A stretch of DNA of 64,000 nt from Halomonas sp. CUBES01 (GTDB taxonomy: Bacteria; Pseudomonadota; Gammaproteobacteria; Pseudomonadales; Halomonadaceae), in assembly GCF_020991005.1 (NCBI RefSeq), contig NZ_JAJLLW010000001.1, forward strand, positions 496,001 to 560,000. The letters run 5' to 3'. Made by a program: the position numbers and the translations under genes. The notes under the pieces were generated by a model. That model was not told where the DNA came from. It worked only from the letters and a program-made list of their open reading frames with translations, and made no database searches. Shown one piece after another: positions 1 to 64,000 of the stretch (positions within the stretch are counted from its first letter, which is position 1; each line of letters starts with the position of its first letter).

Positions 1-535
1 CCAAACCATTGACCAGCAGCGCCGGTTTATCCACATGCGCCAGGGCATAGGTCATGTAGCTGGCCACCATAAAGCTGCGTCGGGCACCCATCACATGAAT
101 GGCATGGGCCCGCTCAAAAATATCCAGCGCTTTTTCAAGGTTCTCTGGATCAATGCGACTAGGCAGTTGCTCCAAGACGGCGCGATTAGCGTCGGCGAAC
201 TCCCATAATAGCTGGGTGCTGTCCGGTGTTTCCCCGGTCGCGCTGCGCACCGCTCGAATGCGCTCGGTGTAGTTGGGCAGTTCATCGACCAGGCGGCTGC
301 GAAACAGCTGCTGCATTTCGGAAAAGCCTTTAAAGCCCAAGCTATTGGCCAGGCGAATCAAGGTGGAGGGGGTGACATCCGCTTGTTCGGCAATTTTGGC
401 CACAGTCGCCAGAGCCACCTCCTGGGGGTGATCAAGCATAAACCGCGCGGTCTGCTGTAGCCGTTTGCTTAGCGTGGCGTACTCGGCGGTGAGCAGTGTT
501 TCCAGCTCACGGTAGCTTTGAGGTGGCTGCGACAT
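1..535 (-). CDS. RpiR/MurR-family transcriptional regulator, 3' part cut by window edge
   Basis: Reading leftward from an ATG at 533-535, the protein begins MSQPPQSYRELETLLTAEY and carries an N-terminal helix-turn-helix of the RpiR type (about residues 30-75, with the motif TPSTLIRLANSLGFKGF). A linker follows, then the start of a sugar-isomerase (SIS) fold (about residue 125 on, HVMGARRSFMVASY). The SIS domain usually senses a sugar phosphate or inositol-derived intermediate. The gene diverges from the inositol importer and iol genes, so it is probably the local repressor (IolR-like); that role is inferred from position and from the operator-like sites between the two genes. The C-terminus lies outside the window. 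Confidence 0.88.
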   Translation of the reverse strand, partial: MSQPPQSYRELETLLTAEYATLSKRLQQTARFMLDHPQEVALATVAKIAEQADVTPSTLIRLANSLGFKGFSEMQQLFRSRLVDELPNYTERIRAVRSATGETPDSTQLLWEFADANRAVLEQLPSRIDPENLEKALDIFERAHAIHVMGARRSFMVASYMTYALAHVDKPALLVNGL

Positions 536-620
536 ACAATTTCCTTAGCGTTAACGCGTGTACCACTTAGCTGAGAGAAAACTAAGCAAAGGGGCTGACT
601 GTTGAGCAGTCTAGTAGATT

Positions 621-634
621 GAAATAAATATTCC
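621..634. promoter_or_regulatory. Candidate IolR operator, imperfect (GAAA-N6-TTCC)
   Basis: GAAATAAATATTCC differs by one base from the GGAA-N6-TTCC palindrome reported for rhizobial RpiR-type IolR. It lies about 50 bp upstream of the perfect copy, between the divergent regulator and importer genes. Confidence 0.4.
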
Positions 635-680
635 ATTTATACCAAAGTATAGAATAAATAATTTGCCTGCATTGCTGTTT

Positions 681-694
681 GGAATCTATATTCC
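681..694. promoter_or_regulatory. Candidate IolR operator (GGAA-N6-TTCC)
   Basis: GGAATCTATATTCC is an exact GGAA-N6-TTCC inverted repeat, 63 bp upstream of the importer binding-protein gene and 145 bp from the RpiR-type regulator. The match to the known rhizobial IolR consensus is from memory of the literature; binding here is inferred. Confidence 0.55.
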
Positions 695-757
695 ATAGCG
701 CCAAGGCATTTAATGCCACTTCCCTACCAACAACGATAACGTTATGAGGAATTATTT

Positions 758-1708
758 ATGGCACGTCTATCTCAATGGCTTCTAGCCTCCGTCACCACCA
801 CGGCGCTCATGGCGGGTGCCGCACAAGCACAGGAAGCATCACAAGAAGATAACCGCTTTGTCATGGTGACCCATGGCGTTCCCTCGGACCCTTTCTGGTC
901 AGTGGTGAAAAATGGCGCAGAGGCAGCGGCTGACCTTGTAGGCGCAGAGCTTGAGTACCGCGCGCCCTCTACCTTTGACATGGCCAAGATGCAGCAGCTC
1001 GTACAGGCAGCGGTGGCCTCTCAACCCGACGGTTTGATCCTCTCGTTCACCGATGAAAATGCCCTGGGCGGCGCTGTCCAAAATGCTGTCGATAACGGCA
1101 TACCCGTCATCACCATCAACTCCGGTGGCGATGTGGCAAGGGACTATGGCGCCCGTCTGCACGTCGGACAGAGTGAGTACGAGGCGGGCAGGCAGGCCGC
1201 CGAGCGTATGCAGGAAATGGGCGTTGAGAAAGGCGTTTGCGTCAACCATGAACAGGGCAACCAGGGCCTTGACCAGCGCTGTGATGGCTTTGTCGAGGGC
1301 TTCGACGGCAATGCTGAGCAGCTAGCGACCACCTACGACCCCACCAATATTCGCAATGCCATTATCGCCTACCTCAACGAGAACAGTGATGTGCGTGGTG
1401 TGCTGACCTTGGGTGCACTGGCCGCTGATCCGATGATTCGGGCCATGCGTGAGCAGGGCGCTACCGATATGTTCACCCTTGGTACCTTTGATCTTTCACC
1501 CGGCATTCTGGAAGCCTTGGATGCGGGTGAGCTGGACTTTGCGATCGACCAACAGCAGTACATGCAGGGCTACTTGCCCGTCATGTTCCTGGACCAGTTC
1601 GTCAAGAACGGGCTGCTACCCGCAGGGGATGTGGCCACCGGCCCAGGGTTTGTCACTCAGGAAAACGCAGCACAGGTCATTGAGCTGAGTAGCCAGGGTA
1701 TCCGTTGA
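758..1708 (+). CDS. Inositol/sugar ABC transporter periplasmic binding protein
   Basis: A 316-residue type I periplasmic binding protein (Peripla_BP_4/RbsB-like). Residues 1-24 form a Sec signal peptide ending near ALMAGAAQA-QEA. The mature part starts with the typical VMVTHGVPSDPFWSVVKNG strand, and continues with two alternating Rossmann lobes. It should capture the substrate and hand it to the permease encoded next. The adjacent iolCDEA genes make myo-inositol the most likely ligand, as for Caulobacter IbpA, but related proteins bind ribose, xylose or galactose. The ATG has a GAGGA ribosome site. It is the first gene of the transporter operon. Confidence 0.88.
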   Translation: MARLSQWLLASVTTTALMAGAAQAQEASQEDNRFVMVTHGVPSDPFWSVVKNGAEAAADLVGAELEYRAPSTFDMAKMQQLVQAAVASQPDGLILSFTDENALGGAVQNAVDNGIPVITINSGGDVARDYGARLHVGQSEYEAGRQAAERMQEMGVEKGVCVNHEQGNQGLDQRCDGFVEGFDGNAEQLATTYDPTNIRNAIIAYLNENSDVRGVLTLGALAADPMIRAMREQGATDMFTLGTFDLSPGILEALDAGELDFAIDQQQYMQGYLPVMFLDQFVKNGLLPAGDVATGPGFVTQENAAQVIELSSQGIR

Positions 1709-1762
1709 TAACGAGCTAATCGGAAAAGGCTCGGCGGTGCCGAGCCTTGGGAGTCGATCGCC

Positions 1763-2893
1763 ATGAGTTCCAATGACACTAACCAAGCGGCTGCGCCAGC
1801 AGCGGCTGATCAAGACGAACGGATCCAGAAAGTCTCTTTCTGGAAGAAAGCGCTCAATCGTCCCGAGTTGGGGGCGCTGGCGGGTACCGTGCTGGTGCTT
1901 GCCTTTTTTATCGTTGTCTCCAGCGGCACCGGGATGTTTACCCCCGCGGGGATTATTAATTTTCTGGAAGTGTCAGCCCAGCTCGGCATTATCGCCACGG
2001 CGGCGGCACTGCTGATGATCGGCGGTGAGTTTGACCTCTCGATTGGCTCGATGATCGGCCTGGCTGGCATTCTGATCGCCATTCCTGCCGTGGAGTATGG
2101 CTGGCCACTATGGGCCGCTATCTTATTGGCATTCGCCTGTGCCGGGCTAGTGGGGGTGATTAACGGTAACCTGGTGAATCGCACGGGCTTGCCTTCCTTT
2201 ATCGTCACGCTGGGTTTTCTGTTCATCCTGCGTGGCCTGGCGATTGGTGTCAGTCGGTTATTGACCGGGCGAACCCAGGTGGGTGGCGTTGAAGAGCATA
2301 TCCCCGGCGATTGGTTCGCGTCGCTGTTTTCCGGTGAGGTCGCCACGGGCCTGTTCTCCTGGATGGCCACGCAAGGCTGGATCGGCACTAACTTTGCGGG
2401 CAACCCCACCGTTTCGGGTATTCCGGTCTCCATCGTCTGGTGGTTGGGCTTAACGGCCGTGGCGACCTGGGTGCTGCTGTGCACGCCCTATGGCAACTGG
2501 ATCTTCGCCAGCGGCGGCGACGCTAATGCCGCGCGCAATTCGGGCGTGCCGGTACGTCGGGTCAAGATTTCTCTGTTCATGTTCACTGCCTTCTCCGCCA
2601 CCATCTTTGCCTGCATTCAGGTGATGGATACCGGTTCGGCGGACACCATTCGTGGCTTGTTAAAAGAGCTGGAGGCCATTATCGCGGTGGTGATTGGCGG
2701 CGCTTTGCTGACCGGCGGCTATGGGTCTGCCATCGGCGCAGCGCTGGGTGCGCTGATCTTTGGCATGGTGCAAATGGGTATCTTCTACACCGGTGTTAAT
2801 ACGGACTGGTTCCAGGTCTTTTTGGGCGTGATGCTGCTGGTGGCCGTGCTGTTCAACAACTACATGCGCAAGAAGGCGATGGAGGCCAAGTAA
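1763..2893 (+). CDS. Inositol/sugar ABC transporter permease
   Basis: A 376-residue integral membrane protein of the BPD_transp_2 family (RbsC/XylH type), with a charged cytoplasmic N-terminus of about 40 residues and roughly ten hydrophobic segments. The conserved stretch [18 protein letters not shown] (about residues 86-103) is the family hallmark. Near the C-terminus, [23 protein letters not shown] is the usual transmembrane/coupling region. It would form the membrane channel of the importer together with the neighbouring binding protein and ATPase. It starts 54 bp after the binding-protein stop and ends one base before the ATPase start, so all three are surely cotranscribed. Confidence 0.9.
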
Positions 2894-2894
2894 C

Positions 2895-3791
2895 ATGACA
2901 ACTCAAACGCCAATGATCGAAATGCGCAGCGTCAGCAAGCACTTCGGCAGTGTGATCGCCTTGAGCGATATTTCCATGCAGGTCTATGCCGGCGAGGTCA
3001 TGTGCCTGCTCGGTGATAACGGTGCTGGCAAGTCGACGCTGATCAAAACTCTGTCGGGCGTTCATCAGCCCACCCATGGCGAGATGCTGCTGGATGGCGA
3101 ACCCGCCCGCTTCAAGTCACCGGCTTACGCGCTAGACGCAGGTATCGCAACGGTGTTCCAGGACCTGGCGATGGTGCCGTTGATGTCGATTACCCGGAAC
3201 TTCTTTATGGGGCGCGAGCCGACGGTGGGCTGGGGGCCGTTTAAGCGTATCAATTGGAAATACGCCGACCGCATTGCCAAGCAGGAAATGGCAAAGATCG
3301 GCATTGATGTGCGCGATCCGAGTCAACCGGTGGGCACGCTTTCCGGTGGCGAACGTCAGTGCGTGGCGATTGCCCGAGCCGTCTATTTTGGCGCCAAGGT
3401 ACTGATTCTGGATGAGCCAACGTCCGCCCTTGGGGTCAAGCAGGCCTCGGTAGTGCTGCGCTATATCGCCAAGGCGCGGGCCGATGGCCTGGCGGTCATC
3501 TTCATTACCCATAACGTCCATCACGCCTTCCCCGTGGCCGATGCCTTCACGCTTTTATCCCGTGGCGGCAGCCTGGGCTCCTTCCGCAAAGAAGACGTCA
3601 CCCGCGAAGAAGTCCTCAACATGATGGCCGGTGGTGCCGAACTGGAGAGTCTGGATGCAGAGCTCGCTGAGTTCCAGCGCAGCGACCGCGAGAAAAAAGC
3701 CAATAGCGCTGCTGCCGATCAGCCCACGCCAAAGACCGCTGGCGGGATTGTCGATGAGCCTGCCGAAAAACGTTTAGCAGGCGGATATTAA
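2895..3791 (+). CDS. Inositol/sugar ABC transporter ATP-binding protein
   Basis: A 298-residue single-domain ABC ATPase. Walker A is GDNGAGKST (residues 40-48), the signature is LSGGERQ (149-155) and Walker B runs into LDEPTSALG (about 168-180). Most sugar importers of this class (RbsA, MglA) use an ATPase with two fused nucleotide-binding domains of about 500 residues. This one has a single domain plus a hydrophilic tail of about 50 residues rich in Glu, Lys and Ala, so it would have to dimerise. It follows the permease by one base and precedes iolC by 29 bp. Confidence 0.9.
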
Positions 3792-3820
3792 GTATAAGAA
3801 AGTGACGTGGGGAGAATTTC

Positions 3821-5779
3821 ATGCGGAATAACAGTATGCAACACCGGCCGCTTGATCTGATTTGCTTAGGGCGTGTAGCGGTGGATCTTTACGCCGAACA
3901 AATCGGTAGCCGCCTGGAAGACGTGGCCAGCTTTGCCAAATACCTGGGCGGTAGCTCCGGCAACATGGCCTACGGTACCGCGCGGCTTGGGTTGAAGTCC
4001 GCCATGCTCTCGCGGGTGGGCGACGAGCAGATGGGCAACTTTGTTCGCGAGGAGTTAGAACGGGTTGGCGTGGATACCACCGCGCTACAAACCGACCCCG
4101 AACGTCACACCGGCCTGGTACTGCTGGCGTTGAAAGACCGCGAAAGCTTCCCGCTGCTGTTTTACCGTCGCGACTGCGCCGATATGGCCATTGACGCTGA
4201 CGCCATCGATCCTGAGTTTATCGCCCGGGCAAAAGCGCTGGCGATTACCGGTACCCATCTTTCAACGGATACCACCCGCCGAGCCTGCCGCAAGGCGCTG
4301 GACGCCGCTGCCCATTGTGGCGTTAAGCGGGTGCTGGATATCGACTACCGTCCCGTGCTGTGGGGGCTGACCAATCCCGGCGATGGCGAAACCCGCTTTG
4401 TCGCCGATGACAAGGTGACCACCGACCTGCAGCGCTGGCTGCCGGATTTCGACCTGATTGTGGGCACCGAAGAGGAGTTTCATATTGCCGGCGGCAGTAC
4501 GGATACCTTGTCGGCCTTGCGCGCAGTTAGGGAGGTAAGTGAGGCTACCCTGGTATGCAAGTTGGGGCCCATGGGTTGCGTGGTGTTTGAAGGCGTTATT
4601 CCTGACCGCATCGAAGACGGTATTTTGGTCAAGGGCGTACAGGTTGAGGTGCTCAACGTGCTGGGTGCCGGGGATGCCTTTATGAGTGGATTGCTGCGGG
4701 GCTGGCTGCGAGGTGAGCCCTGGCAAACCAGCGCCGCCTATGCCAACGCCTGTGGGGCGCTGGTGGTCTCCCGCCACGGCTGTGCCCCGGCCATGCCCAC
4801 CGAAGACGAGTTATTTGATTATCTCGACAGGCGTGATGAGGTTCCCCGCCCGGATATCGATCAACGGCTGAATCATTTACACCGGGTAACCACTCGAGTG
4901 CCGGCTCAATGGCCAGAAGTGTTGGGGTTGGCATTTGACCACCGCCGCCAGCTCACCGATATGGCCCGTGAAGAGTATGCCGACAGCGCGCGACTGCCTA
5001 AGCTCAAGAAGCTGTTGGTGTCGGCTGCCGAAGAGGGCGCCAAGCTGGGCGGCATTACCACGCCTGCGATTCTGGTAGATGACGTGCTGGGTCAGGAAGC
5101 GCTCAATCAAGCCAGCGGTAAAGGCTGGTGGATTGGTCGACCGGTAGAGCTGCCGGGCTCACGTCCGCTGCGCTTCCAGCATGGCGACGATTTAGGTGCC
5201 TGCCTGCGCAACTGGCCTAGAGAGCAGATCATTAAATGCCTTGTGTTCTACCACCCCGACGATGAAATCTCACTGCGCTTAGAGCAGGAGGAGCGGCTGC
5301 GCCAGCTCTACCAGGCGGCCTGTGCCTATGGGCTGGAACTGCTGATTGAGGTCATTCCTCCTTCGAGTATGCCCGGCGATGACACCACGCTGCCGCGCAG
5401 CCTGCAGCGGCTTTACAACCTGGGCATTCGGCCCGACTGGTGGAAGCTACCCACTATGTCAGACGCTGCCTGGCAGGCGGTGGGCGAGACCATTGAGCGC
5501 GAGGATACCTACTGCCGTGGCGTGGTACTGCTCGGGCTTGATGCCCCCATGGACGACATGAAGCGCGGCTTTGACGAGGCTGCTAAACACCCTTGCTGCA
5601 AGGGGTTTACCGTCGGACGCACGCTATTTGCCAGCGCCAGTCGCGACTGGCTGGCGGGGCGCATCGACGATGCAGCTTTGGTAGCACGCGTTGCCAAAAA
5701 TTATGCCGAGCTAATACAAGCGTGGCGGCAATTAAGGCAGGCGCAGCCGCAAACGCTGGCCCACACCGAGGAGGCGTAA
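3821..5779 (+). CDS. iolC: IolC: 5-dehydro-2-deoxygluconokinase fused to DUF2090 (aldolase-like) domain
   Basis: A 652-residue bifunctional-looking protein. Residues about 10-325 are a PfkB-family sugar kinase (GGSSGNMAYG near residue 45; GAGDAF with the catalytic Asp near residue 285), the kinase that phosphorylates 5-dehydro-2-deoxygluconate in myo-inositol breakdown. Residues about 335-640 match the DUF2090 domain, often found fused to IolC and proposed to act as the 5-dehydro-2-deoxyphosphogluconate aldolase (IolJ step). The fusion would explain why no separate iolJ is seen here. The ATG at 3821 is preceded by GGGGAG at a good distance. The stop codon abuts the iolD start with no gap. Confidence 0.93.
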   Translation: MRNNSMQHRPLDLICLGRVAVDLYAEQIGSRLEDVASFAKYLGGSSGNMAYGTARLGLKSAMLSRVGDEQMGNFVREELERVGVDTTALQTDPERHTGLVLLALKDRESFPLLFYRRDCADMAIDADAIDPEFIARAKALAITGTHLSTDTTRRACRKALDAAAHCGVKRVLDIDYRPVLWGLTNPGDGETRFVADDKVTTDLQRWLPDFDLIVGTEEEFHIAGGSTDTLSALRAVREVSEATLVCKLGPMGCVVFEGVIPDRIEDGILVKGVQVEVLNVLGAGDAFMSGLLRGWLRGEPWQTSAAYANACGALVVSRHGCAPAMPTEDELFDYLDRRDEVPRPDIDQRLNHLHRVTTRVPAQWPEVLGLAFDHRRQLTDMAREEYADSARLPKLKKLLVSAAEEGAKLGGITTPAILVDDVLGQEALNQASGKGWWIGRPVELPGSRPLRFQHGDDLGACLRNWPREQIIKCLVFYHPDDEISLRLEQEERLRQLYQAACAYGLELLIEVIPPSSMPGDDTTLPRSLQRLYNLGIRPDWWKLPTMSDAAWQAVGETIEREDTYCRGVVLLGLDAPMDDMKRGFDEAAKHPCCKGFTVGRTLFASASRDWLAGRIDDAALVARVAKNYAELIQAWRQLRQAQPQTLAHTEEA

Positions 5780-7627
5780 ATGAGCACCATTCGACTCACC
5801 ATGGCCCAGGCGCTGGTCAAGTATCTTGCCGCGCAACGTATTGAGATTGATGGTCAAGAGGTGGCACTTTTCGAAGGCGTGTTTGCGATTTTTGGTCATG
5901 GCAATGTGGCCGGAATGGGGGAAGCGCTCTACCACGTGCAGGACACGCTGCCCACCTTCCGCGCCCACAACGAACAGGCCATGGCCCACGCGGCGATTGC
6001 TTTTGCCAAAGCCAATAATCGCCACCGCCTAATGGCGGCGACCAGTTCCATCGGCCCAGGGGCGACCAATATGGTCACCGCCGCGGCGCTTGCCCATGCC
6101 AACCGGTTGCCGATCCTGCTGCTGCCGGGGGACACCTTTGCCACCCGCGAGCCTGACCCGGTTCTCCAGCAGGTGGAGCATTTCGGTGACCCGACCATTA
6201 CCGTCAACGACTGTTTTCGTCCCGTGTCGCGCTACTTTGATCGTATCAGCCGCCCGGAACAGCTACTCACCAGCTTGCCCCAGGCGATCGCCACAATGCT
6301 TGACCCGGAGCACTGCGGCCCCGCGACCCTGGCGCTGCCCCAGGATGTGCAAACCTTTGCCTACGACTATCCAGAAGCCTTTTTTGCTCCCAAGGTGCAT
6401 CGCATTCGCCGCTCGCCGCCGGATGCTTATGAGCTTAGTCAAGCAGTCGCGGCACTCAAGCAGGCCAAGCGCCCGTTGATCATTGCCGGTGGCGGTGTGC
6501 ATTACGCCGCTGCCTGCGAAGATTTGGCCGAGTTTGCCAAAGCACGCGGCATCCCGGTCGCCGAAACCCAGGCGGGGAAAGGCGCACTGGCGGATAGCCA
6601 CTCCTGCGCGGTGGGTGCCATTGGCGTCACCGGCAGCGCAGCCGCCAACCAGTTGGCAGAGCAGGCGGATGTCATCCTGGCGGTGGGCACCCGGCTGCAG
6701 GACTTTACCACCGGCTCCCGGGTGCTGTTTGAAAGCAGCGATAAGACACTGATTGCCCTCAACGTTGGCCGCTTCGACAGCCTGAAACATCAAGCGCTGC
6801 CGCTTAGCTGCGATGCCTTGGTCGGGCTGAGGCAACTCGACGCGGCGCTGGGCGAGTGGCGCGGCAGCGATGAGTGGCGCGAACAGACCAGCACGCTCAA
6901 GCGCGAATGGGCCGAGGCGGTACATCGTGTAACCGCCGATCAAGGGCTGGCGCTGCCCACTGATGCTCAGGTGATCGGTGCTGTTAATCGCCAGGCTGGT
7001 GATGACACCACCGTGGTATGCGCCGCCGGAGGTTTGCCAGGTGAACTGCATAAACTCTGGCAGTGTTCAGGCCCAGGTAGTTACCACGTTGAGTACGGTT
7101 TCTCCTGCATGGGCTATGAAATTGCTGGTGGGCTCGGCGTCAAGATGGCCAAGCCCGAGCGAGAAGTGGTGGTGATGGTGGGTGATGGTAGCTACCTGAT
7201 GCACAACTCCGAGCTGGCCACCTCGGTGATGCTGGGCCACAAGCTGATCGTCGTGGTGTTGGATAACCGCGGCTATGGCTGTATCAACCGCTTGCAGCAG
7301 GCCACCGGCGGCGCGGGATTCAACAACCTGCTGGAAGATTGCCGCACTGTGGAGGCTGGCGCCCCCAAAACCGATTTTGCTGCCCACGCCAAAGCCCTGG
7401 GATGTGAGGCTGAGTCAGTGAGCGGCATTGCCGAACTGGAACAGGCGCTGGTGCGCGCTCGCGCTGCCCAATCCACCTATGTGATCGCCCTGGATACTGA
7501 TCCGTTACCCAGTACCGAGGAAGGCGGAGCCTGGTGGGACGTGGCCGTGCCCGAGGTCTCCGAACGTGAAGAAGTCAATACTGCTTACCAAGGGTATCGC
7601 GAGGCCAAGCAGCGCCAACGCCATTAA
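5780..7627 (+). CDS. iolD: IolD: trihydroxycyclohexane-1,2-dione acylhydrolase, ThDP-dependent
   Basis: A 615-residue thiamine-diphosphate enzyme, the usual IolD length. It opens the ring of 3D-(3,5/4)-trihydroxycyclohexane-1,2-dione to give 5-deoxyglucuronate. The N-terminal pyrimidine-binding domain holds the catalytic Glu in RAHNEQAMAHAA, a central Rossmann domain spans about 205-355, and the C-terminal domain has the ThDP-Mg motif beginning GDGSYLMHNSEL near residue 465 and closing at LDNRGYG. The ribosome site GAGGAGG lies inside the end of iolC, which points to translational coupling. It takes the product of IolE, encoded just downstream. Confidence 0.95.
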   Translation: MSTIRLTMAQALVKYLAAQRIEIDGQEVALFEGVFAIFGHGNVAGMGEALYHVQDTLPTFRAHNEQAMAHAAIAFAKANNRHRLMAATSSIGPGATNMVTAAALAHANRLPILLLPGDTFATREPDPVLQQVEHFGDPTITVNDCFRPVSRYFDRISRPEQLLTSLPQAIATMLDPEHCGPATLALPQDVQTFAYDYPEAFFAPKVHRIRRSPPDAYELSQAVAALKQAKRPLIIAGGGVHYAAACEDLAEFAKARGIPVAETQAGKGALADSHSCAVGAIGVTGSAAANQLAEQADVILAVGTRLQDFTTGSRVLFESSDKTLIALNVGRFDSLKHQALPLSCDALVGLRQLDAALGEWRGSDEWREQTSTLKREWAEAVHRVTADQGLALPTDAQVIGAVNRQAGDDTTVVCAAGGLPGELHKLWQCSGPGSYHVEYGFSCMGYEIAGGLGVKMAKPEREVVVMVGDGSYLMHNSELATSVMLGHKLIVVVLDNRGYGCINRLQQATGGAGFNNLLEDCRTVEAGAPKTDFAAHAKALGCEAESVSGIAELEQALVRARAAQSTYVIALDTDPLPSTEEGGAWWDVAVPEVSEREEVNTAYQGYREAKQRQRH

Positions 7628-7658
7628 TGCCAACAAACATGCTCACAAGGAATACACC

Positions 7659-8561
7659 ATGCCAACGGTTACGTTAGGTATTAATCCGCTCACCTGGACG
7701 AACGATGACTTGCCCAGCCTGGGGAGCGATACGCCCCTGGAAACCTGCCTTCAAGAAGGGCGCGAAGCGGGTTTTAGCGGCTTTGAACTGGGCAATAAAT
7801 TTCCTCGCACGCCTGACGCCTTGAACAAAGTGCTGGGTGCTCATGACTTGGCGCTCGTTTCGGGCTGGTACTCCGCACGCCTGCTTGAGCGTAGCCCAGA
7901 AGAAGAGATTGAAGCCGTTCAGGATCATATGAACCTGCTCAAGCAGTGTGGGGCCAAGGTCATGGTGCTGTGCGAAGTTACCCACTGTGTACACGGCGAC
8001 CAGCAACGCCCGCTCTCCCAGCGTCCGCATCTTTCTGATGAAGAGTGGCAGCGCCTGCTGCATGGCCTGGATGTGGTAGGCGACTACCTGAAATCCCAGG
8101 GCATACAGCTGGTGTATCACCACCATCTGGGCACGGTGATCGAAAGCCAGGGCGACGTTGAGCGCTTAATGGACAACACCGGCGAAGGCGTGGGTCTGCT
8201 GCTCGATTTTGGTCATCTGCGCGGCGCTGGCGGTGACCCGCTCGCCATCGCCAAACGCTACAGCCAGCGTATCCACCATGTGCACTGCAAAGACTTGCGC
8301 TTCCCGGTGCTGGACGCCGTGCGCAACCGCGACAAAAGCTTTTTAAACGGGGTGCTGGACGGCCTGTTTACGGTGCCCGGGGATGGCAATGTGGATTTTT
8401 TGCCCGCCTTAACCCACCTGTGCGAACAGGGCTATCAGGGTTGGTTAGTGGTTGAAGCCGAACAAGACCCGGAAGTCGCTCATCCGCTGACTTATGCCCG
8501 TCTGGGTTACCGTAACTTACGCCAACTTGCCGAGCAGGCGGGTTTTAACGTTGCCAGCTAA
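7659..8561 (+). CDS. iolE: IolE: myo-inosose-2 dehydratase
   Basis: A 300-residue TIM-barrel protein of the xylose-isomerase-like/AP-endonuclease-2 superfamily. It dehydrates 2-keto-myo-inositol (inosose) to the dione used by IolD. The start [19 protein letters not shown] and the segment [13 protein letters not shown] are typical of IolE. Metal-ligand segments include [20 protein letters not shown] and HHVHCKDLR. The reading frame is open for 31 codons further upstream into iolD, but the ATG at 7659 with AAGG about 9 bp before gives the family-typical N-terminus. It lies 31 bp after iolD in the same operon. Confidence 0.94.
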
Positions 8562-8596
8562 ATAGCGCCAGCGCCGCACTTGAATCAGGAGTTTGT

Positions 8597-10099
8597 ATGA
8601 AGACGCTATCCCACTATCTCAATGGTCAGTTCTCTGCCGGTCAGAGCCAGCGCACTTCGCCAGTTTACAACCCGGCCACCGGTGAACAGAGCGCCCAGGT
8701 GGCGCTGGCCAGTGCCGACGAGACCCGTGACGCAGTGCGCATTGCCGATGAGGCCTTTGTCGCCTGGTCAAAAACCTCGCCGCTGAAGCGCTCGCGCATC
8801 CTGTTTAAGTTTAAAGCGCTGGTTGAGGAGCACACCGATGAGCTGGCGCGGCTCATATCCAGTGAGCATGGCAAGGTGTTTTCTGACGCTAAAGGTGAAG
8901 TGACTCGCGGCCTGGAAGTGGTTGAGTTTGCCTGCGGCATTCCCCACCTGCAGAAAGGAGAGCACTCCATGAACGTGGGTAGCGGCGTCGATAGCTACTC
9001 GATGATGCAGCCGCTGGGCGTGTGTGCAGGTATCTCGCCGTTTAACTTCCCTGCCATGGTGCCCATGTGGATGTTCCCCATCGCGCTGGCCTGCGGCAAC
9101 ACCTTTGTGATGAAGCCTTCGGAAAAAGATCCCTCTACGCCGCTGCGCTTGGCCGAGTTGTTAAGCGAAGCGGGTCTGCCGGATGGCGTCTTTAATGTCC
9201 TCAACGGCGATAAAGAAGCGGTGGATGTGCTGCTCACCGATGAGTGCGTCCAGGCGGTAAGCTTTGTGGGCTCCACGCCCATCGCCGAGTACATCTACGC
9301 CACTGCCTCCGCCCATGGCAAGCGCGTTCAGGCCCTGGGCGGGGCTAAAAACCATATGGTGATCATGCCCGATGCGGATCTTGATCAAGCCGTGGGGGCC
9401 CTGATGGGCGCTGCCTATGGCTCGGCAGGCGAACGTTGTATGGCGATTTCCGTGGCAGTGCCCGTGGGTGAAGAAACCGCCAACCGCCTGCGGGAAAAGC
9501 TGGTGGCTGAACTGGATAAACTCACGGTCGGGCCTGGCTTGGTCGATGGCCCGGATAACGACATGGGCCCGCTGATCACCCGCGAACACCGGGACAAAGT
9601 GGCAGGCTATATCCAAACCGGCGTGGATGAGGGAGCAGAGCTTGTTGTGGACGGCCGCCAGACAACGATAGAGGGCGCGGGCGATGGCTATTTTATTGGC
9701 GGAACGCTATTTGATCGTGTGACGCCAGAAATGCGCATTCACTCTGAAGAAATCTTCGGCCCGGTGCTGGCGATTGCTCGCGTGGCGAGCTTCGACGAAG
9801 CCGTCAGCATGATCAATGCCCACGAGTTCGGCAACGGTACGGCGATCTTTACCCGGGATGGCGACGCGGCGCGTCAGTACTGCGAGCAGATCCAGGTCGG
9901 CATGGTGGGCGTTAATGTGCCGATTCCAGTGCCCATGGCGTTCCATAGCTTCGGCGGCTGGAAGCGCTCGCTGTTTGGCCCGCTGCATATGCACGGCCCC
10001 GACGGTGTACGTTTCTACACCCGCATGAAGACCATCACCCAGCGTTGGCCCAGTGGCATTCGTGAAGAGACCAACCACTTCACCATGCCGACCATGTAA
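8597..10099 (+). CDS. iolA: IolA/MmsA: CoA-acylating methylmalonate/malonate-semialdehyde dehydrogenase
   Basis: A 500-residue aldehyde dehydrogenase of the MmsA subfamily, the last enzyme of inositol breakdown. It converts malonate semialdehyde plus CoA and NAD to acetyl-CoA and CO2. Landmarks are [20 protein letters not shown], the NAD-binding [13 protein letters not shown], the [15 protein letters not shown] stretch and the nucleophilic Cys in [18 protein letters not shown] near the C-terminus is the MmsA signature. It is 35 bp downstream of iolE and followed by a strong terminator. A second paralogue of the same subfamily is encoded at 42524-44020, beside an omega-aminotransferase. Confidence 0.95.
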
Positions 10100-10125
10100 A
10101 TAGCTTACGGGGCACGACATCAATC

Positions 10126-10156
10126 AACGCCGGGCCCAGCCCGGCGTTATTGTTTT
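10126..10156 (+). terminator. Rho-independent terminator after iolA
   Basis: A perfect 10-bp stem AACGCCGGGC / GCCCGGCGTT with a CCA loop, followed by ATTGTTTT. It closes the ibp-iolA transcript, so the iolG-like gene downstream probably has its own promoter or depends on readthrough. Confidence 0.85.
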
Positions 10157-10180
10157 AAAACCGGCCAGCGTATCAGGTGA

Positions 10181-10273
10181 TGAGGGCAGGTTTCCGCGAG
10201 GGCGCTGTGAACCCGTCCATGGGCGCTACTTTCGCCATCCATGGCGAAAGACCCTCGCTTCAACCTGCCCTCA
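10181..10273. repeat. Nested inverted-repeat element (branched hairpin) upstream of iolG-like gene
   Basis: The outer arms TGAGGGCAGGTT (10181-10192) and AACCTGCCCTCA (10262-10273) are perfectly complementary. A second pair, GCGAGGG (10196-10202) with CCCTCGC (10252-10258), continues the stem. Inside is a perfect hairpin TTTCGCCAT-CC-ATGGCGAAA (10230-10249) and a smaller CCC/GGG hairpin near 10212-10222. Together they could fold as a multi-branched structure. No T-run follows, so it is not a simple terminator. It resembles a dispersed intergenic palindromic element, but no second copy is visible in this window. Confidence 0.6.
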
Positions 10274-10347
10274 CACCCCTTCATCGAGTGTTTGTAAAAA
10301 TAGTTATTTTTTTACCGGCAATTAACTTTTTAACAGGGATAACGATA

Positions 10348-11472
10348 ATGAAAACCCTCAAAATTGGCCTGATCGGCACCGGTTTTATGGGTAAAGCCCA
10401 CGCCGTCGCCTTTAATTCAGCGTCCAGCGTTTTTGATCTGCCCGCCAAGCCCGTTTGCGAACTGCTGGCGGACGTTAACCTTGCCACCGCGGAGAGCCGG
10501 GCGCGTGCCTGGGGCTTTACCCGCGCCACCGACGATTGGTGTGCCCTGGTGGCAGACAGTGACGTGGACGTGGTGGATATCTGCGCACCCAACTTTCTGC
10601 ATAAAGAGATGGCACTGGCTGCCATTGCCGCTGGTAAGTATGTTTACGCCGAAAAACCGCTGGCGCTGAGCACGGCAGACGCCGAGGAGATGGTCGTTGC
10701 GGCTGAAAAGGCGGGCGTCAAAACCCTGGTGGGCTTTAACTATATTCGCAATTCCGCTACCCAACTGGCCCGCCAGATTGTCGCCAGCGGTGAAATTGGT
10801 GAGCTGATTCACTTTCGTGGACGGCACAACGAGGATTACCTGCTCGACCCGCAAAAGCCTCACGACTGGCATACCAAGCGGGCAACAGCGGGTGCCGGTG
10901 CGCTAGGCGATGTGGGGTCGCATATTCTCAATATGGCCGAGTTCTTGACCGGGCAGCGCATTACCGAGGTATGCGGCCAGCTCCAGACCGTCATTCCCAC
11001 TCGGCCCAAGGCCGACGGCAGCGGCATGGCCGCAGTGGAAAACGACGACCAGGCCCAGGCCATGCTGCGCTTTGACCGGGGGTTAATGGGCAATATCGAA
11101 ACCTCCCGGGTGGCCGCTGGCCGCAAGATGGGGTTGGCCTACACCCTTACCGGCACAAAAGGCGCCATTGTGTTTGACCAGGAGCGCATGAGCGAACTGC
11201 AGCTTTATCGCCATGGTGATGCACCAGGGAGGCGTGGCTTTACCACCTTGTTCGCTGGTCCTGAACACCCCGACTATGCTTCATTTAGCCCCGCACCAGG
11301 CCATGGCTTGGGTTATAACGATCAGAAAATTATCGAGGTTAGGGATCTTGTCGAAGGCATCATCAACCACCGCCCCCTCTATCCTGATTTTCGCGAAGCG
11401 GCCCGGGTTAACCGACTGATCGACGCCATCGAAAGGTCAGATCAGATGGGGCGGTGGGTGAGGGTACCGTAG
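10348..11472 (+). CDS. iolG: Gfo/Idh/MocA-family oxidoreductase, IolG-like inositol dehydrogenase
   Basis: A 374-residue NAD(P)-dependent dehydrogenase. The N-terminal Rossmann fold starts KIGLIGTGFMGKAHA (residues 4-18). The EKPLAL motif (about residues 96-101) holds the catalytic Lys used across the family, and the C-terminal alpha/beta domain follows with DVGSHILNMAEFLTG. In context it most likely oxidises myo- or scyllo-inositol to the inosose used by IolE. The exact inositol isomer cannot be read from sequence. The frame is open 57 codons upstream through the hairpin element. The ATG at 10348 (MKTLKIGLIG) is chosen because it gives the normal family start. Confidence 0.85.
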   Translation: MKTLKIGLIGTGFMGKAHAVAFNSASSVFDLPAKPVCELLADVNLATAESRARAWGFTRATDDWCALVADSDVDVVDICAPNFLHKEMALAAIAAGKYVYAEKPLALSTADAEEMVVAAEKAGVKTLVGFNYIRNSATQLARQIVASGEIGELIHFRGRHNEDYLLDPQKPHDWHTKRATAGAGALGDVGSHILNMAEFLTGQRITEVCGQLQTVIPTRPKADGSGMAAVENDDQAQAMLRFDRGLMGNIETSRVAAGRKMGLAYTLTGTKGAIVFDQERMSELQLYRHGDAPGRRGFTTLFAGPEHPDYASFSPAPGHGLGYNDQKIIEVRDLVEGIINHRPLYPDFREAARVNRLIDAIERSDQMGRWVRVP

Positions 11473-11487
11473 TTGCTTCTGCCTTGA

Positions 11488-11519
11488 GCGCCTGGGCTTT
11501 TCAATAAACGCCCAGGCGC
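11488..11519. terminator. Hairpin between convergent iolG-like gene and mgtE (weak terminator candidate)
   Basis: GCGCCTGGGC (11488-11497) pairs perfectly with GCCCAGGCGC (11510-11519) across a 12-nt AT-rich loop. It sits between convergent genes, as bidirectional terminators do, but there is no clear T-run on either side. Confidence 0.4.
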
Positions 11520-11535
11520 CTGACGGGAGAAAAAG

Positions 11536-12891
11536 TTACAGAATAATCAGCGTCGCGAGCCCCAAAAACGACAAAAAACCGACCACATCGGTCACCGTCG
11601 TCAAGATCACCGCACCGGATAACGCGGGGTCGATCTGCAGCTTTTTCAACACCATGGGGATCAACACGCCCGATAAGTTGGCCACGCTCATGTTGATGAA
11701 GATGGCCAGGGTGATCACCAGCGTGATCATGGCATCGCTGAACCAGACATGGGCAATCAGGCCCACCACTAACGCCCAGACCAGGCCGTTGCTCATGCCC
11801 ACCCAGGTTTCCTTGTTATACAGCCATCGCACGTTGTTGCCCGCGAGCTGGCCCAGCGCCAGACCGCGAATGACGACGGTGAGGGTCTGGCTGCCGGCGA
11901 TGCCTCCCATGCTTGCCACCACCGGCATCAAGATGGCCAGCGCCACAATTTGATCCAATGCCGCTTCAAACTGACCGATGACAAACGCGGCCAAAAACGC
12001 CGTCAGCAGATTAATACCCAACCAGATGCCCCGACTTTTCGCACTGCGCAAAACGGGCGTGAAGACCTCTTCTTCGTTACTGACGCCTGACAGGTGTTTC
12101 AATGTCATGTCAGTATCGTCCTGGGTAATTTCCAGTACGTCGGCGGCGTTTAACTGTCCTACCAGGCGTCCATCACTGTCACAGACGGGAACGAAAGGAA
12201 GCTCCTTGGAGCGTAATAACACGGCCGCATCACTGACTTTCATTTGATCGTTAAGGGTGAATGGGTCATCCATGTGAGCATCGACCACGGCATCTTGTGG
12301 CTGCTTGATTAAATCAATCAGGCTTAAAGTACCCAGTAAACGTTTGTCCTTGTCCGTGATCATTACCTGTTGCGACTCATCGTCGAGAAGATGATGAATC
12401 CGGATATAGCGCTGCACGGCCTCCAGTGAAACCCCTTGTTTGACATTGACGGTTTCGGGATCCATGTAGCGGCCCACGACATCTTCCTCGTAGGCGTAAA
12501 GGTTCTCCACCTGGGCGCGGATATCCTGATCCAGGCTGTCATAAACGCTGGTCTTGATAGCCTCGTCGGCAACCTCCAGAACCTCGGCAACGTCCTGAGC
12601 ATCCAGCCCTTTGACAATTTGCTCGACTTCGCTTGCCGATAGATCCTCGATATAGTCAGCGCGAATATCTTCGTCGACTTCCGCAAGCACCGCGCCGACC
12701 AGCTCGTCGGGGATAAACTCCCAAAGAAAGTCGCGGGTTTTAGCGGGGAACGATTCTAGCGTCCGCGCAATATCCAGAATGTCGAGTTCAGTAAAGTACG
12801 CTTTAAGTGCGGTGGTGTCCGGGTCGTCGAGAAGGTTTTGGAGGTGGAGTAACTGATCTTCGGAATTGGTATATTTTTCATCATCGCGCAT
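11536..12891 (-). CDS. mgtE: Magnesium transporter MgtE
   Basis: A 451-residue Mg2+ channel/transporter. It has an N-terminal superhelical MgtE_N domain (about 1-125), a CBS-domain pair (about 135-260) that senses cytoplasmic Mg2+, and a C-terminal membrane domain with five hydrophobic segments (about 275-451), including PVVASMGGIAGSQTLTVVIRG. The frame extends 11 codons further upstream, but the ATG at 12891 has AAGGAAGGA immediately before it and gives the usual length. It stands alone, convergent with the inositol genes. No M-box-like leader was recognised upstream. Confidence 0.95.
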   Translation of the reverse strand: MRDDEKYTNSEDQLLHLQNLLDDPDTTALKAYFTELDILDIARTLESFPAKTRDFLWEFIPDELVGAVLAEVDEDIRADYIEDLSASEVEQIVKGLDAQDVAEVLEVADEAIKTSVYDSLDQDIRAQVENLYAYEEDVVGRYMDPETVNVKQGVSLEAVQRYIRIHHLLDDESQQVMITDKDKRLLGTLSLIDLIKQPQDAVVDAHMDDPFTLNDQMKVSDAAVLLRSKELPFVPVCDSDGRLVGQLNAADVLEITQDDTDMTLKHLSGVSNEEEVFTPVLRSAKSRGIWLGINLLTAFLAAFVIGQFEAALDQIVALAILMPVVASMGGIAGSQTLTVVIRGLALGQLAGNNVRWLYNKETWVGMSNGLVWALVVGLIAHVWFSDAMITLVITLAIFINMSVANLSGVLIPMVLKKLQIDPALSGAVILTTVTDVVGFLSFLGLATLIIL

Positions 12892-13086
12892 AGCGTCCTT
12901 CCTTGCTGGAGACGAGTAACTCATACAAAAATAATAATGGCGGCGCGCTGTTTTGATTTTATAGCCAGCCCTGGCCGAAAGCGATGCGCAACGACTGCAT
13001 CTATTGCTTAATTAGCGGAAGGCGCCTTGGGTCGCGTCAGGCCACATGGCCATATCGAAAGTAACACAGTGTGGCCTGGTGGCCCG

Positions 13087-13425
13087 TTAATGCCGGGTAT
13101 CAAATGCCACCCGTACGCCGTGGGCCATGCGCTGCTCGGCGGACACGGGCGGTACATCCGTGCCGATCATTTCATCGGCGGCGTCGGCCCAGGTGAGAAT
13201 GCCGTGCGTATACCCCAAGGGGGCCAGCGTGCGGCTTATCCACTGCGTGCCGGTAAAGCGGCGTGTCTCGCCGTCGGCGTTGACCAATACGCTGACGGCG
13301 CCTTGACGGTGGAGACGCACGATATACCAGCCCATATCCAGGCCGTGTACCTCCACTTCAGGAAGAGGCGGCGACAGCGTCGCCAGGGCATCGAGCGTGA
13401 GCTGGCCGGGCATGGTAGTGGCCAT
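13087..13425 (-). CDS. Small DUF6482-like protein
   Basis: A 112-residue soluble protein without signal peptide or membrane segment. It begins MATTMPGQLTLDALATLS, then has VHGLDMGWYIVRLHRQGAVSVLVNADGE and ends near ADEMIGTDV. This pattern (a short segment reading 'glDmGwYivrl', then a central 'r.f.g...i...L' and a terminal 'a.DEMiG' block) resembles DUF6482, a family of unknown function common in Halomonas and Pseudomonas. The assignment is from memory of the family. An AGGAG site lies 8 bp before the ATG. It sits between mgtE and phoX, on the opposite strand from phoX. Confidence 0.7.
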   Translation of the reverse strand: MATTMPGQLTLDALATLSPPLPEVEVHGLDMGWYIVRLHRQGAVSVLVNADGETRRFTGTQWISRTLAPLGYTHGILTWADAADEMIGTDVPPVSAEQRMAHGVRVAFDTRH

Positions 13426-13520
13426 CGTGTGATCTCCTGGGCGAAACCTGAACGGGCAGGTGGCAGTTACGTTGATCTATCCGAATTGTAAGCGGCATTG
13501 GTCATCAAACGGTAGAGGGT

Positions 13521-13538
13521 TCGTCACCTTGCTGTCAC
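13521..13538 (+). promoter_or_regulatory. Pho-box-like direct repeat upstream of phoX
   Basis: TCGTCAC-CTTG-CTGTCAC: two 7-bp half-sites in direct orientation at 11-bp period, close to the PhoB consensus CTGTCAT-N4-CTGTCAT. It is 67 bp upstream of the phoX ATG, where a Pho box would replace the -35 element. Confidence 0.6.
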
Positions 13539-13605
13539 CTGACGGAATTAGTGTCCTCCTAACACGATTCGTGACTCGCAATACGATTAGAAGAGGGGCG
13601 TCACC

Positions 13606-15741
13606 ATGAGCAAGGAAATCGAAGACCATCGCCTGTTTAACCAGAGCGGCAATCAGCCGTTTGCTGAGGTGTTGGCGCGCCATGTATCCCGGCGCGATGT
13701 CATGCGCGGCGGCTTGAGCATGGCGGCCGCCTCGATGCTCAGCTTTGGCGGCGCGGCCCAGGCGATTGCCTCAAGCGGCGCGCAAAAAACACCCCTGACG
13801 TTGGCATTTGAGGCGGTTCATGGGTCACTCACTGATGCCGTGGTGGTGCCGGAAGGTTATGTTGCACAAGTCTTGGTACCCTGGGGCACGCCGTTAAGCG
13901 CTGGCGACAGTTGGCAGTCCGATCAGCCAATGACCGCCGAGCGTCAGGCGGAGAGCGTTGGCATGCACCACGACGGCATGGCCGGGTTTGCGCTGGATGA
14001 AGGCAGCGCGTCGCGTCGCTTCGTGCTGGCGCTCAATAATGAATACATCGACCAATCGGCATTATGGGCGCCTCAAGGCGGGCCTACCAATACCGATGGA
14101 GGCAAGCGGCCTGCGGAGGAGTCGCGCACCGAAATCAACGCGCACGGCGTGACCCTTGTCGAGATAGAGAAAGATACCCAAGGTCAGTGGTCGCATGTGC
14201 CGGGGTCGGCTTACAACCGCCGCCTGACCAGTGCCACTGTTATTGAACTGGCTGGGCCCGTGGCGGGCAGCGACTACGTCAAAACGCGCTTCTCGCCCGC
14301 GGGCTTCCAAACCCGAGGCACCAACAATAATTGCGGCAACGGGGTCACGCCCTGGGGTACCTACATTGCCTGCGAAGAAAACTGGCCCAATGTGTTCGTC
14401 CACCACGGGGAGCGCTTCCAGGACGACGCGCGGATCGGTATCCCCACCGATAAAAGCCGCTACGGCTGGGATACCTCGGCGGGAGATGCCACTGAAGACA
14501 ACGACGAGTTTGCCCGCTTCGATATCACCCCACGCGGTGAGCGCCCCGAAGAGGACTATCGCAACGAGGCGCGTACCTTCGGCTATCAGGTGGAAGTCGA
14601 CCCGTACAGCGACGCGCTCGCGGTCAAGCGCACCGCGCTGGGGCGCTTCCGCCATGAAGGATGTTGGCTCGGCAAGCTGCAAGCCGGCCAGCCGGTGGTG
14701 TTCTATTCGGGCCACGATGCCCGCAATGAATACGTGTATAAATACGTCTCCGATGCGGCCTGGGATCCTGCCGATGCCAACCGTCCCGGCGAGCAGTATG
14801 ATCGCCTGGCGATTGGCAGCAAGTACATGGATAACGGTACCCTGTACGTGGCTCGCTTCCACCCTGACGGTAGCGGTGAGTGGCTGGCGCTCACACCGGA
14901 CGCCCGGACGCAAGATGGCCGTCGGCTTGCCACGGCACTGGGCCTGGCCGACGACGACCTGGCGGGCATTATCATCAACACCTGCGACGCCGCCGACCTG
15001 ATGGGCGCCACACCCATGGATCGTCCCGAGTGGGCCTCCGTTGATCCAGCATCCGGGGAGGTGTACCTCACCCTGACCAATAACTCCCAGCGCACCGCTG
15101 AAGATACCCAGGCCACCTTTACCAACGGCGGCGACAGCCTCGACGAGGCGGGCGTGGGGTATGACCTGGCGCCGACCAATGCCGCCAACCCGCGCGCCGA
15201 TAACGCCCAAGGGCATATTATTCGCTGGCGCGAAAGCCGCCTGCCCAATGCCTTTACCTGGGAGGTGTTTGTGTTTGGTGCGGCGTCCGACGATGCGGAT
15301 AACCACTCGGGCCTGACCGAAATGAACCAGTTCGCCAGCCCCGATGGACTCTGGTTCGACGAGCGCGGCGACGGTCAGGGCATCCTCTGGATCCAGACGG
15401 ATAACGGTTATGAAGGGGTCACCGAGTATACCAACGACCAGTTGCTGGCCGTGGTGCCCAACAGCCTGGACGATATCCAAGGCACCGGCCCGGTGATCAA
15501 CAACAGCAACCAGCAGCAGCTGAAGCGCTTTGCGGTCGGGCCAAACGGCTGCGAAGTCACCGGCATTTTTGCCACGCCGGATAAAACCGCCCTGTTTATC
15601 AACATCCAGCACCCGGGTAACTGGCCCGCCGATGGCAATGCGCTAGCGCAAGACGCTACCGTTTCGGCCAGCGGCCAGGTGCGTCCTCGGGCATCGACCG
15701 TGGTGATTCAAAAGCGCGATGGTGGGCCGGTCGGGGTGTAA
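13606..15741 (+). CDS. phoX: PhoX-family alkaline phosphatase, Tat-exported (DUF839)
   Basis: A 711-residue protein of the PhoX/DUF839 family, which are Ca2+/Fe-dependent phosphomonoesterases releasing phosphate from organic esters in the periplasm. The N-terminus carries a twin-arginine signal (SRRDVMRGG at about residues 28-36, followed by a hydrophobic Ala/Met/Ser stretch), consistent with export of a folded metalloenzyme. Conserved family blocks include FQTRGTNNNCGNG, TPWGTYIACEENWPNVF and GRFRHEG. A Pho-box-like repeat precedes it and a terminator follows, so it is probably a phosphate-starvation gene transcribed alone. Confidence 0.9.
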   Translation: MSKEIEDHRLFNQSGNQPFAEVLARHVSRRDVMRGGLSMAAASMLSFGGAAQAIASSGAQKTPLTLAFEAVHGSLTDAVVVPEGYVAQVLVPWGTPLSAGDSWQSDQPMTAERQAESVGMHHDGMAGFALDEGSASRRFVLALNNEYIDQSALWAPQGGPTNTDGGKRPAEESRTEINAHGVTLVEIEKDTQGQWSHVPGSAYNRRLTSATVIELAGPVAGSDYVKTRFSPAGFQTRGTNNNCGNGVTPWGTYIACEENWPNVFVHHGERFQDDARIGIPTDKSRYGWDTSAGDATEDNDEFARFDITPRGERPEEDYRNEARTFGYQVEVDPYSDALAVKRTALGRFRHEGCWLGKLQAGQPVVFYSGHDARNEYVYKYVSDAAWDPADANRPGEQYDRLAIGSKYMDNGTLYVARFHPDGSGEWLALTPDARTQDGRRLATALGLADDDLAGIIINTCDAADLMGATPMDRPEWASVDPASGEVYLTLTNNSQRTAEDTQATFTNGGDSLDEAGVGYDLAPTNAANPRADNAQGHIIRWRESRLPNAFTWEVFVFGAASDDADNHSGLTEMNQFASPDGLWFDERGDGQGILWIQTDNGYEGVTEYTNDQLLAVVPNSLDDIQGTGPVINNSNQQQLKRFAVGPNGCEVTGIFATPDKTALFINIQHPGNWPADGNALAQDATVSASGQVRPRASTVVIQKRDGGPVGV

Positions 15742-15757
15742 ACGTCGCAAATGAATG

Positions 15758-15784
15758 GCCGCAGGTCATGCCTGCGGCTTTTTT
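15758..15784 (+). terminator. Rho-independent terminator after phoX
   Basis: A perfect 8-bp stem GCCGCAGG / CCTGCGGC with a 5-nt loop, followed directly by TTTTTT. It lies 17 bp after the phoX stop. Confidence 0.9.
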
Positions 15785-15861
15785 GTGGCGTGCGGCTAGC
15801 GCGGTGGTAGCGATCAACCAGGCCTGGGTTGGGTGATAGCCTCTGGCCGTTGACGGTGTCG

Positions 15862-17115
15862 TTAGCGAGGGCTAGCGAGCGGACTGCCCTTGGGCGAGTC
15901 CACCGCATCCGCCAGCATATCAGCGGTAATGGCCGAGAGCGTCCAGCCCAGGTGGCCGTGGCCGGTGTTGTAGAACACCGTGGGTAACTTGCCGGGGCCG
16001 ACCTTGGGCAGCATGTCGGGGAGCATCGGTCGCAGGCCCGCCCAGGGTACCACGCGGCGGGTGCTGACCCCGGGGAAGCAGTCTTCGACCCAGCGGATCA
16101 GTGGGCGGATACGGTTGTCGCGAATGTCGCGGTTGAAGCCGTTGAACTCGGCGGTGCCGGCAATCCGAAAGCGCTCGTCGCCCAGGCGGCTGGTCACTAG
16201 CTTGGTTTCGTCATCCAGCAGGCTGACGGTGGGCGCGGCCTGCTGAGAGGCGTCGTCGTCGAGCTGCACGGTAATCGAATAGCCTTTGACCGGGTAGATA
16301 TTGACGCGGTCGCCCAGTTTGGCGGCCAGGGCGCGGCTGCCGACGCCTGCGCAGACCACTACGCCATCGAAGGTTTCGCGCATCGGCACGCTGTCAGCTT
16401 CGCCTTCAAGCGTGGCGGTGATCCAGGCGTGCTGTTCGTCCGCGCCGATATCCTGCACGCTGTGACCATATTTCAACGTCACACCGCGACGCTCGGCGGC
16501 CTGTGCCAGGCCATGGGTAAACTTGTGAATATCGCCGGTGGCATCGCTTTCGGTAAAGAAGCCGCCGTAGTAGTTGCCCGCCAGAGTGGGCTCGATGGCG
16601 CGCATCTCGTCGGGGCTGACCGGCTGGCGTTCCAGGCCGCCTTTGCTGAGCAACTTGGAGACCTTGGCGGCATGGTCATAGCCCGCTTTATCGCGATAGA
16701 TATGCAGAATGCCTTTCTGCTTGAGGTCAAAGTCGATCTGCTCGTCTTTTGCCCACTGAAACAGGTGCTCGCGGGCGGCAATGGCCAGGCGGGCGGTCTC
16801 GGTGGTGTTGGTCGCGTAGCGGGGGATCGAGGCGATAAACTCGCCGAACCAGCTGAGCTTGTGCCAGCTCGGGCGGGGGTTGACCAGCAACGGCGCGTCG
16901 TTCCTAAGCATCCAGCGCACGCCCTTGATCACCGTGGGCCAGTGATTCCACACCTCGGCGTTGGAGGCTGACAGCTGGCCGCCGTTGGCAAACGACGTTT
17001 CCATGGCGGCGTAGCGGTGCTTTTCAAAGACGGTGACATCATAGCCTCGTTTGGCCAGTGCGTAGGCGCTGGTAATGCCGGTGATACCACCACCGATAAC
17101 GGCAATGCGTTGCAT
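15862..17115 (-). CDS. dadA: D-amino acid dehydrogenase (DadA-like FAD oxidoreductase)
   Basis: A 417-residue FAD-dependent amine oxidase of the DAO family. The dinucleotide-binding motif is GGGITGITSAYALAKRGYDV at residues 8-27, and SFANGGQLSASNAEVWN (about 41-57) is typical of DadA small-subunit proteins. The C-terminal block GHGHLGWTLS binds the flavin. DadA normally oxidises D-alanine and other D-amino acids at the membrane, feeding electrons to quinone. It is not beside an alanine racemase. Its leader contains a tandem glycine riboswitch, so glycine may be the physiological signal or even a substrate. The ribosome site GGAGAG precedes the ATG. Confidence 0.85.
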   Translation of the reverse strand: MQRIAVIGGGITGITSAYALAKRGYDVTVFEKHRYAAMETSFANGGQLSASNAEVWNHWPTVIKGVRWMLRNDAPLLVNPRPSWHKLSWFGEFIASIPRYATNTTETARLAIAAREHLFQWAKDEQIDFDLKQKGILHIYRDKAGYDHAAKVSKLLSKGGLERQPVSPDEMRAIEPTLAGNYYGGFFTESDATGDIHKFTHGLAQAAERRGVTLKYGHSVQDIGADEQHAWITATLEGEADSVPMRETFDGVVVCAGVGSRALAAKLGDRVNIYPVKGYSITVQLDDDASQQAAPTVSLLDDETKLVTSRLGDERFRIAGTAEFNGFNRDIRDNRIRPLIRWVEDCFPGVSTRRVVPWAGLRPMLPDMLPKVGPGKLPTVFYNTGHGHLGWTLSAITADMLADAVDSPKGSPLASPR

Positions 17116-17191
17116 AAATCTCTCCAGTTTTCATGAGCGTCGGGGAATCCCACCTAACGGCGTAATGGCTGCTGGGCGTACCCCTTCCGTC

Positions 17192-17380
17192 ATGGAACCT
17201 GAGAGATTCGCGCACGGGGTGCGTGCGCTTGCTCCTTCGGTGGGCTGAGTGACGCTGTCATCAGCCGCTCTTCGGAAAGTGTGAGCAGTAGCGGTCCGGT
17301 TGCCTGAGAGTTTCCGGGGTTGTTGCTCCTTCGGCGCTGGCGTCATCCTTGTGAGATGCGCCAAGCTCTCCCGCTACTAC
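17192..17380 (-). promoter_or_regulatory. Tandem glycine riboswitch in the dadA leader
   Basis: Read on the minus strand there are two consecutive glycine aptamers. Aptamer 1 (about 17377-17290) has GCGGGAGAGC, the core CGCCGAAGGAGCAA and the closing ACTCTCAGGCAACCGGACCGC. Aptamer 2 (about 17275-17192) has CCGAAGAGCGGCT, CACCGAAGGAGCAA and TCTCTCAGGTTCC. These blocks are the conserved features of the gcvT-type class. About 77 nt of expression platform separate it from the dadA start codon. Its CUCUC segment in the last aptamer arm can pair with the GGAGAG ribosome site, which suggests translational control. Confidence 0.93.
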
Positions 17381-17585
17381 CAAGTCTTTTATAAAGCATT
17401 ATGTTTTAACGTTACCAGTCTGGTAATTAAAGTCGACCATGGTCGTGAACGATGATTCCACGGGCTGAGACCGCTATCGTCTATCATGCCTCCGCAGTCG
17501 AAAGAGGCAAAAAACCTGGCTTTGCTCAGCCAGCGTATTTGGCCGACAATGCCAGACGTATTCTTTTCAGCGGTGGAAATGACCC

Positions 17586-17879
17586 ATGCAGGTAAATGGA
17601 TTTTTTGACGGAATAGGCGAGACCATCGGCGAGGTCATTCGCGTCGTGGTGGCGTTTTTGATGGGCATTTTTACCAACCTGTTTGGCGCGCTCGACGACT
17701 TCTTCGACGGCTTGACCCGCTCGCTGGGAATCAATGATTCGTTTCTGAGCATTGTGGTGCTGGTCATTGGCTTGCTGATCCTGTGGGGAGGGCTGCGGGC
17801 CTTTTTCCGCGGTTCCGTGCTCGGCGGGATTATCCGCACCGTGCTGGGCCTGTTCATCCTCTCGTGGTTGATGATGTAA
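17586..17879 (+). CDS. Small two-helix membrane protein, unknown function
   Basis: A 97-residue protein with an amphipathic/hydrophobic N-terminal half (VIRVVVAFLMGIFTNLFGAL, about residues 17-36), a short acidic turn (DDFFDGLTRSLG) and a second strongly hydrophobic region (about residues 54-97, ending ILSWLMM). I do not recognise the family. It stands between the dadA riboswitch promoter region, from which it diverges, and the convergent chaC gene. The N-terminal half could equally pack as an amphipathic helix on the membrane surface. The start MQVNGFFDG is the only good ATG. Confidence 0.65.
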   Translation: MQVNGFFDGIGETIGEVIRVVVAFLMGIFTNLFGALDDFFDGLTRSLGINDSFLSIVVLVIGLLILWGGLRAFFRGSVLGGIIRTVLGLFILSWLMM

Positions 17880-17894
17880 GCAGGCGACAACGCC

Positions 17895-18464
17895 TCAGAC
17901 CAGCTGCTTTTCCAGTTCGAAAATATGGGCGTCCTCCGCGCCCAGGTCGCGCAGCGCCTGGGCCAGGTTGACCAGGTACTCGCGGTTCGAGCCGCTTGGC
18001 CCGTGGGCGTTGGCGATCTGCCGGGCAATCACGTCCAGCGGTGCGTCACCGAGAAAGGCGGGGTTATCCTCGCTTGCCAGATAGATGAGCCCCTCGCTCT
18101 GACCGTTGGCGCGGCCCGTTTCGTCAATGAAGGTCAGCGGTACTTTTTCGCGCAGATAGCCGTTTTTCTCGCGCACATCCAGCGGGGCCAGCACATCCGG
18201 GGTAATGCGGTACGCCATGCCGTGACACACTGCGCCCGGCGCCGGGATCAACGTAGCAACGCGCCCGGGGGCTTCCAGCGTGCCGCGGTGATCGTGGGAG
18301 GCTTGCCAAAAGCGTCGTGCCCAGCCGGTAATATAGGCCGGCTGGCGTTCCAGGTAGGCGAAATCGGCTTTCCAGATCAACGAGCCATAGCCAAAAAGCC
18401 ACAGGTCGTCGTGGTCGCTGAAAAAGTTTCTTTGCTGGTTTACGGCAGTGGTATCAAGCAACAT
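17895..18464 (-). CDS. chaC: ChaC-like gamma-glutamylcyclotransferase
   Basis: A 189-residue protein of the ChaC family, which cleave the gamma-glutamyl bond of glutathione to 5-oxoproline and Cys-Gly. The family signature LWLFGYGSLIWKADF is at about residues 21-35, followed by GWARRFWQASHDHRGT and the REKNGYLREKVPL block holding the catalytic Glu region. It lacks a signal peptide, so it is cytoplasmic. It converges on the small membrane protein (16 bp apart) and diverges from the deacetylase-like gene with only about 37 bp between start codons, so their promoters must overlap the coding ends. Confidence 0.88.
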   Translation of the reverse strand: MLLDTTAVNQQRNFFSDHDDLWLFGYGSLIWKADFAYLERQPAYITGWARRFWQASHDHRGTLEAPGRVATLIPAPGAVCHGMAYRITPDVLAPLDVREKNGYLREKVPLTFIDETGRANGQSEGLIYLASEDNPAFLGDAPLDVIARQIANAHGPSGSNREYLVNLAQALRDLGAEDAHIFELEKQLV

Positions 18465-18501
18465 AAGGCCTTTAGGTCAATTACCCGAGTGGCAGCACGC
18501 A

Positions 18502-19416
18502 ATGGCGTTAATGATCGTCCATCATCCCGGTTATACGATTGATTTACCAGCTAGCCACCCCTTTCCGATGGACAAGTTTCGCGTGCTGCGCGAGCAGCTT
18601 GGCCATCGGCCGCTGGCGACGCCCATTGAATGGCTGACGCCTCAGCCCGCCGGCATCGAGGCCCTGGCCCGCGTGCATACTCGGGGCTATCTCAATGCCT
18701 TGCTGTACGGCGAGCTGGATCGCGCGGCGCAGCGTCGCAGCGGCTTTGTGTGGTCGCCAGCGCTCGTCGAACGCGTGCGGCTGGAAACCGGCGGCACGCT
18801 GCTGACCCTAGAGGCGGCACTGGACAGCGGACTCGCCTGCAACTCGGCGGGCGGCACCCATCACGCCCATGCCGATGCGGCCAGCGGCTACTGCCTGATC
18901 AACGACCTTGCCGTGGCGGCGGCCCACGCCCTGGCCCAGGGCTGGGTCGAGCGGGTGCTGATCGTCGATTGCGACGTTCATCAGGGCGATGGCACCGCGC
19001 GGCTGTTTACCGGCGTGCCGGATGTATTTACCTTTTCCATGCACGCTGCGCGCAACTTTCCCGCCCGCAAGGCGAAAAGCGATCTGGACGTGGCATTGCC
19101 CAACGGCACGGACGATGGCGGCTACCTGGCGGCGCTGGCGTCTTATCTACCCGGCTTGCTGGCGGCCTATCAACCCGATGTGGTGCTGTACGATGCCGGA
19201 GTGGATGTGCATCGCGATGACCGCCTGGGCTATCTGGCGCTGAGTGACGACGGGCTCTATCAAAGGGATGCCTACGTGCTCGGCTGCTGTCGAGGCGCGG
19301 ATATCCCGGTCGCGGCGGTGATCGGCGGTGGCTATGACCGCGATATTGACGTCCTGGCGGCGCGCCACGCCCAGCTTCACCGTGCGGCGGCGGATATTCT
19401 TGAACGTACCGGCTAG
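18502..19416 (+). CDS. Histone-deacetylase-family amidohydrolase (HDAC-like)
   Basis: A 304-residue arginase/deacetylase-fold protein. GGTHHAHADAASGYCLIND (about residues 117-135) contains the tandem His of the charge relay, and DCDVHQGDGT (about 156-165) gives zinc ligands. The C-terminal GGGYDRDID supplies the substrate-site Tyr/Gly segment. Bacterial members deacetylate polyamines, acetoin-related or other acetylated small molecules, and the substrate here cannot be read. The frame is open 18 codons upstream. The start at 18502 gives MALMIVHHPGY, typical for the family, though ATG 18511 is also possible and no strong ribosome site is seen. Confidence 0.85.
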   Translation: MALMIVHHPGYTIDLPASHPFPMDKFRVLREQLGHRPLATPIEWLTPQPAGIEALARVHTRGYLNALLYGELDRAAQRRSGFVWSPALVERVRLETGGTLLTLEAALDSGLACNSAGGTHHAHADAASGYCLINDLAVAAAHALAQGWVERVLIVDCDVHQGDGTARLFTGVPDVFTFSMHAARNFPARKAKSDLDVALPNGTDDGGYLAALASYLPGLLAAYQPDVVLYDAGVDVHRDDRLGYLALSDDGLYQRDAYVLGCCRGADIPVAAVIGGGYDRDIDVLAARHAQLHRAAADILERTG

Positions 19417-19466
19417 CGGCAACGCCGCCGCCTTGAACGCCCCTTAAACCGAACATGGAGACAGGC

Positions 19467-20333
19467 ATGCGCGCAATCTTTCTGGTGGATAACGGCTCAC
19501 TGCGGCCCCAGGCAACCCATAATCTGCGCCGCGTGGCGGCAGCGCTTGGCGAGCGCCTGGGCGAAACCGTCCAGGCGGCCTCGCTGCTGCACTCCAACAA
19601 GATTCCGGCGGAGCAGGTCGATGGTATCCCGGCGATCACCCTGGGGCCGGCCGCTGAACGCAGCGCCGAGGCGGGCGCGACCGAGATCATTGTGCTGCCG
19701 TTCTTCTTCGGCCCCAGCAAGGCGCTGACGGGTTACCTGCCCGAACGCCTGGGCGAGATGCAGGCGCGCTTTCCCGACGTCAAGGTTCGCGTGGCGCAAC
19801 CGCTGGTCGATGAGCTGGGCGATAACGACCTGCGCCTGGCCGAGCTGCTGGCCGATAACGTCCGCGCGCAGTGGCTCCCCGGGACTAAGCCCCGCATCGC
19901 GCTGGTGGATCACGGCAGCCCGATTCCCGAGGTAACGGCGGTACGCAATCGCCTGGCCGGGCAGCTAAGCGTACTACTGGGCAGTGAAGCCACCTGTGTG
20001 GCCGCCGCCTCGATGGAGCGCCGCGAGGGTGACGAATATCGCTTCAACGAACCGCTGCTCGAACACCTGCTGGCCAAGCCCGATTTTCATACCGGGCCGG
20101 TGATTCTGGCCATGTTGTTTCTCTCGCCGGGGCGCCATGCCGGTGAAGGTGGCGACATTGCGGAGATCTGCCACGCCGCACAGCAGCATCATCCGAGCAT
20201 GACCGTCACCACCACCGCCCTGGTGGGCGAGCACCCGGGGATTGTCGATATTTTGCATACTCGCCTGCGCCAAGCGCTTGATGGCGAACGGTTTCTGCTG
20301 GACTTGCCGGCCCCTGGCGACGCGCCGTCCTAG
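19467..20333 (+). CDS. CbiX/SirB-like chelatase-family protein
   Basis: A 288-residue protein with two tandem CbiX-type halves (about 1-130 and 140-270). In sirohydrochlorin cobalto/ferrochelatases each half starts with a strand ending in a metal-binding His (GHGS). Here the first half reads LVDNGSLRP, with Asn in place of His, while the second reads LVDHGSPIP and keeps it. This may be a chelatase with a single active half or a non-chelatase relative. GGAG lies 6 bp before the chosen ATG at 19467; an upstream in-frame ATG at 19455 lacks such a site. It is 50 bp after the deacetylase-like gene. Confidence 0.75.
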   Translation: MRAIFLVDNGSLRPQATHNLRRVAAALGERLGETVQAASLLHSNKIPAEQVDGIPAITLGPAAERSAEAGATEIIVLPFFFGPSKALTGYLPERLGEMQARFPDVKVRVAQPLVDELGDNDLRLAELLADNVRAQWLPGTKPRIALVDHGSPIPEVTAVRNRLAGQLSVLLGSEATCVAAASMERREGDEYRFNEPLLEHLLAKPDFHTGPVILAMLFLSPGRHAGEGGDIAEICHAAQQHHPSMTVTTTALVGEHPGIVDILHTRLRQALDGERFLLDLPAPGDAPS

Positions 20334-20455
20334 GTGGTGGGTGTTAGACGATGGGTGTAACGTTGCTCAAGAGCGCGTAGAATCGCGAGCCTTTCTATCC
20401 GCCACGTACTATTTCCAGTGCGATGCGCAATGTACACGCACACTAGGGTTCCTTT

Positions 20456-22045
20456 GTGATCGCAACCGCTAATATCACCATGCAGTTCGGGGCCAAGCCC
20501 CTGTTCGAGAACGTCTCCGTCAAGTTTAACAACGGCAATCGCTACGGCCTGATTGGCGCCAATGGCTGCGGCAAATCCACCTTCATGAAGATTCTGGGCG
20601 GCGAGCTCGAACCGACGTCCGGCCAGGTGATGCTGGATAGCAGCACGCGGCTGGGCAAGCTGCGTCAGGACCAGTTTGCGTTTGAAAACGAGCGCGTCAT
20701 CGACACCGTGATCATGGGTAATGACGAGCTTTGGTCGGTCACCGCCGAGCGCGAGCGGATCTATTCCCTGGCGGAAATGAGCGAAGAGGACGGCATGGCC
20801 GTGGCGGATCTGGAAGTGCGCTTTGCCGAGCTGGATGGCTACACCGCCGACGCCCGCGCGGGCGAGCTGCTCCTTGGGCTGGGTATTCCCATCGAGCAGC
20901 ACACCGGGCCGATGAGTGAAATCGCCCCGGGCTGGAAGCTGCGCGTACTGCTGGCTCAGGCACTGTTTTCGGACCCCGATGTCCTGCTCCTCGACGAGCC
21001 GACCAACCACCTGGATATCAACACCATCCGCTGGCTGGAAGACATGCTCAAGGCGCGCAGCAGCACCATGGTGATCATTTCCCACGACCGCCACTTCCTG
21101 AACAGCGTGTGCACCCACATGGCGGACCTGGATTACGGCGAGATCACCCTCTTCCCGGGTAACTACGACGACTACATGACCGCGGCGACGGCTGCGCGCG
21201 AGCGTCAGCACTCGGACAACGCCAAGAAAAAGGCCCAGATTGCCGAGCTGCAACAGTTCGTCAGCCGCTTCTCGGCCAACGCCTCGAAAGCCAAGCAGGC
21301 CACCTCGCGGGCGCGCCAGATCGACAAGATCAAGCTGGAAGATATCAAGCCTTCAAGCCGGGTTAGCCCCTTTATCCGCTTTGACCAGGCCAAGAAGATC
21401 CACCGTAACGCAGTGAATGTGGACAATATCAGCAAAGGCTATAACGGCGAGACGCGGCTGTTCGAGCGCCTGTCGATGACCGTTGAAGCTGGCGAGCGGA
21501 TCGCCATCATCGGCCCCAACGGCATTGGCAAGACGACCCTGCTGAAAACCCTGGCGGGCGAACTTCACCCGGATGCCGGGGAAGTGAAGTGGACCGAAGC
21601 CGCCGACCTGGGTGTTTTTGCCCAGGACCATACCGACGATTTTGCCGTGGACGCCACCCTGTTTGAATGGATGGGCCAGTGGACACAGGGCGGTGAGCAG
21701 GTGGTGCGCGGCGCGCTCGGGCGAATGCTGTTTTCCAGCGACGACATCGATAAATCGGTCAAGGTGATTTCCGGCGGCGAGCAAGGGCGCATGCTGTTCG
21801 GTAAGTTAATCCTCACTCAGCCCAATGTGCTGCTGATGGACGAGCCGACCAACCACCTGGACATGGAGTCCATCGAGGCGTTGAACCTGGCCCTGGAGAA
21901 CTACCCCGGCACGCTGCTGTTCGTCAGCCACGACCGCGAGTTCGTGTCGTCGCTGGCCACGCGGATTATCGATATGCAGCCGGACGGCGTTGTCGACTTC
22001 AGCGGCAGCTACGACGATTACCTGCGCAGCCAGGGCGTGGCGTAA
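20456..22045 (+). CDS. ABC-F family ATPase (YbiT-like)
   Basis: A 529-residue protein with two ABC domains and no membrane segments, as in the ABC-F translation factors. The first Walker A is GANGCGKST (about residues 34-42) and the second GPNGIGKTT (about 344-352). The linker between domains (about 245-310) is Lys/Ala/Arg-rich. Both LDEPTNHLD and MDEPTNHLD Walker B motifs are intact. Its pattern is closest to YbiT, an E-site ribosome-binding ATPase. It begins with GTG, which matches the family-like N-terminus [12 protein letters not shown]. It is transcribed alone after the CbiX-like gene. Confidence 0.92.
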
Positions 22046-22061
22046 TGGGTCAAAAGCGTCG

Positions 22062-22664
22062 CTAGCCGATGATGCGCTCGAAAGTGGCGTCGGTCGCAGG
22101 CTTGCGGTCGCCATCCAGCATCTCGCCGGTAAACAGGGTCTGCATTTCCTTGGCCAGCGCCACATAGACATGCATCTGCTGATTGCGTCGCTTACGTAGC
22201 GGCGGCTTCACCAACAGGCTGATGCCCTTGATGGGTTCGTGGGTCTCGTTGCGGAGCAGATCCGGCATTTCCCCGGGCGGGAAGGCGTTGGCGATGGTGA
22301 CCGGGTTCGAGGGCTGCTCGCCGGCGATGTGGAAGACCTTCTTGATCGGGTCGAACGTCGCGTCCTTTTCGCGCAGCCACTCAGCCAGTTGCTGGTCGGT
22401 CTGTTCGTCGGGTTTCGAAAAAATCACGAACAGCGAGTGCTGGGCGACTTTGCTGGAGCGTTTGGCAGAGGCGTCAGACGCCGCGTCTTCAGCGGGAGGC
22501 GCAGTGTTTTCTGCTGTGCTGGCACGTGCCTCCTGTGTCGTGGCGTCACTTTCCGACCGCTGACGGCGCTGCCGCCGCATCAAGTAGATGAACAGCGCCA
22601 AGGCGGTCAGCGCTAAGACGATGGAGCCGATGGCCAGGAGTTCGATTAACGGTGTTTTCTCCAT
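22062..22664 (-). CDS. ZipA-like membrane protein (FtsZ-binding domain)
   Basis: A 200-residue protein with one N-terminal transmembrane helix (about residues 7-28), a basic patch RRQRRQR, a short Ala/Ser/Glu-rich linker, and a C-terminal domain (about 75-200) resembling the ZipA C-terminal domain: GISLLVKPP, then a helix and LFTGEMLDGDRKPATD at the end. ZipA anchors FtsZ to the membrane. True ZipA has a much longer Pro/Gln-rich linker and lies next to ligA, so this is likely a second, shorter ZipA-like protein. Its role in division is inferred. Confidence 0.72.
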   Translation of the reverse strand: MEKTPLIELLAIGSIVLALTALALFIYLMRRQRRQRSESDATTQEARASTAENTAPPAEDAASDASAKRSSKVAQHSLFVIFSKPDEQTDQQLAEWLREKDATFDPIKKVFHIAGEQPSNPVTIANAFPPGEMPDLLRNETHEPIKGISLLVKPPLRKRRNQQMHVYVALAKEMQTLFTGEMLDGDRKPATDATFERIIG

Positions 22665-22678
22665 TGTCGTTTTATCCT

Positions 22679-23164
22679 TTATTGTGCCGCGCCACCCGCG
22701 CGTGAGTTACGTCGCCAGATAGAGGCGTTGAGCGTCAGTGCCAGCGCCACCCAGAGCGCGTAGGGCACCATTAACCACGCCGCCAACCCGCTCACTTTAG
22801 CAAATAGGAATATCGCCAGCAGGATGAGTATCAGTAGCAGGGCGATGTCACCCAGCGCAGCGACGATCTGCTTGCGTCCAAAAAACAGCCACGACCAGGC
22901 CGCATTGATCAGCAGTTGGAGGGCATACACCCACAGGCTTGCCGTGCGCCACACCGAGTCGTCCGCCATGTAAATGCGCCAGGCCGCAATCGCCATGAGC
23001 AGATACAGGATGCCCCAGGCAATGGGGAAAGCGATATCGGGGGGCGTCCAGGCGGGCTTGTCGAGCTTGCGGTACCAGCCATCGGGCCGGAAGCGGGCGC
23101 CTGTGCTGGCCGCCAGGCCGACCAGCGCCAACGATACCAACAAAGCTAACAGCGAACCGAGCAT
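22679..23164 (-). CDS. tspO: TspO/MBR-family tryptophan-rich sensory protein
   Basis: A 161-residue protein with five predicted transmembrane helices. The diagnostic stretch is WYRKLDKPAWTPPDIAFPI (about residues 32-50), with WGILYLLMAIAAWRIY following. Then comes ALQLLINAAWSWLFFGRKQ and a late helix rich in Trp/Ala. TspO proteins bind tetrapyrroles and respond to stress or oxygen. It lies 14 bp upstream of the ZipA-like gene on the same strand, so the two are probably cotranscribed. Confidence 0.93.
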   Translation of the reverse strand: MLGSLLALLVSLALVGLAASTGARFRPDGWYRKLDKPAWTPPDIAFPIAWGILYLLMAIAAWRIYMADDSVWRTASLWVYALQLLINAAWSWLFFGRKQIVAALGDIALLLILILLAIFLFAKVSGLAAWLMVPYALWVALALTLNASIWRRNSRAGGAAQ

Positions 23165-23230
23165 TCGTCACCTGTGTTTCAAACGTAAGAATCAATAGCC
23201 TAGCAGCGTTTTGCCAGGCACCGATATAAG

Positions 23231-23256
23231 AAAAGCACCACCGAAGTGATGCTTTT
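23231..23256 (-). terminator. Terminator after nemA-like gene
   Basis: On the minus strand AAAAGCATCAC-TTCG-GTGGTGCTTTT: a stable stem with one G-U pair and a UUCG-type tetraloop, ending in a U-run. It lies about 32 bp after the stop of the nemA-like gene. Confidence 0.75.
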
Positions 23257-23287
23257 CGTCGTTAAGGGTCACCTGCGGGGGTGGCGC

Positions 23288-24406
23288 TTAGTCGATGCGG
23301 TCGTAGCCGTTATCCATGAATGGGTAGTCGGTGTAGCCCTTTTCATCACCGCCATAGAAGGTTTCGTGATTTGGCTCGGTAAGCGGCGCATTGACCCGGA
23401 AGCGCTCGGGTAAATCGGGGTTGGCGATGTAAGGACGCCCAAAGGCCACGGTGTCGGTGGTGTTTTCGCTGATGCGCGCTTGTGCATGGTCGGCGTCGTA
23501 GTTGCCGCAGTACATCAGGCTACCGCTAAAGCGCTCACGCATCTGCTCGCGGAAGCCGGCCGGAAACTGAATGTCGCCGCCGGCCCAGTTGGGCTCATTG
23601 AGGTGCAGGTAGGCAAGGCCACGCTTGGAAAGCTGCTCGGCCATGTAGAATGCCATGGCTTCCGGCTCATCGTCGGTCAGGCCAAACAGCTCGATAAACG
23701 GCGTCATTCGGATACCCACCCGGTCGGCGCCGTACACCTCAATCACCGCGTCGACTACTTCCAGCGGGAAGCGCGCCCGGTTTTCCAACGAACCGCCGTA
23801 CTGGTCGGTGCGCTGGTTGGTGCCGGTAGCCAGGAACTGGTTCAGCAGGTAGGCGTTGGCCGCGTGGACTTCGACCATGTCAAAGCCAGCCCGCTTGGCG
23901 CGCTCTGCCGCCTGGCGATAGTCCTCCACGATACCCGGGAGCTCGTCGGTTTCAAGCGCCCTGGGTGTGCTGGTGGGATGCTGACCGGCGGTGCCGTCTT
24001 CAAACTCCACGAAGCACTGGGCGCCTTCGCCTTTCAGCGCGCTGGGTGCCACCGGCTGCTGGCCGTCGGGTTGAACCATTTCATGGGAAACCCGACCAAC
24101 GTGCCATAGCTGCAACGCCATACGACCGCCTTTGGCGTGCACCGCATCGACCACGTTTTTCCACCCGGCTTCCTGCGCGTCGGTCCAGATGCCGGGGGTA
24201 TAGACATAGCCCCGTGCCGTGGGGGAGATATTGGTCGCTTCACTGATAATCAGCCCGGCCCCGGCGCGCTGGCCGTAATAGGCTTCCTGCATCTTGCCCG
24301 GCACGCTGTCCGGGGTGCGCGCCCGGGTAAGCGGCGCCATGATCACGCGGTTGGGGATCGACAGGCTGCCAAGCTGCGTGGCAGTGAAAAGCGTTTCGTA
24401 AGCCAT
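23288..24406 (-). CDS. nemA: Old yellow enzyme / N-ethylmaleimide reductase-like alkene reductase
   Basis: A 372-residue FMN-dependent TIM-barrel reductase. The N-terminus LGSLSIPNRVIMAPLTRAR, the central QLWHVGRVSHE, the active-site pair in DMVEVHAANAYLLNQFL (His...Asn), NQRTDQYGGSLENRARF and the C-terminal VAFGRPYIANPDLPERF are all typical. Such enzymes reduce activated C=C bonds and nitro-esters with NADPH. The ATG at 24406 follows AAGGAG by eight bases. It is divergent from the GntR-type regulator gene but need not be controlled by it. Confidence 0.93.
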   Translation of the reverse strand: MAYETLFTATQLGSLSIPNRVIMAPLTRARTPDSVPGKMQEAYYGQRAGAGLIISEATNISPTARGYVYTPGIWTDAQEAGWKNVVDAVHAKGGRMALQLWHVGRVSHEMVQPDGQQPVAPSALKGEGAQCFVEFEDGTAGQHPTSTPRALETDELPGIVEDYRQAAERAKRAGFDMVEVHAANAYLLNQFLATGTNQRTDQYGGSLENRARFPLEVVDAVIEVYGADRVGIRMTPFIELFGLTDDEPEAMAFYMAEQLSKRGLAYLHLNEPNWAGGDIQFPAGFREQMRERFSGSLMYCGNYDADHAQARISENTTDTVAFGRPYIANPDLPERFRVNAPLTEPNHETFYGGDEKGYTDYPFMDNGYDRID

Positions 24407-24591
24407 CAAACAAGCTCCTTTTGAACTCTGTGATTGAGTAGTGGCGCACAGAATAGACCAGTTTACTAGTAAGTGCCAATCTCATCTCACTTTGAACTCG
24501 TAGATGCCTAACGCTGGCGCAATGTCTAGACCTCACAGCGCATTGGCTCTGTTACCCTAGACACCTTAATAAATAGGCAGTGATCGAAAGC

Positions 24592-25347
24592 ATGGTAAAA
24601 AAAGCATCACCACGGCGCCCCTACCAAGTGGCCGAAACGATTAAATGCTGGATCGTGGATCGTAATCTGAAACCGGGGGATCGGCTTCCCAGTGAAGCAG
24701 AACTCATTGAAACCCTGAATGTATCGAAAGGGACGGTGCGCGAAAGTACCCGGGTATTGGAAGCTCAGGGGCTGGTAGAGACGCGTACTGGCCCGGGTGG
24801 TGGTGCCTTTGTTAAGGCAATGAGCGATGAAAAGGCAGTGTCTTTATTAAGTAATTATCTGTTTTTTAAAGATATTTCCATTCAGGATATTTATCAGATC
24901 CGCCTGGCGCTGGAACCTGAGTTGGCCGCTTCGTTAGCCGGCAAGGTCAGCGAAGAAGACATGGCGCGCTTGCGCGAGAGTCTGCACAGCTATGCCACAC
25001 CGTGTGAAGACAGCGAAACCGAAAGGCAGCAGCACCTCGACTCGCTGAACTTCCATTTAATGCTCGCGGAACTGGCGGGTGGCAATCAGCTGCTCACCTT
25101 TATCATCCGCTTTACCATTCAAATTTTGTCAGACCTGACGATTTATCACCGCCTCTATGAGCCCGTTACCCATGATCTGGGCCAAACGGGCTGCCGCTAT
25201 CACGCCGAAATTTTGGATGCCATTGAACTGGGAGACGCCGACAGCGCCTTTCGCATAATGCGCGAGCACATGCTGGACGCCCAGCGGGTCATGAACCACC
25301 AGGAAGCCCAGGTCAGGCGCGCTTTCCTGCCGGAGTTATTGGCCTAA
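24592..25347 (+). CDS. GntR-family (FadR/FCD subfamily) transcriptional regulator
   Basis: About 251 residues: a winged helix with LPSEAELIETLNVSKGTVRES (key residues within 32-54) and an all-helical C-terminal FCD ligand domain (about 85-235) with the conserved IRLALEPELA, HLDSLNFHLMLAE, YHAEILDAIELGD and REHMLDAQ blocks; His and Asp residues there form the usual metal/ligand site. FCD regulators sense carboxylate metabolites. It converges on, and overlaps by 4 bp, the M20 amidohydrolase gene, so it is the likely regulator of that three-gene operon. Start: a GTG four codons upstream (24580) is an alternative. Confidence 0.87.
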   Translation: MVKKASPRRPYQVAETIKCWIVDRNLKPGDRLPSEAELIETLNVSKGTVRESTRVLEAQGLVETRTGPGGGAFVKAMSDEKAVSLLSNYLFFKDISIQDIYQIRLALEPELAASLAGKVSEEDMARLRESLHSYATPCEDSETERQQHLDSLNFHLMLAELAGGNQLLTFIIRFTIQILSDLTIYHRLYEPVTHDLGQTGCRYHAEILDAIELGDADSAFRIMREHMLDAQRVMNHQEAQVRRAFLPELLA

Positions 25348-26612
25348 CGGCATTTCGCGGGATCAAGCTGCTGCAAAAAGGCCATCATGACCCGCACCGC
25401 TGCTTCGCCATCGGCGGCTGAAATGCTCTCGTCGGGGTGGTGGCTCAAGCCCTCTTTGCAGCGTACGAACAGCATGCCGATATCGGTGACATCTTGCATG
25501 GCCAAGCCATCATGCCCGGCGCCGCTAAACATCCGCTCAGTGGGTTGCTCCACGCTCGCGCAGGCTTTTTCCAGGCCACGCATGATCCACTCGGCACAGT
25601 GGGCGCCGTCTGCGTTGTAGGTGTTGTCCATGGCGAGTGCAAGCCCCCGGCGGTCGGCGATGTCTTTGAGTGCGGCCTGAACCGCCTCGCGGCCGTGTCG
25701 CCGGGTCGCTTCCTGAGGTGAGCGCAGCTCGATCGTAAAGGTGACCGAAGCGGGAATCACATTCACCGCATTGGGGTGGACATCCAACTGCCCGACGACG
25801 CCGACCAGCCCCTCCGAGGCTTGCAGTACCCTGTCTACGGCCAGCACCATGTCGGATGCCCCCACTAAGGCATCGTGGCGGCCGGGCATGGGGGTCGTGC
25901 CCGCATGCCCCGCCTTGCCGCTCACCGTTACCTGATGACGTTCAATGCCCGTGAGCGAGGTGACAACGCCGACGGCATGATCACGCTGCTCCAATCGAGG
26001 GCCTTGTTCGATATGCACTTCCACAAAGCCCAGCGTATTGGCAGGATCACGGGCCAGAGCAGGAATGCCATCTGGTTCAACGCCAAAGCTGCGCAGCGCC
26101 TCCCTTAAAGAAATCCCCTGCTTGTCGCGTGCCTCAAGTTGCTGCGATTCAGTGGTGCCGGCGAGCGCACGGCTGCCGACCAGCGTGGTGGGAAAGCGCA
26201 CGCCTTCTTCATCACCAAAGGCCACGACTTCCACCCCATAAGGCAGCGTGACGCCAGCATGGCGAAGGGTTTCCAACGCGACGAGAGGCACCGCGATACC
26301 CAGCATGCCGTCATACTTGCCGCCTTCAACGACCGAGTCCTGATGAGACCCCATGATCAATGTCGGCTCGCCCGCCAAAGCGTTAGGACAGCGGCCGACC
26401 AGGTTGCCCGCTGCATCCAGTTCGGGGGTGAGCCCGGCGCGGGTCATCCATTGCTCAATGAGCGGTAGCACCTGGCGATGTTCGGTCGAGCAGAACAGGC
26501 GTGTGACGCCAGCACCGGGTTGCGAATATTGGGCGGCTTCGTCCAGGCGGTTCAAGAGATACTGCCCGATCTTGCCTTCAGCGAAGGTGGCGTGTGGGGG
26601 TTGTTGAGACAT
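25344..26612 (-). CDS. M20-family amidohydrolase (allantoate amidohydrolase / N-carbamoyl-amino-acid hydrolase type)
   Basis: A 422-residue zinc-dependent hydrolase of the AllC/HyuC family. Zinc-site segments are MGSHQDSVVEGGKYDG (about residues 81-96), FGDEEGVRF and EVHIEQGPRLE; SGKAGHAGTTPM starts the dimerisation lid domain; SGAGHDGLAMQ and the late GLSHHPDE supply the last ligands. Members hydrolyse allantoate, ureidoglycolate or N-carbamoyl amino acids, releasing ammonia and CO2. It is the last gene of an operon with a DUF1028 protein and a YfcC transporter, suggesting use of an imported amide-type nitrogen source. GGAG lies 5 bp before the ATG. Confidence 0.87.
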   Translation of the reverse strand: MSQQPPHATFAEGKIGQYLLNRLDEAAQYSQPGAGVTRLFCSTEHRQVLPLIEQWMTRAGLTPELDAAGNLVGRCPNALAGEPTLIMGSHQDSVVEGGKYDGMLGIAVPLVALETLRHAGVTLPYGVEVVAFGDEEGVRFPTTLVGSRALAGTTESQQLEARDKQGISLREALRSFGVEPDGIPALARDPANTLGFVEVHIEQGPRLEQRDHAVGVVTSLTGIERHQVTVSGKAGHAGTTPMPGRHDALVGASDMVLAVDRVLQASEGLVGVVGQLDVHPNAVNVIPASVTFTIELRSPQEATRRHGREAVQAALKDIADRRGLALAMDNTYNADGAHCAEWIMRGLEKACASVEQPTERMFSGAGHDGLAMQDVTDIGMLFVRCKEGLSHHPDESISAADGEAAVRVMMAFLQQLDPAKCR

Positions 26613-26633
26613 AAAAACTCCATCGTAACGCCA

Positions 26634-27335
26634 TCAGCGTAGCGGTAGCTGTTGCCAGAACGCTTGAAAGTCGTCTGCTCTGAAACGTGCTTCAAGCGCT
26701 CTTAGCGACGCGATGACGTCGTCGGACCAGTCGACCCGAAGGTCGGTGGGCGCGTGTAAAAAGGATTCGATACGAAGCGCGGCCGAGCGTGTGCCTCGGG
26801 CGTCGCCCCCCTCATCGAGCGCAGCCTCAAGCGCGGAGAGTAAATGGCCGAGCAGTTGCTGCGCGTGATCGGCAGGAAACTGAGGGGCTGCGTCGTTTTG
26901 CAGGACAGCCTGGCTATTGAGCGTGCTGACGTGAATGAAACGCTGCGCCAACAAGGCGACCACGTCTCGGCTATGCAGCATATTGCCGACGGCGGCAACG
27001 CCGGGGTAAAGATTAGCCGCGATCTCGGGAAGGTTAGCAGCGCCGGTATGCACATCGGCTCGCCCGTCGCTATCCATCACTAAACACTGGCGATGCTCAG
27101 GATGGTCGTCGCCACGGGTGGCGGCATGCAACGCCTGGGACGCCGAAGCACCGTTACGGAGTGCCTCGTAAATCGTTGCGGGGTACCAGGGGTTGGTATA
27201 GCGCCCCTGGGTGACGCACGCCCCAAGGCCGCGCCAGCAATGATGCACATAGCCACCCACCGCCACGCCACCCGTTGCGGTGAGCGTGGCCACGGTGCCC
27301 GTTTCAGGATGAACGTGAACCAGTGAAAGCGTCAT
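26634..27335 (-). CDS. DUF1028 (Ntn-hydrolase-like) protein
   Basis: A 233-residue protein starting MTLSLVHVHPETGTVATL with the DUF1028 pattern: a VGGYVHHCWRGLGACVTQG block, TNPWYPATIYEALRNGASA, a RQCLVMDSDGRADVHTG block and VGNMLHSRDVVALLAQRF. DUF1028 proteins resemble Ntn hydrolases and often sit beside amidases or peptidases, but no reaction has been assigned with confidence. The frame is open 33 codons upstream into the transporter gene; the ATG at 27335 gives the family start. It lies 11 bp downstream of the transporter gene and 21 bp upstream of the M20 gene. Confidence 0.82.
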   Translation of the reverse strand: MTLSLVHVHPETGTVATLTATGGVAVGGYVHHCWRGLGACVTQGRYTNPWYPATIYEALRNGASASQALHAATRGDDHPEHRQCLVMDSDGRADVHTGAANLPEIAANLYPGVAAVGNMLHSRDVVALLAQRFIHVSTLNSQAVLQNDAAPQFPADHAQQLLGHLLSALEAALDEGGDARGTRSAALRIESFLHAPTDLRVDWSDDVIASLRALEARFRADDFQAFWQQLPLR

Positions 27336-27346
27336 AAGATCACTGA

Positions 27347-28741
27347 TCAGTAGCCTGCGTAGTGGCCAATGATCAAGCCGACCCAAGCCAGTAAGTAGAC
27401 CACGACCATGAAGGGCAGAATGGCTTTTAACCACTGCGCATAGGAAACGCGGCCAAGGGCCAGCATCGCCAGTGTACCGCCTGAGGTAGGCACGATCAGG
27501 TTGGTCAAGCCGTCGCCGACCTGGAAAGCCGTGATCATTAACTGACGGCTCATGCCCACCAGATCAGCCACAGGAATCAGAATCGGCATGGTGACCAACG
27601 CCTGCCCGGAACCCGAGGGCACGAACAGGTTGATAACGCCCTGGACGACACTGGCACCAATCGCCGAGAACAGCGGGGGAATGTTGTCGATCAAGGCGCT
27701 CAGCGAGTTAACGATGGTGTCAATAATCACCGCCTGCTCCAGGATAACCTGAATAGAGGCCGCGACCCCGATCACCAGTGCGCCAGCGGTGACACCCGCT
27801 GCCCCTTCCATCATCTGTTTGACTATACCGTTGGCCGAAAGGCCGTTGAGCGCCCCGATAATGATCGCCAACAACAGGAAGGTGGCGGCGATCTCATTGA
27901 TATACCAGCCGCGGGTAAAGACGCCGATCAACATGCCAATCAGGCCAGCCACAAAGACCCCAATGGTCAAGATGTTGCGCTTGGTCAGGCGGTACTCGCT
28001 TAGCGGCTTGCTTAATGCTTCGGCGTTGTCCGGCTCTTCAAAGTCCATCTTGACGACGCGTTTGCAGATATACAGCGACAGCAGGGCGAGCGATGAAACC
28101 ACCATCAAGGTACGCAGCCAGGCGCCCGAAAACGTGGGCAACTCGGCAATACCTTGCGCCACGCCGACGGTATACGGGTTGATCGGCGAGAGCGCGAAAC
28201 CGATACCGATGCCGCCCACCGCCATTGTGGTACCTACCAGGCTCGAGCACCCAATGGCGCTGGCAATGAGCACAGCAATGGGGACGAGGGCGATATTATT
28301 CTCAAACCCCACCGCAACACCGAAAAAACCGTAAATGAAGGTGCCAACGGTAATGATCATGTTGCGGCGTTCGATCCCGACGCGGTGAACCGCAACGCCG
28401 ATGGCGTTTTCGAGGGCACCGGTCTTTTGCAGGATGTGAAACAGACCGCCAGCGATAAAGACGATAAAGAGATATTGCGAGGCAGAAATAAGGCCTTCCG
28501 GTATCGCCACAAAAATATTAAAGGGCGACATGGCGGCCACGTCGTTTAGATATCTGAACGAGTCGGCGATGACGACGGTTTGTCCGTCCTCGGTCGTTCG
28601 CTCAAACTCACCGGGCGGGATAATGAAGGTCAGCAGATAGGTCGCGACCAGTATCATGAAGATCAGCACCATCGGGTCCGGGACCGTTTGGTACCATTTT
28701 TTGTGCGGACGGGTTGCCGCCGCCGTGTTGTGTTCTGTCAT
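27347..28741 (-). CDS. YfcC-family membrane transporter
   Basis: A 464-residue polytopic membrane protein of the YfcC/DcuC-like family, with about 12 hydrophobic segments. The N-terminal cytoplasmic tail ends at KKWYQTVPDPMVLIFMILVATYL; the family loop PPGEFER follows. SPINPYTVGVAQGIAELP and the C-terminal PSGSGQALVTMPILIPVADLVG and GDGLTNLIVPTSGGTLA are characteristic re-entrant segments. It should import or exchange the substrate of the downstream amidohydrolase, perhaps an amino acid, peptide or ureide. The ATG at 28741 is preceded by AAGGGG; the frame is open 17 codons upstream. Confidence 0.87.
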   Translation of the reverse strand: MTEHNTAAATRPHKKWYQTVPDPMVLIFMILVATYLLTFIIPPGEFERTTEDGQTVVIADSFRYLNDVAAMSPFNIFVAIPEGLISASQYLFIVFIAGGLFHILQKTGALENAIGVAVHRVGIERRNMIITVGTFIYGFFGVAVGFENNIALVPIAVLIASAIGCSSLVGTTMAVGGIGIGFALSPINPYTVGVAQGIAELPTFSGAWLRTLMVVSSLALLSLYICKRVVKMDFEEPDNAEALSKPLSEYRLTKRNILTIGVFVAGLIGMLIGVFTRGWYINEIAATFLLLAIIIGALNGLSANGIVKQMMEGAAGVTAGALVIGVAASIQVILEQAVIIDTIVNSLSALIDNIPPLFSAIGASVVQGVINLFVPSGSGQALVTMPILIPVADLVGMSRQLMITAFQVGDGLTNLIVPTSGGTLAMLALGRVSYAQWLKAILPFMVVVYLLAWVGLIIGHYAGY

Positions 28742-28801
28742 GAGAAACCCCTTGCGTATCGTGTGTCGCAGCGTGGTGCTCGTTGGTGGCACCTTACATT
28801 C

Positions 28802-28819
28802 AATTTATCATGATAAATT
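28802..28819. promoter_or_regulatory. 18-bp perfect palindrome upstream of yfcC operon (candidate operator)
   Basis: AATTTATCATGATAAATT is self-complementary over its full length and lies 61 bp upstream of the yfcC start. The FadR-type regulator encoded at the far end of the operon is the natural candidate to bind it; this is inferred. Confidence 0.5.
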
Positions 28820-28914
28820 AAGCGGTCAAGTAAGCGGCGACAAGCAGACGTAGCAACGCACCACCCGGGAAGTGGGGCGTTTCAAGTCAGAACGAAGGAG
28901 ATGAAACTAAATAG

Positions 28915-29286
28915 CTAGCCGCGCTGCCACGGCCAGCGGCGTTTAACCGGGGTATCGATGTGCTGGAGCGCGGCGGTCAGTGGCAGCATGATCGCGGCGA
29001 GCTGGCGGTGGCAGACGGCGCTGCTGAGCACCCCGGGGCATTGCCTGAGCAACAGCTCGCACTGCTGCGAGGCGATATATAGCTGTTCGGTAACGGCGGG
29101 GGCAAACAACGGTTTTGCCTGTTGGCAGCAGTGGGTGAGCTCGCGGGATAGCATCGAGAGCATGCCGGTATCCAGCCAGCAGGGCAGCGGGTCGTCCAGG
29201 CGTCCGGCAATCGAGTTCTGGATCGCTTCGAACGAGGTGCGAAGAAACACGATGGTCTGGCGAAGCTGCCGCTGCTCACTGTTCAT
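28915..29286 (-). CDS. Hypothetical small protein
   Basis: A 123-residue protein I do not recognise. It starts MNSEQRQLRQTIVFLRTSFEAIQ, is predicted mostly helical, contains several Cys (in the CC pair of THCCQQAKPLF and at later positions) and ends with the basic/aromatic KRRWPWQRG. No signal peptide or clear membrane helix is seen. AGG lies 8 bp before the ATG. It is downstream of the creatinase-like gene on the same strand, 120 bp away. Confidence 0.6.
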   Translation of the reverse strand: MNSEQRQLRQTIVFLRTSFEAIQNSIAGRLDDPLPCWLDTGMLSMLSRELTHCCQQAKPLFAPAVTEQLYIASQQCELLLRQCPGVLSSAVCHRQLAAIMLPLTAALQHIDTPVKRRWPWQRG

Positions 29287-29406
29287 GGTGCTAACCTGGC
29301 GTCGTCACAAAGGATCAAATACAAAAGAGAGTATTTCTCATTTTCATCTTTGTGACGATAGCGCCAGACAATCGAACTGTCAATGCAGCGGCTATGAGAG
29401 CGCCTC

Positions 29407-30600
29407 TCAGGGCGTGTCCGCCGCCTGATACAGCTGCCAGTCGTTAGTGGTTATCGGCTGGCCGCCCTGCTCGGTCACCACGACGGTGTCGCTAATTCCA
29501 ACGCCCCATTGACCGGGAAGGCGCAGGCAGAGGGGCAGATGAAAGACCATGTTGGCTTCAAACGGGCGCATCTGCCCCTTGGCGATATAGCCGGTGCCTT
29601 CCACCCAGCTGGGCGGAAACTGCGCGCCCACGGCGTAGCCAAACACGCCTGAAAAGAACAACCGGTCACGCTGCGGGTCGAGTAACGCATCGGCGGCACG
29701 GGCGGCGTCGTCAAAGGTGTTGCCCGGTCGCATGGCGTCACACAGCGTCTCGAACAGCGCGCGACACAGGTCGCGGGTCGCCGCATGGGCTTGGCTGGGA
29801 GTTCCCGTGACGGCGGTACGCATCATGGGGGCGGTATAGCGCTGATAAGCGGCGCCGAATTCCAAAAAGACCGGCTCATTGGGCTGAATGATATGGCGCT
29901 TATGATTGACGTGAATCACCCCGATACGCGGCCCGCTGGTGACAATGGGCTGCAGGCTCATGAACTCGCTGCCGTTGGCGAGCAAGGCCTGGGCGCCGGC
30001 GGAGGCGATGTCGTTATCGGTCATGCCGGGGCGAATCACCTGGATGGCCGCCTCCAATCCAGCGGCGGTAATGCGCGCGCTTTCTTTCAGCATCTCGAGT
30101 TCGGCGGGACGTTTGACGATCCGGATGGCGTCGAGTACCCCACCGGCTTCGCTGAACCGCTGGCGGCCGATGGTTTGCGAAAGCGCCTCCATCACGCCGA
30201 CGCGCAGCCCGCTGCCCCAGCCATCGATGCCGATCTGCTGGCAGGGCGCCAGCAGATCCGCCAGCGGCGTGATGATGTCATCCAGGTTTTCCCAGCGGTA
30301 GCCGATGATCTCATCCACCAGCGCGGTCGCCACGGCAGCCCCCGTCTCGATCGAGGCGACCTGAAGGACTAATCGCTCCGGCGTGCAGACCAGGCAGGCA
30401 TGCACCGAGACTTCGAAGGTGTGGTAGCCGGTCAGGTAATTGATATCGGCCGGGTCGGTGAGCAGCAGGGCGTCATACCCTTGCTGGACCATGGCGTGGC
30501 GCACCTTGTCCAGGCGCGCGCGGTATTCCGAAGGCGCAAAGGGCAGCTCGCTTTGGGCGAGCGATTCGGCAAGGGTTTCGCGGTAGTGGTGGTAGTCCAT
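29407..30600 (-). CDS. Creatinase-like M24-fold protein lacking metal ligands
   Basis: A 397-residue two-domain pita-bread protein: creatinase N-domain (about 1-155, with TDPADINYLTGYHTFE) and M24 C-domain (about 165-390). In metal-dependent members the sites are Asp, Asp, His, Glu and Glu. Here the corresponding places read FLEFGAAYQRYTAPMMRT (both Asp lost), GYAVGAQFPPSW, VFHLPL and GISDTVVV, so the metal site appears absent, as in creatinase and ectoine hydrolase (DoeA/EutD). A metal-free amidohydrolase acting on a small C-N compound is therefore more likely than an Xaa-Pro peptidase. GGGAGG precedes the ATG. Confidence 0.8.
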   Translation of the reverse strand: MDYHHYRETLAESLAQSELPFAPSEYRARLDKVRHAMVQQGYDALLLTDPADINYLTGYHTFEVSVHACLVCTPERLVLQVASIETGAAVATALVDEIIGYRWENLDDIITPLADLLAPCQQIGIDGWGSGLRVGVMEALSQTIGRQRFSEAGGVLDAIRIVKRPAELEMLKESARITAAGLEAAIQVIRPGMTDNDIASAGAQALLANGSEFMSLQPIVTSGPRIGVIHVNHKRHIIQPNEPVFLEFGAAYQRYTAPMMRTAVTGTPSQAHAATRDLCRALFETLCDAMRPGNTFDDAARAADALLDPQRDRLFFSGVFGYAVGAQFPPSWVEGTGYIAKGQMRPFEANMVFHLPLCLRLPGQWGVGISDTVVVTEQGGQPITTNDWQLYQAADTP

Positions 30601-30657
30601 GACATCCTCCCGGGGTGGCTTGGGACAGTATAGGTGCCCGCTACCGCATGACGCCCG

Positions 30658-31341
30658 TTAACCGGTACGACAGAACGGCCATACCTGATAAAACTTGCGG
30701 CACTGGAATTCCGCTTCGCAGCTGTTGAGCTGCGACTGGTAACGGTTGGCGCGGGCCGCCACTTGCCGGCCGGCACTCAACACATGAGGCTTGCCGCGGT
30801 AGGTGCCACGCTGGTAGCCCCCTGCGCCCTCATGGTAGGCGTAGTAAAGGTGCTCGGGGTTATTGAGCGAAATGCCGGTCTGCTCACGCGTGCGCTGGTT
30901 GTACCAGCCGATGAAGTCGGTGGCGTGTTTCATGTGGGTGCGCCGGGCAAACAGGCCGCCGGCCTGGTCTTCGTATTCACCCCATACCGGATCCTGGGCC
31001 TGGGCGTAACCCTTGGCGGAAGAAGGCCGAGGGCCAGGAATGAAGCCCAGGTAATATTTGCGGTCCGGACGAACATGGCTGCGAAACGATGATTCCTGCT
31101 GGATAAACGACATCTGCGTGGCGATCGGCGTGCCCCAGGTATCCTCTGATTCAAGTGCGTAGTCGTACCAGCTAGGCTGCTCGCGGAAAATCTCGCAGAT
31201 GTTGCTTTGATCCTCGGGCGGGTTGGGCGCGAAGGTGGCGCAGCCGGAAAGTAGTAGCACCACACCCAGCGTCGCCCATCGGCGAAGGGGAACGAAAGCG
31301 GAAGAAGCGCTAACGGAAAAACAATCAACAGGGCGACGCAT
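30658..31341 (-). CDS. Lipoprotein with lytic-transglycosylase (SLT) domain
   Basis: A 227-residue lipoprotein. The N-terminus has a basic start, a hydrophobic core and the lipobox LLSGCA (Cys about residue 34), followed by PNPPEDQSNICEIF. The catalytic region FIQQESSFRSHVRPDRKYYLG (Glu about residue 83) matches SLT-type transglycosylases that cut peptidoglycan, and HLYYAYHEGAGGYQRGTY is the second conserved block. The likely place is the inner leaflet of the outer membrane. AAGGA precedes the ATG. It is monocistronic between two unrelated genes. Confidence 0.85.
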   Translation of the reverse strand: MRRPVDCFSVSASSAFVPLRRWATLGVVLLLSGCATFAPNPPEDQSNICEIFREQPSWYDYALESEDTWGTPIATQMSFIQQESSFRSHVRPDRKYYLGFIPGPRPSSAKGYAQAQDPVWGEYEDQAGGLFARRTHMKHATDFIGWYNQRTREQTGISLNNPEHLYYAYHEGAGGYQRGTYRGKPHVLSAGRQVAARANRYQSQLNSCEAEFQCRKFYQVWPFCRTG

Positions 31342-31398
31342 GACAAGTCCTTGTGGATAAGTGCTGATAACGACAGCAGTAAGCGGTGTGGCCCGGGC

Positions 31399-32817
31399 CT
31401 AGCGCAGTAGCGCTTCCAAGCAACGGCGCAGGCGCTGGGCCTCGCGCGATAGCGTTTCACCGGACAGCATGCCCACCCCCAGCACCAGGCCAACGCGCGG
31501 ATCGTGGCGGGCACACACCGGGCTCAGCGGGCGCACGATCAAGTGTTCTTTCAGCAGTGCCTGGGCGATCTGCACGTCATCGACGGGCGGTTCGAACTCA
31601 ACGCACAGGCTGATGGCGTTGCTCGGTGGCGAGACCCGGCGCACCGACGGCAGCGAGCACAGCTGGTCGTGCAGAACCTGCTGGCGGCCCAGGTAATCGC
31701 GCTGAATGCGCCGACACCAGGCGTCGAGATCACCGTCGAAAATGAACTGCGCCAGTACTGCCTGGTCGAGCATGCGGCCTTCGCGAAACAGTTCGCTGCG
31801 CAGGCGGTTCATCGGCCCCGCCAGATGATGGGGCACCACCAGATATCCCAGCCGCAGCCCTGGAAACATCATCTTGGAAAACGAGCCGACCAGCAAGTGG
31901 CGGGGTGATTGCGGGTCGAACAACAGGTTGGTGTGGTCGTCGCGGTCAAATTCGTAGTCGTCTTCCACCACGTAGTCGGGCGACAGGGCATCGCACAGGC
32001 GCTGCTTGTCAGTCGCACTGGTGACCACGCTGAGCGGGTAGTGCTGCGAGCCGGTCAGGTAGGCCAGCGCGGCTTTCCTGGGGGCATTGGGTAACACATG
32101 CCCCTGGCCGGGGTGCCAGGGCACCATGTCGATGTCGAGTCCTGCGGCGGTAAACACGTTGCGCGCGCCCCAGTAGCAGGGCGACTCCATGGCGACGGTG
32201 TCGCCCACATCCGCCAGCGCCACCGCGCAGAGTTCGATGCCGTTATGGGTGCCGTCGGTGATGATGATCTGTTCGGTGTCGCAGCGAATGTTTCGCCAGC
32301 GTTCCAGAAACTCCTTGATGGCGCGCTTTAACGGCCCATAGCCGCCGGTAGAGTAAGACAGCAGCAGGGCATTTTGCGGCACCGTGACGCTGGCATACAG
32401 CTGGCGCCATTTGCGCATCGGGAATTGGGCGATGTCGGGAATGCCCGGCACGAAGGCGCCGCTTTGAATCATGCTGGCCCCCGGCCCCTGAAGCACACGC
32501 TGGGCGCGTTGGGAAATAGCGGTCTCGGGCGGCGCGGCTGGCGTCGGCGAAAAGGGCTTGCAGGTCCAGGTGCCTTGGCCGTGGGCGGTCGTGAGCAGCT
32601 GTTCTTCCTGCATGGTGCGCATGGCCAGCGCCAGCGTTTGACGCGCCACGCCGATGCTGTCGGCCAGGGCGCGGTGAGAAGGCAGCCGGAGCCCGGAAGG
32701 CCATTGCCGGGTAATCGCCTGACGCAGCGCCAGTTCGATACGCACCTGCTTACTAAGCCGTTCAGGCTGATGCGCATAAAGATCGACAAAGTGGTGCAAC
32801 ACCGCTTCGCGGTTCAT
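31399..32817 (-). CDS. gabR: GabR-like MocR-family regulator (GntR wHTH + aminotransferase domain)
   Basis: A 472-residue MocR-type regulator: an N-terminal GntR winged helix (about 15-75, LRLPSHRALADSIGVARQTLA) and a fold-type I aminotransferase-like domain (about 105-470) with the PLP Lys in LVGSFSKMMFPGLRLGYLV. It diverges from a permease, gabD and gabT, so it is probably the PLP/GABA-responsive regulator of that operon, like Bacillus GabR. Three direct repeats lie in the shared promoter region. The ATG at 32817 follows AGGAG; the frame is open 117 codons further upstream but that would run through the repeats and the permease start. Confidence 0.88.
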   Translation of the reverse strand: MNREAVLHHFVDLYAHQPERLSKQVRIELALRQAITRQWPSGLRLPSHRALADSIGVARQTLALAMRTMQEEQLLTTAHGQGTWTCKPFSPTPAAPPETAISQRAQRVLQGPGASMIQSGAFVPGIPDIAQFPMRKWRQLYASVTVPQNALLLSYSTGGYGPLKRAIKEFLERWRNIRCDTEQIIITDGTHNGIELCAVALADVGDTVAMESPCYWGARNVFTAAGLDIDMVPWHPGQGHVLPNAPRKAALAYLTGSQHYPLSVVTSATDKQRLCDALSPDYVVEDDYEFDRDDHTNLLFDPQSPRHLLVGSFSKMMFPGLRLGYLVVPHHLAGPMNRLRSELFREGRMLDQAVLAQFIFDGDLDAWCRRIQRDYLGRQQVLHDQLCSLPSVRRVSPPSNAISLCVEFEPPVDDVQIAQALLKEHLIVRPLSPVCARHDPRVGLVLGVGMLSGETLSREAQRLRRCLEALLR

Positions 32818-32896
32818 TGATAACGTCTCCTGTCGCGCGTCAGCCCAATGATCATCAGGGTGAAAGACCCTGTCCTCGCCGAAATACTGCACCTGT

Positions 32897-32943
32897 GTGG
32901 TGCATTTAAAAAGTGGTCTATTCGAACGCAAAAGTGGTGCATT
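32897..32943. promoter_or_regulatory. Three GTGGTNNATT direct repeats between gabR-like gene and permease
   Basis: GTGGTGCATT (32897-32906), GTGGTCTATT (32913-32922) and GTGGTGCATT (32934-32943), in the same orientation with start-to-start distances of 16 and 21 bp; the second and third are preceded by an AAAA/AAA run and followed by CG. MocR regulators bind direct repeats, so this is the likely GabR-type operator. Confidence 0.6.
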
Positions 32944-33052
32944 CGCGTTCCGCGCGCCGCCTGCTAGCGTGATGCGGTTCCGTTTAAAACGGGATCCGGT
33001 ACGGCGCATGAGCGCCCATGACAACATCCAATAACCTGCAGGATTCTGTGCC

Positions 33053-34468
33053 ATGACAACGTCTTCTTCAGAACAAGCCAAGCTCGTCCGGGTGCTGGCC
33101 CGCGGCGACGTACTCGCCCTGGCGTTTGGCGCCATGATCGGGTGGGGATGGATCGTCCTCACCGGCACCGCGATTCAATCCGCCGGCAGCCTGGGGGCCA
33201 TTCTAGCCTTTATTATCGGCGGTTTAGCGATTGTATTAGTGGGCTTGACCTATGCCGAGCTCGCCGCCGCCATGCCCAAGGTGGGGGGCGAGCATGTCTA
33301 CAGCTATCGCGCGCTGGGCCATCTGCCGTCTTTTCTGTGCACTTGGGCGATTATTCTAGGCTATTTGAGCGTGGTGGCGTTCGAGGCCGTCGCCTTACCC
33401 ACGGTCGTCGAGCATCTCGCGCCCAACTACGCCGTCGGGCACCTGTGGACCATTGCCGGCTGGGAAGTCAAGGCTACCTGGGTAGCGGTCGGCGTGGGCG
33501 GTTCCATCGCCATGATGATCATCAACTACTTCGGGGTGAGCACCGCCGCGCTGCTGCAGAAGGTCGTGACCGGGGTGATTCTGCTGGTCGGGGTGATGTT
33601 CGTGACCGGGTCGCTGTTCGAGGGCAGCACGGCCAACATGATGCCGCTGTTTTCGCAGTCCGAGGGCAGCACGATGGCCGGGATCATTGCCGTCATCGTC
33701 ATGGTGCCGTTTCTGTTTGTCGGGTTTGACGTCATCCCCCAGGCGGCTGAAGAGATCAACCTGCCTTACAAGGCGATCGGCAAAGTGCTGATGGTCTCGG
33801 TGATTCTCGCCGTGGTGTGGTACTCGCTGATCATTCTGGCCACCAGCCTGGCGCTGGATAACGAGGCAATTGCGGCGAGTTCGTTGAGCGTACCGGACGC
33901 CATGGAAAGCCTGTTCAATGCCTCCTGGGCGGGTAACCTGATGGTCATCGCCGGTATCGCCGGGATCATCACCAGTTGGAATGCCTTCTACATCGGCGGT
34001 TCGCGAGCGATCTACGCGCTGGCCAATGCGGGCATGCTGCCGGCGGTCTTTGCCAAGCTGCATCCGCGCTACAAAACCCCCACCAACGCGATTTTCCTGA
34101 TGGGTTTTTTGTCCTGCTTAGCGCCGTTATTTGGTCGCCCGGCGCTGGTATGGATCGTTAACGCCGGTGGTCTGGGCATCGTTCTGGCCTACCTGTTTGT
34201 CGCCGTGTCGTTCATGGTGCTGCGGGTGCGCGAGCCGGATATGCCGCGTCCGTTCCGTGTGAGCTACGGCAAGCTATGCGGCTCGCTGGCGATCATTCTG
34301 TCGTTCGCCATGACGTGCCTCTACCTGCCGGGAAGCCCGGCGGCGTTGGGCATGGCTGAATGGACCATCTTTGCCGTTTGGGTGCTGCTGGGTATCGGCC
34401 TGTACATCCACGCGTTGCGTACCTATGGCCGCGATTATAGCGACCGTCACATGAAAGCGGAGCTGTAA
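33053..34468 (+). CDS. APC-superfamily amino acid permease (probably GABA uptake)
   Basis: A 471-residue, 12-helix permease of the amino acid-polyamine-organocation superfamily. The first helix contains the family motif FGAMIGWGWIVLTG (about residues 26-39), where unwound Gly residues bind the substrate carboxylate, followed by the conserved YAELAAAMPKVGGEHVYSYRALG. FLFVGFDVIPQAAEEINLPYKAIGK in the middle is typical of helix 6 and its loop. Its place directly before gabD and gabT makes GABA (or a related omega-amino acid) the likely substrate. The gene starts 235 bp from the divergent regulator. Confidence 0.87.
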   Translation: MTTSSSEQAKLVRVLARGDVLALAFGAMIGWGWIVLTGTAIQSAGSLGAILAFIIGGLAIVLVGLTYAELAAAMPKVGGEHVYSYRALGHLPSFLCTWAIILGYLSVVAFEAVALPTVVEHLAPNYAVGHLWTIAGWEVKATWVAVGVGGSIAMMIINYFGVSTAALLQKVVTGVILLVGVMFVTGSLFEGSTANMMPLFSQSEGSTMAGIIAVIVMVPFLFVGFDVIPQAAEEINLPYKAIGKVLMVSVILAVVWYSLIILATSLALDNEAIAASSLSVPDAMESLFNASWAGNLMVIAGIAGIITSWNAFYIGGSRAIYALANAGMLPAVFAKLHPRYKTPTNAIFLMGFLSCLAPLFGRPALVWIVNAGGLGIVLAYLFVAVSFMVLRVREPDMPRPFRVSYGKLCGSLAIILSFAMTCLYLPGSPAALGMAEWTIFAVWVLLGIGLYIHALRTYGRDYSDRHMKAEL

Positions 34469-34498
34469 GCCGTCCGCACACACTATATGGAGAACACC

Positions 34499-35950
34499 AT
34501 GAGCTTTATCGAACAGTGGTTACACGATGCCGTTCCTGCCTTGGTGGGCGGTGAATGGCGCACGGGCCAGACCACCTTCACGGTGGATAACTCTGCCACC
34601 GGCGACAGCATTGCCCGGGTGGCCGATATGGGCGCTGACGATGCCCGCGATGCCGTGGCGGCGGCCTACGACGCCGGCCCCGCCTGGCGTGCCACGCCGG
34701 CCAAACAGCGCGCGGCCCTGCTGCGCCGCTGGTTTGAGCTGATCCATGCGCACGCCGACGACCTGGCCCGTTTGATGACGTTGGAGCAGGGTAAGCCGCT
34801 GGCGGAAGCCAAGGGCGAAGTCGCCTACGGCGCCTCGTTTATCGAGTTCTTCGCCGAAGAAGCCAAACGCATGGCCGGGGAAACCCTGCCCAGCCACGGC
34901 GCCGACAAGCGCCTGCTGGTGCTGCGCGAGCCGGTAGGCGTGGTCGCGGCGATCACCCCGTGGAACTTCCCACTGGCGATGATCACCCGCAAGTGCGCCC
35001 CGGCACTGGCGGCGGGCTGCACCGTGGTGATCAAACCCGCCGAAGCCACGCCGCTCACGGCCCTTGCTGCGGCTTACCTGGCGCTGGAAGCGGGGTTGCC
35101 CGCGGGCACTATCAACGTGATTACCGCCTCAAAACCGGCTGAGGTGGGCGATGTGCTGACCACGGATTCGCGGGTGCGCAAAGTCTCGTTTACCGGCTCG
35201 ACTCCGGTGGGTAAGCACTTGCTCGCCCAGTGCGCCAGCACGGTGAAGAAAACCGCCATGGAGCTGGGCGGCAACGCGCCTTTCATCGTCTTTGACGACG
35301 CCGATGTGGATGCCGCCGTGGATGGCGCCATTGCCTCCAAATTCCGCAACGCCGGTCAGACCTGTGTATGCACCAACCGGTTTCTGGTGCAGGACGGCAT
35401 TTACGACGCCTTCGTCGAGAAGCTCACCGAGCGGGTGAACGCCCTGAACGTCGGCGACGGCCTGACGGAAGGCAGCGTGATCGGCCCGCTGATCAATCAG
35501 GCGGCGGTAGATAAGGTGCAGCGCCATATCGATGACGCGGTGAGTCACGGCGCAACGCTGATGTGCGGCGGCAAGCCCCATGCCGCAGGGGGACGCTTCT
35601 TTACTCCCACTGTGCTGGCGGACGTCACCAACAAGATGGCGGTGGCCGACGAAGAGACCTTCGGCCCGGTGGCGCCGGTGTTCCGCTTTCAGCGCGATGA
35701 AGAAGCCATCCAGATGGCCAACGACACGCCGTTCGGCCTGGCCGCCTACTTCTACGCCACCGACTACCGCCGCATCTGGCGCACCATGGAGCAGCTGGAG
35801 TACGGCATGGTCGGCGTCAACGAAGGGCTGATCTCCACTGAGTTGGCGCCGTTTGGCGGCGTGAAAGAGTCCGGGCTGGGCCGCGAAGGCTCCCACCACG
35901 GGTTGGATGAGTTTACTGAACTGAAATACGTCTGCGTTGGCGGCCTGTAA
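34499..35950 (+). CDS. gabD: NAD(P)-dependent succinate-semialdehyde dehydrogenase GabD
   Basis: A 483-residue aldehyde dehydrogenase. PWNFPLAMITRKCAPALAAGC, the FTGSTPVGKHL coenzyme site, ELGGNAPFIVFDDAD (catalytic Glu) and GQTCVCTNRFLVQ (nucleophilic Cys) are all of the GabD type; FGGVKESGLGREGSHHG ends the protein. It oxidises succinate semialdehyde, made by the neighbouring transaminase, to succinate. GGAG lies 6 bp before the chosen ATG (34499); an ATG four codons upstream lacks this. It is 30 bp after the permease and 8 bp before gabT. Confidence 0.95.
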   Translation: MSFIEQWLHDAVPALVGGEWRTGQTTFTVDNSATGDSIARVADMGADDARDAVAAAYDAGPAWRATPAKQRAALLRRWFELIHAHADDLARLMTLEQGKPLAEAKGEVAYGASFIEFFAEEAKRMAGETLPSHGADKRLLVLREPVGVVAAITPWNFPLAMITRKCAPALAAGCTVVIKPAEATPLTALAAAYLALEAGLPAGTINVITASKPAEVGDVLTTDSRVRKVSFTGSTPVGKHLLAQCASTVKKTAMELGGNAPFIVFDDADVDAAVDGAIASKFRNAGQTCVCTNRFLVQDGIYDAFVEKLTERVNALNVGDGLTEGSVIGPLINQAAVDKVQRHIDDAVSHGATLMCGGKPHAAGGRFFTPTVLADVTNKMAVADEETFGPVAPVFRFQRDEEAIQMANDTPFGLAAYFYATDYRRIWRTMEQLEYGMVGVNEGLISTELAPFGGVKESGLGREGSHHGLDEFTELKYVCVGGL

Positions 35951-35958
35951 AGAGAGCG

Positions 35959-37233
35959 ATGATGACTAACCAAGAATTGAACGACCTGAAAAACCGCTTT
36001 GTGGCCAACGGTGCCGCCACGCCGACCACCCAGTTTGCCGAGCGCGCCGAAAACGCCGAGCTGTGGGACGCCGACGGCAACCGCTGGATCGACTTTGCGG
36101 GCGGCATTGGCGTGCTGAATCTGGGCCATCGCCACCCGAAAATCGTCGCCGCCGTCGAAGCGCAGCTAAAGAAGGTGATGCACACCAGCGCGGCGGTGAT
36201 CTCCTACGCGCCCTATGTGCAGCTGTGCCAAAAGCTCTGTGAACTTACGCCGGTGCGCGGCCCCGAGCGCAAGGCGATGCTGGTTAACACCGGTGCCGAA
36301 GCGCTGGAAAACGCGGTGAAGATCGCCCGCGCGGCCACGGGCCGCACCGGCATTATCACTTTCGACGGTGCCTTCCACGGCCGCACCATGATGACCCTGG
36401 CGATGACCGGCAAGGTGCTGCCCTACAAGAACGACTTCGGCCCGATGCCGGGCGACGTGTTCCGCGCCCCGTTCCCCAACCCGCTGCACGGCATCAGCGA
36501 AGAAGCATCGCTCAACGCCCTGCGCACGCTGTTCAAGACCGATATCGCCCCGCACCGCACGGCGGCCATCGTGATCGAGCCGGTCCAGGGCGAAGGCGGC
36601 TTCTATATCGCCTCACCCGACTACTTGAAAGCCCTGCGCGCGCTGTGCGACGAGCACGGCATTCTGCTGATTGCCGATGAAGTACAGTCTGGCTTTGCCC
36701 GCACCGGCAAGCTGTTTGCCCTGGAACACAGCGGCATCGAAGCGGACATTCTCACCACCGCCAAGAGCCTGGCCAACGGCATGCCGCTTTCGGCAGTGGT
36801 GGGTAGCGCCAAGGTCATGGACGCCTCCGGCCCCAACTCCCTGGGCGGCACCTACAGCGGCAACCCGCTCTCCTGCGCCGCCGCGCTGGCGGTCATCGAG
36901 GCGATTGAGGAAGAGAACATCCTTGAGCGCAGCGAGCAGATGGGCAAGATGCTAGCCGAGCGTTTTGCGGTCTGGGAAGAACGTTTCCCCGCCGTGGCCC
37001 ACGGCCGCCAGCTAGGCGGCATGGCCGCGTTTGAACTGCTCAACAGCGACGGCAAACCGGACGCGCATATGACCGGTGAGCTATGCGCCAAGGCCCGCGA
37101 GAAAGGGTTGATCCTGCTTTCCTGTGGTTTTTACGGCAACAGCATCCGGATTCTGGTGCCATTAACCGTCTCTTCTGCGGTGTTGGAAGAGGGCCTAAGC
37201 ATTATCGAGCAGTCTCTGGAAGCGCTTAGCTAA
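35959..37233 (+). CDS. gabT: 4-aminobutyrate aminotransferase GabT
   Basis: A 424-residue class III aminotransferase. Landmarks are MLVNTGAEALENAVKIARA, the TFDGAFHGRTMMTLAMTGK block, EPVQGEGGFYIA, LIADEVQSGFARTGK (PLP-pyridine Asp) and the Schiff-base Lys in TTAKSLANGMPLSAVVG. It transfers the amino group of GABA to 2-oxoglutarate, giving succinate semialdehyde for GabD. Some members also accept 5-aminovalerate. It is the last gene of the permease-gabD-gabT operon and is followed by a terminator. Confidence 0.95.
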   Translation: MMTNQELNDLKNRFVANGAATPTTQFAERAENAELWDADGNRWIDFAGGIGVLNLGHRHPKIVAAVEAQLKKVMHTSAAVISYAPYVQLCQKLCELTPVRGPERKAMLVNTGAEALENAVKIARAATGRTGIITFDGAFHGRTMMTLAMTGKVLPYKNDFGPMPGDVFRAPFPNPLHGISEEASLNALRTLFKTDIAPHRTAAIVIEPVQGEGGFYIASPDYLKALRALCDEHGILLIADEVQSGFARTGKLFALEHSGIEADILTTAKSLANGMPLSAVVGSAKVMDASGPNSLGGTYSGNPLSCAAALAVIEAIEEENILERSEQMGKMLAERFAVWEERFPAVAHGRQLGGMAAFELLNSDGKPDAHMTGELCAKAREKGLILLSCGFYGNSIRILVPLTVSSAVLEEGLSIIEQSLEALS

Positions 37234-37255
37234 TAGCTTTTAGGCAGCACTCAGC

Positions 37256-37303
37256 CCGCCCAACGTCAGGCAGCGCAAGCTGTTGGCGTTGGGCGGTTTT
37301 TTT
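37256..37303 (+). terminator. Rho-independent terminator after gabT
   Basis: A 10-bp perfect stem CCGCCCAACG / CGTTGGGCGG, with a 21-nt loop that itself contains CAGC-GCAA-GCTG, followed by seven T. Confidence 0.88.
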
Positions 37304-37661
37304 ATGGGCGTTGAAAGCGCAAAGCTGCGATAGTCAGTTGACCTAAGCGCCCTGTGCTAAGCTGGATTTGGTAGGGTAAATGAGAAAAATAGGGGGGGCA
37401 GGTAAATTCCTTCGTGGAGATGCTGGCAAATGTAGCAGGTGAGAATTTTGGATATGTATCTTAATGAAAACTAGCAGGCATGCCTATCAATGACTTAGCG
37501 TGGATTTTGTAAGCACCATTTGCCGGGTAAACGTACCTACATTTTTATCTAATAATAGAGTGGGTAGCCTACAATATCTGTTGGGCATCAAGGAACCTTT
37601 TCCGGCGCTAGGCCGTATGTCAATCATGAGATAAAGTGAACGGTTATTTAGCGAGTTTGTG
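37304..37661. other. AT-rich intergenic stretch before the HNH gene
   Basis: No coding region, repeat or hairpin convincing enough to name. The base composition is visibly more AT-rich than the flanking metabolic genes, like the gene that follows, which suggests that both arrived together. Confidence 0.5.
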
Positions 37662-38933
37662 ATGGATATGACCGAAAAACCAAAACGCCTAGCACCTAAA
37701 AGTGAGGTCATTAGACGACTCTATCTCTTATCGGGTAACCAATGCGCTTTCCCTGATTGTAACCATCCGATCATATTGCGTGATGGGACATATGTCTGCG
37801 AGCTCTGCCATATACATGCGGCGGAAAAAGGTGGAGAGAGATTCGATGAATCTCAGACCAATGAAGATCGTCGATCATTCGAAAATCTGATGTTCATGTG
37901 CCACGACCATCATGTCATTACTAATGATGTTGATGCTTATCCCCCTGAACGCTTGTGTGAAATTAAGGATAATCACGAATCAAATTTTGCGCAGGGTATC
38001 AATAAGCTAGAGCGTACTGAAGGTATTCAAATTTCGGATTCAATAGTTGCAACTGGTGGAACCGGTGGCGCGTCAATAGCTGCAGGGGGAGGTGGTGGCG
38101 CAGCCATTGGAGACGGCGCAAGAGCTGGGGATGGTGGCCAGGGGGGGCGTATCACAAATTTCGAAACCTTGGATTTTGAGTCGTTGCTTGCGGTCGAACC
38201 TCACGATCTCAGAAATTTCGGAACTGGTGGGCAAGGCGCTCCGGCGGTAGGGAATGGGGCTGTAGCCGGGAACGGAGGTGGCGGTGGAAACGCAGTCACC
38301 AGTCTTATAGACGGTGAGATGCTCAAACGAATTGGCGCTACAAAAATTCAAGTGAGAGTCGGAAAGGGTGGGAAGTTCGGAGGGCAAGACGGGCAGCCGT
38401 CTGGGTACGATTTAATTGACGACCAAGGCAACATCTTGGTCTCCGTAAATGCGCCGGGAGGAAAAGCTGGTAAAACACCAAAAGCAAGTGCGGATGAAAC
38501 AGGCTATTCTCCAGAGTTGGCTTGTTCCGATGTATCTGACACTTATATAAAGGCGGCGTTTTTTGCGAATTCAGTTGAAATCCATCCGTCCGGCTTGTTT
38601 TCGGTTCTGTCAGGTGGATGGGATCAATTCTGCAGTGATAAATTCCCGTTTAAGCCACAGTGGCCGATCATTATTCATCTGGCTTTAGGGGGCGTGAGGC
38701 CTGGCGGAACACTTAAGCTCCAAGTATTTCTAATTCAGCCGGACAGCAGCGAGGTCGAGTTGGAGTCGATTGATATCGAACGCGATAACACCACAAGTAA
38801 TCCGTCCACAGTCATTTTTCGAATACTCAAGCCCGAGGTTACTTCTCCAGGGTTATGGGTGTTCTCCATACGTTCGCCACAACGGGAACTGACTAGGCTT
38901 CCGATAAATGTTCAATGCATAGCTCCCTCTTAG
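37662..38933 (+). CDS. HNH-type zinc-domain protein with glycine-rich centre; function unknown
   Basis: A 423-residue protein with an unusual three-part build. Residues about 10-95 form an HNH/zinc-finger domain: CAFPDC (Cys28, Cys33), CELCHIHA (His50 region), NLMFMCHDHHVITN (Cys80, His83/84), similar to HNH domains reading 'C.xPgC ... E.cHI.a ... NL..lC..HH'. Residues about 105-210 are two Gly-rich stretches separated by an acidic segment. Residues about 270-423 look like a beta-rich domain (IHPSGLFSVLSGGWDQF, then LRF/LQVFLIQPDSSEVEL), faintly like DUF6941. It stands alone, AT-richer than its neighbours, and is probably horizontally acquired. A nuclease or defence role is only inferred. Confidence 0.7.
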   Translation: MDMTEKPKRLAPKSEVIRRLYLLSGNQCAFPDCNHPIILRDGTYVCELCHIHAAEKGGERFDESQTNEDRRSFENLMFMCHDHHVITNDVDAYPPERLCEIKDNHESNFAQGINKLERTEGIQISDSIVATGGTGGASIAAGGGGGAAIGDGARAGDGGQGGRITNFETLDFESLLAVEPHDLRNFGTGGQGAPAVGNGAVAGNGGGGGNAVTSLIDGEMLKRIGATKIQVRVGKGGKFGGQDGQPSGYDLIDDQGNILVSVNAPGGKAGKTPKASADETGYSPELACSDVSDTYIKAAFFANSVEIHPSGLFSVLSGGWDQFCSDKFPFKPQWPIIIHLALGGVRPGGTLKLQVFLIQPDSSEVELESIDIERDNTTSNPSTVIFRILKPEVTSPGLWVFSIRSPQRELTRLPINVQCIAPS

Positions 38934-39017
38934 TGACGTTGATGCCCAACAAGTGGTTGCAGGCGACGTTTTGACTATTTGGATGGACTCTACTGAGGCC
39001 TGGAATTTCATTGACTG

Positions 39018-40595
39018 CTAATCATCAAGCCCGCCATCGCCAAAAAGCGAAAGCTGCTGCCGATTTTCGGCCTTCGCTTTTTTACCACGCCGAGGAGGCG
39101 GTCGACGCTGGCTAGCAAGCTTATCCACAATCGCCTGGCTGGCGTCTCTGGCCTTTGGCGTACGACGCAGCTCATACAGCATTTTTTTCCAGTGTCTCGC
39201 CTCTTGTTCAAAATCGTGGGGTAGCGGGTAGTGCTCGCCGGGCTGAAAGCCGAAATGTTTTTGCAGGCTTTCGGGCAAGGCCCAGGGTTTGGCGCGCCAC
39301 TCCAGCGGCAGGGCAGTTAACTCCGGCACCCAGCGGGCGATGAACTCGCCGCTGGGGTCGTTATCCTCCGCTTGCTTGATGGGGTTGTAGACCCGCAGCG
39401 CGTTGGTGCCGGTGGCGCCCGCCTGCATCTGCACCTGGGGGTAGTGAATGCCCGGCTCGAAATCGGTAAACAGCCGCGCCAAGTGCAGGGCGGGTTCGTA
39501 CCAGTGCAGCCCGAGGCCAAAGGTGGCGTGGGAGATCAGCATGGCGCGCATGCGAAAGTTGATCCAGCCGGTGGCGATCAGGCTGCGCATGCAGGCATCC
39601 ACCAGCGGCACCCCGGTTTGGCCGCGCTTCCAGGCGATCAGGTTGGGGTGGTCGGGATCGCGTTCGCGCAGGTCGCGCAGCGCCGGGTGCAGCGTCTGAT
39701 ACTCGATACTTGGCTCGCTTTCCAGCTTTTGGATAAAGTGGCAGTGCCAGTAAAGCCGCGAGGTGAAGGCGCGCAGCGAGCGTGACCATTGTGAATCTTC
39801 AGCATGTTTTGCCCGCTGGCGGCGCAGCGACTGCACCACTTCGCGCATGGAGAGCGTGCCCCAGGCCAGATGCGGCGACAGCCGTGAGCCGAACTCCCAG
39901 GCCAGCAATGGCTTCGAGAGCGAGCTGCGGTAGCGACGCCCGCGCTGGCTGACAAAGCTGCACCATAGCGCACGCCCTTCACGGCGACCGCCGGGCTGGC
40001 ACTCAGGGCAGGGCGTGGTGTCAAATCCCAGCGTCAGGCCGTGAAGCTGTCTAACGTCAATATGGTGGAAAGCCTGCCAGCCCGGAGCCGCCTGAGCGTT
40101 TTGCGGGGCAGGGAAGGTCGGTGCCGTCATCAGCGCTTCCCAGTGCGTCTCCCATCGGGTCTGGTGGCCTGTGCGGCTGGTCAACCCGCGCACCACGCCG
40201 TGCTGGCGGGCTTCCTGCCAGGTGACGTTGTGCTGGCGGCACCAGTGATGCACCTCTTTGTCCCGCGCAAAGCTCCAGGCGTTGCCGGTTTCCTGGTGGG
40301 AGTGCAGGGTGATGTGGCCGTAATGGGCTTTCAGAGCGTCCAGCAGATCGACCATATTACCCTGCCAGAGACACAGCGGCAGGCCGAGTGTCTCGAGGGC
40401 ATGGGCAAGGTCTACAAGCGAGTCAGCGGCAAACTGCCAGTGGCGCAGCGCGCTGTCCGGCGCCTGCCACTGGCCGGGCTCGATCGCGAAAACCGGCAGC
40501 ACGGGCCCTGCCGCTGCGGCATTCGCCAGCGGTTCATGGTCATGCACGCGCAGGTCGCGCTTGAACCAGACAACGTGAAGGTGGGTATTCGCCAT
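39018..40595 (-). CDS. Photolyase/cryptochrome-family flavoprotein
   Basis: A 525-residue protein with the N-terminal photolyase Rossmann domain (VVWFKRDLRVHDHEPLANA, residues 8-26) and C-terminal FAD-binding helical domain. In the latter, LSPHLAWGTLSMREVV, FTSRLYWHCHFIQKLE, GVPLVDACMRSLIATGWINFRMR and the DFEPGIHYPQVQMQAG block are the FAD/DNA contact regions. A Cys-rich CPECQPGG segment lies at the inter-domain linker. The last ~40 residues are basic. Such proteins repair UV photoproducts with blue light or act as cryptochromes; which one is not decided by sequence alone. Confidence 0.85.
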   Translation of the reverse strand: MANTHLHVVWFKRDLRVHDHEPLANAAAAGPVLPVFAIEPGQWQAPDSALRHWQFAADSLVDLAHALETLGLPLCLWQGNMVDLLDALKAHYGHITLHSHQETGNAWSFARDKEVHHWCRQHNVTWQEARQHGVVRGLTSRTGHQTRWETHWEALMTAPTFPAPQNAQAAPGWQAFHHIDVRQLHGLTLGFDTTPCPECQPGGRREGRALWCSFVSQRGRRYRSSLSKPLLAWEFGSRLSPHLAWGTLSMREVVQSLRRQRAKHAEDSQWSRSLRAFTSRLYWHCHFIQKLESEPSIEYQTLHPALRDLRERDPDHPNLIAWKRGQTGVPLVDACMRSLIATGWINFRMRAMLISHATFGLGLHWYEPALHLARLFTDFEPGIHYPQVQMQAGATGTNALRVYNPIKQAEDNDPSGEFIARWVPELTALPLEWRAKPWALPESLQKHFGFQPGEHYPLPHDFEQEARHWKKMLYELRRTPKARDASQAIVDKLASQRRPPPRRGKKAKAENRQQLSLFGDGGLDD

Positions 40596-40712
40596 AGCTC
40601 GCCGTGGGGAAAGGGCTATCCGCCGTTACGCCATGACGTTACCATCAAGCCACGGCAGGCGTAAGCGCGCTGTCCCTTATCAACAGGCGGATTTATCAAC
40701 GGGAGAGTATTG

Positions 40713-41015
40713 ATGTATATCGCGATGAACCGTTTCCGGATTGCCCCAGGCCGCGAAGAGGACTTCCTTGAGGTGTGGCGCAACCGCGACTCTCACCTGG
40801 ATGAAGTGCCGGGGTTCAAGCAGTTCCAGATGCTTCAGGGCGAAAGCCAGGAAGACCACACCGTGTTTATCTCTCACAGCGTCTGGGAATCGGAAGAGGC
40901 CTTCCGCGATTGGACCAAGTCAGACGCGTTTCGCAAGGCCCACGCCAACGCCAAGGCACCGGAAGGCATTTACCTGGGGCCGCCCAAGTTCGAGGGCTAT
41001 GAAGTGGTGCTGTAA
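40713..41015 (+). CDS. Antibiotic-biosynthesis-monooxygenase (ABM) domain protein
   Basis: A 100-residue single-domain protein of the dimeric alpha/beta-barrel (ABM) fold: YIAMNRFRIAPGREEDFLEV at the N-terminus and SHSVWESEEAFRDWTKSDAF in the middle, with the typical FxxW spacing. Relatives include HmoA/IsdG-type haem monooxygenases and small quinol monooxygenases; ARC-type catalytic Asn/Trp/His are only partly evident (N7, W67). GGGAG precedes the ATG at 40713. It is transcribed away from the photolyase gene, 117 bp apart. Confidence 0.8.
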   Translation: MYIAMNRFRIAPGREEDFLEVWRNRDSHLDEVPGFKQFQMLQGESQEDHTVFISHSVWESEEAFRDWTKSDAFRKAHANAKAPEGIYLGPPKFEGYEVVL

Positions 41016-41129
41016 GGCGCCGGGCATTACGTATAGATTCCCTAACGTAAACAAAAGAAAAGCGTAATTTTACAAACGTGTTCAGTGGCGCATGCTGAGG
41101 TAATGCCGCATAGCGATGGAGCTGGACAC

Positions 41130-42503
41130 ATGTTTGGACTAACAAGCAAAACACCCCCGCAAGCCTCGGAGGACGCGACACAAGAGCGCTCCTCCACTAC
41201 CGAGCTGAACCAGCATTACTGGATGCCGTTCAGCTCGAATCGCGACTTTCGCGCCAACCCCCGGGTGATTACCGGGGCGGAAGGCCGCTATTACATCGAT
41301 GACCAGGGCCGTAAGCTTTTCGATTCGCTTTCCGGCCTCTGGACCTGTGGGGCAGGCCACAACCGCGAAGAAATCCAGAAAGCCGTGGCGGCGCAGCTCG
41401 GCACTCTCGATTTTGCCCCCGGCTTCCAGATTGGCCACCCGCTGGCGTTCAAGCTGGCGGAAAAGGTGGCAAGTCTCACGCCTGCCGGGCTCGACCATGT
41501 GTTTTTCACCAACTCGGGTTCAGAAGCCGCCGATACCTCGGTCAAAATGGCCAAGGCTTATTGGCGCCTGAAGGGCAAGCCCGAGAAGACCCGCATGATC
41601 GGCCGCGCCAAGGGTTATCACGGCGTCAACATTGGCGGCACCAGCCTTGGCGGTATTGGGCCTAACCGTAAACATTACGGCCCGTTGATGGACGTGACGC
41701 ACCTGCCGCATACGCTGCAGGCTGGCCAGGCGTATACCAAGGGCCAAGCTGACACCGGTGCCGAGCTTGCCGATGCGCTGCTCGATCAGATCGCCTTACA
41801 CGACGCATCGACTATTGCTGCGGTGATTGTCGAGCCGATGTCTGGCTCGGCGGGGGTGATCGTGCCGCCCAAAGGCTACCTGGATCGGCTGCGCGAGATC
41901 TGCACCGCCCACGATATCCTGCTGATTTTCGACGAGGTGATCACCGCCTTCGGGCGTAGCGGCGCGACCACCGGTGCCGAAGCCTTTGGCGTGACGCCGG
42001 ATATCATGAACGTCGCCAAGCAGATTACCAACGGCGCCATTCCCATGGGCGCGGTAATTGCGTCCAGCGAGATTTTCGACACCTTCATGCACGCGGGCGG
42101 CCCGCAGCACGCCGTCGAGTTTCCCCATGGCTATACCTACAGCGCCCACCCGGTGGCCTGCGCCGCGGGGCTTGCTGCGCTTGACATGATGGAGCGCGAC
42201 AACTTCCCCGCTCAGGTCAATGCCATTGCGCCCACCTTTGAGCAGAAGCTTCATGCCCTCAAAGGTCGTCAGCACATTGTGGATATCCGCAACTACGGCC
42301 TGGCCGGGGCGCTTCAGCTAGCCCCCCGTGACGGCGACCCAACGATTCGCCCCCGCGATGCGCACATGGCGCTCTGGGAAGCAGGCTTCTACGTGCGCTA
42401 CGGCGGTGACACGCTGCAGTTTGGCCCTCCCTTTGGCACCACCGAGGCCGAGTTGGAGCGGCTGTTCGACGCGGTGGCGACCACTCTGGATTCGCTGGCA
42501 TAA
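41130..42503 (+). CDS. Omega-amino acid (beta-alanine):pyruvate aminotransferase
   Basis: A 457-residue class III aminotransferase. LNQHYWMPFSSNRDFRANPR near the N-terminus is the hallmark of omega-amino acid:pyruvate transaminases. FFTNSGSEAADTSVKMAKAYWR, KGYHGVNIGGTSLGGIGPNRK, LIFDEVITAFGRSG (PLP Asp) and the Schiff-base Lys in NVAKQITNGAIPMGAVI follow. With the MmsA-type dehydrogenase encoded 20 bp downstream, beta-alanine would be turned into malonate semialdehyde and then acetyl-CoA. GGAG lies 8 bp before the chosen ATG; a GTG 15 codons upstream keeps the frame open. Confidence 0.9.
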   Translation: MFGLTSKTPPQASEDATQERSSTTELNQHYWMPFSSNRDFRANPRVITGAEGRYYIDDQGRKLFDSLSGLWTCGAGHNREEIQKAVAAQLGTLDFAPGFQIGHPLAFKLAEKVASLTPAGLDHVFFTNSGSEAADTSVKMAKAYWRLKGKPEKTRMIGRAKGYHGVNIGGTSLGGIGPNRKHYGPLMDVTHLPHTLQAGQAYTKGQADTGAELADALLDQIALHDASTIAAVIVEPMSGSAGVIVPPKGYLDRLREICTAHDILLIFDEVITAFGRSGATTGAEAFGVTPDIMNVAKQITNGAIPMGAVIASSEIFDTFMHAGGPQHAVEFPHGYTYSAHPVACAAGLAALDMMERDNFPAQVNAIAPTFEQKLHALKGRQHIVDIRNYGLAGALQLAPRDGDPTIRPRDAHMALWEAGFYVRYGGDTLQFGPPFGTTEAELERLFDAVATTLDSLA

Positions 42504-42523
42504 CCTATTTCGGAGCTTAAAAA

Positions 42524-44020
42524 ATGAGTGTTGTTTCCCACCTGATTAACGGCGAGCTGGTTGAAAGTCAGCGTACGCTGGACGTTACCAACCCCTCAAC
42601 GGGCAAGGTGATCCGCCAAGTGGTAGACGCAAGCGCTGCCGACGTCGAGCAAGCGATTGCCGCCGCCCAGGCCGCGTTCCCTGCCTGGCGAGATACGCCG
42701 CCCAACAAGCGCGCCCAGGTCATGTACCGCTTCAAGAAGCTGCTCGAAGATAACGCCGACCGCCTGGTACAGCTGGTCAGCGAGGAGCACGGCAAAACCC
42801 CGGAAGACGCCATGGGGGAGCTCAAGCGCGGCATCGAAAACGTCGAGTACGCCTGCGGCGTGCCGGAACTGTTGAAAGGCGAGTACTCCCATAACGTCGG
42901 GCCGGGAATTGATGCCTGGTCCAACTTCCAGCCCTTGGGCGTGGTGGCGGGTATTACCCCGTTCAACTTCCCTGCCATGGTTCCGCTGTGGATGTACCCC
43001 ATGGCCATCGCCTGCGGTAACACCTTTATTCTCAAGCCGTCAGAGAAAGATCCTTCGGCCTCTCACGCTGTGGCGGAATTGCTGTTAGAGGCGGGCTTGC
43101 CCAAAGGCGTGATGAACGTGGTGCACGGCGGTCGCGAAGCGGTGGAAACGCTGCTCGATGCCAAGGCCGTCAAAGCCATTTCGTTTGTCGGCTCCACCCC
43201 GGTGGCCGAGGCGATCTATAGCCGTGGTTCGGCGGCTGGCAAGCGTGTTCAGGCCTTGGGGGGAGCGAAAAACCACGCCGTGGTGCTGCCGGATGCCGAT
43301 CTGGAGAACGCCGCCAATACGCTGATGGGCGCCGCCTACGGCAGTTGCGGCGAGCGCTGCATGGCGATCTCTGTCGCCGTATGCGTGGGCGATGAGACCG
43401 CCAATCGGCTGGTGGAAACCATGCTGCCCAAAATCGCCCATCTGAAAGTCGGCCCTGGCACCGAGAAAGGCCTGGATATGGGCCCACTGGTGACGGCAGA
43501 GCATCGCGACAAAGTGCTGAGTTTTATCGAAGACGGCGTGAAAGCTGGCGCGACGCTGGTCGCCGACGGTCGCAGCCTGAAAGTGGCCGGTCATGAAGAG
43601 GGTTACTTTGTCGGCGGCTGCCTGTTCGATAACGTCACCGCCGAGATGCGCATTTACCAGGAGGAGATCTTCGGGCCGGTGCTGTGTGTCGTTCGGGTGG
43701 GCAGTCTGGATGACGCCATGCAGCTGATCAACGACCACGAGTACGGCAACGGCACCTGCCTGTTCACCCGCGATGGCGAAGCCGCCCGCCGCTTTACCGA
43801 CGGCATTGAAGTCGGCATGGTCGGGGTCAACGTACCGCTGCCGGTGCCGGTGGCCTACCACAGCTTTGGCGGCTGGAAGCGCTCGCTGTTCGGCGACCTT
43901 CACGCCTACGGGCCCGACTCGGTACGCTTCTACACCCGCCGCAAAGCAGTTTCCCAACGCTGGCCTTCCGTGAGTGAAGCCACACAGGCGGAGTTCTCTT
44001 TTCCTGCCAATCAAAGTTGA
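42524..44020 (+). CDS. mmsA: CoA-acylating (methyl)malonate-semialdehyde dehydrogenase, second copy
   Basis: A 498-residue MmsA-type dehydrogenase, clearly paralogous to the inositol-operon enzyme at 8597-10099 (same [11 protein letters not shown] nucleophile block, same [10 protein letters not shown] end). Paired with the upstream omega-aminotransferase and the downstream TetR gene, it is probably the malonate-semialdehyde dehydrogenase of beta-alanine catabolism, or of valine/pyrimidine breakdown products. Differences such as EYSHNVGPGIDAWSNFQPLG against [20 protein letters not shown] show that the two are not a recent duplication. Confidence 0.93.
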   Translation: MSVVSHLINGELVESQRTLDVTNPSTGKVIRQVVDASAADVEQAIAAAQAAFPAWRDTPPNKRAQVMYRFKKLLEDNADRLVQLVSEEHGKTPEDAMGELKRGIENVEYACGVPELLKGEYSHNVGPGIDAWSNFQPLGVVAGITPFNFPAMVPLWMYPMAIACGNTFILKPSEKDPSASHAVAELLLEAGLPKGVMNVVHGGREAVETLLDAKAVKAISFVGSTPVAEAIYSRGSAAGKRVQALGGAKNHAVVLPDADLENAANTLMGAAYGSCGERCMAISVAVCVGDETANRLVETMLPKIAHLKVGPGTEKGLDMGPLVTAEHRDKVLSFIEDGVKAGATLVADGRSLKVAGHEEGYFVGGCLFDNVTAEMRIYQEEIFGPVLCVVRVGSLDDAMQLINDHEYGNGTCLFTRDGEAARRFTDGIEVGMVGVNVPLPVPVAYHSFGGWKRSLFGDLHAYGPDSVRFYTRRKAVSQRWPSVSEATQAEFSFPANQS

Positions 44021-44048
44021 CGCGCCACAGCAACTAAGACATCTTCTC

Positions 44049-44079
44049 AGCACCGTCGCACTGCGATGGTGCTTTTTTT
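44049..44079 (+). terminator. Rho-independent terminator after mmsA
   Basis: AGCACCGTCGC pairs with GCGATGGTGCT (one G-U pair) across an ACT loop, followed by seven T. It separates mmsA from the TetR gene. Confidence 0.85.
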
Positions 44080-44121
44080 GGTGCGTCTTCTAGGCGTAAG
44101 ACATGAAAGGATGAGTGCAGC

Positions 44122-44742
44122 GTGGCAAGAACCCAGGACGAAATTCGGCAGACCAACGTGAAAAAGATTCTCCAGGCGGCGGAACAGCTGTTTGCCGAAA
44201 AGGGCTATGCCGGGGCATCGATGGGCGAAATCGCCCAGATGGCCGATATTCCCAAGTCCAACGTGCACTACTACTTTTCGACTAAAAAAGCGCTTTACCA
44301 GGATGTGTTACTGGAGCTTCTAGAGGTCTGGAAGCAGGATGCGCTCTGCTTCGAGCTCTACGATGACCCCCGCGTGGTGCTCTCCACCTATATTCGCGCC
44401 AAGATGAATCACTCCCGCAATCGTGCCCACGGCTCAAAAGTATGGGCGGCCGAGGTGATGCAGGGCGCCCCTATCCTTAAAGAACGCCTGCGGGATAACC
44501 TCTACGAATGGGCCAAGCTCAAGGAGGCCAAGATTCGTGAATGGATCGAGACGGGCCAGATCAACCCCGTCGAGCCGTCCTACCTGCTCTACATGATCTG
44601 GGCCTCCACTCAGCACTACGCCGACTTTGACTACCAGATCTGCCTGCTCAACGACGACCAACCGCTTGACGACCTGCAGTTCGAAAAAGCCGTGCAGTCG
44701 GTGACCACAGTGATTTTGCGCGGGATTGGGCTGACGGCTTAG
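44122..44742 (+). CDS. TetR/AcrR-family regulator, RutR-like
   Basis: A 206-residue repressor: an N-terminal TetR helix-turn-helix (about 10-57, AEKGYAGASMGEIAQMAD and SNVHYYFSTKKALY) and a C-terminal ligand domain whose HSRNRAHGSKVWAAEVMQGAP and LLYMIWASTQHYADFDYQI blocks resemble RutR (YcdC). RutR senses pyrimidines, which fits a beta-alanine pathway since beta-alanine comes from uracil breakdown; the role is inferred. It starts with GTG behind an AGGA site. Its last ~80 bp are repeated after the AbiE pair at 46293-46371. Confidence 0.88.
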   Translation: MARTQDEIRQTNVKKILQAAEQLFAEKGYAGASMGEIAQMADIPKSNVHYYFSTKKALYQDVLLELLEVWKQDALCFELYDDPRVVLSTYIRAKMNHSRNRAHGSKVWAAEVMQGAPILKERLRDNLYEWAKLKEAKIREWIETGQINPVEPSYLLYMIWASTQHYADFDYQICLLNDDQPLDDLQFEKAVQSVTTVILRGIGLTA

Positions 44743-44746
44743 GTGA
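44668..44746 (+). repeat. 79-bp direct repeat, left copy (3' end of TetR gene)
   Basis: Identical to 46293-46371 except for three substitutions counted by eye. It contains the last 25 codons of the TetR gene and its stop. The two copies bracket the AbiEi/AbiEii genes. Confidence 0.85.
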
Positions 44747-44767
44747 GTAACGTTAACTTGAAAGCCT

Positions 44768-44815
44768 ATAAGTGAACACCTAGACTATAAATATGTAGTC
44801 TAGGTGTTCACTTAT
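44768..44815. promoter_or_regulatory. 20-bp perfect inverted repeat over the abiEi promoter and start codon
   Basis: Arms 44768-44787 and 44796-44815 are perfectly complementary (left arm begins ATAAGTGAACACC), with an 8-nt AT-only-plus-G loop TAAATATG. The right arm runs into the ATG of abiEi and contains its AGGTG ribosome site; a TATAAAT -10-like element is in the centre. AbiEi antitoxins repress their own promoter through inverted repeats, so this is the probable autoregulatory operator. Confidence 0.7.
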
Positions 44816-45353
44816 GAATCAAGGGATCGCTCGTCAGCGATTGGATGCTTGGGATCGCCAAGGGCGCACTATCTTCACGCTTCGAGATCTTGCCAAGTTG
44901 TTCCATGAAGATAGCCCGAAAACGCTGCAAGAAGGCGTGAACCGCCTCCGTCGCCATGGAGTGTTGGAGAGTGTTGCGCGGGGCATCTATCATTATACCC
45001 TGTCTCGAACTCCAGATGCTTATCGACTGGAGCGTATCGCCCGGGCCATGCGGCGCGGCGAATACAGTTACGTCTCCTTAGAGTCGGCTTTATCTGAATA
45101 TGGCGCTATCTCACAGATTCCGGTTGATCGACTGACCGTTATGACCACCGGCCGAAAGGGCACTTATCGCACGCCTTATGGCACCATCGAGTTCACCCAT
45201 ACACGCCGCCCAGTCACCGAGCTGATGGGGCGCATGAAAGATATTGGTCGGCCCCTCAAGATAGCGACGCCCGAGGCTGCTTGGGCTGATCTGAAACGTG
45301 TAGGGAGAAATACCCACCTAGTGGATATCGAGGTGCTAAATGAGCCGGATTGA
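44814..45353 (+). CDS. abiEi: AbiEi-family antitoxin (type IV toxin-antitoxin)
   Basis: A 179-residue protein with an N-terminal winged-helix antitoxin domain (about 15-65, ARQRLDAWDRQGRTIFTLRDL then LRRHGVLESVARGIYHYTL) and a C-terminal AbiEi domain (about 75-175, SYVSLESALSEYGAISQIPVD and a late KIATPEAAWADLKR). AbiEi antagonises AbiEii without direct contact and represses the operon. The ATG is embedded in the right arm of a large inverted repeat. It overlaps the toxin gene by 14 bp. Codon use and GC are lower than in the surrounding metabolic genes, in line with transfer. Confidence 0.88.
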   Translation: MNQGIARQRLDAWDRQGRTIFTLRDLAKLFHEDSPKTLQEGVNRLRRHGVLESVARGIYHYTLSRTPDAYRLERIARAMRRGEYSYVSLESALSEYGAISQIPVDRLTVMTTGRKGTYRTPYGTIEFTHTRRPVTELMGRMKDIGRPLKIATPEAAWADLKRVGRNTHLVDIEVLNEPD

Positions 45354-46272
45354 GCCGGGTGATTATGAAAAGCTGGTGGCGCAAACCATGGAGGATCCGG
45401 CGCGTAAAGCCATGCGCCCGGTGATTGAAAAGGAACTGCTCCACTTCGATATTCTCTATGCCCTTGATAGAGAAGGCTTGCTCGACGCATTGACGTTTCA
45501 AGGTGGGACTTGCTTGCGACTTTGTCGGGGATCACCCAGGTTTAGTGAAGACTTGGATTTTGCGGGAGACCGAGACTTCAAACGCGAAAACTTTACGCAG
45601 ATCAAAGAGTGTCTTGTAGATTATATGAGCAGCCGCTATCGCCTTGAGGTCTCGGTGAAAGCACCTAAAGAACTCAGAGACGATCCTCGATACGCCGATG
45701 TAAGAGTCGAGAAGTGGCAGGTCGCCGTCGTAACCGCACCCATGCGACCAGACATCCCGAAGCAGCGAATCAAGCTGGAGATCGCAAACATTCCTGCTTA
45801 TACCCGCGAGGCGCATGCTATTCAGGTTCATTATCCTTTTCTGCCTGATGGGTACAGTGATCTATTGGTGGTCACTGAGAGTAACGATGAGATTATGGCG
45901 GACAAGCTCGTCTCGTTGGTAAACACCGAAAAGTATGTACGCCATCGGGACATCTGGGATCTGCAGTGGTTGAAGCAGCAGGGTGCAAAACTCAACCTTG
46001 ATTTACTCCATCGCAAACTGGCGGATTATAGCGTTGAGGATTACTCAGCCAAGGCTCGCTACATGATTGAACGGTTGCCAGCCATCATTTCAGGCACTGC
46101 CTTCTACTCAGAAATGACGCGATTTCTACCCACTGACACGCTGGCGCGAACGCTGGATAACCCGCGATTCGCCGACTTTTTGTCGCGAGAACTGACAACA
46201 ATGCTTGGTTCGGTTGTCGCAACGCTAGACGAGCCTGATCCAAATACACCGCCGGATGAGTTTAAGCTTTGA
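45340..46272 (+). CDS. abiEii: AbiEii/AbiGii-family nucleotidyltransferase toxin
   Basis: A 310-residue toxin with the DNA-polymerase-beta-type nucleotidyltransferase motif: GGT at residues 55-57 and FSEDLDF with Asp71/Asp73 (68-74), plus a downstream Lys motif in IMADKLVSL and the HRDIWDL segment typical of AbiEii. AbiEii proteins block growth on phage infection, and relatives (MenT) transfer nucleotides to tRNA 3' ends. The start ATG overlaps the antitoxin gene, with GAGGTG in front. All recognised catalytic residues are present, so it is probably functional. Confidence 0.9.
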   Translation: MSRIEPGDYEKLVAQTMEDPARKAMRPVIEKELLHFDILYALDREGLLDALTFQGGTCLRLCRGSPRFSEDLDFAGDRDFKRENFTQIKECLVDYMSSRYRLEVSVKAPKELRDDPRYADVRVEKWQVAVVTAPMRPDIPKQRIKLEIANIPAYTREAHAIQVHYPFLPDGYSDLLVVTESNDEIMADKLVSLVNTEKYVRHRDIWDLQWLKQQGAKLNLDLLHRKLADYSVEDYSAKARYMIERLPAIISGTAFYSEMTRFLPTDTLARTLDNPRFADFLSRELTTMLGSVVATLDEPDPNTPPDEFKL

Positions 46273-46292
46273 AGACCAATTTCTTGCTAAAC

Positions 46293-46371
46293 GACGACCT
46301 GCAGTTCGAAAAAGCCGTGCAGTCGGTGACCTCGGTGATTTTGCGCGGGATTGGGCTGACGGCTTAAGTGA
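46293..46371 (+). pseudogene. Duplicated 3' end of the TetR gene (right copy of 79-bp repeat)
   Basis: Encodes the same C-terminus as the intact TetR gene (LQFEKAVQSVT...ILRGIGLTA and stop) without any upstream gene. Similarity continues weakly further left (TTGCTAAACGACGACC against TGCTCAACGACGACC), with a 15-nt gap, so it is a slightly diverged allele rather than an exact copy. It marks the right junction of the AbiE cassette. Confidence 0.85.
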
Positions 46372-46407
46372 ACTAAGTGCTCTAACTGATCTGAAAAGGA
46401 GTTAATG

Positions 46408-46863
46408 ATGGACAATGCTGGACAGCCGATTATCGGTGTTGGCGCTATCCTTGTCCGGCCTGACGGAGCAGTGCTGCTTGGCTACCGCGATAAGCCCGGC
46501 GAGTCGCCAAGCTGGTGCTTGCCGGGTGGACATGTTGATGCGGGAGAGTCATTTGAAGCGGCGGCTGTTCGCGAAATTGCCGAAGAAACGGGGATTTCCG
46601 ATCTGCGGTACCCAAAGTTGCTGGCGATAACCCAGAACTTGAATAGCGCCGTCTCTATAGTGACAGGGGCAGTACTTGCCAACGTAGAGCAGGAGGCTGA
46701 GGCATTAGTGCTTGAGCCGGAAGTATTCACTCAATGGCGCTGGTTCCGTCCTGGTGCGCTTCCCATGCCGTTATTCCCGGCCAGCCAAGCGGTACTTGCC
46801 CACTGGCAGGGCCATGAGCCGCCCGTCGGCTGGCTGACGTATCCCATTGCTTCAGTAGCGTGA
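46408..46863 (+). CDS. Nudix hydrolase
   Basis: A 151-residue Nudix protein. The complete Nudix box GHVDAGESFEAAAVREIAEETG (key Gly, Glu, Arg-Glu and Glu-Glu positions at about 40-61) coordinates Mg2+. Nudix enzymes hydrolyse nucleoside diphosphates linked to another group; the substrate here is unknown, with a late WLTYP block. AGGAG lies 6 bp before the ATG at 46408; an ATG directly upstream (46405) is less well spaced. It lies just right of the AbiE cassette and converges on the Lrp gene (6 bp apart). Confidence 0.9.
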   Translation: MDNAGQPIIGVGAILVRPDGAVLLGYRDKPGESPSWCLPGGHVDAGESFEAAAVREIAEETGISDLRYPKLLAITQNLNSAVSIVTGAVLANVEQEAEALVLEPEVFTQWRWFRPGALPMPLFPASQAVLAHWQGHEPPVGWLTYPIASVA

Positions 46864-46869
46864 ATCTTG

Positions 46870-47340
46870 CTATGTAGAGAGCAAGCTTTCCATCGGTACC
46901 GACGTCTCAAACTTATGCCGCTTACGCGACAGTAACGTGCGGAACTTACGCAGGTTGTCGTCGCCATAGAGTACTTGGTCGCAGAAGCGGTCGTACTCAT
47001 CTAAATCAGCCACCGTCACAATCAATACAAAATCACACTCGCCGGTTACCTGATAGCATTGCTTCACTTCAGGGGCGCTTAGCGCGGATGTTAAAAAGCG
47101 CTGGTAGAGCAACTTGTTATCCCGCTCCATCGTCACCTCCACCACCATATGCAGGCACTGCCCAAGGGCGTCAGGATTGAGCAGTGCCACCTCCCGTTCG
47201 ATGATCCCCGCGTCGCGCAGCCGCTTAACCCGCTTTAAACAGGCAGAGGGAGAGAGCCCTATCTCATCCGCTAACGCCTGATTGGTCAGGCTGGCGTCAT
47301 GCTGTAGCTGGTCAAGGATTCGTCGATCAATGGCGTCCAT
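46870..47340 (-). CDS. Lrp/AsnC-family transcriptional regulator
   Basis: A 156-residue Lrp-type regulator: N-terminal helix-turn-helix (MDAIDRRILDQLQHDASLT, then NQALADEIGLSPSACLKRV) and a C-terminal RAM effector domain (about 65-145) with QCYQVTGECDFVLIVTVADLDEY. It senses an amino acid in the octameric core. It diverges from a nucleoside-recognition-domain membrane protein gene, its likely target. The ATG at 47340 gives the family N-terminus although the frame is open 49 codons further. Confidence 0.9.
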   Translation of the reverse strand: MDAIDRRILDQLQHDASLTNQALADEIGLSPSACLKRVKRLRDAGIIEREVALLNPDALGQCLHMVVEVTMERDNKLLYQRFLTSALSAPEVKQCYQVTGECDFVLIVTVADLDEYDRFCDQVLYGDDNLRKFRTLLSRKRHKFETSVPMESLLST

Positions 47341-47466
47341 GAAATAAAATGCTCTTTCTGTGCTTATAAAGAACGAATAGTGATTGTTAGTGCGGTATTG
47401 AAAAGAAGATTCTGCATTGCCTCCATTACCATAACGATTATTCAGATGATGGCAATGGAGCGCTAG

Positions 47467-48414
47467 ATGCGTAAGAGTATTTATCACCTATTGGATGGTT
47501 TATGTAGCGTTCTCAAAGACGCACTGCGGGTATACGTGACGCTACTCAAAATCCTGATTCCGGCATTGCTCATCGTCAAAGGGTTAGAGTGGTTGGGGGT
47601 TATCGATGGGTTGGGAACGGTACTGGCCCCCTTAATGAGCATACTTGGCCTGCCCGACCAGTTGGGCGTTGTATGGGCGGCGGCGCTCTTTACCAACTTG
47701 TACACCGCCATTGCGGTATTTCTTCAAGTAGCTGGTGATATGCACCTAAATGTCGAGCAAGTGACGGTGCTAGGGGCGTTAATGTTGGTAGGGCACTCGA
47801 TTCCTGTTGAGGGCGCGGTTGCCAAGCGCGCGGGGGTGCCCTGGTGGGCCACCATAGTCCTGCGTGTCGGCGGGGCTTTGCTGTTTGCTTGGTTGTTACA
47901 CTGTTTTTACTCAACGTTGGGTTTAATGCAGGCACCGGTTGAGCTGATGTGGCAGCCAAGCTTTTCATCAGAGCCAACGCTAAGCGGTTGGGCCGTTGCT
48001 CAGCTTGAAACCTTAGCGCTTATTTTTGTGATTATTTTCGCGCTGATAGTACTCCTCAAACTTTTACAAAAGCTTGGCCTTGAGCGTTGGATTCATCTGG
48101 TGTTGCGACCGCTGCTCAAGCTATTGGGCATGGGCCGTTCGGCCGCTAATGTAACGGTGATTGGGTTCACGTTGGGGCTAAGCTATGGCGCCGGGCTGCT
48201 GATCCGTGACGTGCAAAACGGTGTGCTTGGCAAGCGCGATAGTACGCTAGCGCTATGCTTTCTCGGCCTCTGCCATAGCGTTATAGAGGATACGCTGTTG
48301 ATCTTAACGCTCGGGGCCGACGTGGTGGGCGTCTTGTGGGCACGGCTGCTGTTTGCCGTTGTGGTTGTTGCGATTATTGCTCGCTGGCCCAACGCCATGG
48401 TGAATAATAAATAA
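47467..48414 (+). CDS. Membrane protein with nucleoside-recognition (Gate) domains
   Basis: A 315-residue membrane protein with about eight hydrophobic segments and two Gate-type halves: LLIVKGLEWLGVIDGLGTVLAP with FTNLYTAIAVF in the first, and LKLLGMGRSAANVTVIGFTLGLSYGAGLLI with LCHSVIEDTLLI in the second. The arrangement is that of YjiH/SpmA-like nucleoside-recognition proteins; substrates of stand-alone members are unclear. Divergent from an Lrp-type gene (126 bp), which suggests amino acid-linked control and perhaps amino acid export. The last two points are inferred. Confidence 0.78.
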   Translation: MRKSIYHLLDGLCSVLKDALRVYVTLLKILIPALLIVKGLEWLGVIDGLGTVLAPLMSILGLPDQLGVVWAAALFTNLYTAIAVFLQVAGDMHLNVEQVTVLGALMLVGHSIPVEGAVAKRAGVPWWATIVLRVGGALLFAWLLHCFYSTLGLMQAPVELMWQPSFSSEPTLSGWAVAQLETLALIFVIIFALIVLLKLLQKLGLERWIHLVLRPLLKLLGMGRSAANVTVIGFTLGLSYGAGLLIRDVQNGVLGKRDSTLALCFLGLCHSVIEDTLLILTLGADVVGVLWARLLFAVVVVAIIARWPNAMVNNK

Positions 48415-48505
48415 GTAATTGCATAATAGAGGCGTATTGACTGGCCACCTCCGTGATCTTACGGGAGAACGGGCTGGGCAGATCCCCTCTTCAAGTCAGT
48501 TGGGG

Positions 48506-49726
48506 TTACCCCAGCGGCCCGCCGGTCACCGTGGTCTTCAAGCCGTCAATAATGGCTTGACCATCTTCGTTCTTGAGTTCGTCGTACCAGGCTTGGGTGT
48601 GACTGGCGTCGTGCCCATGGATCATCGCAGCGCGCTTGCGGGCACGCTGGACGATTTCGCCCACCCGGTCGACGCGTGCCCGGTCGTACTGGGCCAGAGC
48701 GCTGTCGATGGCCGCTGACGCATCGGTATTTTCTTCCAGCGCACGCGCGAGCGCCTGGGAGAGCACCCAGGCGTCTTCCATCGCCTGGCAGCCGCCCTGG
48801 CCTAGGTCGGGCGCCATGCCGTGAGCGGCATCCCCCAGCAGGGCAACGCGGGGAGCGGTGAGCGAATCCAGCGGCGGAATATCGTAGATTTCCACGCGGG
48901 CCATGCGCGCCGGGTCAAAGCGTTCAATCAGCGCCTGCACGGGCTCGGCCCAGCCCGCGAAGTGTTCGCGCAATTCATCGCGGTAGTGGTCGGGGTCGTT
49001 GGTGGTACCTGCCGGGAGCGGCACGTCAAAGAAGCAGTAGAACTCCTGAGCGCCTTCCTTGTTGCCACCGCTACCCATGGGCATAAAGGAAACCCGCTTG
49101 GCGTCACCCACGTACTGGTCCCAGTGACTCAGCGGTGCCAAGGCTTCATCAGCAGGCACGCGGACGTTCCAGTTCACGTAGCCGACGTATTGGCGCTCCA
49201 CCGGATGGCCTACCAACTTGCTGCGCAGCTTTGAATGCGTACCTTCTGCCACGACCAGCAAGTCGGCATTCAGGCTTTCGCCGTCATCAAAATGCGCCGC
49301 CACGCCGTGCTGGGTGACCGTGTAGTCAATGCATCGGCGGCCAAACTGGATGTGCTCGGTCCCGACGGCGTCCAGCAGTGTCTGTTGGAGGGCGGCGCGG
49401 GCAATCGGACAGACGCGCTGGCCGACATCGCCGAACAGCGGTGCCAGGCTGAAGTCGGTCAACGTCTGGCCTGTCTGGGTGAGATAGCGCATCTGGGTCA
49501 TCTCGCCGCTCAAGCCCTCGATGGTCTCACCCAGGCCCAACTGGTGCATGACCTTGACGCCATTCGGCCATAGCGAGATCGCCGCGCCCACCGGGCGTAT
49601 GGTCGCCACACGCTCTACAACGGTGACGCGGTGGCCTTGCTGTTGGAATGCCAGAGCGGTGCTCAGCCCGCCAATGCCCGCGCCGATAACGAGAATATTG
49701 AGAGATGTGGTAAGAGGGCGGGTCAT
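48506..49726 (-). CDS. hpxO: FAD-dependent urate hydroxylase HpxO
   Basis: A 406-residue flavin monooxygenase. The FAD motif GAGIGGLSTALAFQQQGH (about residues 15-32), GAAISLWPNGVKVM, the second FAD motif VALLGDAAHGMAPDLGQGGCQAMEDA and the C-terminal TQAWYDELKNEDG...GGPLG match HpxO of Klebsiella, which oxidises urate to 5-hydroxyisourate using NADH and O2. It would be the entry step of urate degradation; no other purine gene is adjacent, although an allantoate-type amidohydrolase is at 25344-26612. AAGGAG precedes the ATG. Confidence 0.88.
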   Translation of the reverse strand: MTRPLTTSLNILVIGAGIGGLSTALAFQQQGHRVTVVERVATIRPVGAAISLWPNGVKVMHQLGLGETIEGLSGEMTQMRYLTQTGQTLTDFSLAPLFGDVGQRVCPIARAALQQTLLDAVGTEHIQFGRRCIDYTVTQHGVAAHFDDGESLNADLLVVAEGTHSKLRSKLVGHPVERQYVGYVNWNVRVPADEALAPLSHWDQYVGDAKRVSFMPMGSGGNKEGAQEFYCFFDVPLPAGTTNDPDHYRDELREHFAGWAEPVQALIERFDPARMARVEIYDIPPLDSLTAPRVALLGDAAHGMAPDLGQGGCQAMEDAWVLSQALARALEENTDASAAIDSALAQYDRARVDRVGEIVQRARKRAAMIHGHDASHTQAWYDELKNEDGQAIIDGLKTTVTGGPLG

Positions 49727-50075
49727 GGCAAACTCCTTTATCAGTTAGTGGTCTATGAACCCAAGTTGAGGCATTGATTCCCCATCAATGGTTTAGCTTG
49801 GCCTTGCTGTTTTGTATACAAGAATTGTTTCCCAACTGAACCGTAATATCAATGTTGGTTTCTTAATTGTTGTCAGTATTTATAAGTGATTGAAATTAAA
49901 GTTTGAATTTGGGTCGGCGTCGGTATAAACGTCTAGCTGTAAACTCTTATGTGCATCGCCTTCGTGCTCGACTAAATGGCGCACCCCGTCACCAGTTGCC
50001 CTGTCTATGTTATCGGCAATCTGCCCCACTATTCAGTTAGCCGCCGGGTGAGTACAGCAATGTGCCTGCATGACG
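49727..50075. other. Intergenic stretch between hpxO and the LysR gene's 3' end
   Basis: AT-rich and without a convincing coding region. It contains the 10-bp palindrome listed separately and presumably the hpxO promoter. Confidence 0.5.
49812..49821. promoter_or_regulatory. TTGTATACAA palindrome upstream of hpxO (candidate GntR-type operator)
   Basis: TTGTATACAA is self-complementary, 86 bp upstream of the hpxO start. It has the TNGT...ACNA form bound by many FCD-type GntR regulators. No such regulator gene is adjacent. Confidence 0.4.
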
Positions 50076-51068
50076 CTAAAATGACGCCTCAGGCGATTCG
50101 TATGGAGGGGCTGATAGTTCCGGTTCCTGGGGTGACTTTTTATACAAAGTGGGTTCCTGACCCAATCGCTCGGCCATGAAACTGATAAAAGCACTAAGCT
50201 TCGGCGGCAGATATCGCGTCGGTGGATAAAGCACCCAGGCCTCGCCACAATAATAATGGGTCTTGAATTTCCATTCCGGAAGTACTTGTACGATATGTCC
50301 CTGCTGCAACGCATGGCGAGCGGTGAAGTACGGCAAACTGCCAATGCCAAGATGCTGTAACACCGCGTCAAGCCTTGCCCCAGTGTGATTGACCGCATAT
50401 CGGCCACGCACATTGACGTTCACTTTCTTGCCATCGAGCTGGAATTTCCAGCGGGAATCACCGGGCTCCTCGCCTAGAAAAATGCAATTGTGCACTTTCA
50501 AATCGTGCGGATGCGTTGGTGTGCCGTGACGCTCAAGGTATTCCGGCGTCGCACAAAGCATATGGTCGATGTCAATGAGCTTTCGCCCCATAAGACCCGG
50601 TGAAGGGCGATCAGTAATGCGGATTGCCAGATCCACCTGATCATCAATCAAGTCCACATAGCTGTCCTTGAGCTGTAACTGAACGTCGATTTTGGGATAA
50701 CGCGCCAGGAAGTCGGGAATGTGGGGGTGGACGACGAAACGTCCTACCGCCTTCGGCACACTGACGCGTATCAGACCCTGCGGCTCCGGGTCGAACTGCC
50801 CGGAAACGGCCATCACGGCCTGCGCTGCGCTCACCATGTCCACGCAACGTCTATGCACCTCATGACCGCTTTCGCTTAGCCGCAGTTTGCGGGTCGTGCG
50901 CTGCAGCAGCCGGGTGCCTAATGCCTTCTCCAGGCGGGCAACCGAGCGGCTGATCGCCGAGGGCGTTGCGCCCAGCTGGCGTGCCGTTTCTGAAAAGCTG
51001 CCGGTTTCGACGACCTTGACGAAGACAGCCATTTCGCCCAACAGGGCGACCATCTGATTTGTGCTCAT
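50076..51068 (-). CDS. LysR-family transcriptional regulator
   Basis: A 330-residue LysR-type regulator: N-terminal winged helix (about 10-68, FVKVVETGSFSETARQLGAT with SAISRSVARLEKALGTRLLQR) and a periplasmic-binding-like effector domain (about 95-300). A hydrophilic tail of about 25 residues follows. It diverges from the AlaX/oxygenase/LysE operon, with an ATC-N9-GAT site in the 87-bp gap, so it is probably the activator or repressor of that operon. No family-specific inducer can be read. Confidence 0.9.
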   Translation of the reverse strand: MSTNQMVALLGEMAVFVKVVETGSFSETARQLGATPSAISRSVARLEKALGTRLLQRTTRKLRLSESGHEVHRRCVDMVSAAQAVMAVSGQFDPEPQGLIRVSVPKAVGRFVVHPHIPDFLARYPKIDVQLQLKDSYVDLIDDQVDLAIRITDRPSPGLMGRKLIDIDHMLCATPEYLERHGTPTHPHDLKVHNCIFLGEEPGDSRWKFQLDGKKVNVNVRGRYAVNHTGARLDAVLQHLGIGSLPYFTARHALQQGHIVQVLPEWKFKTHYYCGEAWVLYPPTRYLPPKLSAFISFMAERLGQEPTLYKKSPQEPELSAPPYESPEASF

Positions 51069-51114
51069 GAGGCAAAGAACATTTGAATTTACGTTGGATT
51101 ATCGCAGCCGTTCT

Positions 51115-51133
51115 TTATCAATACAATTGATAA
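51115..51133. promoter_or_regulatory. LysR-type operator (ATC-N9-GAT inside TTATCAAT-ACA-ATTGATAA)
   Basis: Perfect 8-bp arms around ACA, containing ATC-N9-GAT (51117-51131), the classical LysR recognition layout. It lies 22 bp before the alaX-like ATG and 46 bp from the LysR start, in the divergent promoter region. Confidence 0.6.
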
Positions 51134-51155
51134 TTAATGATAGAGGAGCCGAGCT

Positions 51156-51788
51156 ATGACGCGAAAGTTGTATTGGGAAGGCGGCATAACGGAATCTGAA
51201 GTTGAAGTTATATATTGCGAAAAATTGGCTGATGGCGGGTATAGCGTGCGGTTGAATGCAACTCCCTTTCACCCGCAGGGAGGTGGGCAACCCGCAGACG
51301 TGGGCTGGATCGATGAAGCGGAAGTGTTCGCTGTGGAAGTGGTGGACGGGAATATTATCCATTACACCCACCAGGAGGTTGGCTCTGGTTCAGCTTTCGC
51401 CAGGGTGAATGTCGATCAACGCCAACGTCATTCCAGGCTGCATTCGGCTGGACATCTAATTGGTCACGCGCTTGAAGCGTTCGCTTGGCGACCCGTCAAG
51501 GCACACCACTGGCCCGGAGAGGCGCGAGTGACCTTTAAACCTACTGACGATGCTCAGGCTGTCGATGTGGAAGAGGTACAAAACCTTTGTGAAAACCTGA
51601 TTGCTCGCAACCTCCCTTGCAAGGTCAAGGTAGATGAAAAGCAATTCCGTCAGGTTGGCTTCGGTGAACTAAAACCCTATGGATGTGGCGGAACTCACGT
51701 CGCGGAAACGGCGGATCTGCAAGGCCTCCAGATATTGTCGGTGAACCTGAGGAAAGGTCGGTTAATCGTTCAGTACGACATTCAATGA
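51156..51788 (+). CDS. AlaX-type trans-acting alanyl-tRNA editing protein
   Basis: A 210-residue stand-alone editing domain homologous to the second half of alanyl-tRNA synthetase. PFHPQGGGQPADVG (about residues 31-44) is the Gly-rich motif of AlaX-M; HSAGH (about 95-99) and CGGTHV (about 174-179) provide the zinc/catalytic residues. These proteins deacylate wrongly charged Ser- or Gly-tRNA(Ala), and relatives act on other mischarged tRNAs. Clustering with an amino acid-type oxygenase and an exporter suggests it clears tRNA mischarged with the oxygenase product. GAGGAG precedes the ATG. Confidence 0.87.
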   Translation: MTRKLYWEGGITESEVEVIYCEKLADGGYSVRLNATPFHPQGGGQPADVGWIDEAEVFAVEVVDGNIIHYTHQEVGSGSAFARVNVDQRQRHSRLHSAGHLIGHALEAFAWRPVKAHHWPGEARVTFKPTDDAQAVDVEEVQNLCENLIARNLPCKVKVDEKQFRQVGFGELKPYGCGGTHVAETADLQGLQILSVNLRKGRLIVQYDIQ

Positions 51789-51890
51789 TCTAGCCATGAT
51801 CCCGCTGCTAATGTCGGTGACGTTACAGGAGCCAATAAACGTTGCCTGCCATCCGGTAAGTGGCTGAAAAGATAATTAACAGGGGGAAGT

Positions 51891-52661
51891 ATGTTGATCG
51901 AACTGGATGATTTAAAGCAGGGGGCGGTCGAGAGGCTGGCGCGTGAAGAAGTTCTGGCGGTTCGTGTACGTCACTTTATTGACGAGGACATTGCCGCCAG
52001 GCTTTCCGAGCAGATCATGGAGCGCGGGCTTCAAAAATACTTGAATGCACCCAGTATTGGCCGGATTGGGATGGCCTTTTACGAAGCAGAGAACCAGCCG
52101 CCACTCATCGCTAATTATTTCGAGAGTGTTGTCGACAACATCAATGAACTGAGGAAGCGCTGCGCACCTTATGTATCCCCTATCGATTTGCTCAGGTGCG
52201 TATTGGACGAAATATGGCCGGCAGGTGCTCAGCTCCAAACGCTATATGGTCGAAAGATGTATGTCGGATTGTCGCGTGCTGTTAAGCCAGGCGTCACTTT
52301 CCTGGCCCATCACGATATCTTCGCCAAAGACGCACCCAACAGTTTCCAGGCTTGTAGTTTACAGGCGCAAATGGCTGCAAACGTCTACCTATCCATGCCC
52401 GACGAGGGTGGCACGCTGCAGATATGGGATCAGCAGCTGTCTGCAGAGGCTTTCGATGAGATGCGAGGTGACAGTTATGGCATTGATCCAACGCTTCTGA
52501 GAGCGGCCACTTTGGAGGTATGCCCAGAGGCCGGAGACCTGATCCTGTTCAACTCACGCAAGATGCATGCCGTAACACCGGGCTCCGAAGGGATGCGCCT
52601 CAGCCTGTCTTGTTTCGTGGGTTATCGCGGCCCAGCGACCCCGCTCTCCTTTTGGAGTTGA
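51891..52661 (+). CDS. 2-oxoglutarate/Fe(II)-dependent oxygenase
   Basis: A 256-residue double-stranded beta-helix oxygenase. Iron ligands appear as H140(H141)-x-D142 in FLAHHDIFAKDAP and distal His226 in SRKMHAVTPGSEGMRLSLS, with Arg236 in place to hold 2-oxoglutarate. The spacing of 84 residues from Asp142 to His226 includes the PDEGGTLQIWD strand. It would hydroxylate a small molecule, plausibly a free amino acid given the LysE exporter encoded one base downstream and the tRNA-editing gene upstream; the substrate is not known. AGGGGGA precedes the ATG. It is the middle gene of the operon. Confidence 0.83.
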   Translation: MLIELDDLKQGAVERLAREEVLAVRVRHFIDEDIAARLSEQIMERGLQKYLNAPSIGRIGMAFYEAENQPPLIANYFESVVDNINELRKRCAPYVSPIDLLRCVLDEIWPAGAQLQTLYGRKMYVGLSRAVKPGVTFLAHHDIFAKDAPNSFQACSLQAQMAANVYLSMPDEGGTLQIWDQQLSAEAFDEMRGDSYGIDPTLLRAATLEVCPEAGDLILFNSRKMHAVTPGSEGMRLSLSCFVGYRGPATPLSFWS

Positions 52662-52662
52662 T

Positions 52663-53322
52663 ATGACACCGGATTATCTGGGGGAATTTCTTGCCCTGGC
52701 CGCCATACACTTTCTTGCAGTCGTGGCGCCGGGGCCGGATTTCGCCGTCACGATTCGCCAGAGCGTGCTCTATGGGAGGCGTCTAGGCATCGCTACGGCG
52801 GTCGGCATTGGGGCCGGTATCTCGGTACATGTGATCTATACCTTGCTGGGGGTCGGCGCGTTGATGCACACAACCCCCTGGTTACTGAGTGCGGCCGAGT
52901 TGGTGGGCGGAGCCTACCTGTTATATCTCGGCGTCACGTTCATCCGGCAGGCAGGTAAGCACACAGCCGGGCTGGCGCTGGATGCTGGATCCGAGACAGG
53001 GGCAAGGAATTTTCACCAGTCGTTCGCGCTGGGGTTTCTGACCAATGCGACCAACCCCAAGGCGACGCTGTTTTTCCTGGCCGTGTTCACGACTGTGGTC
53101 AGTGATTCGACGCCATTGCGCATTCAAATGCTTTATGGCAGTTGGATGTGCCTGGTCAATGCCGGTTGGTTCGTATTGGTCAGCCTTGTGTTCACCAGCC
53201 CGCCTGTTCGCGAGCGTTTTCTGCGTATTGGTCACTGGTTCGAGCGGTTGATGGGAGTGCTGCTCATCGCCTTTTCGATGCGTTTGTTATGGGGGCTCGG
53301 AGGCATGATGGTTACTTTTTAA
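52663..53322 (+). CDS. LysE/RhtB-family amino acid exporter
   Basis: A 219-residue protein with six predicted helices. HFLAVVAPGPDFAVTIRQSVLYGRR near the N-terminus contains the family signature (APGPDF), and GAYLLYLGVTFIR and FALGFLTNATNPKATLFFLAVF follow. LysE/RhtB proteins export amino acids such as homoserine, threonine, lysine or leucine. The start is one base after the oxygenase stop, with GGAG inside the oxygenase gene, so the two are translationally coupled. It would export the oxygenase product. Confidence 0.92.
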   Translation: MTPDYLGEFLALAAIHFLAVVAPGPDFAVTIRQSVLYGRRLGIATAVGIGAGISVHVIYTLLGVGALMHTTPWLLSAAELVGGAYLLYLGVTFIRQAGKHTAGLALDAGSETGARNFHQSFALGFLTNATNPKATLFFLAVFTTVVSDSTPLRIQMLYGSWMCLVNAGWFVLVSLVFTSPPVRERFLRIGHWFERLMGVLLIAFSMRLLWGLGGMMVTF

Positions 53323-53396
53323 AAATGAGAAAAATGTCCGCTTTCAGTTGGTGCTACATGCCCCTCTTGATGCGCTAAAAAATTGCCATCCAGCCC

Positions 53397-53424
53397 CTTG
53401 AAAATCGACTGACTGCTCTTATCT
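53397..53424 (+). promoter_or_regulatory. Sigma-32-like promoter before hsp20 pair
   Basis: CTTGAAA (53397-53403) matches the heat-shock -35 consensus exactly; about 12 bp later CTCTTATCT is a weak match to the CCCCATNT -10. It is about 92 bp before the first hsp20 start. Confidence 0.4.
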
Positions 53425-53515
53425 TTCTGAGCGAAGAGGCTGCTTCTGTGGAGTGCGTAAGAGGCCGCCTCTTATCGCAATCCCCCCAATCGGCTTAACG
53501 TAGGAGGTGTTCGAT

Positions 53516-53977
53516 ATGTTCGATGATCTCAAGCGTTTTGATGTTGGCTCACCTCGCCAACTGGACTGGTTCCGCCAGTTGTTGGACGACTTTTTGCCCG
53601 ATGGCAATGCGATGGATATACGCGCAGTGCCCAATGGCAGCTTCCCGATGATCAATGTGGCCCGTAGCGATGAAGCCGTGCACGTTTATGTGTTTGCGGC
53701 GGGGCTGGACGCGACGGATCTCACCATTGATGTTCAGGACAATGTGCTGAACCTTCGCGGCAAGCGTGAGTCTGTCATTGGCAATAACGATGGCGAGCGC
53801 TCGCGTCCGGTATTCCGTCGCGAACGCGTCAGCGGTGATTTTGTGCGCGCCATTGCGCTGCCGGATGGCGTGGATGCAGACCGGGCTGAAGCCCGCCATG
53901 CTCACGGGGTGTTCGAGATCGTGCTGCCCAAGCGCGAGGAGCTCAAGCCGCGTCGTATCGATGTTCAGGCGGCGTAA
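53516..53977 (+). CDS. Hsp20/alpha-crystallin small heat-shock protein (first)
   Basis: A 153-residue small heat-shock protein with the alpha-crystallin domain at about 45-150: NVARSDEAVHVYVFAAGLD, DNVLNLRGKRE and the late GVFEIVLPKREE end with the family-typical VLPK motif. It acts as an ATP-independent holdase in oligomers. AGGAGG lies 8 bp before the ATG at 53516, which is therefore chosen over a GTG three codons upstream that overlaps the ribosome site. A second Hsp20 gene follows after 37 bp, so the two likely form mixed oligomers. Confidence 0.92.
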   Translation: MFDDLKRFDVGSPRQLDWFRQLLDDFLPDGNAMDIRAVPNGSFPMINVARSDEAVHVYVFAAGLDATDLTIDVQDNVLNLRGKRESVIGNNDGERSRPVFRRERVSGDFVRAIALPDGVDADRAEARHAHGVFEIVLPKREELKPRRIDVQAA

Positions 53978-54014
53978 ATCATGGTTGTTAACCTTGAATA
54001 AGGAGGGATAAATC

Positions 54015-54416
54015 ATGAATAACGTTGTTCGTTCATCTAATAACCAAACCTCGCTTCAACAGCGGGATGAAGACAAGAACCCGCAGGAAACGCTGCTGCC
54101 AGCAGTGGATATTGTCGAGGAAGACAATGCCCTCAAGCTGGTTGCCGACATGCCTGGCGTTACCAACGACTCACTGCGTGTCGAGCTCGACAATAACGTG
54201 CTGAGCTTGGAGGGCGAAATAAACCTGAACATGCCCGAAGGGCTGAGCGCGCTGCATGCTGAGGTGCATGGTCGGCGTTTCGCACGCCGCTTCAACCTCA
54301 GTCACGAAATAGACGGTGACGCGATCACGGCACGTATCGTCAATGGTGTGCTGACGGTAACGCTGCCCAAGAAAGATAATCATCGCACGCGCCGTATCGA
54401 GGTACAGGCAGCGTAA
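54015..54416 (+). CDS. Hsp20/alpha-crystallin small heat-shock protein (second)
   Basis: A 133-residue Hsp20: LPAVDIVEEDNALKLVADMPGV at the start of the alpha-crystallin domain (about 30-125), VELDNNVLSLEGEI, FARRFNLSHEIDGDAITARI and GVLTVTLPKK at the end. The C-terminal RRIEVQAA closely matches RRIDVQAA of the upstream Hsp20, indicating an ancient tandem duplication. AAGGAGGG precedes the ATG. Confidence 0.93.
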   Translation: MNNVVRSSNNQTSLQQRDEDKNPQETLLPAVDIVEEDNALKLVADMPGVTNDSLRVELDNNVLSLEGEINLNMPEGLSALHAEVHGRRFARRFNLSHEIDGDAITARIVNGVLTVTLPKKDNHRTRRIEVQAA

Positions 54417-54436
54417 AACGAAGCTGATGCTTAGCT

Positions 54437-54463
54437 GCCCCGGCACTCTAGAGTGCGCGGGGC
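54437..54463 (+). terminator. Hairpin after the hsp20 pair (possible terminator)
   Basis: GCACTC-TA-GAGTGC flanked by CCCC/GGGG arms forms a GC-rich hairpin 21 bp after the second hsp20 stop. No T-run follows, so termination is uncertain. Confidence 0.4.
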
Positions 54464-54548
54464 GGTACTTTCCCTAGTCGCAATTTAAGCTCTATGCTCT
54501 ACATAAGGAGTGTTCGATACTTCCCTTATCGATAGAGAGGATTGCGTC

Positions 54549-55601
54549 ATGACGGATATAACCGCGTTTCTCGGCAGTGATGCCGAGAGTTTGCTTAATC
54601 ACACCTGCCAGGGCGTTCCCCGCGAGAGCTTGCACTTACCCGGCCCCGATTTTATTGACCGTGTCATGGCGGATAGTGACCGTCGACCGGCGGTGCTGCG
54701 CAATATGCAGAGCCTGTTCAATCATGGCCGCTTGGCGGGCACCGGCTACCTAAGCCTACTGCCGGTAGATCAAGGCATCGAGCACTCGGCGGGTGCCTCC
54801 TTTGCCCCGAACCCGCGCTACTTCGACCCGGCCAATATCGTTGAGCTGGCGCTTGAAGGGGGCTGCAATGGCGTGGCCTCGACCCTTGGCGTGTTGTCGT
54901 CGGTCGCGCGGCGCTATGCCCACAAGATCCCGATGATGTTGAAGCTCAACCACAACGAAACGTTGAGCCATCCGGCGATGTACGATCAGACGCTATTTGC
55001 TGACGTTGAGCAGGCTCACAACATGGGATGCGTGGCGGTGGGGGCGACGATTTACTTTGGCTCCCATGAAAGCCGTCGGCAAATAATGGAGATCAGCGAG
55101 GCTTTCGAGCGTGCCCACCAACTGGGAATGGTCACCGTGTTGTGGGCCTATCTGCGTAACCCGGCCTTCAAGCAGGAAGGTGCCGATTATCACGTTGCCG
55201 CCGATCTCACCAGCCAGGCCAACCACATGGCCGCAACGCTCAAGGCGGATATCGTCAAACAGAAGCTGCCCGAGAACAACGGCGGCTATAAGGCGGTCGG
55301 TTTCGGACATACCCATGAGAAAGTCTACAGCGAACTGACCACTGACCATCCCATCGACCTGGCCCGCTACCAGGTCGCCAACTGCTTTATGGGCCGCGCC
55401 GGTCTGATCAATTCCGGCGGTGGCTCCAAAGGGCACTCCGATCTCGGCGAAGCGGTACGCACGGCGGTGATCAACAAGCGGGCCGGTGGTATGGGATTGA
55501 TCTCGGGGCGTAAGGCATTCCAGAAACCCATGCCGGAAGGCGTTGAGTTGCTGCATGCGGTTCAGGATGTCTATCTCGCTAAAGACGTTACGGTTGCCTG
55601 A
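54549..55601 (+). CDS. fbaB: Class I fructose-bisphosphate aldolase (FbaB-type)
   Basis: A 350-residue TIM-barrel aldolase of the archaeal/FbaB class I type, not the common metal-dependent class [15 protein letters not shown] near residue 65, [11 protein letters not shown] and the Schiff-base region [14 protein letters not shown] are conserved; [18 protein letters not shown] is the phosphate-binding region. It cleaves fructose-1,6-bisphosphate to triose phosphates in the cytoplasm. AGAGG precedes the ATG at 54549; the frame is open 13 codons upstream. It is transcribed alone. Confidence 0.9.
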
Positions 55602-55634
55602 TTTTAGAGACCGTAAACTTGGGGCTATAACTTG

Positions 55635-56522
55635 CTAGCGCGGAACGTCATTTTCATGCGTTTCTATGAAACCTCTACCCATGAACACCGCGTTACCGCC
55701 CACCGTCACCAAACCAGGCTCGATCTCGCCATTGGCGGCGGTGTGGATAATGCTGGGCCGCCCCATTTCAACGCCTTGGTGAATCGCGCAGTGCAGAGGG
55801 CCTGGTTGCCTTGATGCCAAGTAGCCGGTCAATGCTGCGGCGGCACTGCCGGTGGCTGGGTCTTCACCAATGCTGGTATGCATACAAAACATACGGCTGC
55901 GCACCACGAATTCCAGCTCGTTGGGCTGCTCCACCACGTAAAGGTAGATCTGTTCGGCGCCGCTGGTTGCCACATTTTCTGCCCATGTGGTCGGTGATAT
56001 CTGAACGCTCGCTAAAGATGCTACGTCTGCCAGCTCAATCAAATGGTAGGGCAGCCCGCAGGAGGCTACCACCGGTTCGCCCATCACCTTAGAGGGTTCA
56101 AGCCCTAACAGCCTTGCGGCGGTGGTTTGATTAAGCGGGCTACCTTCTACTCGGGCGGGCTGGGAGGTTGTGAAGGTGGCGCTGTCCTGTGCAAAACTAA
56201 CCGCTAACTCGCCGACCGGTGGCGCTAACACCAGAGGGTGCTCCCGGTTGACTAGGTTCAGTTCTGCTAGCAGGTGCGCGGTGCCGACGGTGGGGTGGCC
56301 GGCAAACGCCAGCTCGATTGTCGGCGTAAAAATGCGCATAGGGTAGTGATTCGGCCCAGAGGCGGCGCTTAAAAACACCGTTTCAGCCAGATTAAGCTCA
56401 TTGGCCAACGCCTGCATGGTGTGGGTGGTGAGTCCTTTAGCGTCAAGAAACACCGCCAATGGATTGCCCGTAAACGGCTGATCGGTGAAGACATCCAGCA
56501 AGTAATACTCAGCGGTTTTCAT
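55635..56522 (-). CDS. PhzF-family isomerase-like protein
   Basis: A 295-residue PhzF/DAP-epimerase-fold protein: YYLLDVFTDQPFTGNPLAVF at the start, catalytic Glu in NLAETVFL, and the C-terminal GEDPATGSAAAALTGYL with its active-site segment. Phenazine-biosynthesis PhzF homologues are widespread with unknown substrates. AGGAGGG lies just before the chosen ATG (56522); a further ATG directly upstream is closer to the site. The gene's start overlaps the remnant of a DUF1127 gene. Confidence 0.9.
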   Translation of the reverse strand: MKTAEYYLLDVFTDQPFTGNPLAVFLDAKGLTTHTMQALANELNLAETVFLSAASGPNHYPMRIFTPTIELAFAGHPTVGTAHLLAELNLVNREHPLVLAPPVGELAVSFAQDSATFTTSQPARVEGSPLNQTTAARLLGLEPSKVMGEPVVASCGLPYHLIELADVASLASVQISPTTWAENVATSGAEQIYLYVVEQPNELEFVVRSRMFCMHTSIGEDPATGSAAAALTGYLASRQPGPLHCAIHQGVEMGRPSIIHTAANGEIEPGLVTVGGNAVFMGRGFIETHENDVPR

Positions 56523-56625
56523 CATTCCCTCCTGTTTGCGGCGAGCACTGCCAAAAAGGTTTACGACCCTCTTTTCTCGCCTGTTCGCGGGTGATGCCGA
56601 TATCGTCCAGTAACCGGGCGTCAAG
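56509..56625 (-). pseudogene. C-terminal remnant of a DUF1127 gene
   Basis: On the minus strand the frame reads LDARLLDDIGITREQA then RKEGRKPFWQ before a TGA at 56509-56511. This is the characteristic C-terminus of DUF1127 proteins (a short small-protein family). No N-terminal half is present upstream, where a MocR remnant on the other strand begins. It overlaps the start of the phzF-like gene. Confidence 0.7.
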
Positions 56626-56961
56626 CGCCAGTATCAGCGCCAGCGCGACATCATGGTCAGTTGGGCGCAGCGCTATTTTCCTGAAAGTTCTGGCATCAGC
56701 TACCCGCAGGGCAGTTTTTTACTCTGGGTAGAGCTGCCCGCCGCCGTGGACTGTGTGCGCCTCAATGAACGCTTGGCACAGCATGCTATCCACGTGGCGC
56801 CTGGCTCGCTGTTTTCCGCCTCGGGCAAGTTTCGACAATGTCTGCGTCTAAATTATGCGTTTACGTTAACCCCCGCCATCGAAGACGCCGTGCGCACCGT
56901 GGGCGAGCTGGCCGCTGAGATGGTGGCAGATGCGCAGGCGCATGCCGTAGGTGTGGCGTAA
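56617..56961 (+). pseudogene. C-terminal remnant of a MocR-type (GntR/aminotransferase) regulator
   Basis: The frame is open from a stop at 56611-56613 and reads VKRQYQRQRDIMVSWAQRY, FPESSGISYPQGSFLLWVELP and HAIHVAPGSLFSASGKFRQCLRLNYA, the last ~110 residues of a MocR regulator. The winged helix and PLP-binding part are missing. An ATG within the remnant (56653) could give a 102-residue protein, but this would have no function known for the family. Confidence 0.75.
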
Positions 56962-56973
56962 GTAGTGCTCCTT

Positions 56974-58467
56974 TCAATTGGTCGCGAAGGCCGTCAGAAG
57001 CGAGTCGGTGAGTGTTGGTGCGGGATTGGCGCCGGTCAGAATGGTGGCGATGTGGGCGTTTTCAGGCCACTGACCACGTATGGCATAGGCGGCTGCTAAA
57101 CCGAGTGCCCCTGCGGGCTCCAGTAGCAGCCCCAGGTGTTCCAGGCCCAGGCGCATGCCATCTTCGATACTGGCTTCGTCCACCAGCCAGATATCATCGA
57201 CTAGATCGCGCATATCTTCCAATGCCTCGGTAATGGGAGCGCGAACCGCCACCCCATCTGCCATGGTATCCACCCGATCATTAGTGACGAGCGTACCGCG
57301 CCTCCAGCTTTGCCAGGTGGCATCCGCGCCTTGAGGGCAGATGCCAATCACCCGGGTGGCGGGGGAAGAGGCTTTGAACCAGCGGCCTACGCCGTTTATA
57401 AGCGCGCCATTACCAAGGGGCACCAGCAGCGTATCGAATGTGTCATCGTGGGCGAGCATTTCGACCGCAATAGTGCCTGCGCCCTCGGTAATCGCGGCTT
57501 GTCGGCCATCCTCTACAAACAAGCCACCGTGCTGTTGAGCAAAGTGAGCCGCCGCCTGTTTGGCCTGATCAAAGTCCTCTCCCGCGCTGATGACCTCCGC
57601 GCCCAGTGCGCGGATGCCCGCGATTTTGAGTGGGTTAGCATTTTCAGCGACAAAGACGCTGAGAGGCAGCCCGTGCTGCTTGCAGGCATGCGCCAGCGCT
57701 AGCCCCCAGTTACCGGCGCTGGCGCAAACCAGTGGTGCAGGTTTTTTTTGCTCAATATGATGTGAAACAAAATGGTCGGCACCGCGCCCTTTGAAGTTGC
57801 GGAGGGGGTTGAGCGTTTCGACCTTCACTGTCATGGCGACCCCTAACGCAGCATCGAGTGATGGCGAACGATACTGTGGGGTTGCCAGAAAGGTGGGGGT
57901 GATGTATCTGGAGGCAGAAGCAATGTGATCCAGCATGATGCGGTGCTCGCTACGTTGGGGCGCAATTAGCTCTGCGTGGCGAACGATCGGCTGCAAATCC
58001 TCCGGATGCTCTATCCGATCCACCATTAGCACGCCATCAAGGTGGTCAACCTCGTGCTGGATCAGTTCGGCCAGTGATGCTGAAAGGTGATGCCAGTGGC
58101 AGGTTTTGCTGCTTTCATTCTGGTACGTCAGGCTGATGCTGGCGTGGCGCTTAACATGGGCAATATGGTTGGGCACGCTCATACAGTCGTCCCATACCGG
58201 CTGCGTCTCTTCACTTCGCCAGACAATGACTGGATTGATCAATGTAAACGGGCGGCCACCCAACTGAACCGCCACGATGCGCAAGGGTTCGCCTATTTGA
58301 GGGGCAGAGATGGCACGGCCATAGCCGGTACGTGCCCGAAAGTCGGCAAGTGTGGCATGCAGTTCGGATATCACCTTGGCTATATGGGACGTGATGTCTT
58401 CTATTGGTTGGGAGATGGCTCTTAAGCGTGGGTCGCCCTCGGTCAGGATCGTGCGTATTTGGCTCAT
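56974..58467 (-). CDS. Fusion of peptide-deformylase domain and PLP-dependent ammonia-lyase-like domain
   Basis: A 497-residue two-domain protein. Residues about 1-165 are a peptide-deformylase fold: GYGRAISAPQIG (48-59), Cys95 in DDCMS (in place of EGCLS) and H138-E139-V-D-H142 keep all the metal ligands and the catalytic Glu. Residues about 185-497 are a fold-type II PLP enzyme like threonine dehydratase: Lys226 in NFKGRGADHF, SAGNWG (250-255) and PLGNGALINGVG. Fusion of the two is not one I know. It may deformylate an N-formyl amino acid and then eliminate ammonia; this is inferred. It diverges from an Lrp-type gene. Confidence 0.82.
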   Translation of the reverse strand: MSQIRTILTEGDPRLRAISQPIEDITSHIAKVISELHATLADFRARTGYGRAISAPQIGEPLRIVAVQLGGRPFTLINPVIVWRSEETQPVWDDCMSVPNHIAHVKRHASISLTYQNESSKTCHWHHLSASLAELIQHEVDHLDGVLMVDRIEHPEDLQPIVRHAELIAPQRSEHRIMLDHIASASRYITPTFLATPQYRSPSLDAALGVAMTVKVETLNPLRNFKGRGADHFVSHHIEQKKPAPLVCASAGNWGLALAHACKQHGLPLSVFVAENANPLKIAGIRALGAEVISAGEDFDQAKQAAAHFAQQHGGLFVEDGRQAAITEGAGTIAVEMLAHDDTFDTLLVPLGNGALINGVGRWFKASSPATRVIGICPQGADATWQSWRRGTLVTNDRVDTMADGVAVRAPITEALEDMRDLVDDIWLVDEASIEDGMRLGLEHLGLLLEPAGALGLAAAYAIRGQWPENAHIATILTGANPAPTLTDSLLTAFATN

Positions 58468-58580
58468 GGAGTTGTCTCTGCCTGTATGGTTAAGTTCTTT
58501 GCTTGAGTTGCGTTAGCTTAACGGGCAAGACTTTTTCACTGGCCGCATATCCTGGCGGGCCATTGCGGGGAGACTGCATA

Positions 58581-59072
58581 ATGAGTGATCAAACTGCGGG
58601 CGAGCGGCCCGCGGATCAATTGGATGATTTTGATCGGCGGATTTTGGCTATTTACCAGCACGATACGCGTGTGACGGGGGAGAGTATTGGGCAAGCGGTT
58701 GGCTTGTCGGCGGCGGCGGTTCAGCGGCGACTCAAACGGTTAAGGGCGCGGGGTGTTATTGTCCAGGAGGAGGCGCGTTTAGATGCCAAAGCACTAGGCT
58801 TGCCAACTACCTGCATCGTCGGTGTCGATCTTGACTATGAGCGTAACCAGCATGTCGATGAGTTCAAGCAGCGGATGCGGGAGCACCCCAATGTGCAGCA
58901 ATGCTATTACGTGACAGGGAATTTGGATTTCGTTTTGGTGGTGGTGACTCGTACGCTGCAGGAGTATGAAGATTTCACCCGCGAGGCGCTGATGGAGCAC
59001 CCTAACGTGCGTTCGTTCACAACACTGGTTTCCATGGACGCCGTCAAATCGGGATACGCGCTGCCTCTATGA
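58581..59072 (+). CDS. Lrp/AsnC-family transcriptional regulator
   Basis: A 163-residue Lrp-type regulator with an N-terminal extension of about 15 residues, helix-turn-helix (DDFDRRILAIYQHDTRVTGE, then GLSAAAVQRRLKRLRARGVI) and C-terminal RAM domain (QCYYVTGNLDFVLVVVTRTL). It diverges from the deformylase/PLP fusion gene with 113 bp between starts, so it probably responds to the amino acid handled by that enzyme. GGGGAG lies before the ATG at 58581; the frame is open 26 codons upstream. Confidence 0.9.
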   Translation: MSDQTAGERPADQLDDFDRRILAIYQHDTRVTGESIGQAVGLSAAAVQRRLKRLRARGVIVQEEARLDAKALGLPTTCIVGVDLDYERNQHVDEFKQRMREHPNVQQCYYVTGNLDFVLVVVTRTLQEYEDFTREALMEHPNVRSFTTLVSMDAVKSGYALPL

Positions 59073-59103
59073 GTAGCGGGTATGAGTAATGGGGATTGAT
59101 TTT

Positions 59104-59445
59104 CTAAGCAAAGCCGAGGAACAGGGCCAGCGAGCGGTTAATCGTCACCATGGTGCTGTCGTCAAGTTGACCGAAGGGCTCGCCTAGCTTGTCACGTTTT
59201 ACCGTCATGGGTTTGTCCACCATGACCTGGGATCGCTTGCGCAAGCCGTTTTCCAACGTAGGCATCACCTCAATACGCATCAGTGGCGCATCAATGAGGG
59301 TGCTTGAAATCAATAGTAAGGTGACAGTCGCGGTGGAAGAGAATTGATCGGATTGTATGATCAGTGCTGGGCGCGGTTTACCAAACTCCCCGGGTGGGGT
59401 AACCGTTACCAGATCTCCGCGCCTCATGCTTTTCATACTGCTCAC
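59104..59445 (-). CDS. mazF: MazF/PemK-type toxin
   Basis: A 113-residue CcdB/MazF-fold protein: RRGDLVTVTPPGEFGKPRPALIIQSD at the N-terminus has the family's PGxxGKPRPALI pattern, TVTLLLISSTLI follows, and KRSQVMVDKPMTVKRDKLG is the conserved catalytic strand. Such toxins cut mRNA at short sequences. It starts with GTG overlapping the antitoxin stop by four bases (GTGA), which couples the two genes. Confidence 0.9.
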   Translation of the reverse strand: MSSMKSMRRGDLVTVTPPGEFGKPRPALIIQSDQFSSTATVTLLLISSTLIDAPLMRIEVMPTLENGLRKRSQVMVDKPMTVKRDKLGEPFGQLDDSTMVTINRSLALFLGFA

Positions 59446-59660
59446 TCGTCATCTACGTCTAACAAGGCCTCATCCATAAGATCCTGTAAATCGTGATCGG
59501 CATTGTCCGCCGCGGCCACTATTTCGCACTGTCGCTTGATCTCCTCACTAAAGCCGGGGCGACGAGTATCTGGCACCCAAATTTGAATAGGGCGCAATCC
59601 TGACGCTCTAAGTGTTGCTCGGTGCTTCTGGACACGGTCGTTGATGTTTGAGGCGGTCAT
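59442..59660 (-). CDS. mazE: MazE-family antitoxin (DUF3018 type)
   Basis: A 72-residue antitoxin: RVQKHRATLRASGLRPIQIWVPDTRRPGF is typical of the DUF3018 'antitoxin MazE' family, and an acidic tail (DADHDLQDLMDEALLDVDDE) would bind the toxin. It lies upstream of the toxin and shares a 4-bp overlap. A 14-bp perfect palindrome 22 bp before its ATG is the likely autoregulatory site. Confidence 0.9.
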   Translation of the reverse strand: MTASNINDRVQKHRATLRASGLRPIQIWVPDTRRPGFSEEIKRQCEIVAAADNADHDLQDLMDEALLDVDDE

Positions 59661-59681
59661 GGTGAAAGCTCTTGGCTAGGG

Positions 59682-59695
59682 TGTTACATGTAACA
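59682..59695. promoter_or_regulatory. 14-bp palindrome upstream of mazEF pair (candidate operator)
   Basis: TGTTACATGTAACA is perfectly self-complementary and lies 22 bp before the antitoxin start, where a toxin-antitoxin complex would repress its own promoter. Confidence 0.55.
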
Positions 59696-59810
59696 ATATA
59701 GTTCACATTTAAATACCTGCAACCTTGTCGGCAGTGCCTCACTGGCCTTGAGCCGATAGTTGAAATACCGGAAATCGCCTGCTTCTGGCTATTTCGTTCA
59801 CTTCCATGTT

Positions 59811-60521
59811 TTAAAAATTAAGAGTGCTGCCGCGTACCGGCGTCAAACGCCCATGGTCGATAATCGGCCCGGTTGGCTGGCCTTCGGGAGCGCCTCCCTG
59901 GGGCTCAACGCTGACGGCCAGATCGGCAGTGAATAACTGCGCGCGCAGCTCGGCACTGGGTTCCAGGCGGTGGCTACCTTGATCAGGTAACAGGCCCAGC
60001 GAGACGGGCGTACCATCGGCAATCAACCAGAGCTCACCGGTCTGTTCGCTGTCGACCTGGGTCGGTTGAACGGCCTGTACGATCAACTCACCCTCCTGGG
60101 TTGCGCTGATGATCCAGCCTGGCGTGCGCGATTCGTCCTGAACCACGAAGACGGCTTCTCCGTCCGGTAGCCTGGCTAGTTCAGCCTGTTGCCAGAGAAG
60201 GCCTAGCGCTATCGCGATCACCCCAAAACTGGCCGCCATGGTCTGCCATGCGCCTAAACGCTTCCACCAAGGGACCGGCACTGTTCCGGTTGCCTGGGTA
60301 ATGCGATGCCAGACCTCCTTGGGCGGTGTCCTGGGGTCCAGTCGCTCGTTGAATAGATGCAGGTATTCTCGCCACGCTTCCACATCGTTACGTAGGTCGT
60401 GGCTGACCGCCAGCAGCGCTTCAAAGCGTGCTTTTTGATCGATGTCCAATACGCCCAGTACGTACTCACCAGCCGCAAGGTGGCGATCATCTGGGTCGCT
60501 TAAATCCCATTGGTTAGACAT
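59811..60521 (-). CDS. Anti-sigma factor (RskA/anti-SigK type)
   Basis: A 236-residue anti-sigma factor: a short N-terminal sigma-binding domain (LAAGEYVLGVLD...NDVEAWREYLHLFNERL), one transmembrane helix (about 85-105, WQTMAASFGVIAIALGLLW) and a C-terminal RskA-like extracytoplasmic domain with GLLPDQGSHRLEPSAEL. It should hold the ECF sigma factor encoded just upstream at the membrane. The two genes overlap by 22 bp. Confidence 0.88.
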   Translation of the reverse strand: MSNQWDLSDPDDRHLAAGEYVLGVLDIDQKARFEALLAVSHDLRNDVEAWREYLHLFNERLDPRTPPKEVWHRITQATGTVPVPWWKRLGAWQTMAASFGVIAIALGLLWQQAELARLPDGEAVFVVQDESRTPGWIISATQEGELIVQAVQPTQVDSEQTGELWLIADGTPVSLGLLPDQGSHRLEPSAELRAQLFTADLAVSVEPQGGAPEGQPTGPIIDHGRLTPVRGSTLNF

Positions 60522-61063
60522 GTTTTTAACCTCTCGAGTCCACGGCGGATCCAGCTTTTAACGCTGCCCAGCGGTTGGGACAGAGAGTGAGCAAGCTCGC
60601 TGTGCGTCATGCCCTGAAAATAGGCCATTTCCATTAACTGGCGCTGATGTCGACTGAGTGTGTCGAGGCAGTCGTTCAGTTTGTCATTTTGCTGATGACT
60701 GATGCTGTCATCTTCAGGGTCGTCGGTACCTAATAGGGTGGCCAACAAGGGCTCATCGGTGGTGGTGTCCTGTGGCTTCTGGCGACGCAGCCAGTCGATG
60801 CCAATATTGCGAGCAAGTGTAGAAAGCCAGGTCATCGGCTTGGCTCGCGTAGCGTCGTATTGATCGGCGGCATGCCAGATTCGGATGAAAACATGCTGCA
60901 GGCAATCCTGAGCGGCGCCTTCATCTCTTACTATACGCAGCAGTTGAGCATATAGATGCGCACTGGAGACACGATAGAGACGTTCGAATGCGTTGCGGTC
61001 GCCCTGGGCGCAGCCGTTGAGTTGCTCGATAAGATACTGCTGGCGTTGTGTGGCATCTAGCAT
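60500..61063 (-). CDS. ECF-type RNA polymerase sigma factor (SigK/RpoE-like)
   Basis: A 187-residue ECF sigma factor with region 2 (FERLYRVSSAHLYAQLLRIV, then DCLQHVFIRIWHAADQYD) and region 4 (LPLG with HSELAHSLSQPLGSVKSWIRRGLERL). It is encoded with an RskA-type anti-sigma factor. The divergent fasciclin gene 187 bp away is its probable target, as in other SigK/RskA-type loci where a FAS1 protein is linked. That target is inferred. Confidence 0.92.
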   Translation of the reverse strand: MLDATQRQQYLIEQLNGCAQGDRNAFERLYRVSSAHLYAQLLRIVRDEGAAQDCLQHVFIRIWHAADQYDATRAKPMTWLSTLARNIGIDWLRRQKPQDTTTDEPLLATLLGTDDPEDDSISHQQNDKLNDCLDTLSRHQRQLMEMAYFQGMTHSELAHSLSQPLGSVKSWIRRGLERLKTCLTNGI

Positions 61064-61250
61064 TCAGGCATCTCTGCACAGTTAACCGAAACGTCAGTCT
61101 TGGTGAGGCCGTCGTTGAAGGCAATAGGAGAGTGCTCAGCGGTGAATAAAAAAAATGTTGAGATGTTTGCATCCACTGATGCCTTGGGGCCGTAAGTATC
61201 AATGAGCTTGCATTGCTGAGCTCTTTTAATGACAACCAGGAGATGCCCCA

Positions 61251-61802
61251 ATGAAACTCAAACTACTTACCGCTGGCGTTTGTGCCGCTGCCTTGTTTAC
61301 TGGCGTTGCCGTTGCTGATCATGGGCCTACGACGGTCGGCGGCGCCAACATGCTGCCTGAGCGTAACATTATCGAAAATGCCGTTAATTCGGATGACCAT
61401 GAGACACTCGTTGCGGCTGTTCAAGCCGCTGAGTTGGTCGATGTGCTGCAAGGCGAAGGCCCTTTTACCGTATTCGCGCCGACGGATGATGCCTTTGCAA
61501 AACTGCCTGATGGCACCGTCGATACGCTTCTTGAGCCTGAAAACCAGGAGCAGCTACAGACCGTCCTGACTTACCACGTGGTACCCGGCAACATGAACCG
61601 GGACGCGTTGTGGGAAAAAGTGATGGAAAAAGATGGCGCCGTCGCGCTCCAGACTGTTCAAGGCGAGTATCTTACCGTCACGCGCAATGGTAATAACCTG
61701 ATGGTCATGGATGCCCAAGGTAATGGCGCCAACATGACCGTCGTGGATGTAGCGCAGGCGAACGGCGTGATCCACGTCATCGATAGCGTGTTAATGCCCT
61801 AG
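61251..61802 (+). CDS. Secreted fasciclin (FAS1) domain protein
   Basis: A 183-residue protein with a signal peptide (about 1-23, ending FTGVAVA-DHG) and one FAS1 domain (about 45-180): GPFTVFAPTDDAFAKLP is the H1 motif and HVIDSVLMP ends the H2 segment. FAS1 domains mediate adhesion at the cell surface. CAGGAG precedes the ATG. Divergent from the ECF sigma/anti-sigma pair, it is probably under their control, and it is followed by a strong terminator. Confidence 0.9.
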   Translation: MKLKLLTAGVCAAALFTGVAVADHGPTTVGGANMLPERNIIENAVNSDDHETLVAAVQAAELVDVLQGEGPFTVFAPTDDAFAKLPDGTVDTLLEPENQEQLQTVLTYHVVPGNMNRDALWEKVMEKDGAVALQTVQGEYLTVTRNGNNLMVMDAQGNGANMTVVDVAQANGVIHVIDSVLMP

Positions 61803-61854
61803 TGGTTCAGCCCACATCGAATAGTCGCCGTTATTCGTTTGAGGTGACGTCTCC

Positions 61855-61886
61855 CCACCGCCTGGCGTGCCAGGCGGTGGTTTTTT
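61855..61886 (+). terminator. Rho-independent terminator after the fasciclin gene
   Basis: A perfect 12-bp stem CCACCGCCTGGC / GCCAGGCGGTGG with a GT loop, followed by six T. Confidence 0.93.
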
Positions 61887-61950
61887 ACTGGCCAGGTGGC
61901 CGTAAAAATTCTTCTCGGGGAGGATAAAACCATTAGCCATCAGTGACTTG

Positions 61951-62787
61951 TCAATCAAACGACTCTTTCATGGTACGCCACAGGCAGATACCCACGAAGT
62001 ACACAGAGGTGACGCCCCAGCCCCATAGTGCCCAGGCCGCGTGCTCGGGGGTGGAGAGTACCAGTGACGTGGCACAGACGAACCACGCAAGCGTCACGGC
62101 AATATTGAGCGGCATGAACAGGCGCACCCGGAACGGGTGAAGAAATTTCATCCGTGTCACGGTGAGGGCGGCCAGCAGGACAATCACGGCAAAGGTGAAC
62201 CAGGGTGGTAGATCGAGAATATAGACATAGACCGCGACGACGTTCCAGGCAGCAGGAAAGCCAACAAAGAAATTATCTTGGCTTTTCATATTGACGTTGC
62301 AGAAACAGAACATCGAAGACAGCAGGATGATGAACACTGTCAAAAGCCCAAGGTTGGGCGGTAGCTCAATAAAGGAGTAGATGAAAAGCGCCGGGATAAA
62401 GGCCCAGGTAAGGTAATCGATGACCATGTCGAGGGTTGAACCATCGAAATGGGGCAGCACGGTCTTGACGTCGAACTTGCGGGCCAGGGTGCCATCGAAA
62501 CCATCGACCAGCATTGCTGCGCCCAGCCAGAGAAGACAGGCAACCGGATTATTGTCGACCAGGGCGAGCATCGCCATCGTGCCGAGTAGAACGCCGCTGG
62601 CCGTGAAGGCATGCACGCCCCAAGCCTTGCTTATCGAAGCGCGAGACTCTGTTTGCGAAGAGAACGGTTGAACCACGTTGACCCCATCGGGAACGCGTTG
62701 TCCCCTTGCTGGTTGATAGAAAAATGCGTGCGTAAAAAGCATTACCCTACTACAGGAAGGTACTCGGAGAATACGCAGGCATGACAT
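61951..62787 (-). CDS. pcs: Phosphatidylcholine synthase (CDP-alcohol phosphotransferase)
   Basis: A membrane protein of the Pcs family with about eight helices. The CDP-alcohol motif is seen as DGFDGTLARKF, then HFDGSTLDMVIDY (D-G-x2-A-R ... G-x3-D-x3-D). The Pcs type has an insertion within this motif, as here. It condenses CDP-diacylglycerol with choline to make phosphatidylcholine. The start is uncertain: the whole frame gives 278 residues, but the first ~45 are not conserved-looking; ATG at 62742 or GTG near 62675, with GGGG before it and about 241 residues, are alternatives. Confidence 0.85.
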   Translation of the reverse strand: MSCLRILRVPSCSRVMLFTHAFFYQPARGQRVPDGVNVVQPFSSQTESRASISKAWGVHAFTASGVLLGTMAMLALVDNNPVACLLWLGAAMLVDGFDGTLARKFDVKTVLPHFDGSTLDMVIDYLTWAFIPALFIYSFIELPPNLGLLTVFIILLSSMFCFCNVNMKSQDNFFVGFPAAWNVVAVYVYILDLPPWFTFAVIVLLAALTVTRMKFLHPFRVRLFMPLNIAVTLAWFVCATSLVLSTPEHAAWALWGWGVTSVYFVGICLWRTMKESFD

Positions 62788-62823
62788 CTATTGATGGCTG
62801 GCGGCGTTGGCTGCCGGTAATGG

Positions 62824-64000
62824 TCACAGGTGTTGCCTTAATGTCAGGTAGGCGTCGCTGAGCCATGCACCGGCGCTGGTCAGCTCGCTTTCCGTTGAGC
62901 CCGCATAGCCGAGCACTAACCCCGGGTGCTTGTTCTCGGCAAGGTAATAGCGGGAAAGCGGCGAAAGCGTAATACCTTGCGCCTCGGCGCGTCTGACCAG
63001 CATGCCTTCTTCTGCGATGGTGTCGAGTTCGGCTAACAGGTGCATGCCCGCATGGCCGTCAGAAAGCCGAAGCCCTGCGGCCACAGCAGGCGCTAACGCC
63101 GCTCGCAAACAGGCTTGGCGCTGGCGGTAAGCGGCCCGCATCCGGGCGATGTGGCGAGTAAAGTGCCCGTTGGCAATGAATTCGGCGAGGGCCGACTGTA
63201 CAGGGTAGTTACCCTCTCGGTGCAGGCGTGCGTGGGCCAGTCTGACGTCTTCGGCAAGCGCTTCAGGCACAACCAGATAGCCCAGGCGCAAGCCGGGATA
63301 GAGCACCTTACTGAAGGTGCCCACATAAATGACCGATGCCTGTTCAGCGAGGCCCTGGAGCGAGGGCGTTGGCGGCGTGTCGTAACGAAATTCGCTGTCA
63401 TAATCGTCTTCAATGATCCAACTGCCGGTGCGAGACGCATGCTCGAGTAACGTCAGCCGCCGGGGTGCCGGCATGGTCACGCCGCTGGGATACTGGTGAG
63501 AGGGTGTCACGTAAATAAGCCGAGGTGCTGGCGCATTCTCTGGGGCAAGTGACGGGTTGAGTCCTTGTTGATCGACGGGGATGGGCGTGACCGCCAAACC
63601 TGATGCCAGAAAACAGGCCTGAGCGCCGCCGTAACCCGGCTCCTCCATCCAAACCGAATCCCCGTGATCGGTGAAGAGCTGGGTAATCAGTTCAAACGCC
63701 TGCTGGGCGCCTTGAGTGATGACGATCTGCTCTGGCCGGCAACGCACCGCTCGGGAAAGTCTCAGGTAGTCACAAAGGGCTGCCTTGAGAGCAGGTAGCC
63801 CGCCGCTGGTTTGATAGTCCATCCATGCCATTTCCGCCTGATAGTAGTGCCGACGTAACAATCGCTGCCACTGCTCCCTGGGGAACAGGTCGAGCGCAGG
63901 GACGCCAGGCGCAAAGGCGCGATGGCCGTGGCTTAACGTTCCGCTTAGCGCTAATAGTTTGTTGCCTCGGTTTGAGTAGCGAACAGGCACAGTAGGTGGT
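62824..64000 (-). CDS. MocR-family regulator, aminotransferase-like part (5' end cut by window edge)
   Basis: The frame is open to the right edge of the window. The visible 388+ residues are the fold-type I aminotransferase-like domain of a PdxR/MocR-type regulator: AFAPGVPALDLFPREQWQRL, a MDYQTSGGLPALKAALCDYL block, WIIEDDYDSEFRYD and the PLP Lys in VGTFSKVLYPGLRLGYLV. The GntR winged helix should lie outside the window. It would be a PLP-dependent regulator of an unseen neighbouring gene to the right. Confidence 0.85.
   Translation of the reverse strand, partial: PPTVPVRYSNRGNKLLALSGTLSHGHRAFAPGVPALDLFPREQWQRLLRRHYYQAEMAWMDYQTSGGLPALKAALCDYLRLSRAVRCRPEQIVITQGAQQAFELITQLFTDHGDSVWMEEPGYGGAQACFLASGLAVTPIPVDQQGLNPSLAPENAPAPRLIYVTPSHQYPSGVTMPAPRRLTLLEHASRTGSWIIEDDYDSEFRYDTPPTPSLQGLAEQASVIYVGTFSKVLYPGLRLGYLVVPEALAEDVRLAHARLHREGNYPVQSALAEFIANGHFTRHIARMRAAYRQRQACLRAALAPAVAAGLRLSDGHAGMHLLAELDTIAEEGMLVRRAEAQGITLSPLSRYYLAENKHPGLVLGYAGSTESELTSAGAWLSDAYLTLRQHL

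Follow-up and report, generated by a model that had tools for sequence, protein, structure and literature searches.

A gene fusing a peptide deformylase domain to a PLP-dependent ammonia-lyase domain in Halomonadaceae, with a possible role in N-formyl amino acid breakdown

A single reading frame carries both domains

We analyzed a window of 64,000 nucleotides from Halomonas sp. CUBES01 (Halomonadaceae), by which we mean the whole stretch of DNA under study, numbered from its first letter. It contains one intact frame encoding a peptide deformylase (PDF) domain, a linker, and a PLP fold-type II ammonia-lyase (PALP) domain (Table 1). The initial annotation had described this frame correctly, though without stating that it lies on the minus strand, and the residues that it had singled out are all found in the translation: C95, HEVDH (138 to 142), and DDCMS (93 to 97) in the PDF half, and K226 and SAGN (250 to 253) in the PALP half. 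Both Pfam matches exceed their cut-offs (PDF, 124.3 bits versus 22.8; PALP, 234.7 bits versus 35), and structure prediction, which had been proposed as a check, gave an AlphaFold2 model in which both domains are confident (pLDDT 93.2, pTM 0.91). Matches to the PALP half took up the whole list of PDB folds for the full model; when the PDF domain was modeled and searched alone, it too had a PDB fold match.

Homologues are not always two separate genes, an arrangement that the initial annotation had considered; fused and separate neighboring forms both occur. Full-length frames with 88 to 91% identity are present in three other Halomonas records (L005, L006, and L008), and a further genome of the same genus (G444) holds a full-length frame with 91% identity. 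A homologue search scored 8000 candidates and returned 3752 database hits; among the best 120 of these 3752, which include the protein itself, 119 carry both Pfam domains, in line with the fused architecture first proposed, and the remaining one (P0008), 290 aa long, has a PALP domain only. Because intact frames recur in other genomes and both domains are found in 119 of 120 homologues, an assembly artefact is ruled out.

Table 1. Features of the fused gene and its surroundings in the window
Feature	Position	Strand	Remarks
Fused PDF, linker, and PLP fold-type II ammonia-lyase gene (P0001)	56974..58467	minus	497 codons plus stop
Peptide deformylase domain, residues 5-155	58003..58455	minus	Pfam PF01327; coordinates computed from residue numbers
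PALP domain, residues 190-479	57031..57900	minus	Pfam PF00291; coordinates computed from residue numbers
Motif WDDCMSVP, residues 92-99	58171..58194	minus	Computed from residue numbers, checked on DNA
Lrp/AsnC-type regulator, divergent	58503-59072	plus	Likely ATG near 58581
PhzF-family isomerase gene	55635-56624	minus	TIGR00654, 186.7 bits
102-codon frame next to PhzF gene	56653-56961	plus	
PemK/MazF-like toxin-family frame	59104-59445	minus	PF02452
LysE/RhtB-type amino-acid exporter gene	52663-53322	plus	PF01810; ~3.7 kb from fusion

The deformylase half is distinct from the housekeeping enzyme

PDF is essential for the processing of protein N termini and serves as an antibiotic target. The PDF half of the fusion keeps the metal ligands C95, H138, and H142, the general base E139, and the motif I glutamine Q57; in an alignment of 38 fusions, C95, E139, H142, and Q57 are invariant and H138 is present in at least 90%. 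In other respects it departs from housekeeping Def (PF01327, TIGR00079), starting with its fusion to a PLP domain. DDC replaces EGC, a change that the initial annotation had noticed as DDCMS for EGCLS and that extends across the family, with DD in 226 of 240 subfamily rows and EG in 10 of 10 housekeeping-type frames. The subfamily also carries a Glu four residues before HExxDH (position -4), and its motif I reads GR[AG][ILMV][AS]AxQ, in contrast with the housekeeping GxGLAAxQ, and is preceded by five residues that the genome's own def lacks. Against TIGR00079, the equivalog model of true PDFs, the fusion scores 93.0, under the cut-off of 103.95, whereas the genome's own def scores 184.3. Since a def-fmt pair is present elsewhere in the same genome, and since another PDF accompanies the subfamily copy in all 20 fused or paired genomes searched (18 fused, 2 paired), the PDF half is not the housekeeping PDF. 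Database names for these proteins vary among "peptide deformylase," "threonine dehydratase," and both ("threonine dehydratase/peptide deformylase"); the first is probably misleading for the fusions.

The PLP half resembles threonine and serine enzymes

In the PALP half we identified the Schiff-base lysine K226 (invariant in 38/38 aligned fusions), the SAGN motif, and a GNGAL loop, so that both active sites of the fusion are conserved. The closest folds in the PDB search of the model are TdcB and serine racemase. Despite this shared fold, every NCBIfam score listed is below its cut-off (best, 186.8 versus 378.75; 25 of 43 families listed, including the threonine ammonia-lyase model TIGR01127), and PLP fold-type II systems of the TdcB/serine racemase type have a C-terminal ACT-like domain instead of an N-terminal PDF. 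Serine racemase activity is disfavored because Ala251, invariant in all 38 aligned fusions, replaces the second catalytic Ser of SSGN (Ser84 in human serine racemase). Two solved racemases that were aligned have FKIRG and SSGNH, whereas the PALP half has FKGRG and SAGN[WF]G.

The two domains are associated recurrently, and each also occurs alone

A scan of genome contigs matched at least 591 stretches, 575 of which were confirmed; the best 80 were kept and make up 79 loci, comprising 27 fused genes (one of them, L007, interrupted), 2 pairs of adjacent separate genes (L061 and L077), and 50 PALP genes alone. Phyla named as bearing the fusion include Pseudomonadota, Acidobacteriota, Planctomycetota, and Myxococcota. 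Among close kin it is rare, being detected in 1 of 274 genomes of the class (E <= 1e-60; the genome itself only) and in 3 of 201 genomes of the family (E <= 1e-40), and the fused gene is an accessory gene.

Each half often occurs without the other. We searched for PDFs in 48 genomes, representing 18 of the 27 fused, 2 of the 2 paired, and 28 of the 50 stand-alone loci. The subfamily PDF (E <= 1e-30) is present in 18/18 fused and 2/2 paired genomes and in 0/28 genomes with a stand-alone PALP, many of them incomplete MAGs, where nothing appeared at E <= 1e-22; the PALP lyase thus does not seem to need the subfamily PDF. Nor did tblastn (E <= 1e-3) reveal a PDF remnant in any of the 50 stand-alone PALP loci. 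Eight of eight Acidobacteriota genomes with a stand-alone subfamily PDF have no such PALP on the contig of that PDF, and the best PALP match anywhere in these genomes has at most 37% identity; inspection by eye found no informative neighbors around the eight PDFs.

Quick trees without bootstrap were built for both halves. On the PALP tree (94 rows; L028 and L029 are long branches whose position is unsure), 10 changes of state are required to account for the fused genes, and well-supported branches make at least 5 of these changes unavoidable. On the PDF tree (81 rows; L028, P0145, and L077 are similarly long and unsure), the fused PDFs do not form one clade (p-AU 0.0019). The PDFs of the two adjacent pairs, both arranged PALP then PDF on the same strand, fall in two different, otherwise stand-alone clades, with the placement of L077 weaker than that of L061 because of its long branch. 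Fused and stand-alone forms clearly interchange on these trees, in which gains and losses look alike, and the pairing of the two enzymes is a conserved architecture that has been assembled repeatedly.

Some gene neighborhoods place an amide hydrolase near the lyase

The divergent Lrp regulator that the initial annotation placed beside the fused gene is indeed there. Relatives of this gene are found upstream of 12 of the 27 fused genes, 1 of the 2 paired genes, and 9 of the 46 stand-alone genes (out of 50) that have at least 700 bp of upstream sequence, and these relatives are divergent except at two Vibrio loci (L016 and L018). The Lrp/AsnC-type protein probably controls the fused gene. Besides Lrp, no recognized gene recurs immediately beside the fusion in distant relatives, as judged from BLAST clusters across the 79 loci and by eye for a subset (most fused and some stand-alone loci, from the first 90 to 110 residues of each neighbor, a few of which were family-scanned).

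In Deinococcota, 5 of the 10 loci with a stand-alone PALP gene have a same-strand M20 gene upstream of it, and two others (L031 and L048) have too little upstream sequence to tell. The M20 gene directly adjoins PALP in L035 and L060, and another frame intervenes in the other three, which at L059 is a CN-hydrolase gene. Four of the five M20 genes were family-scanned; one passes the TIGR01910 ArgE/DapE model (224.9 versus 217.6), the other three score 205.3 to 216.5, under that cut-off, and the L060 gene was assigned by BLAST cluster only. These loci resemble the fusion in that a PALP of the same kind lies near an amide hydrolase able to free an alpha-amine, but the hydrolase has an unrelated fold, is encoded separately, and is not always adjacent. 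What these arrangements share is that a lyase requiring a free amine lies close to an amide hydrolase.

Acidimicrobiia stand-alone PALPs sit between aspartate kinase/methyltransferase and aspartate-semialdehyde dehydrogenase genes, an aspartate-family context that hints at threonine, not at a formyl group. A conserved row of aspartate kinase, SAM methyltransferase, PALP, and aspartate-semialdehyde dehydrogenase is seen in L050, L054, and similar actinobacterial loci.

Proposed function and alternatives

We give about an even chance to a bifunctional enzyme that deformylates a free N-formyl amino acid and then converts the product to a 2-oxo acid and ammonia by beta-elimination. The metal-dependent PDF half would hydrolyze the N-formyl group, releasing formate and leaving the amino acid unblocked; the PLP half would form an external aldimine with the freed alpha-amine, and a serine/threonine-type beta-elimination would release ammonia and the 2-oxo acid, with expression controlled by the divergent Lrp/AsnC regulator. 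PLP enzymes form the external aldimine with a free alpha-amine, so deformylation must precede the lyase step; we infer this order, and also that the enzyme acts on a free N-formyl amino acid and not on a peptide. Our best guess for the amino acid is serine or threonine, given the fold neighbors, the Ala in SAGN, and the aspartate-family genes around the actinobacterial relatives. Of the mechanisms that fit, breakdown of an N-formyl amino acid, as the initial annotation had suggested, is the simplest; it is supported indirectly by the recurrent association, by the non-housekeeping PDF subfamily, and by the location of some stand-alone lyase relatives near deacylases. Weighing against it, M20 is directly adjacent in only 2 of the 5 Deinococcota M20 loci, lyase and deformylase each often live without a partner, and no neighbor names the substrate.

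An unlikely but credible alternative is that the deformylase fold acts on another acyl or amide group (acetyl, carbamoyl, cyclic amide, or peptide) and that the product feeds the lyase by the same two-step logic. Arguing against it, the PDF half retains its catalytic residues, and the PDFs known so far are specific for formyl groups. In its favor, the whole subfamily has an altered motif I and an altered EGC motif, and the amide hydrolase near the Deinococcota PALPs is an ArgE/DapE-type deacylase, not a PDF. The substrate-binding segment also contains R51, invariant in 38/38 aligned fusions, near the position of Ile44 in E. coli PDF, whose backbone nitrogen binds the ligand carbonyl according to a passage of PMC3101196; gap placement differs between alignments, and this correspondence is ambiguous. 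Somewhat harder to credit is a PDF half that is a second ordinary peptide deformylase, fused for folding, oligomerization, or regulation of a threonine/serine dehydratase. ACT-like domains do occur fused to threonine dehydratases, but a purely regulatory domain would not need conserved metal ligands and a catalytic Glu, an ordinary PDF would sit poorly with the sub-cut-off TIGR00079 score, and a structural role would hardly explain why, at L061 and L077, the two enzymes are encoded side by side as separate genes whose PDFs belong to other lineages.

It is very improbable, in our judgment, that the enzyme clears a formaldehyde-derived adduct, with N-formylcysteine (from thioproline) or N-formylserine/threonine being deformylated and Cys, Ser, or Thr then eliminated. 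Fold-type II PLP enzymes do include cysteine desulfhydrases, but the closest folds are threonine/serine enzymes, and no formaldehyde or proline-dehydrogenase gene was recognized beside the fusion by eye from the first 90 to 110 residues of each neighbor. Bacteria are said in a passage of PMC9814826 to turn thioproline into N-formylcysteine, and the same source calls the enzyme of N-formylcysteine turnover hypothetical in mammals. A preprint concerning housekeeping def in Methylobacterium extorquens (PMC13131673) does not favor this reading: resistance to formaldehyde increases when PDF activity is lowered, and thioproline is not a driver of toxicity.

Returning to N-formyl amino acid breakdown, the component domains are of known kinds, and their combination, together with the altered deformylase subfamily, is the new element; we found no paper describing the fusion in the open-licence literature. 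To our knowledge, almost no bacterial catabolism of free N-formyl amino acids has been described, and this pairing, encountered repeatedly across several bacterial phyla, may hint at a use of these compounds that has yet to be described. If the reading is true, a widespread accessory PDF subfamily tied to amino-acid catabolism would give the PDF fold a second, metabolic role, and the nitrogen and one-carbon metabolism of bacteria would gain a branch, that of free N-formyl amino acids, that can be tested. More speculatively, and with considerable doubt, the fusion could serve specifically to salvage or detoxify free N-formyl amino acids, its PDF a plug-in repeatedly combined with a Ser/Thr/Cys lyase; at its boldest, this idea would make the single chain the missing enzyme for clearing N-formylcysteine or N-formylserine/threonine that arises from formaldehyde, with formate, ammonia, and a 2-oxo acid as products.

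Additional features of the locus and its relatives

In Halomonas olivaria (L007, about 8001-9490), the fused frame is interrupted around residue 370, leaving two frames of 372 and 124 aa; this is either a broken copy or a sequencing error. In the window, the LysE/RhtB-type exporter gene scores 149 bits against TIGR00949, under the cut-off of 184, and a PemK/MazF-like frame lies beyond the Lrp gene (Table 1). The 102-codon frame next to the PhzF gene looks like a C-terminal remnant of a MocR/aminotransferase-type gene: the stretch similar to L005, L006, and L008 (56626-56961) breaks off at 56626, and L005 has a longer copy with an internal stop. Besides the PhzF-family gene near the fusion, PhzF-like frames were recognized by eye in L130 and L131, close to stand-alone deformylases with the WDDC motif, a recurrence that may be due to chance.
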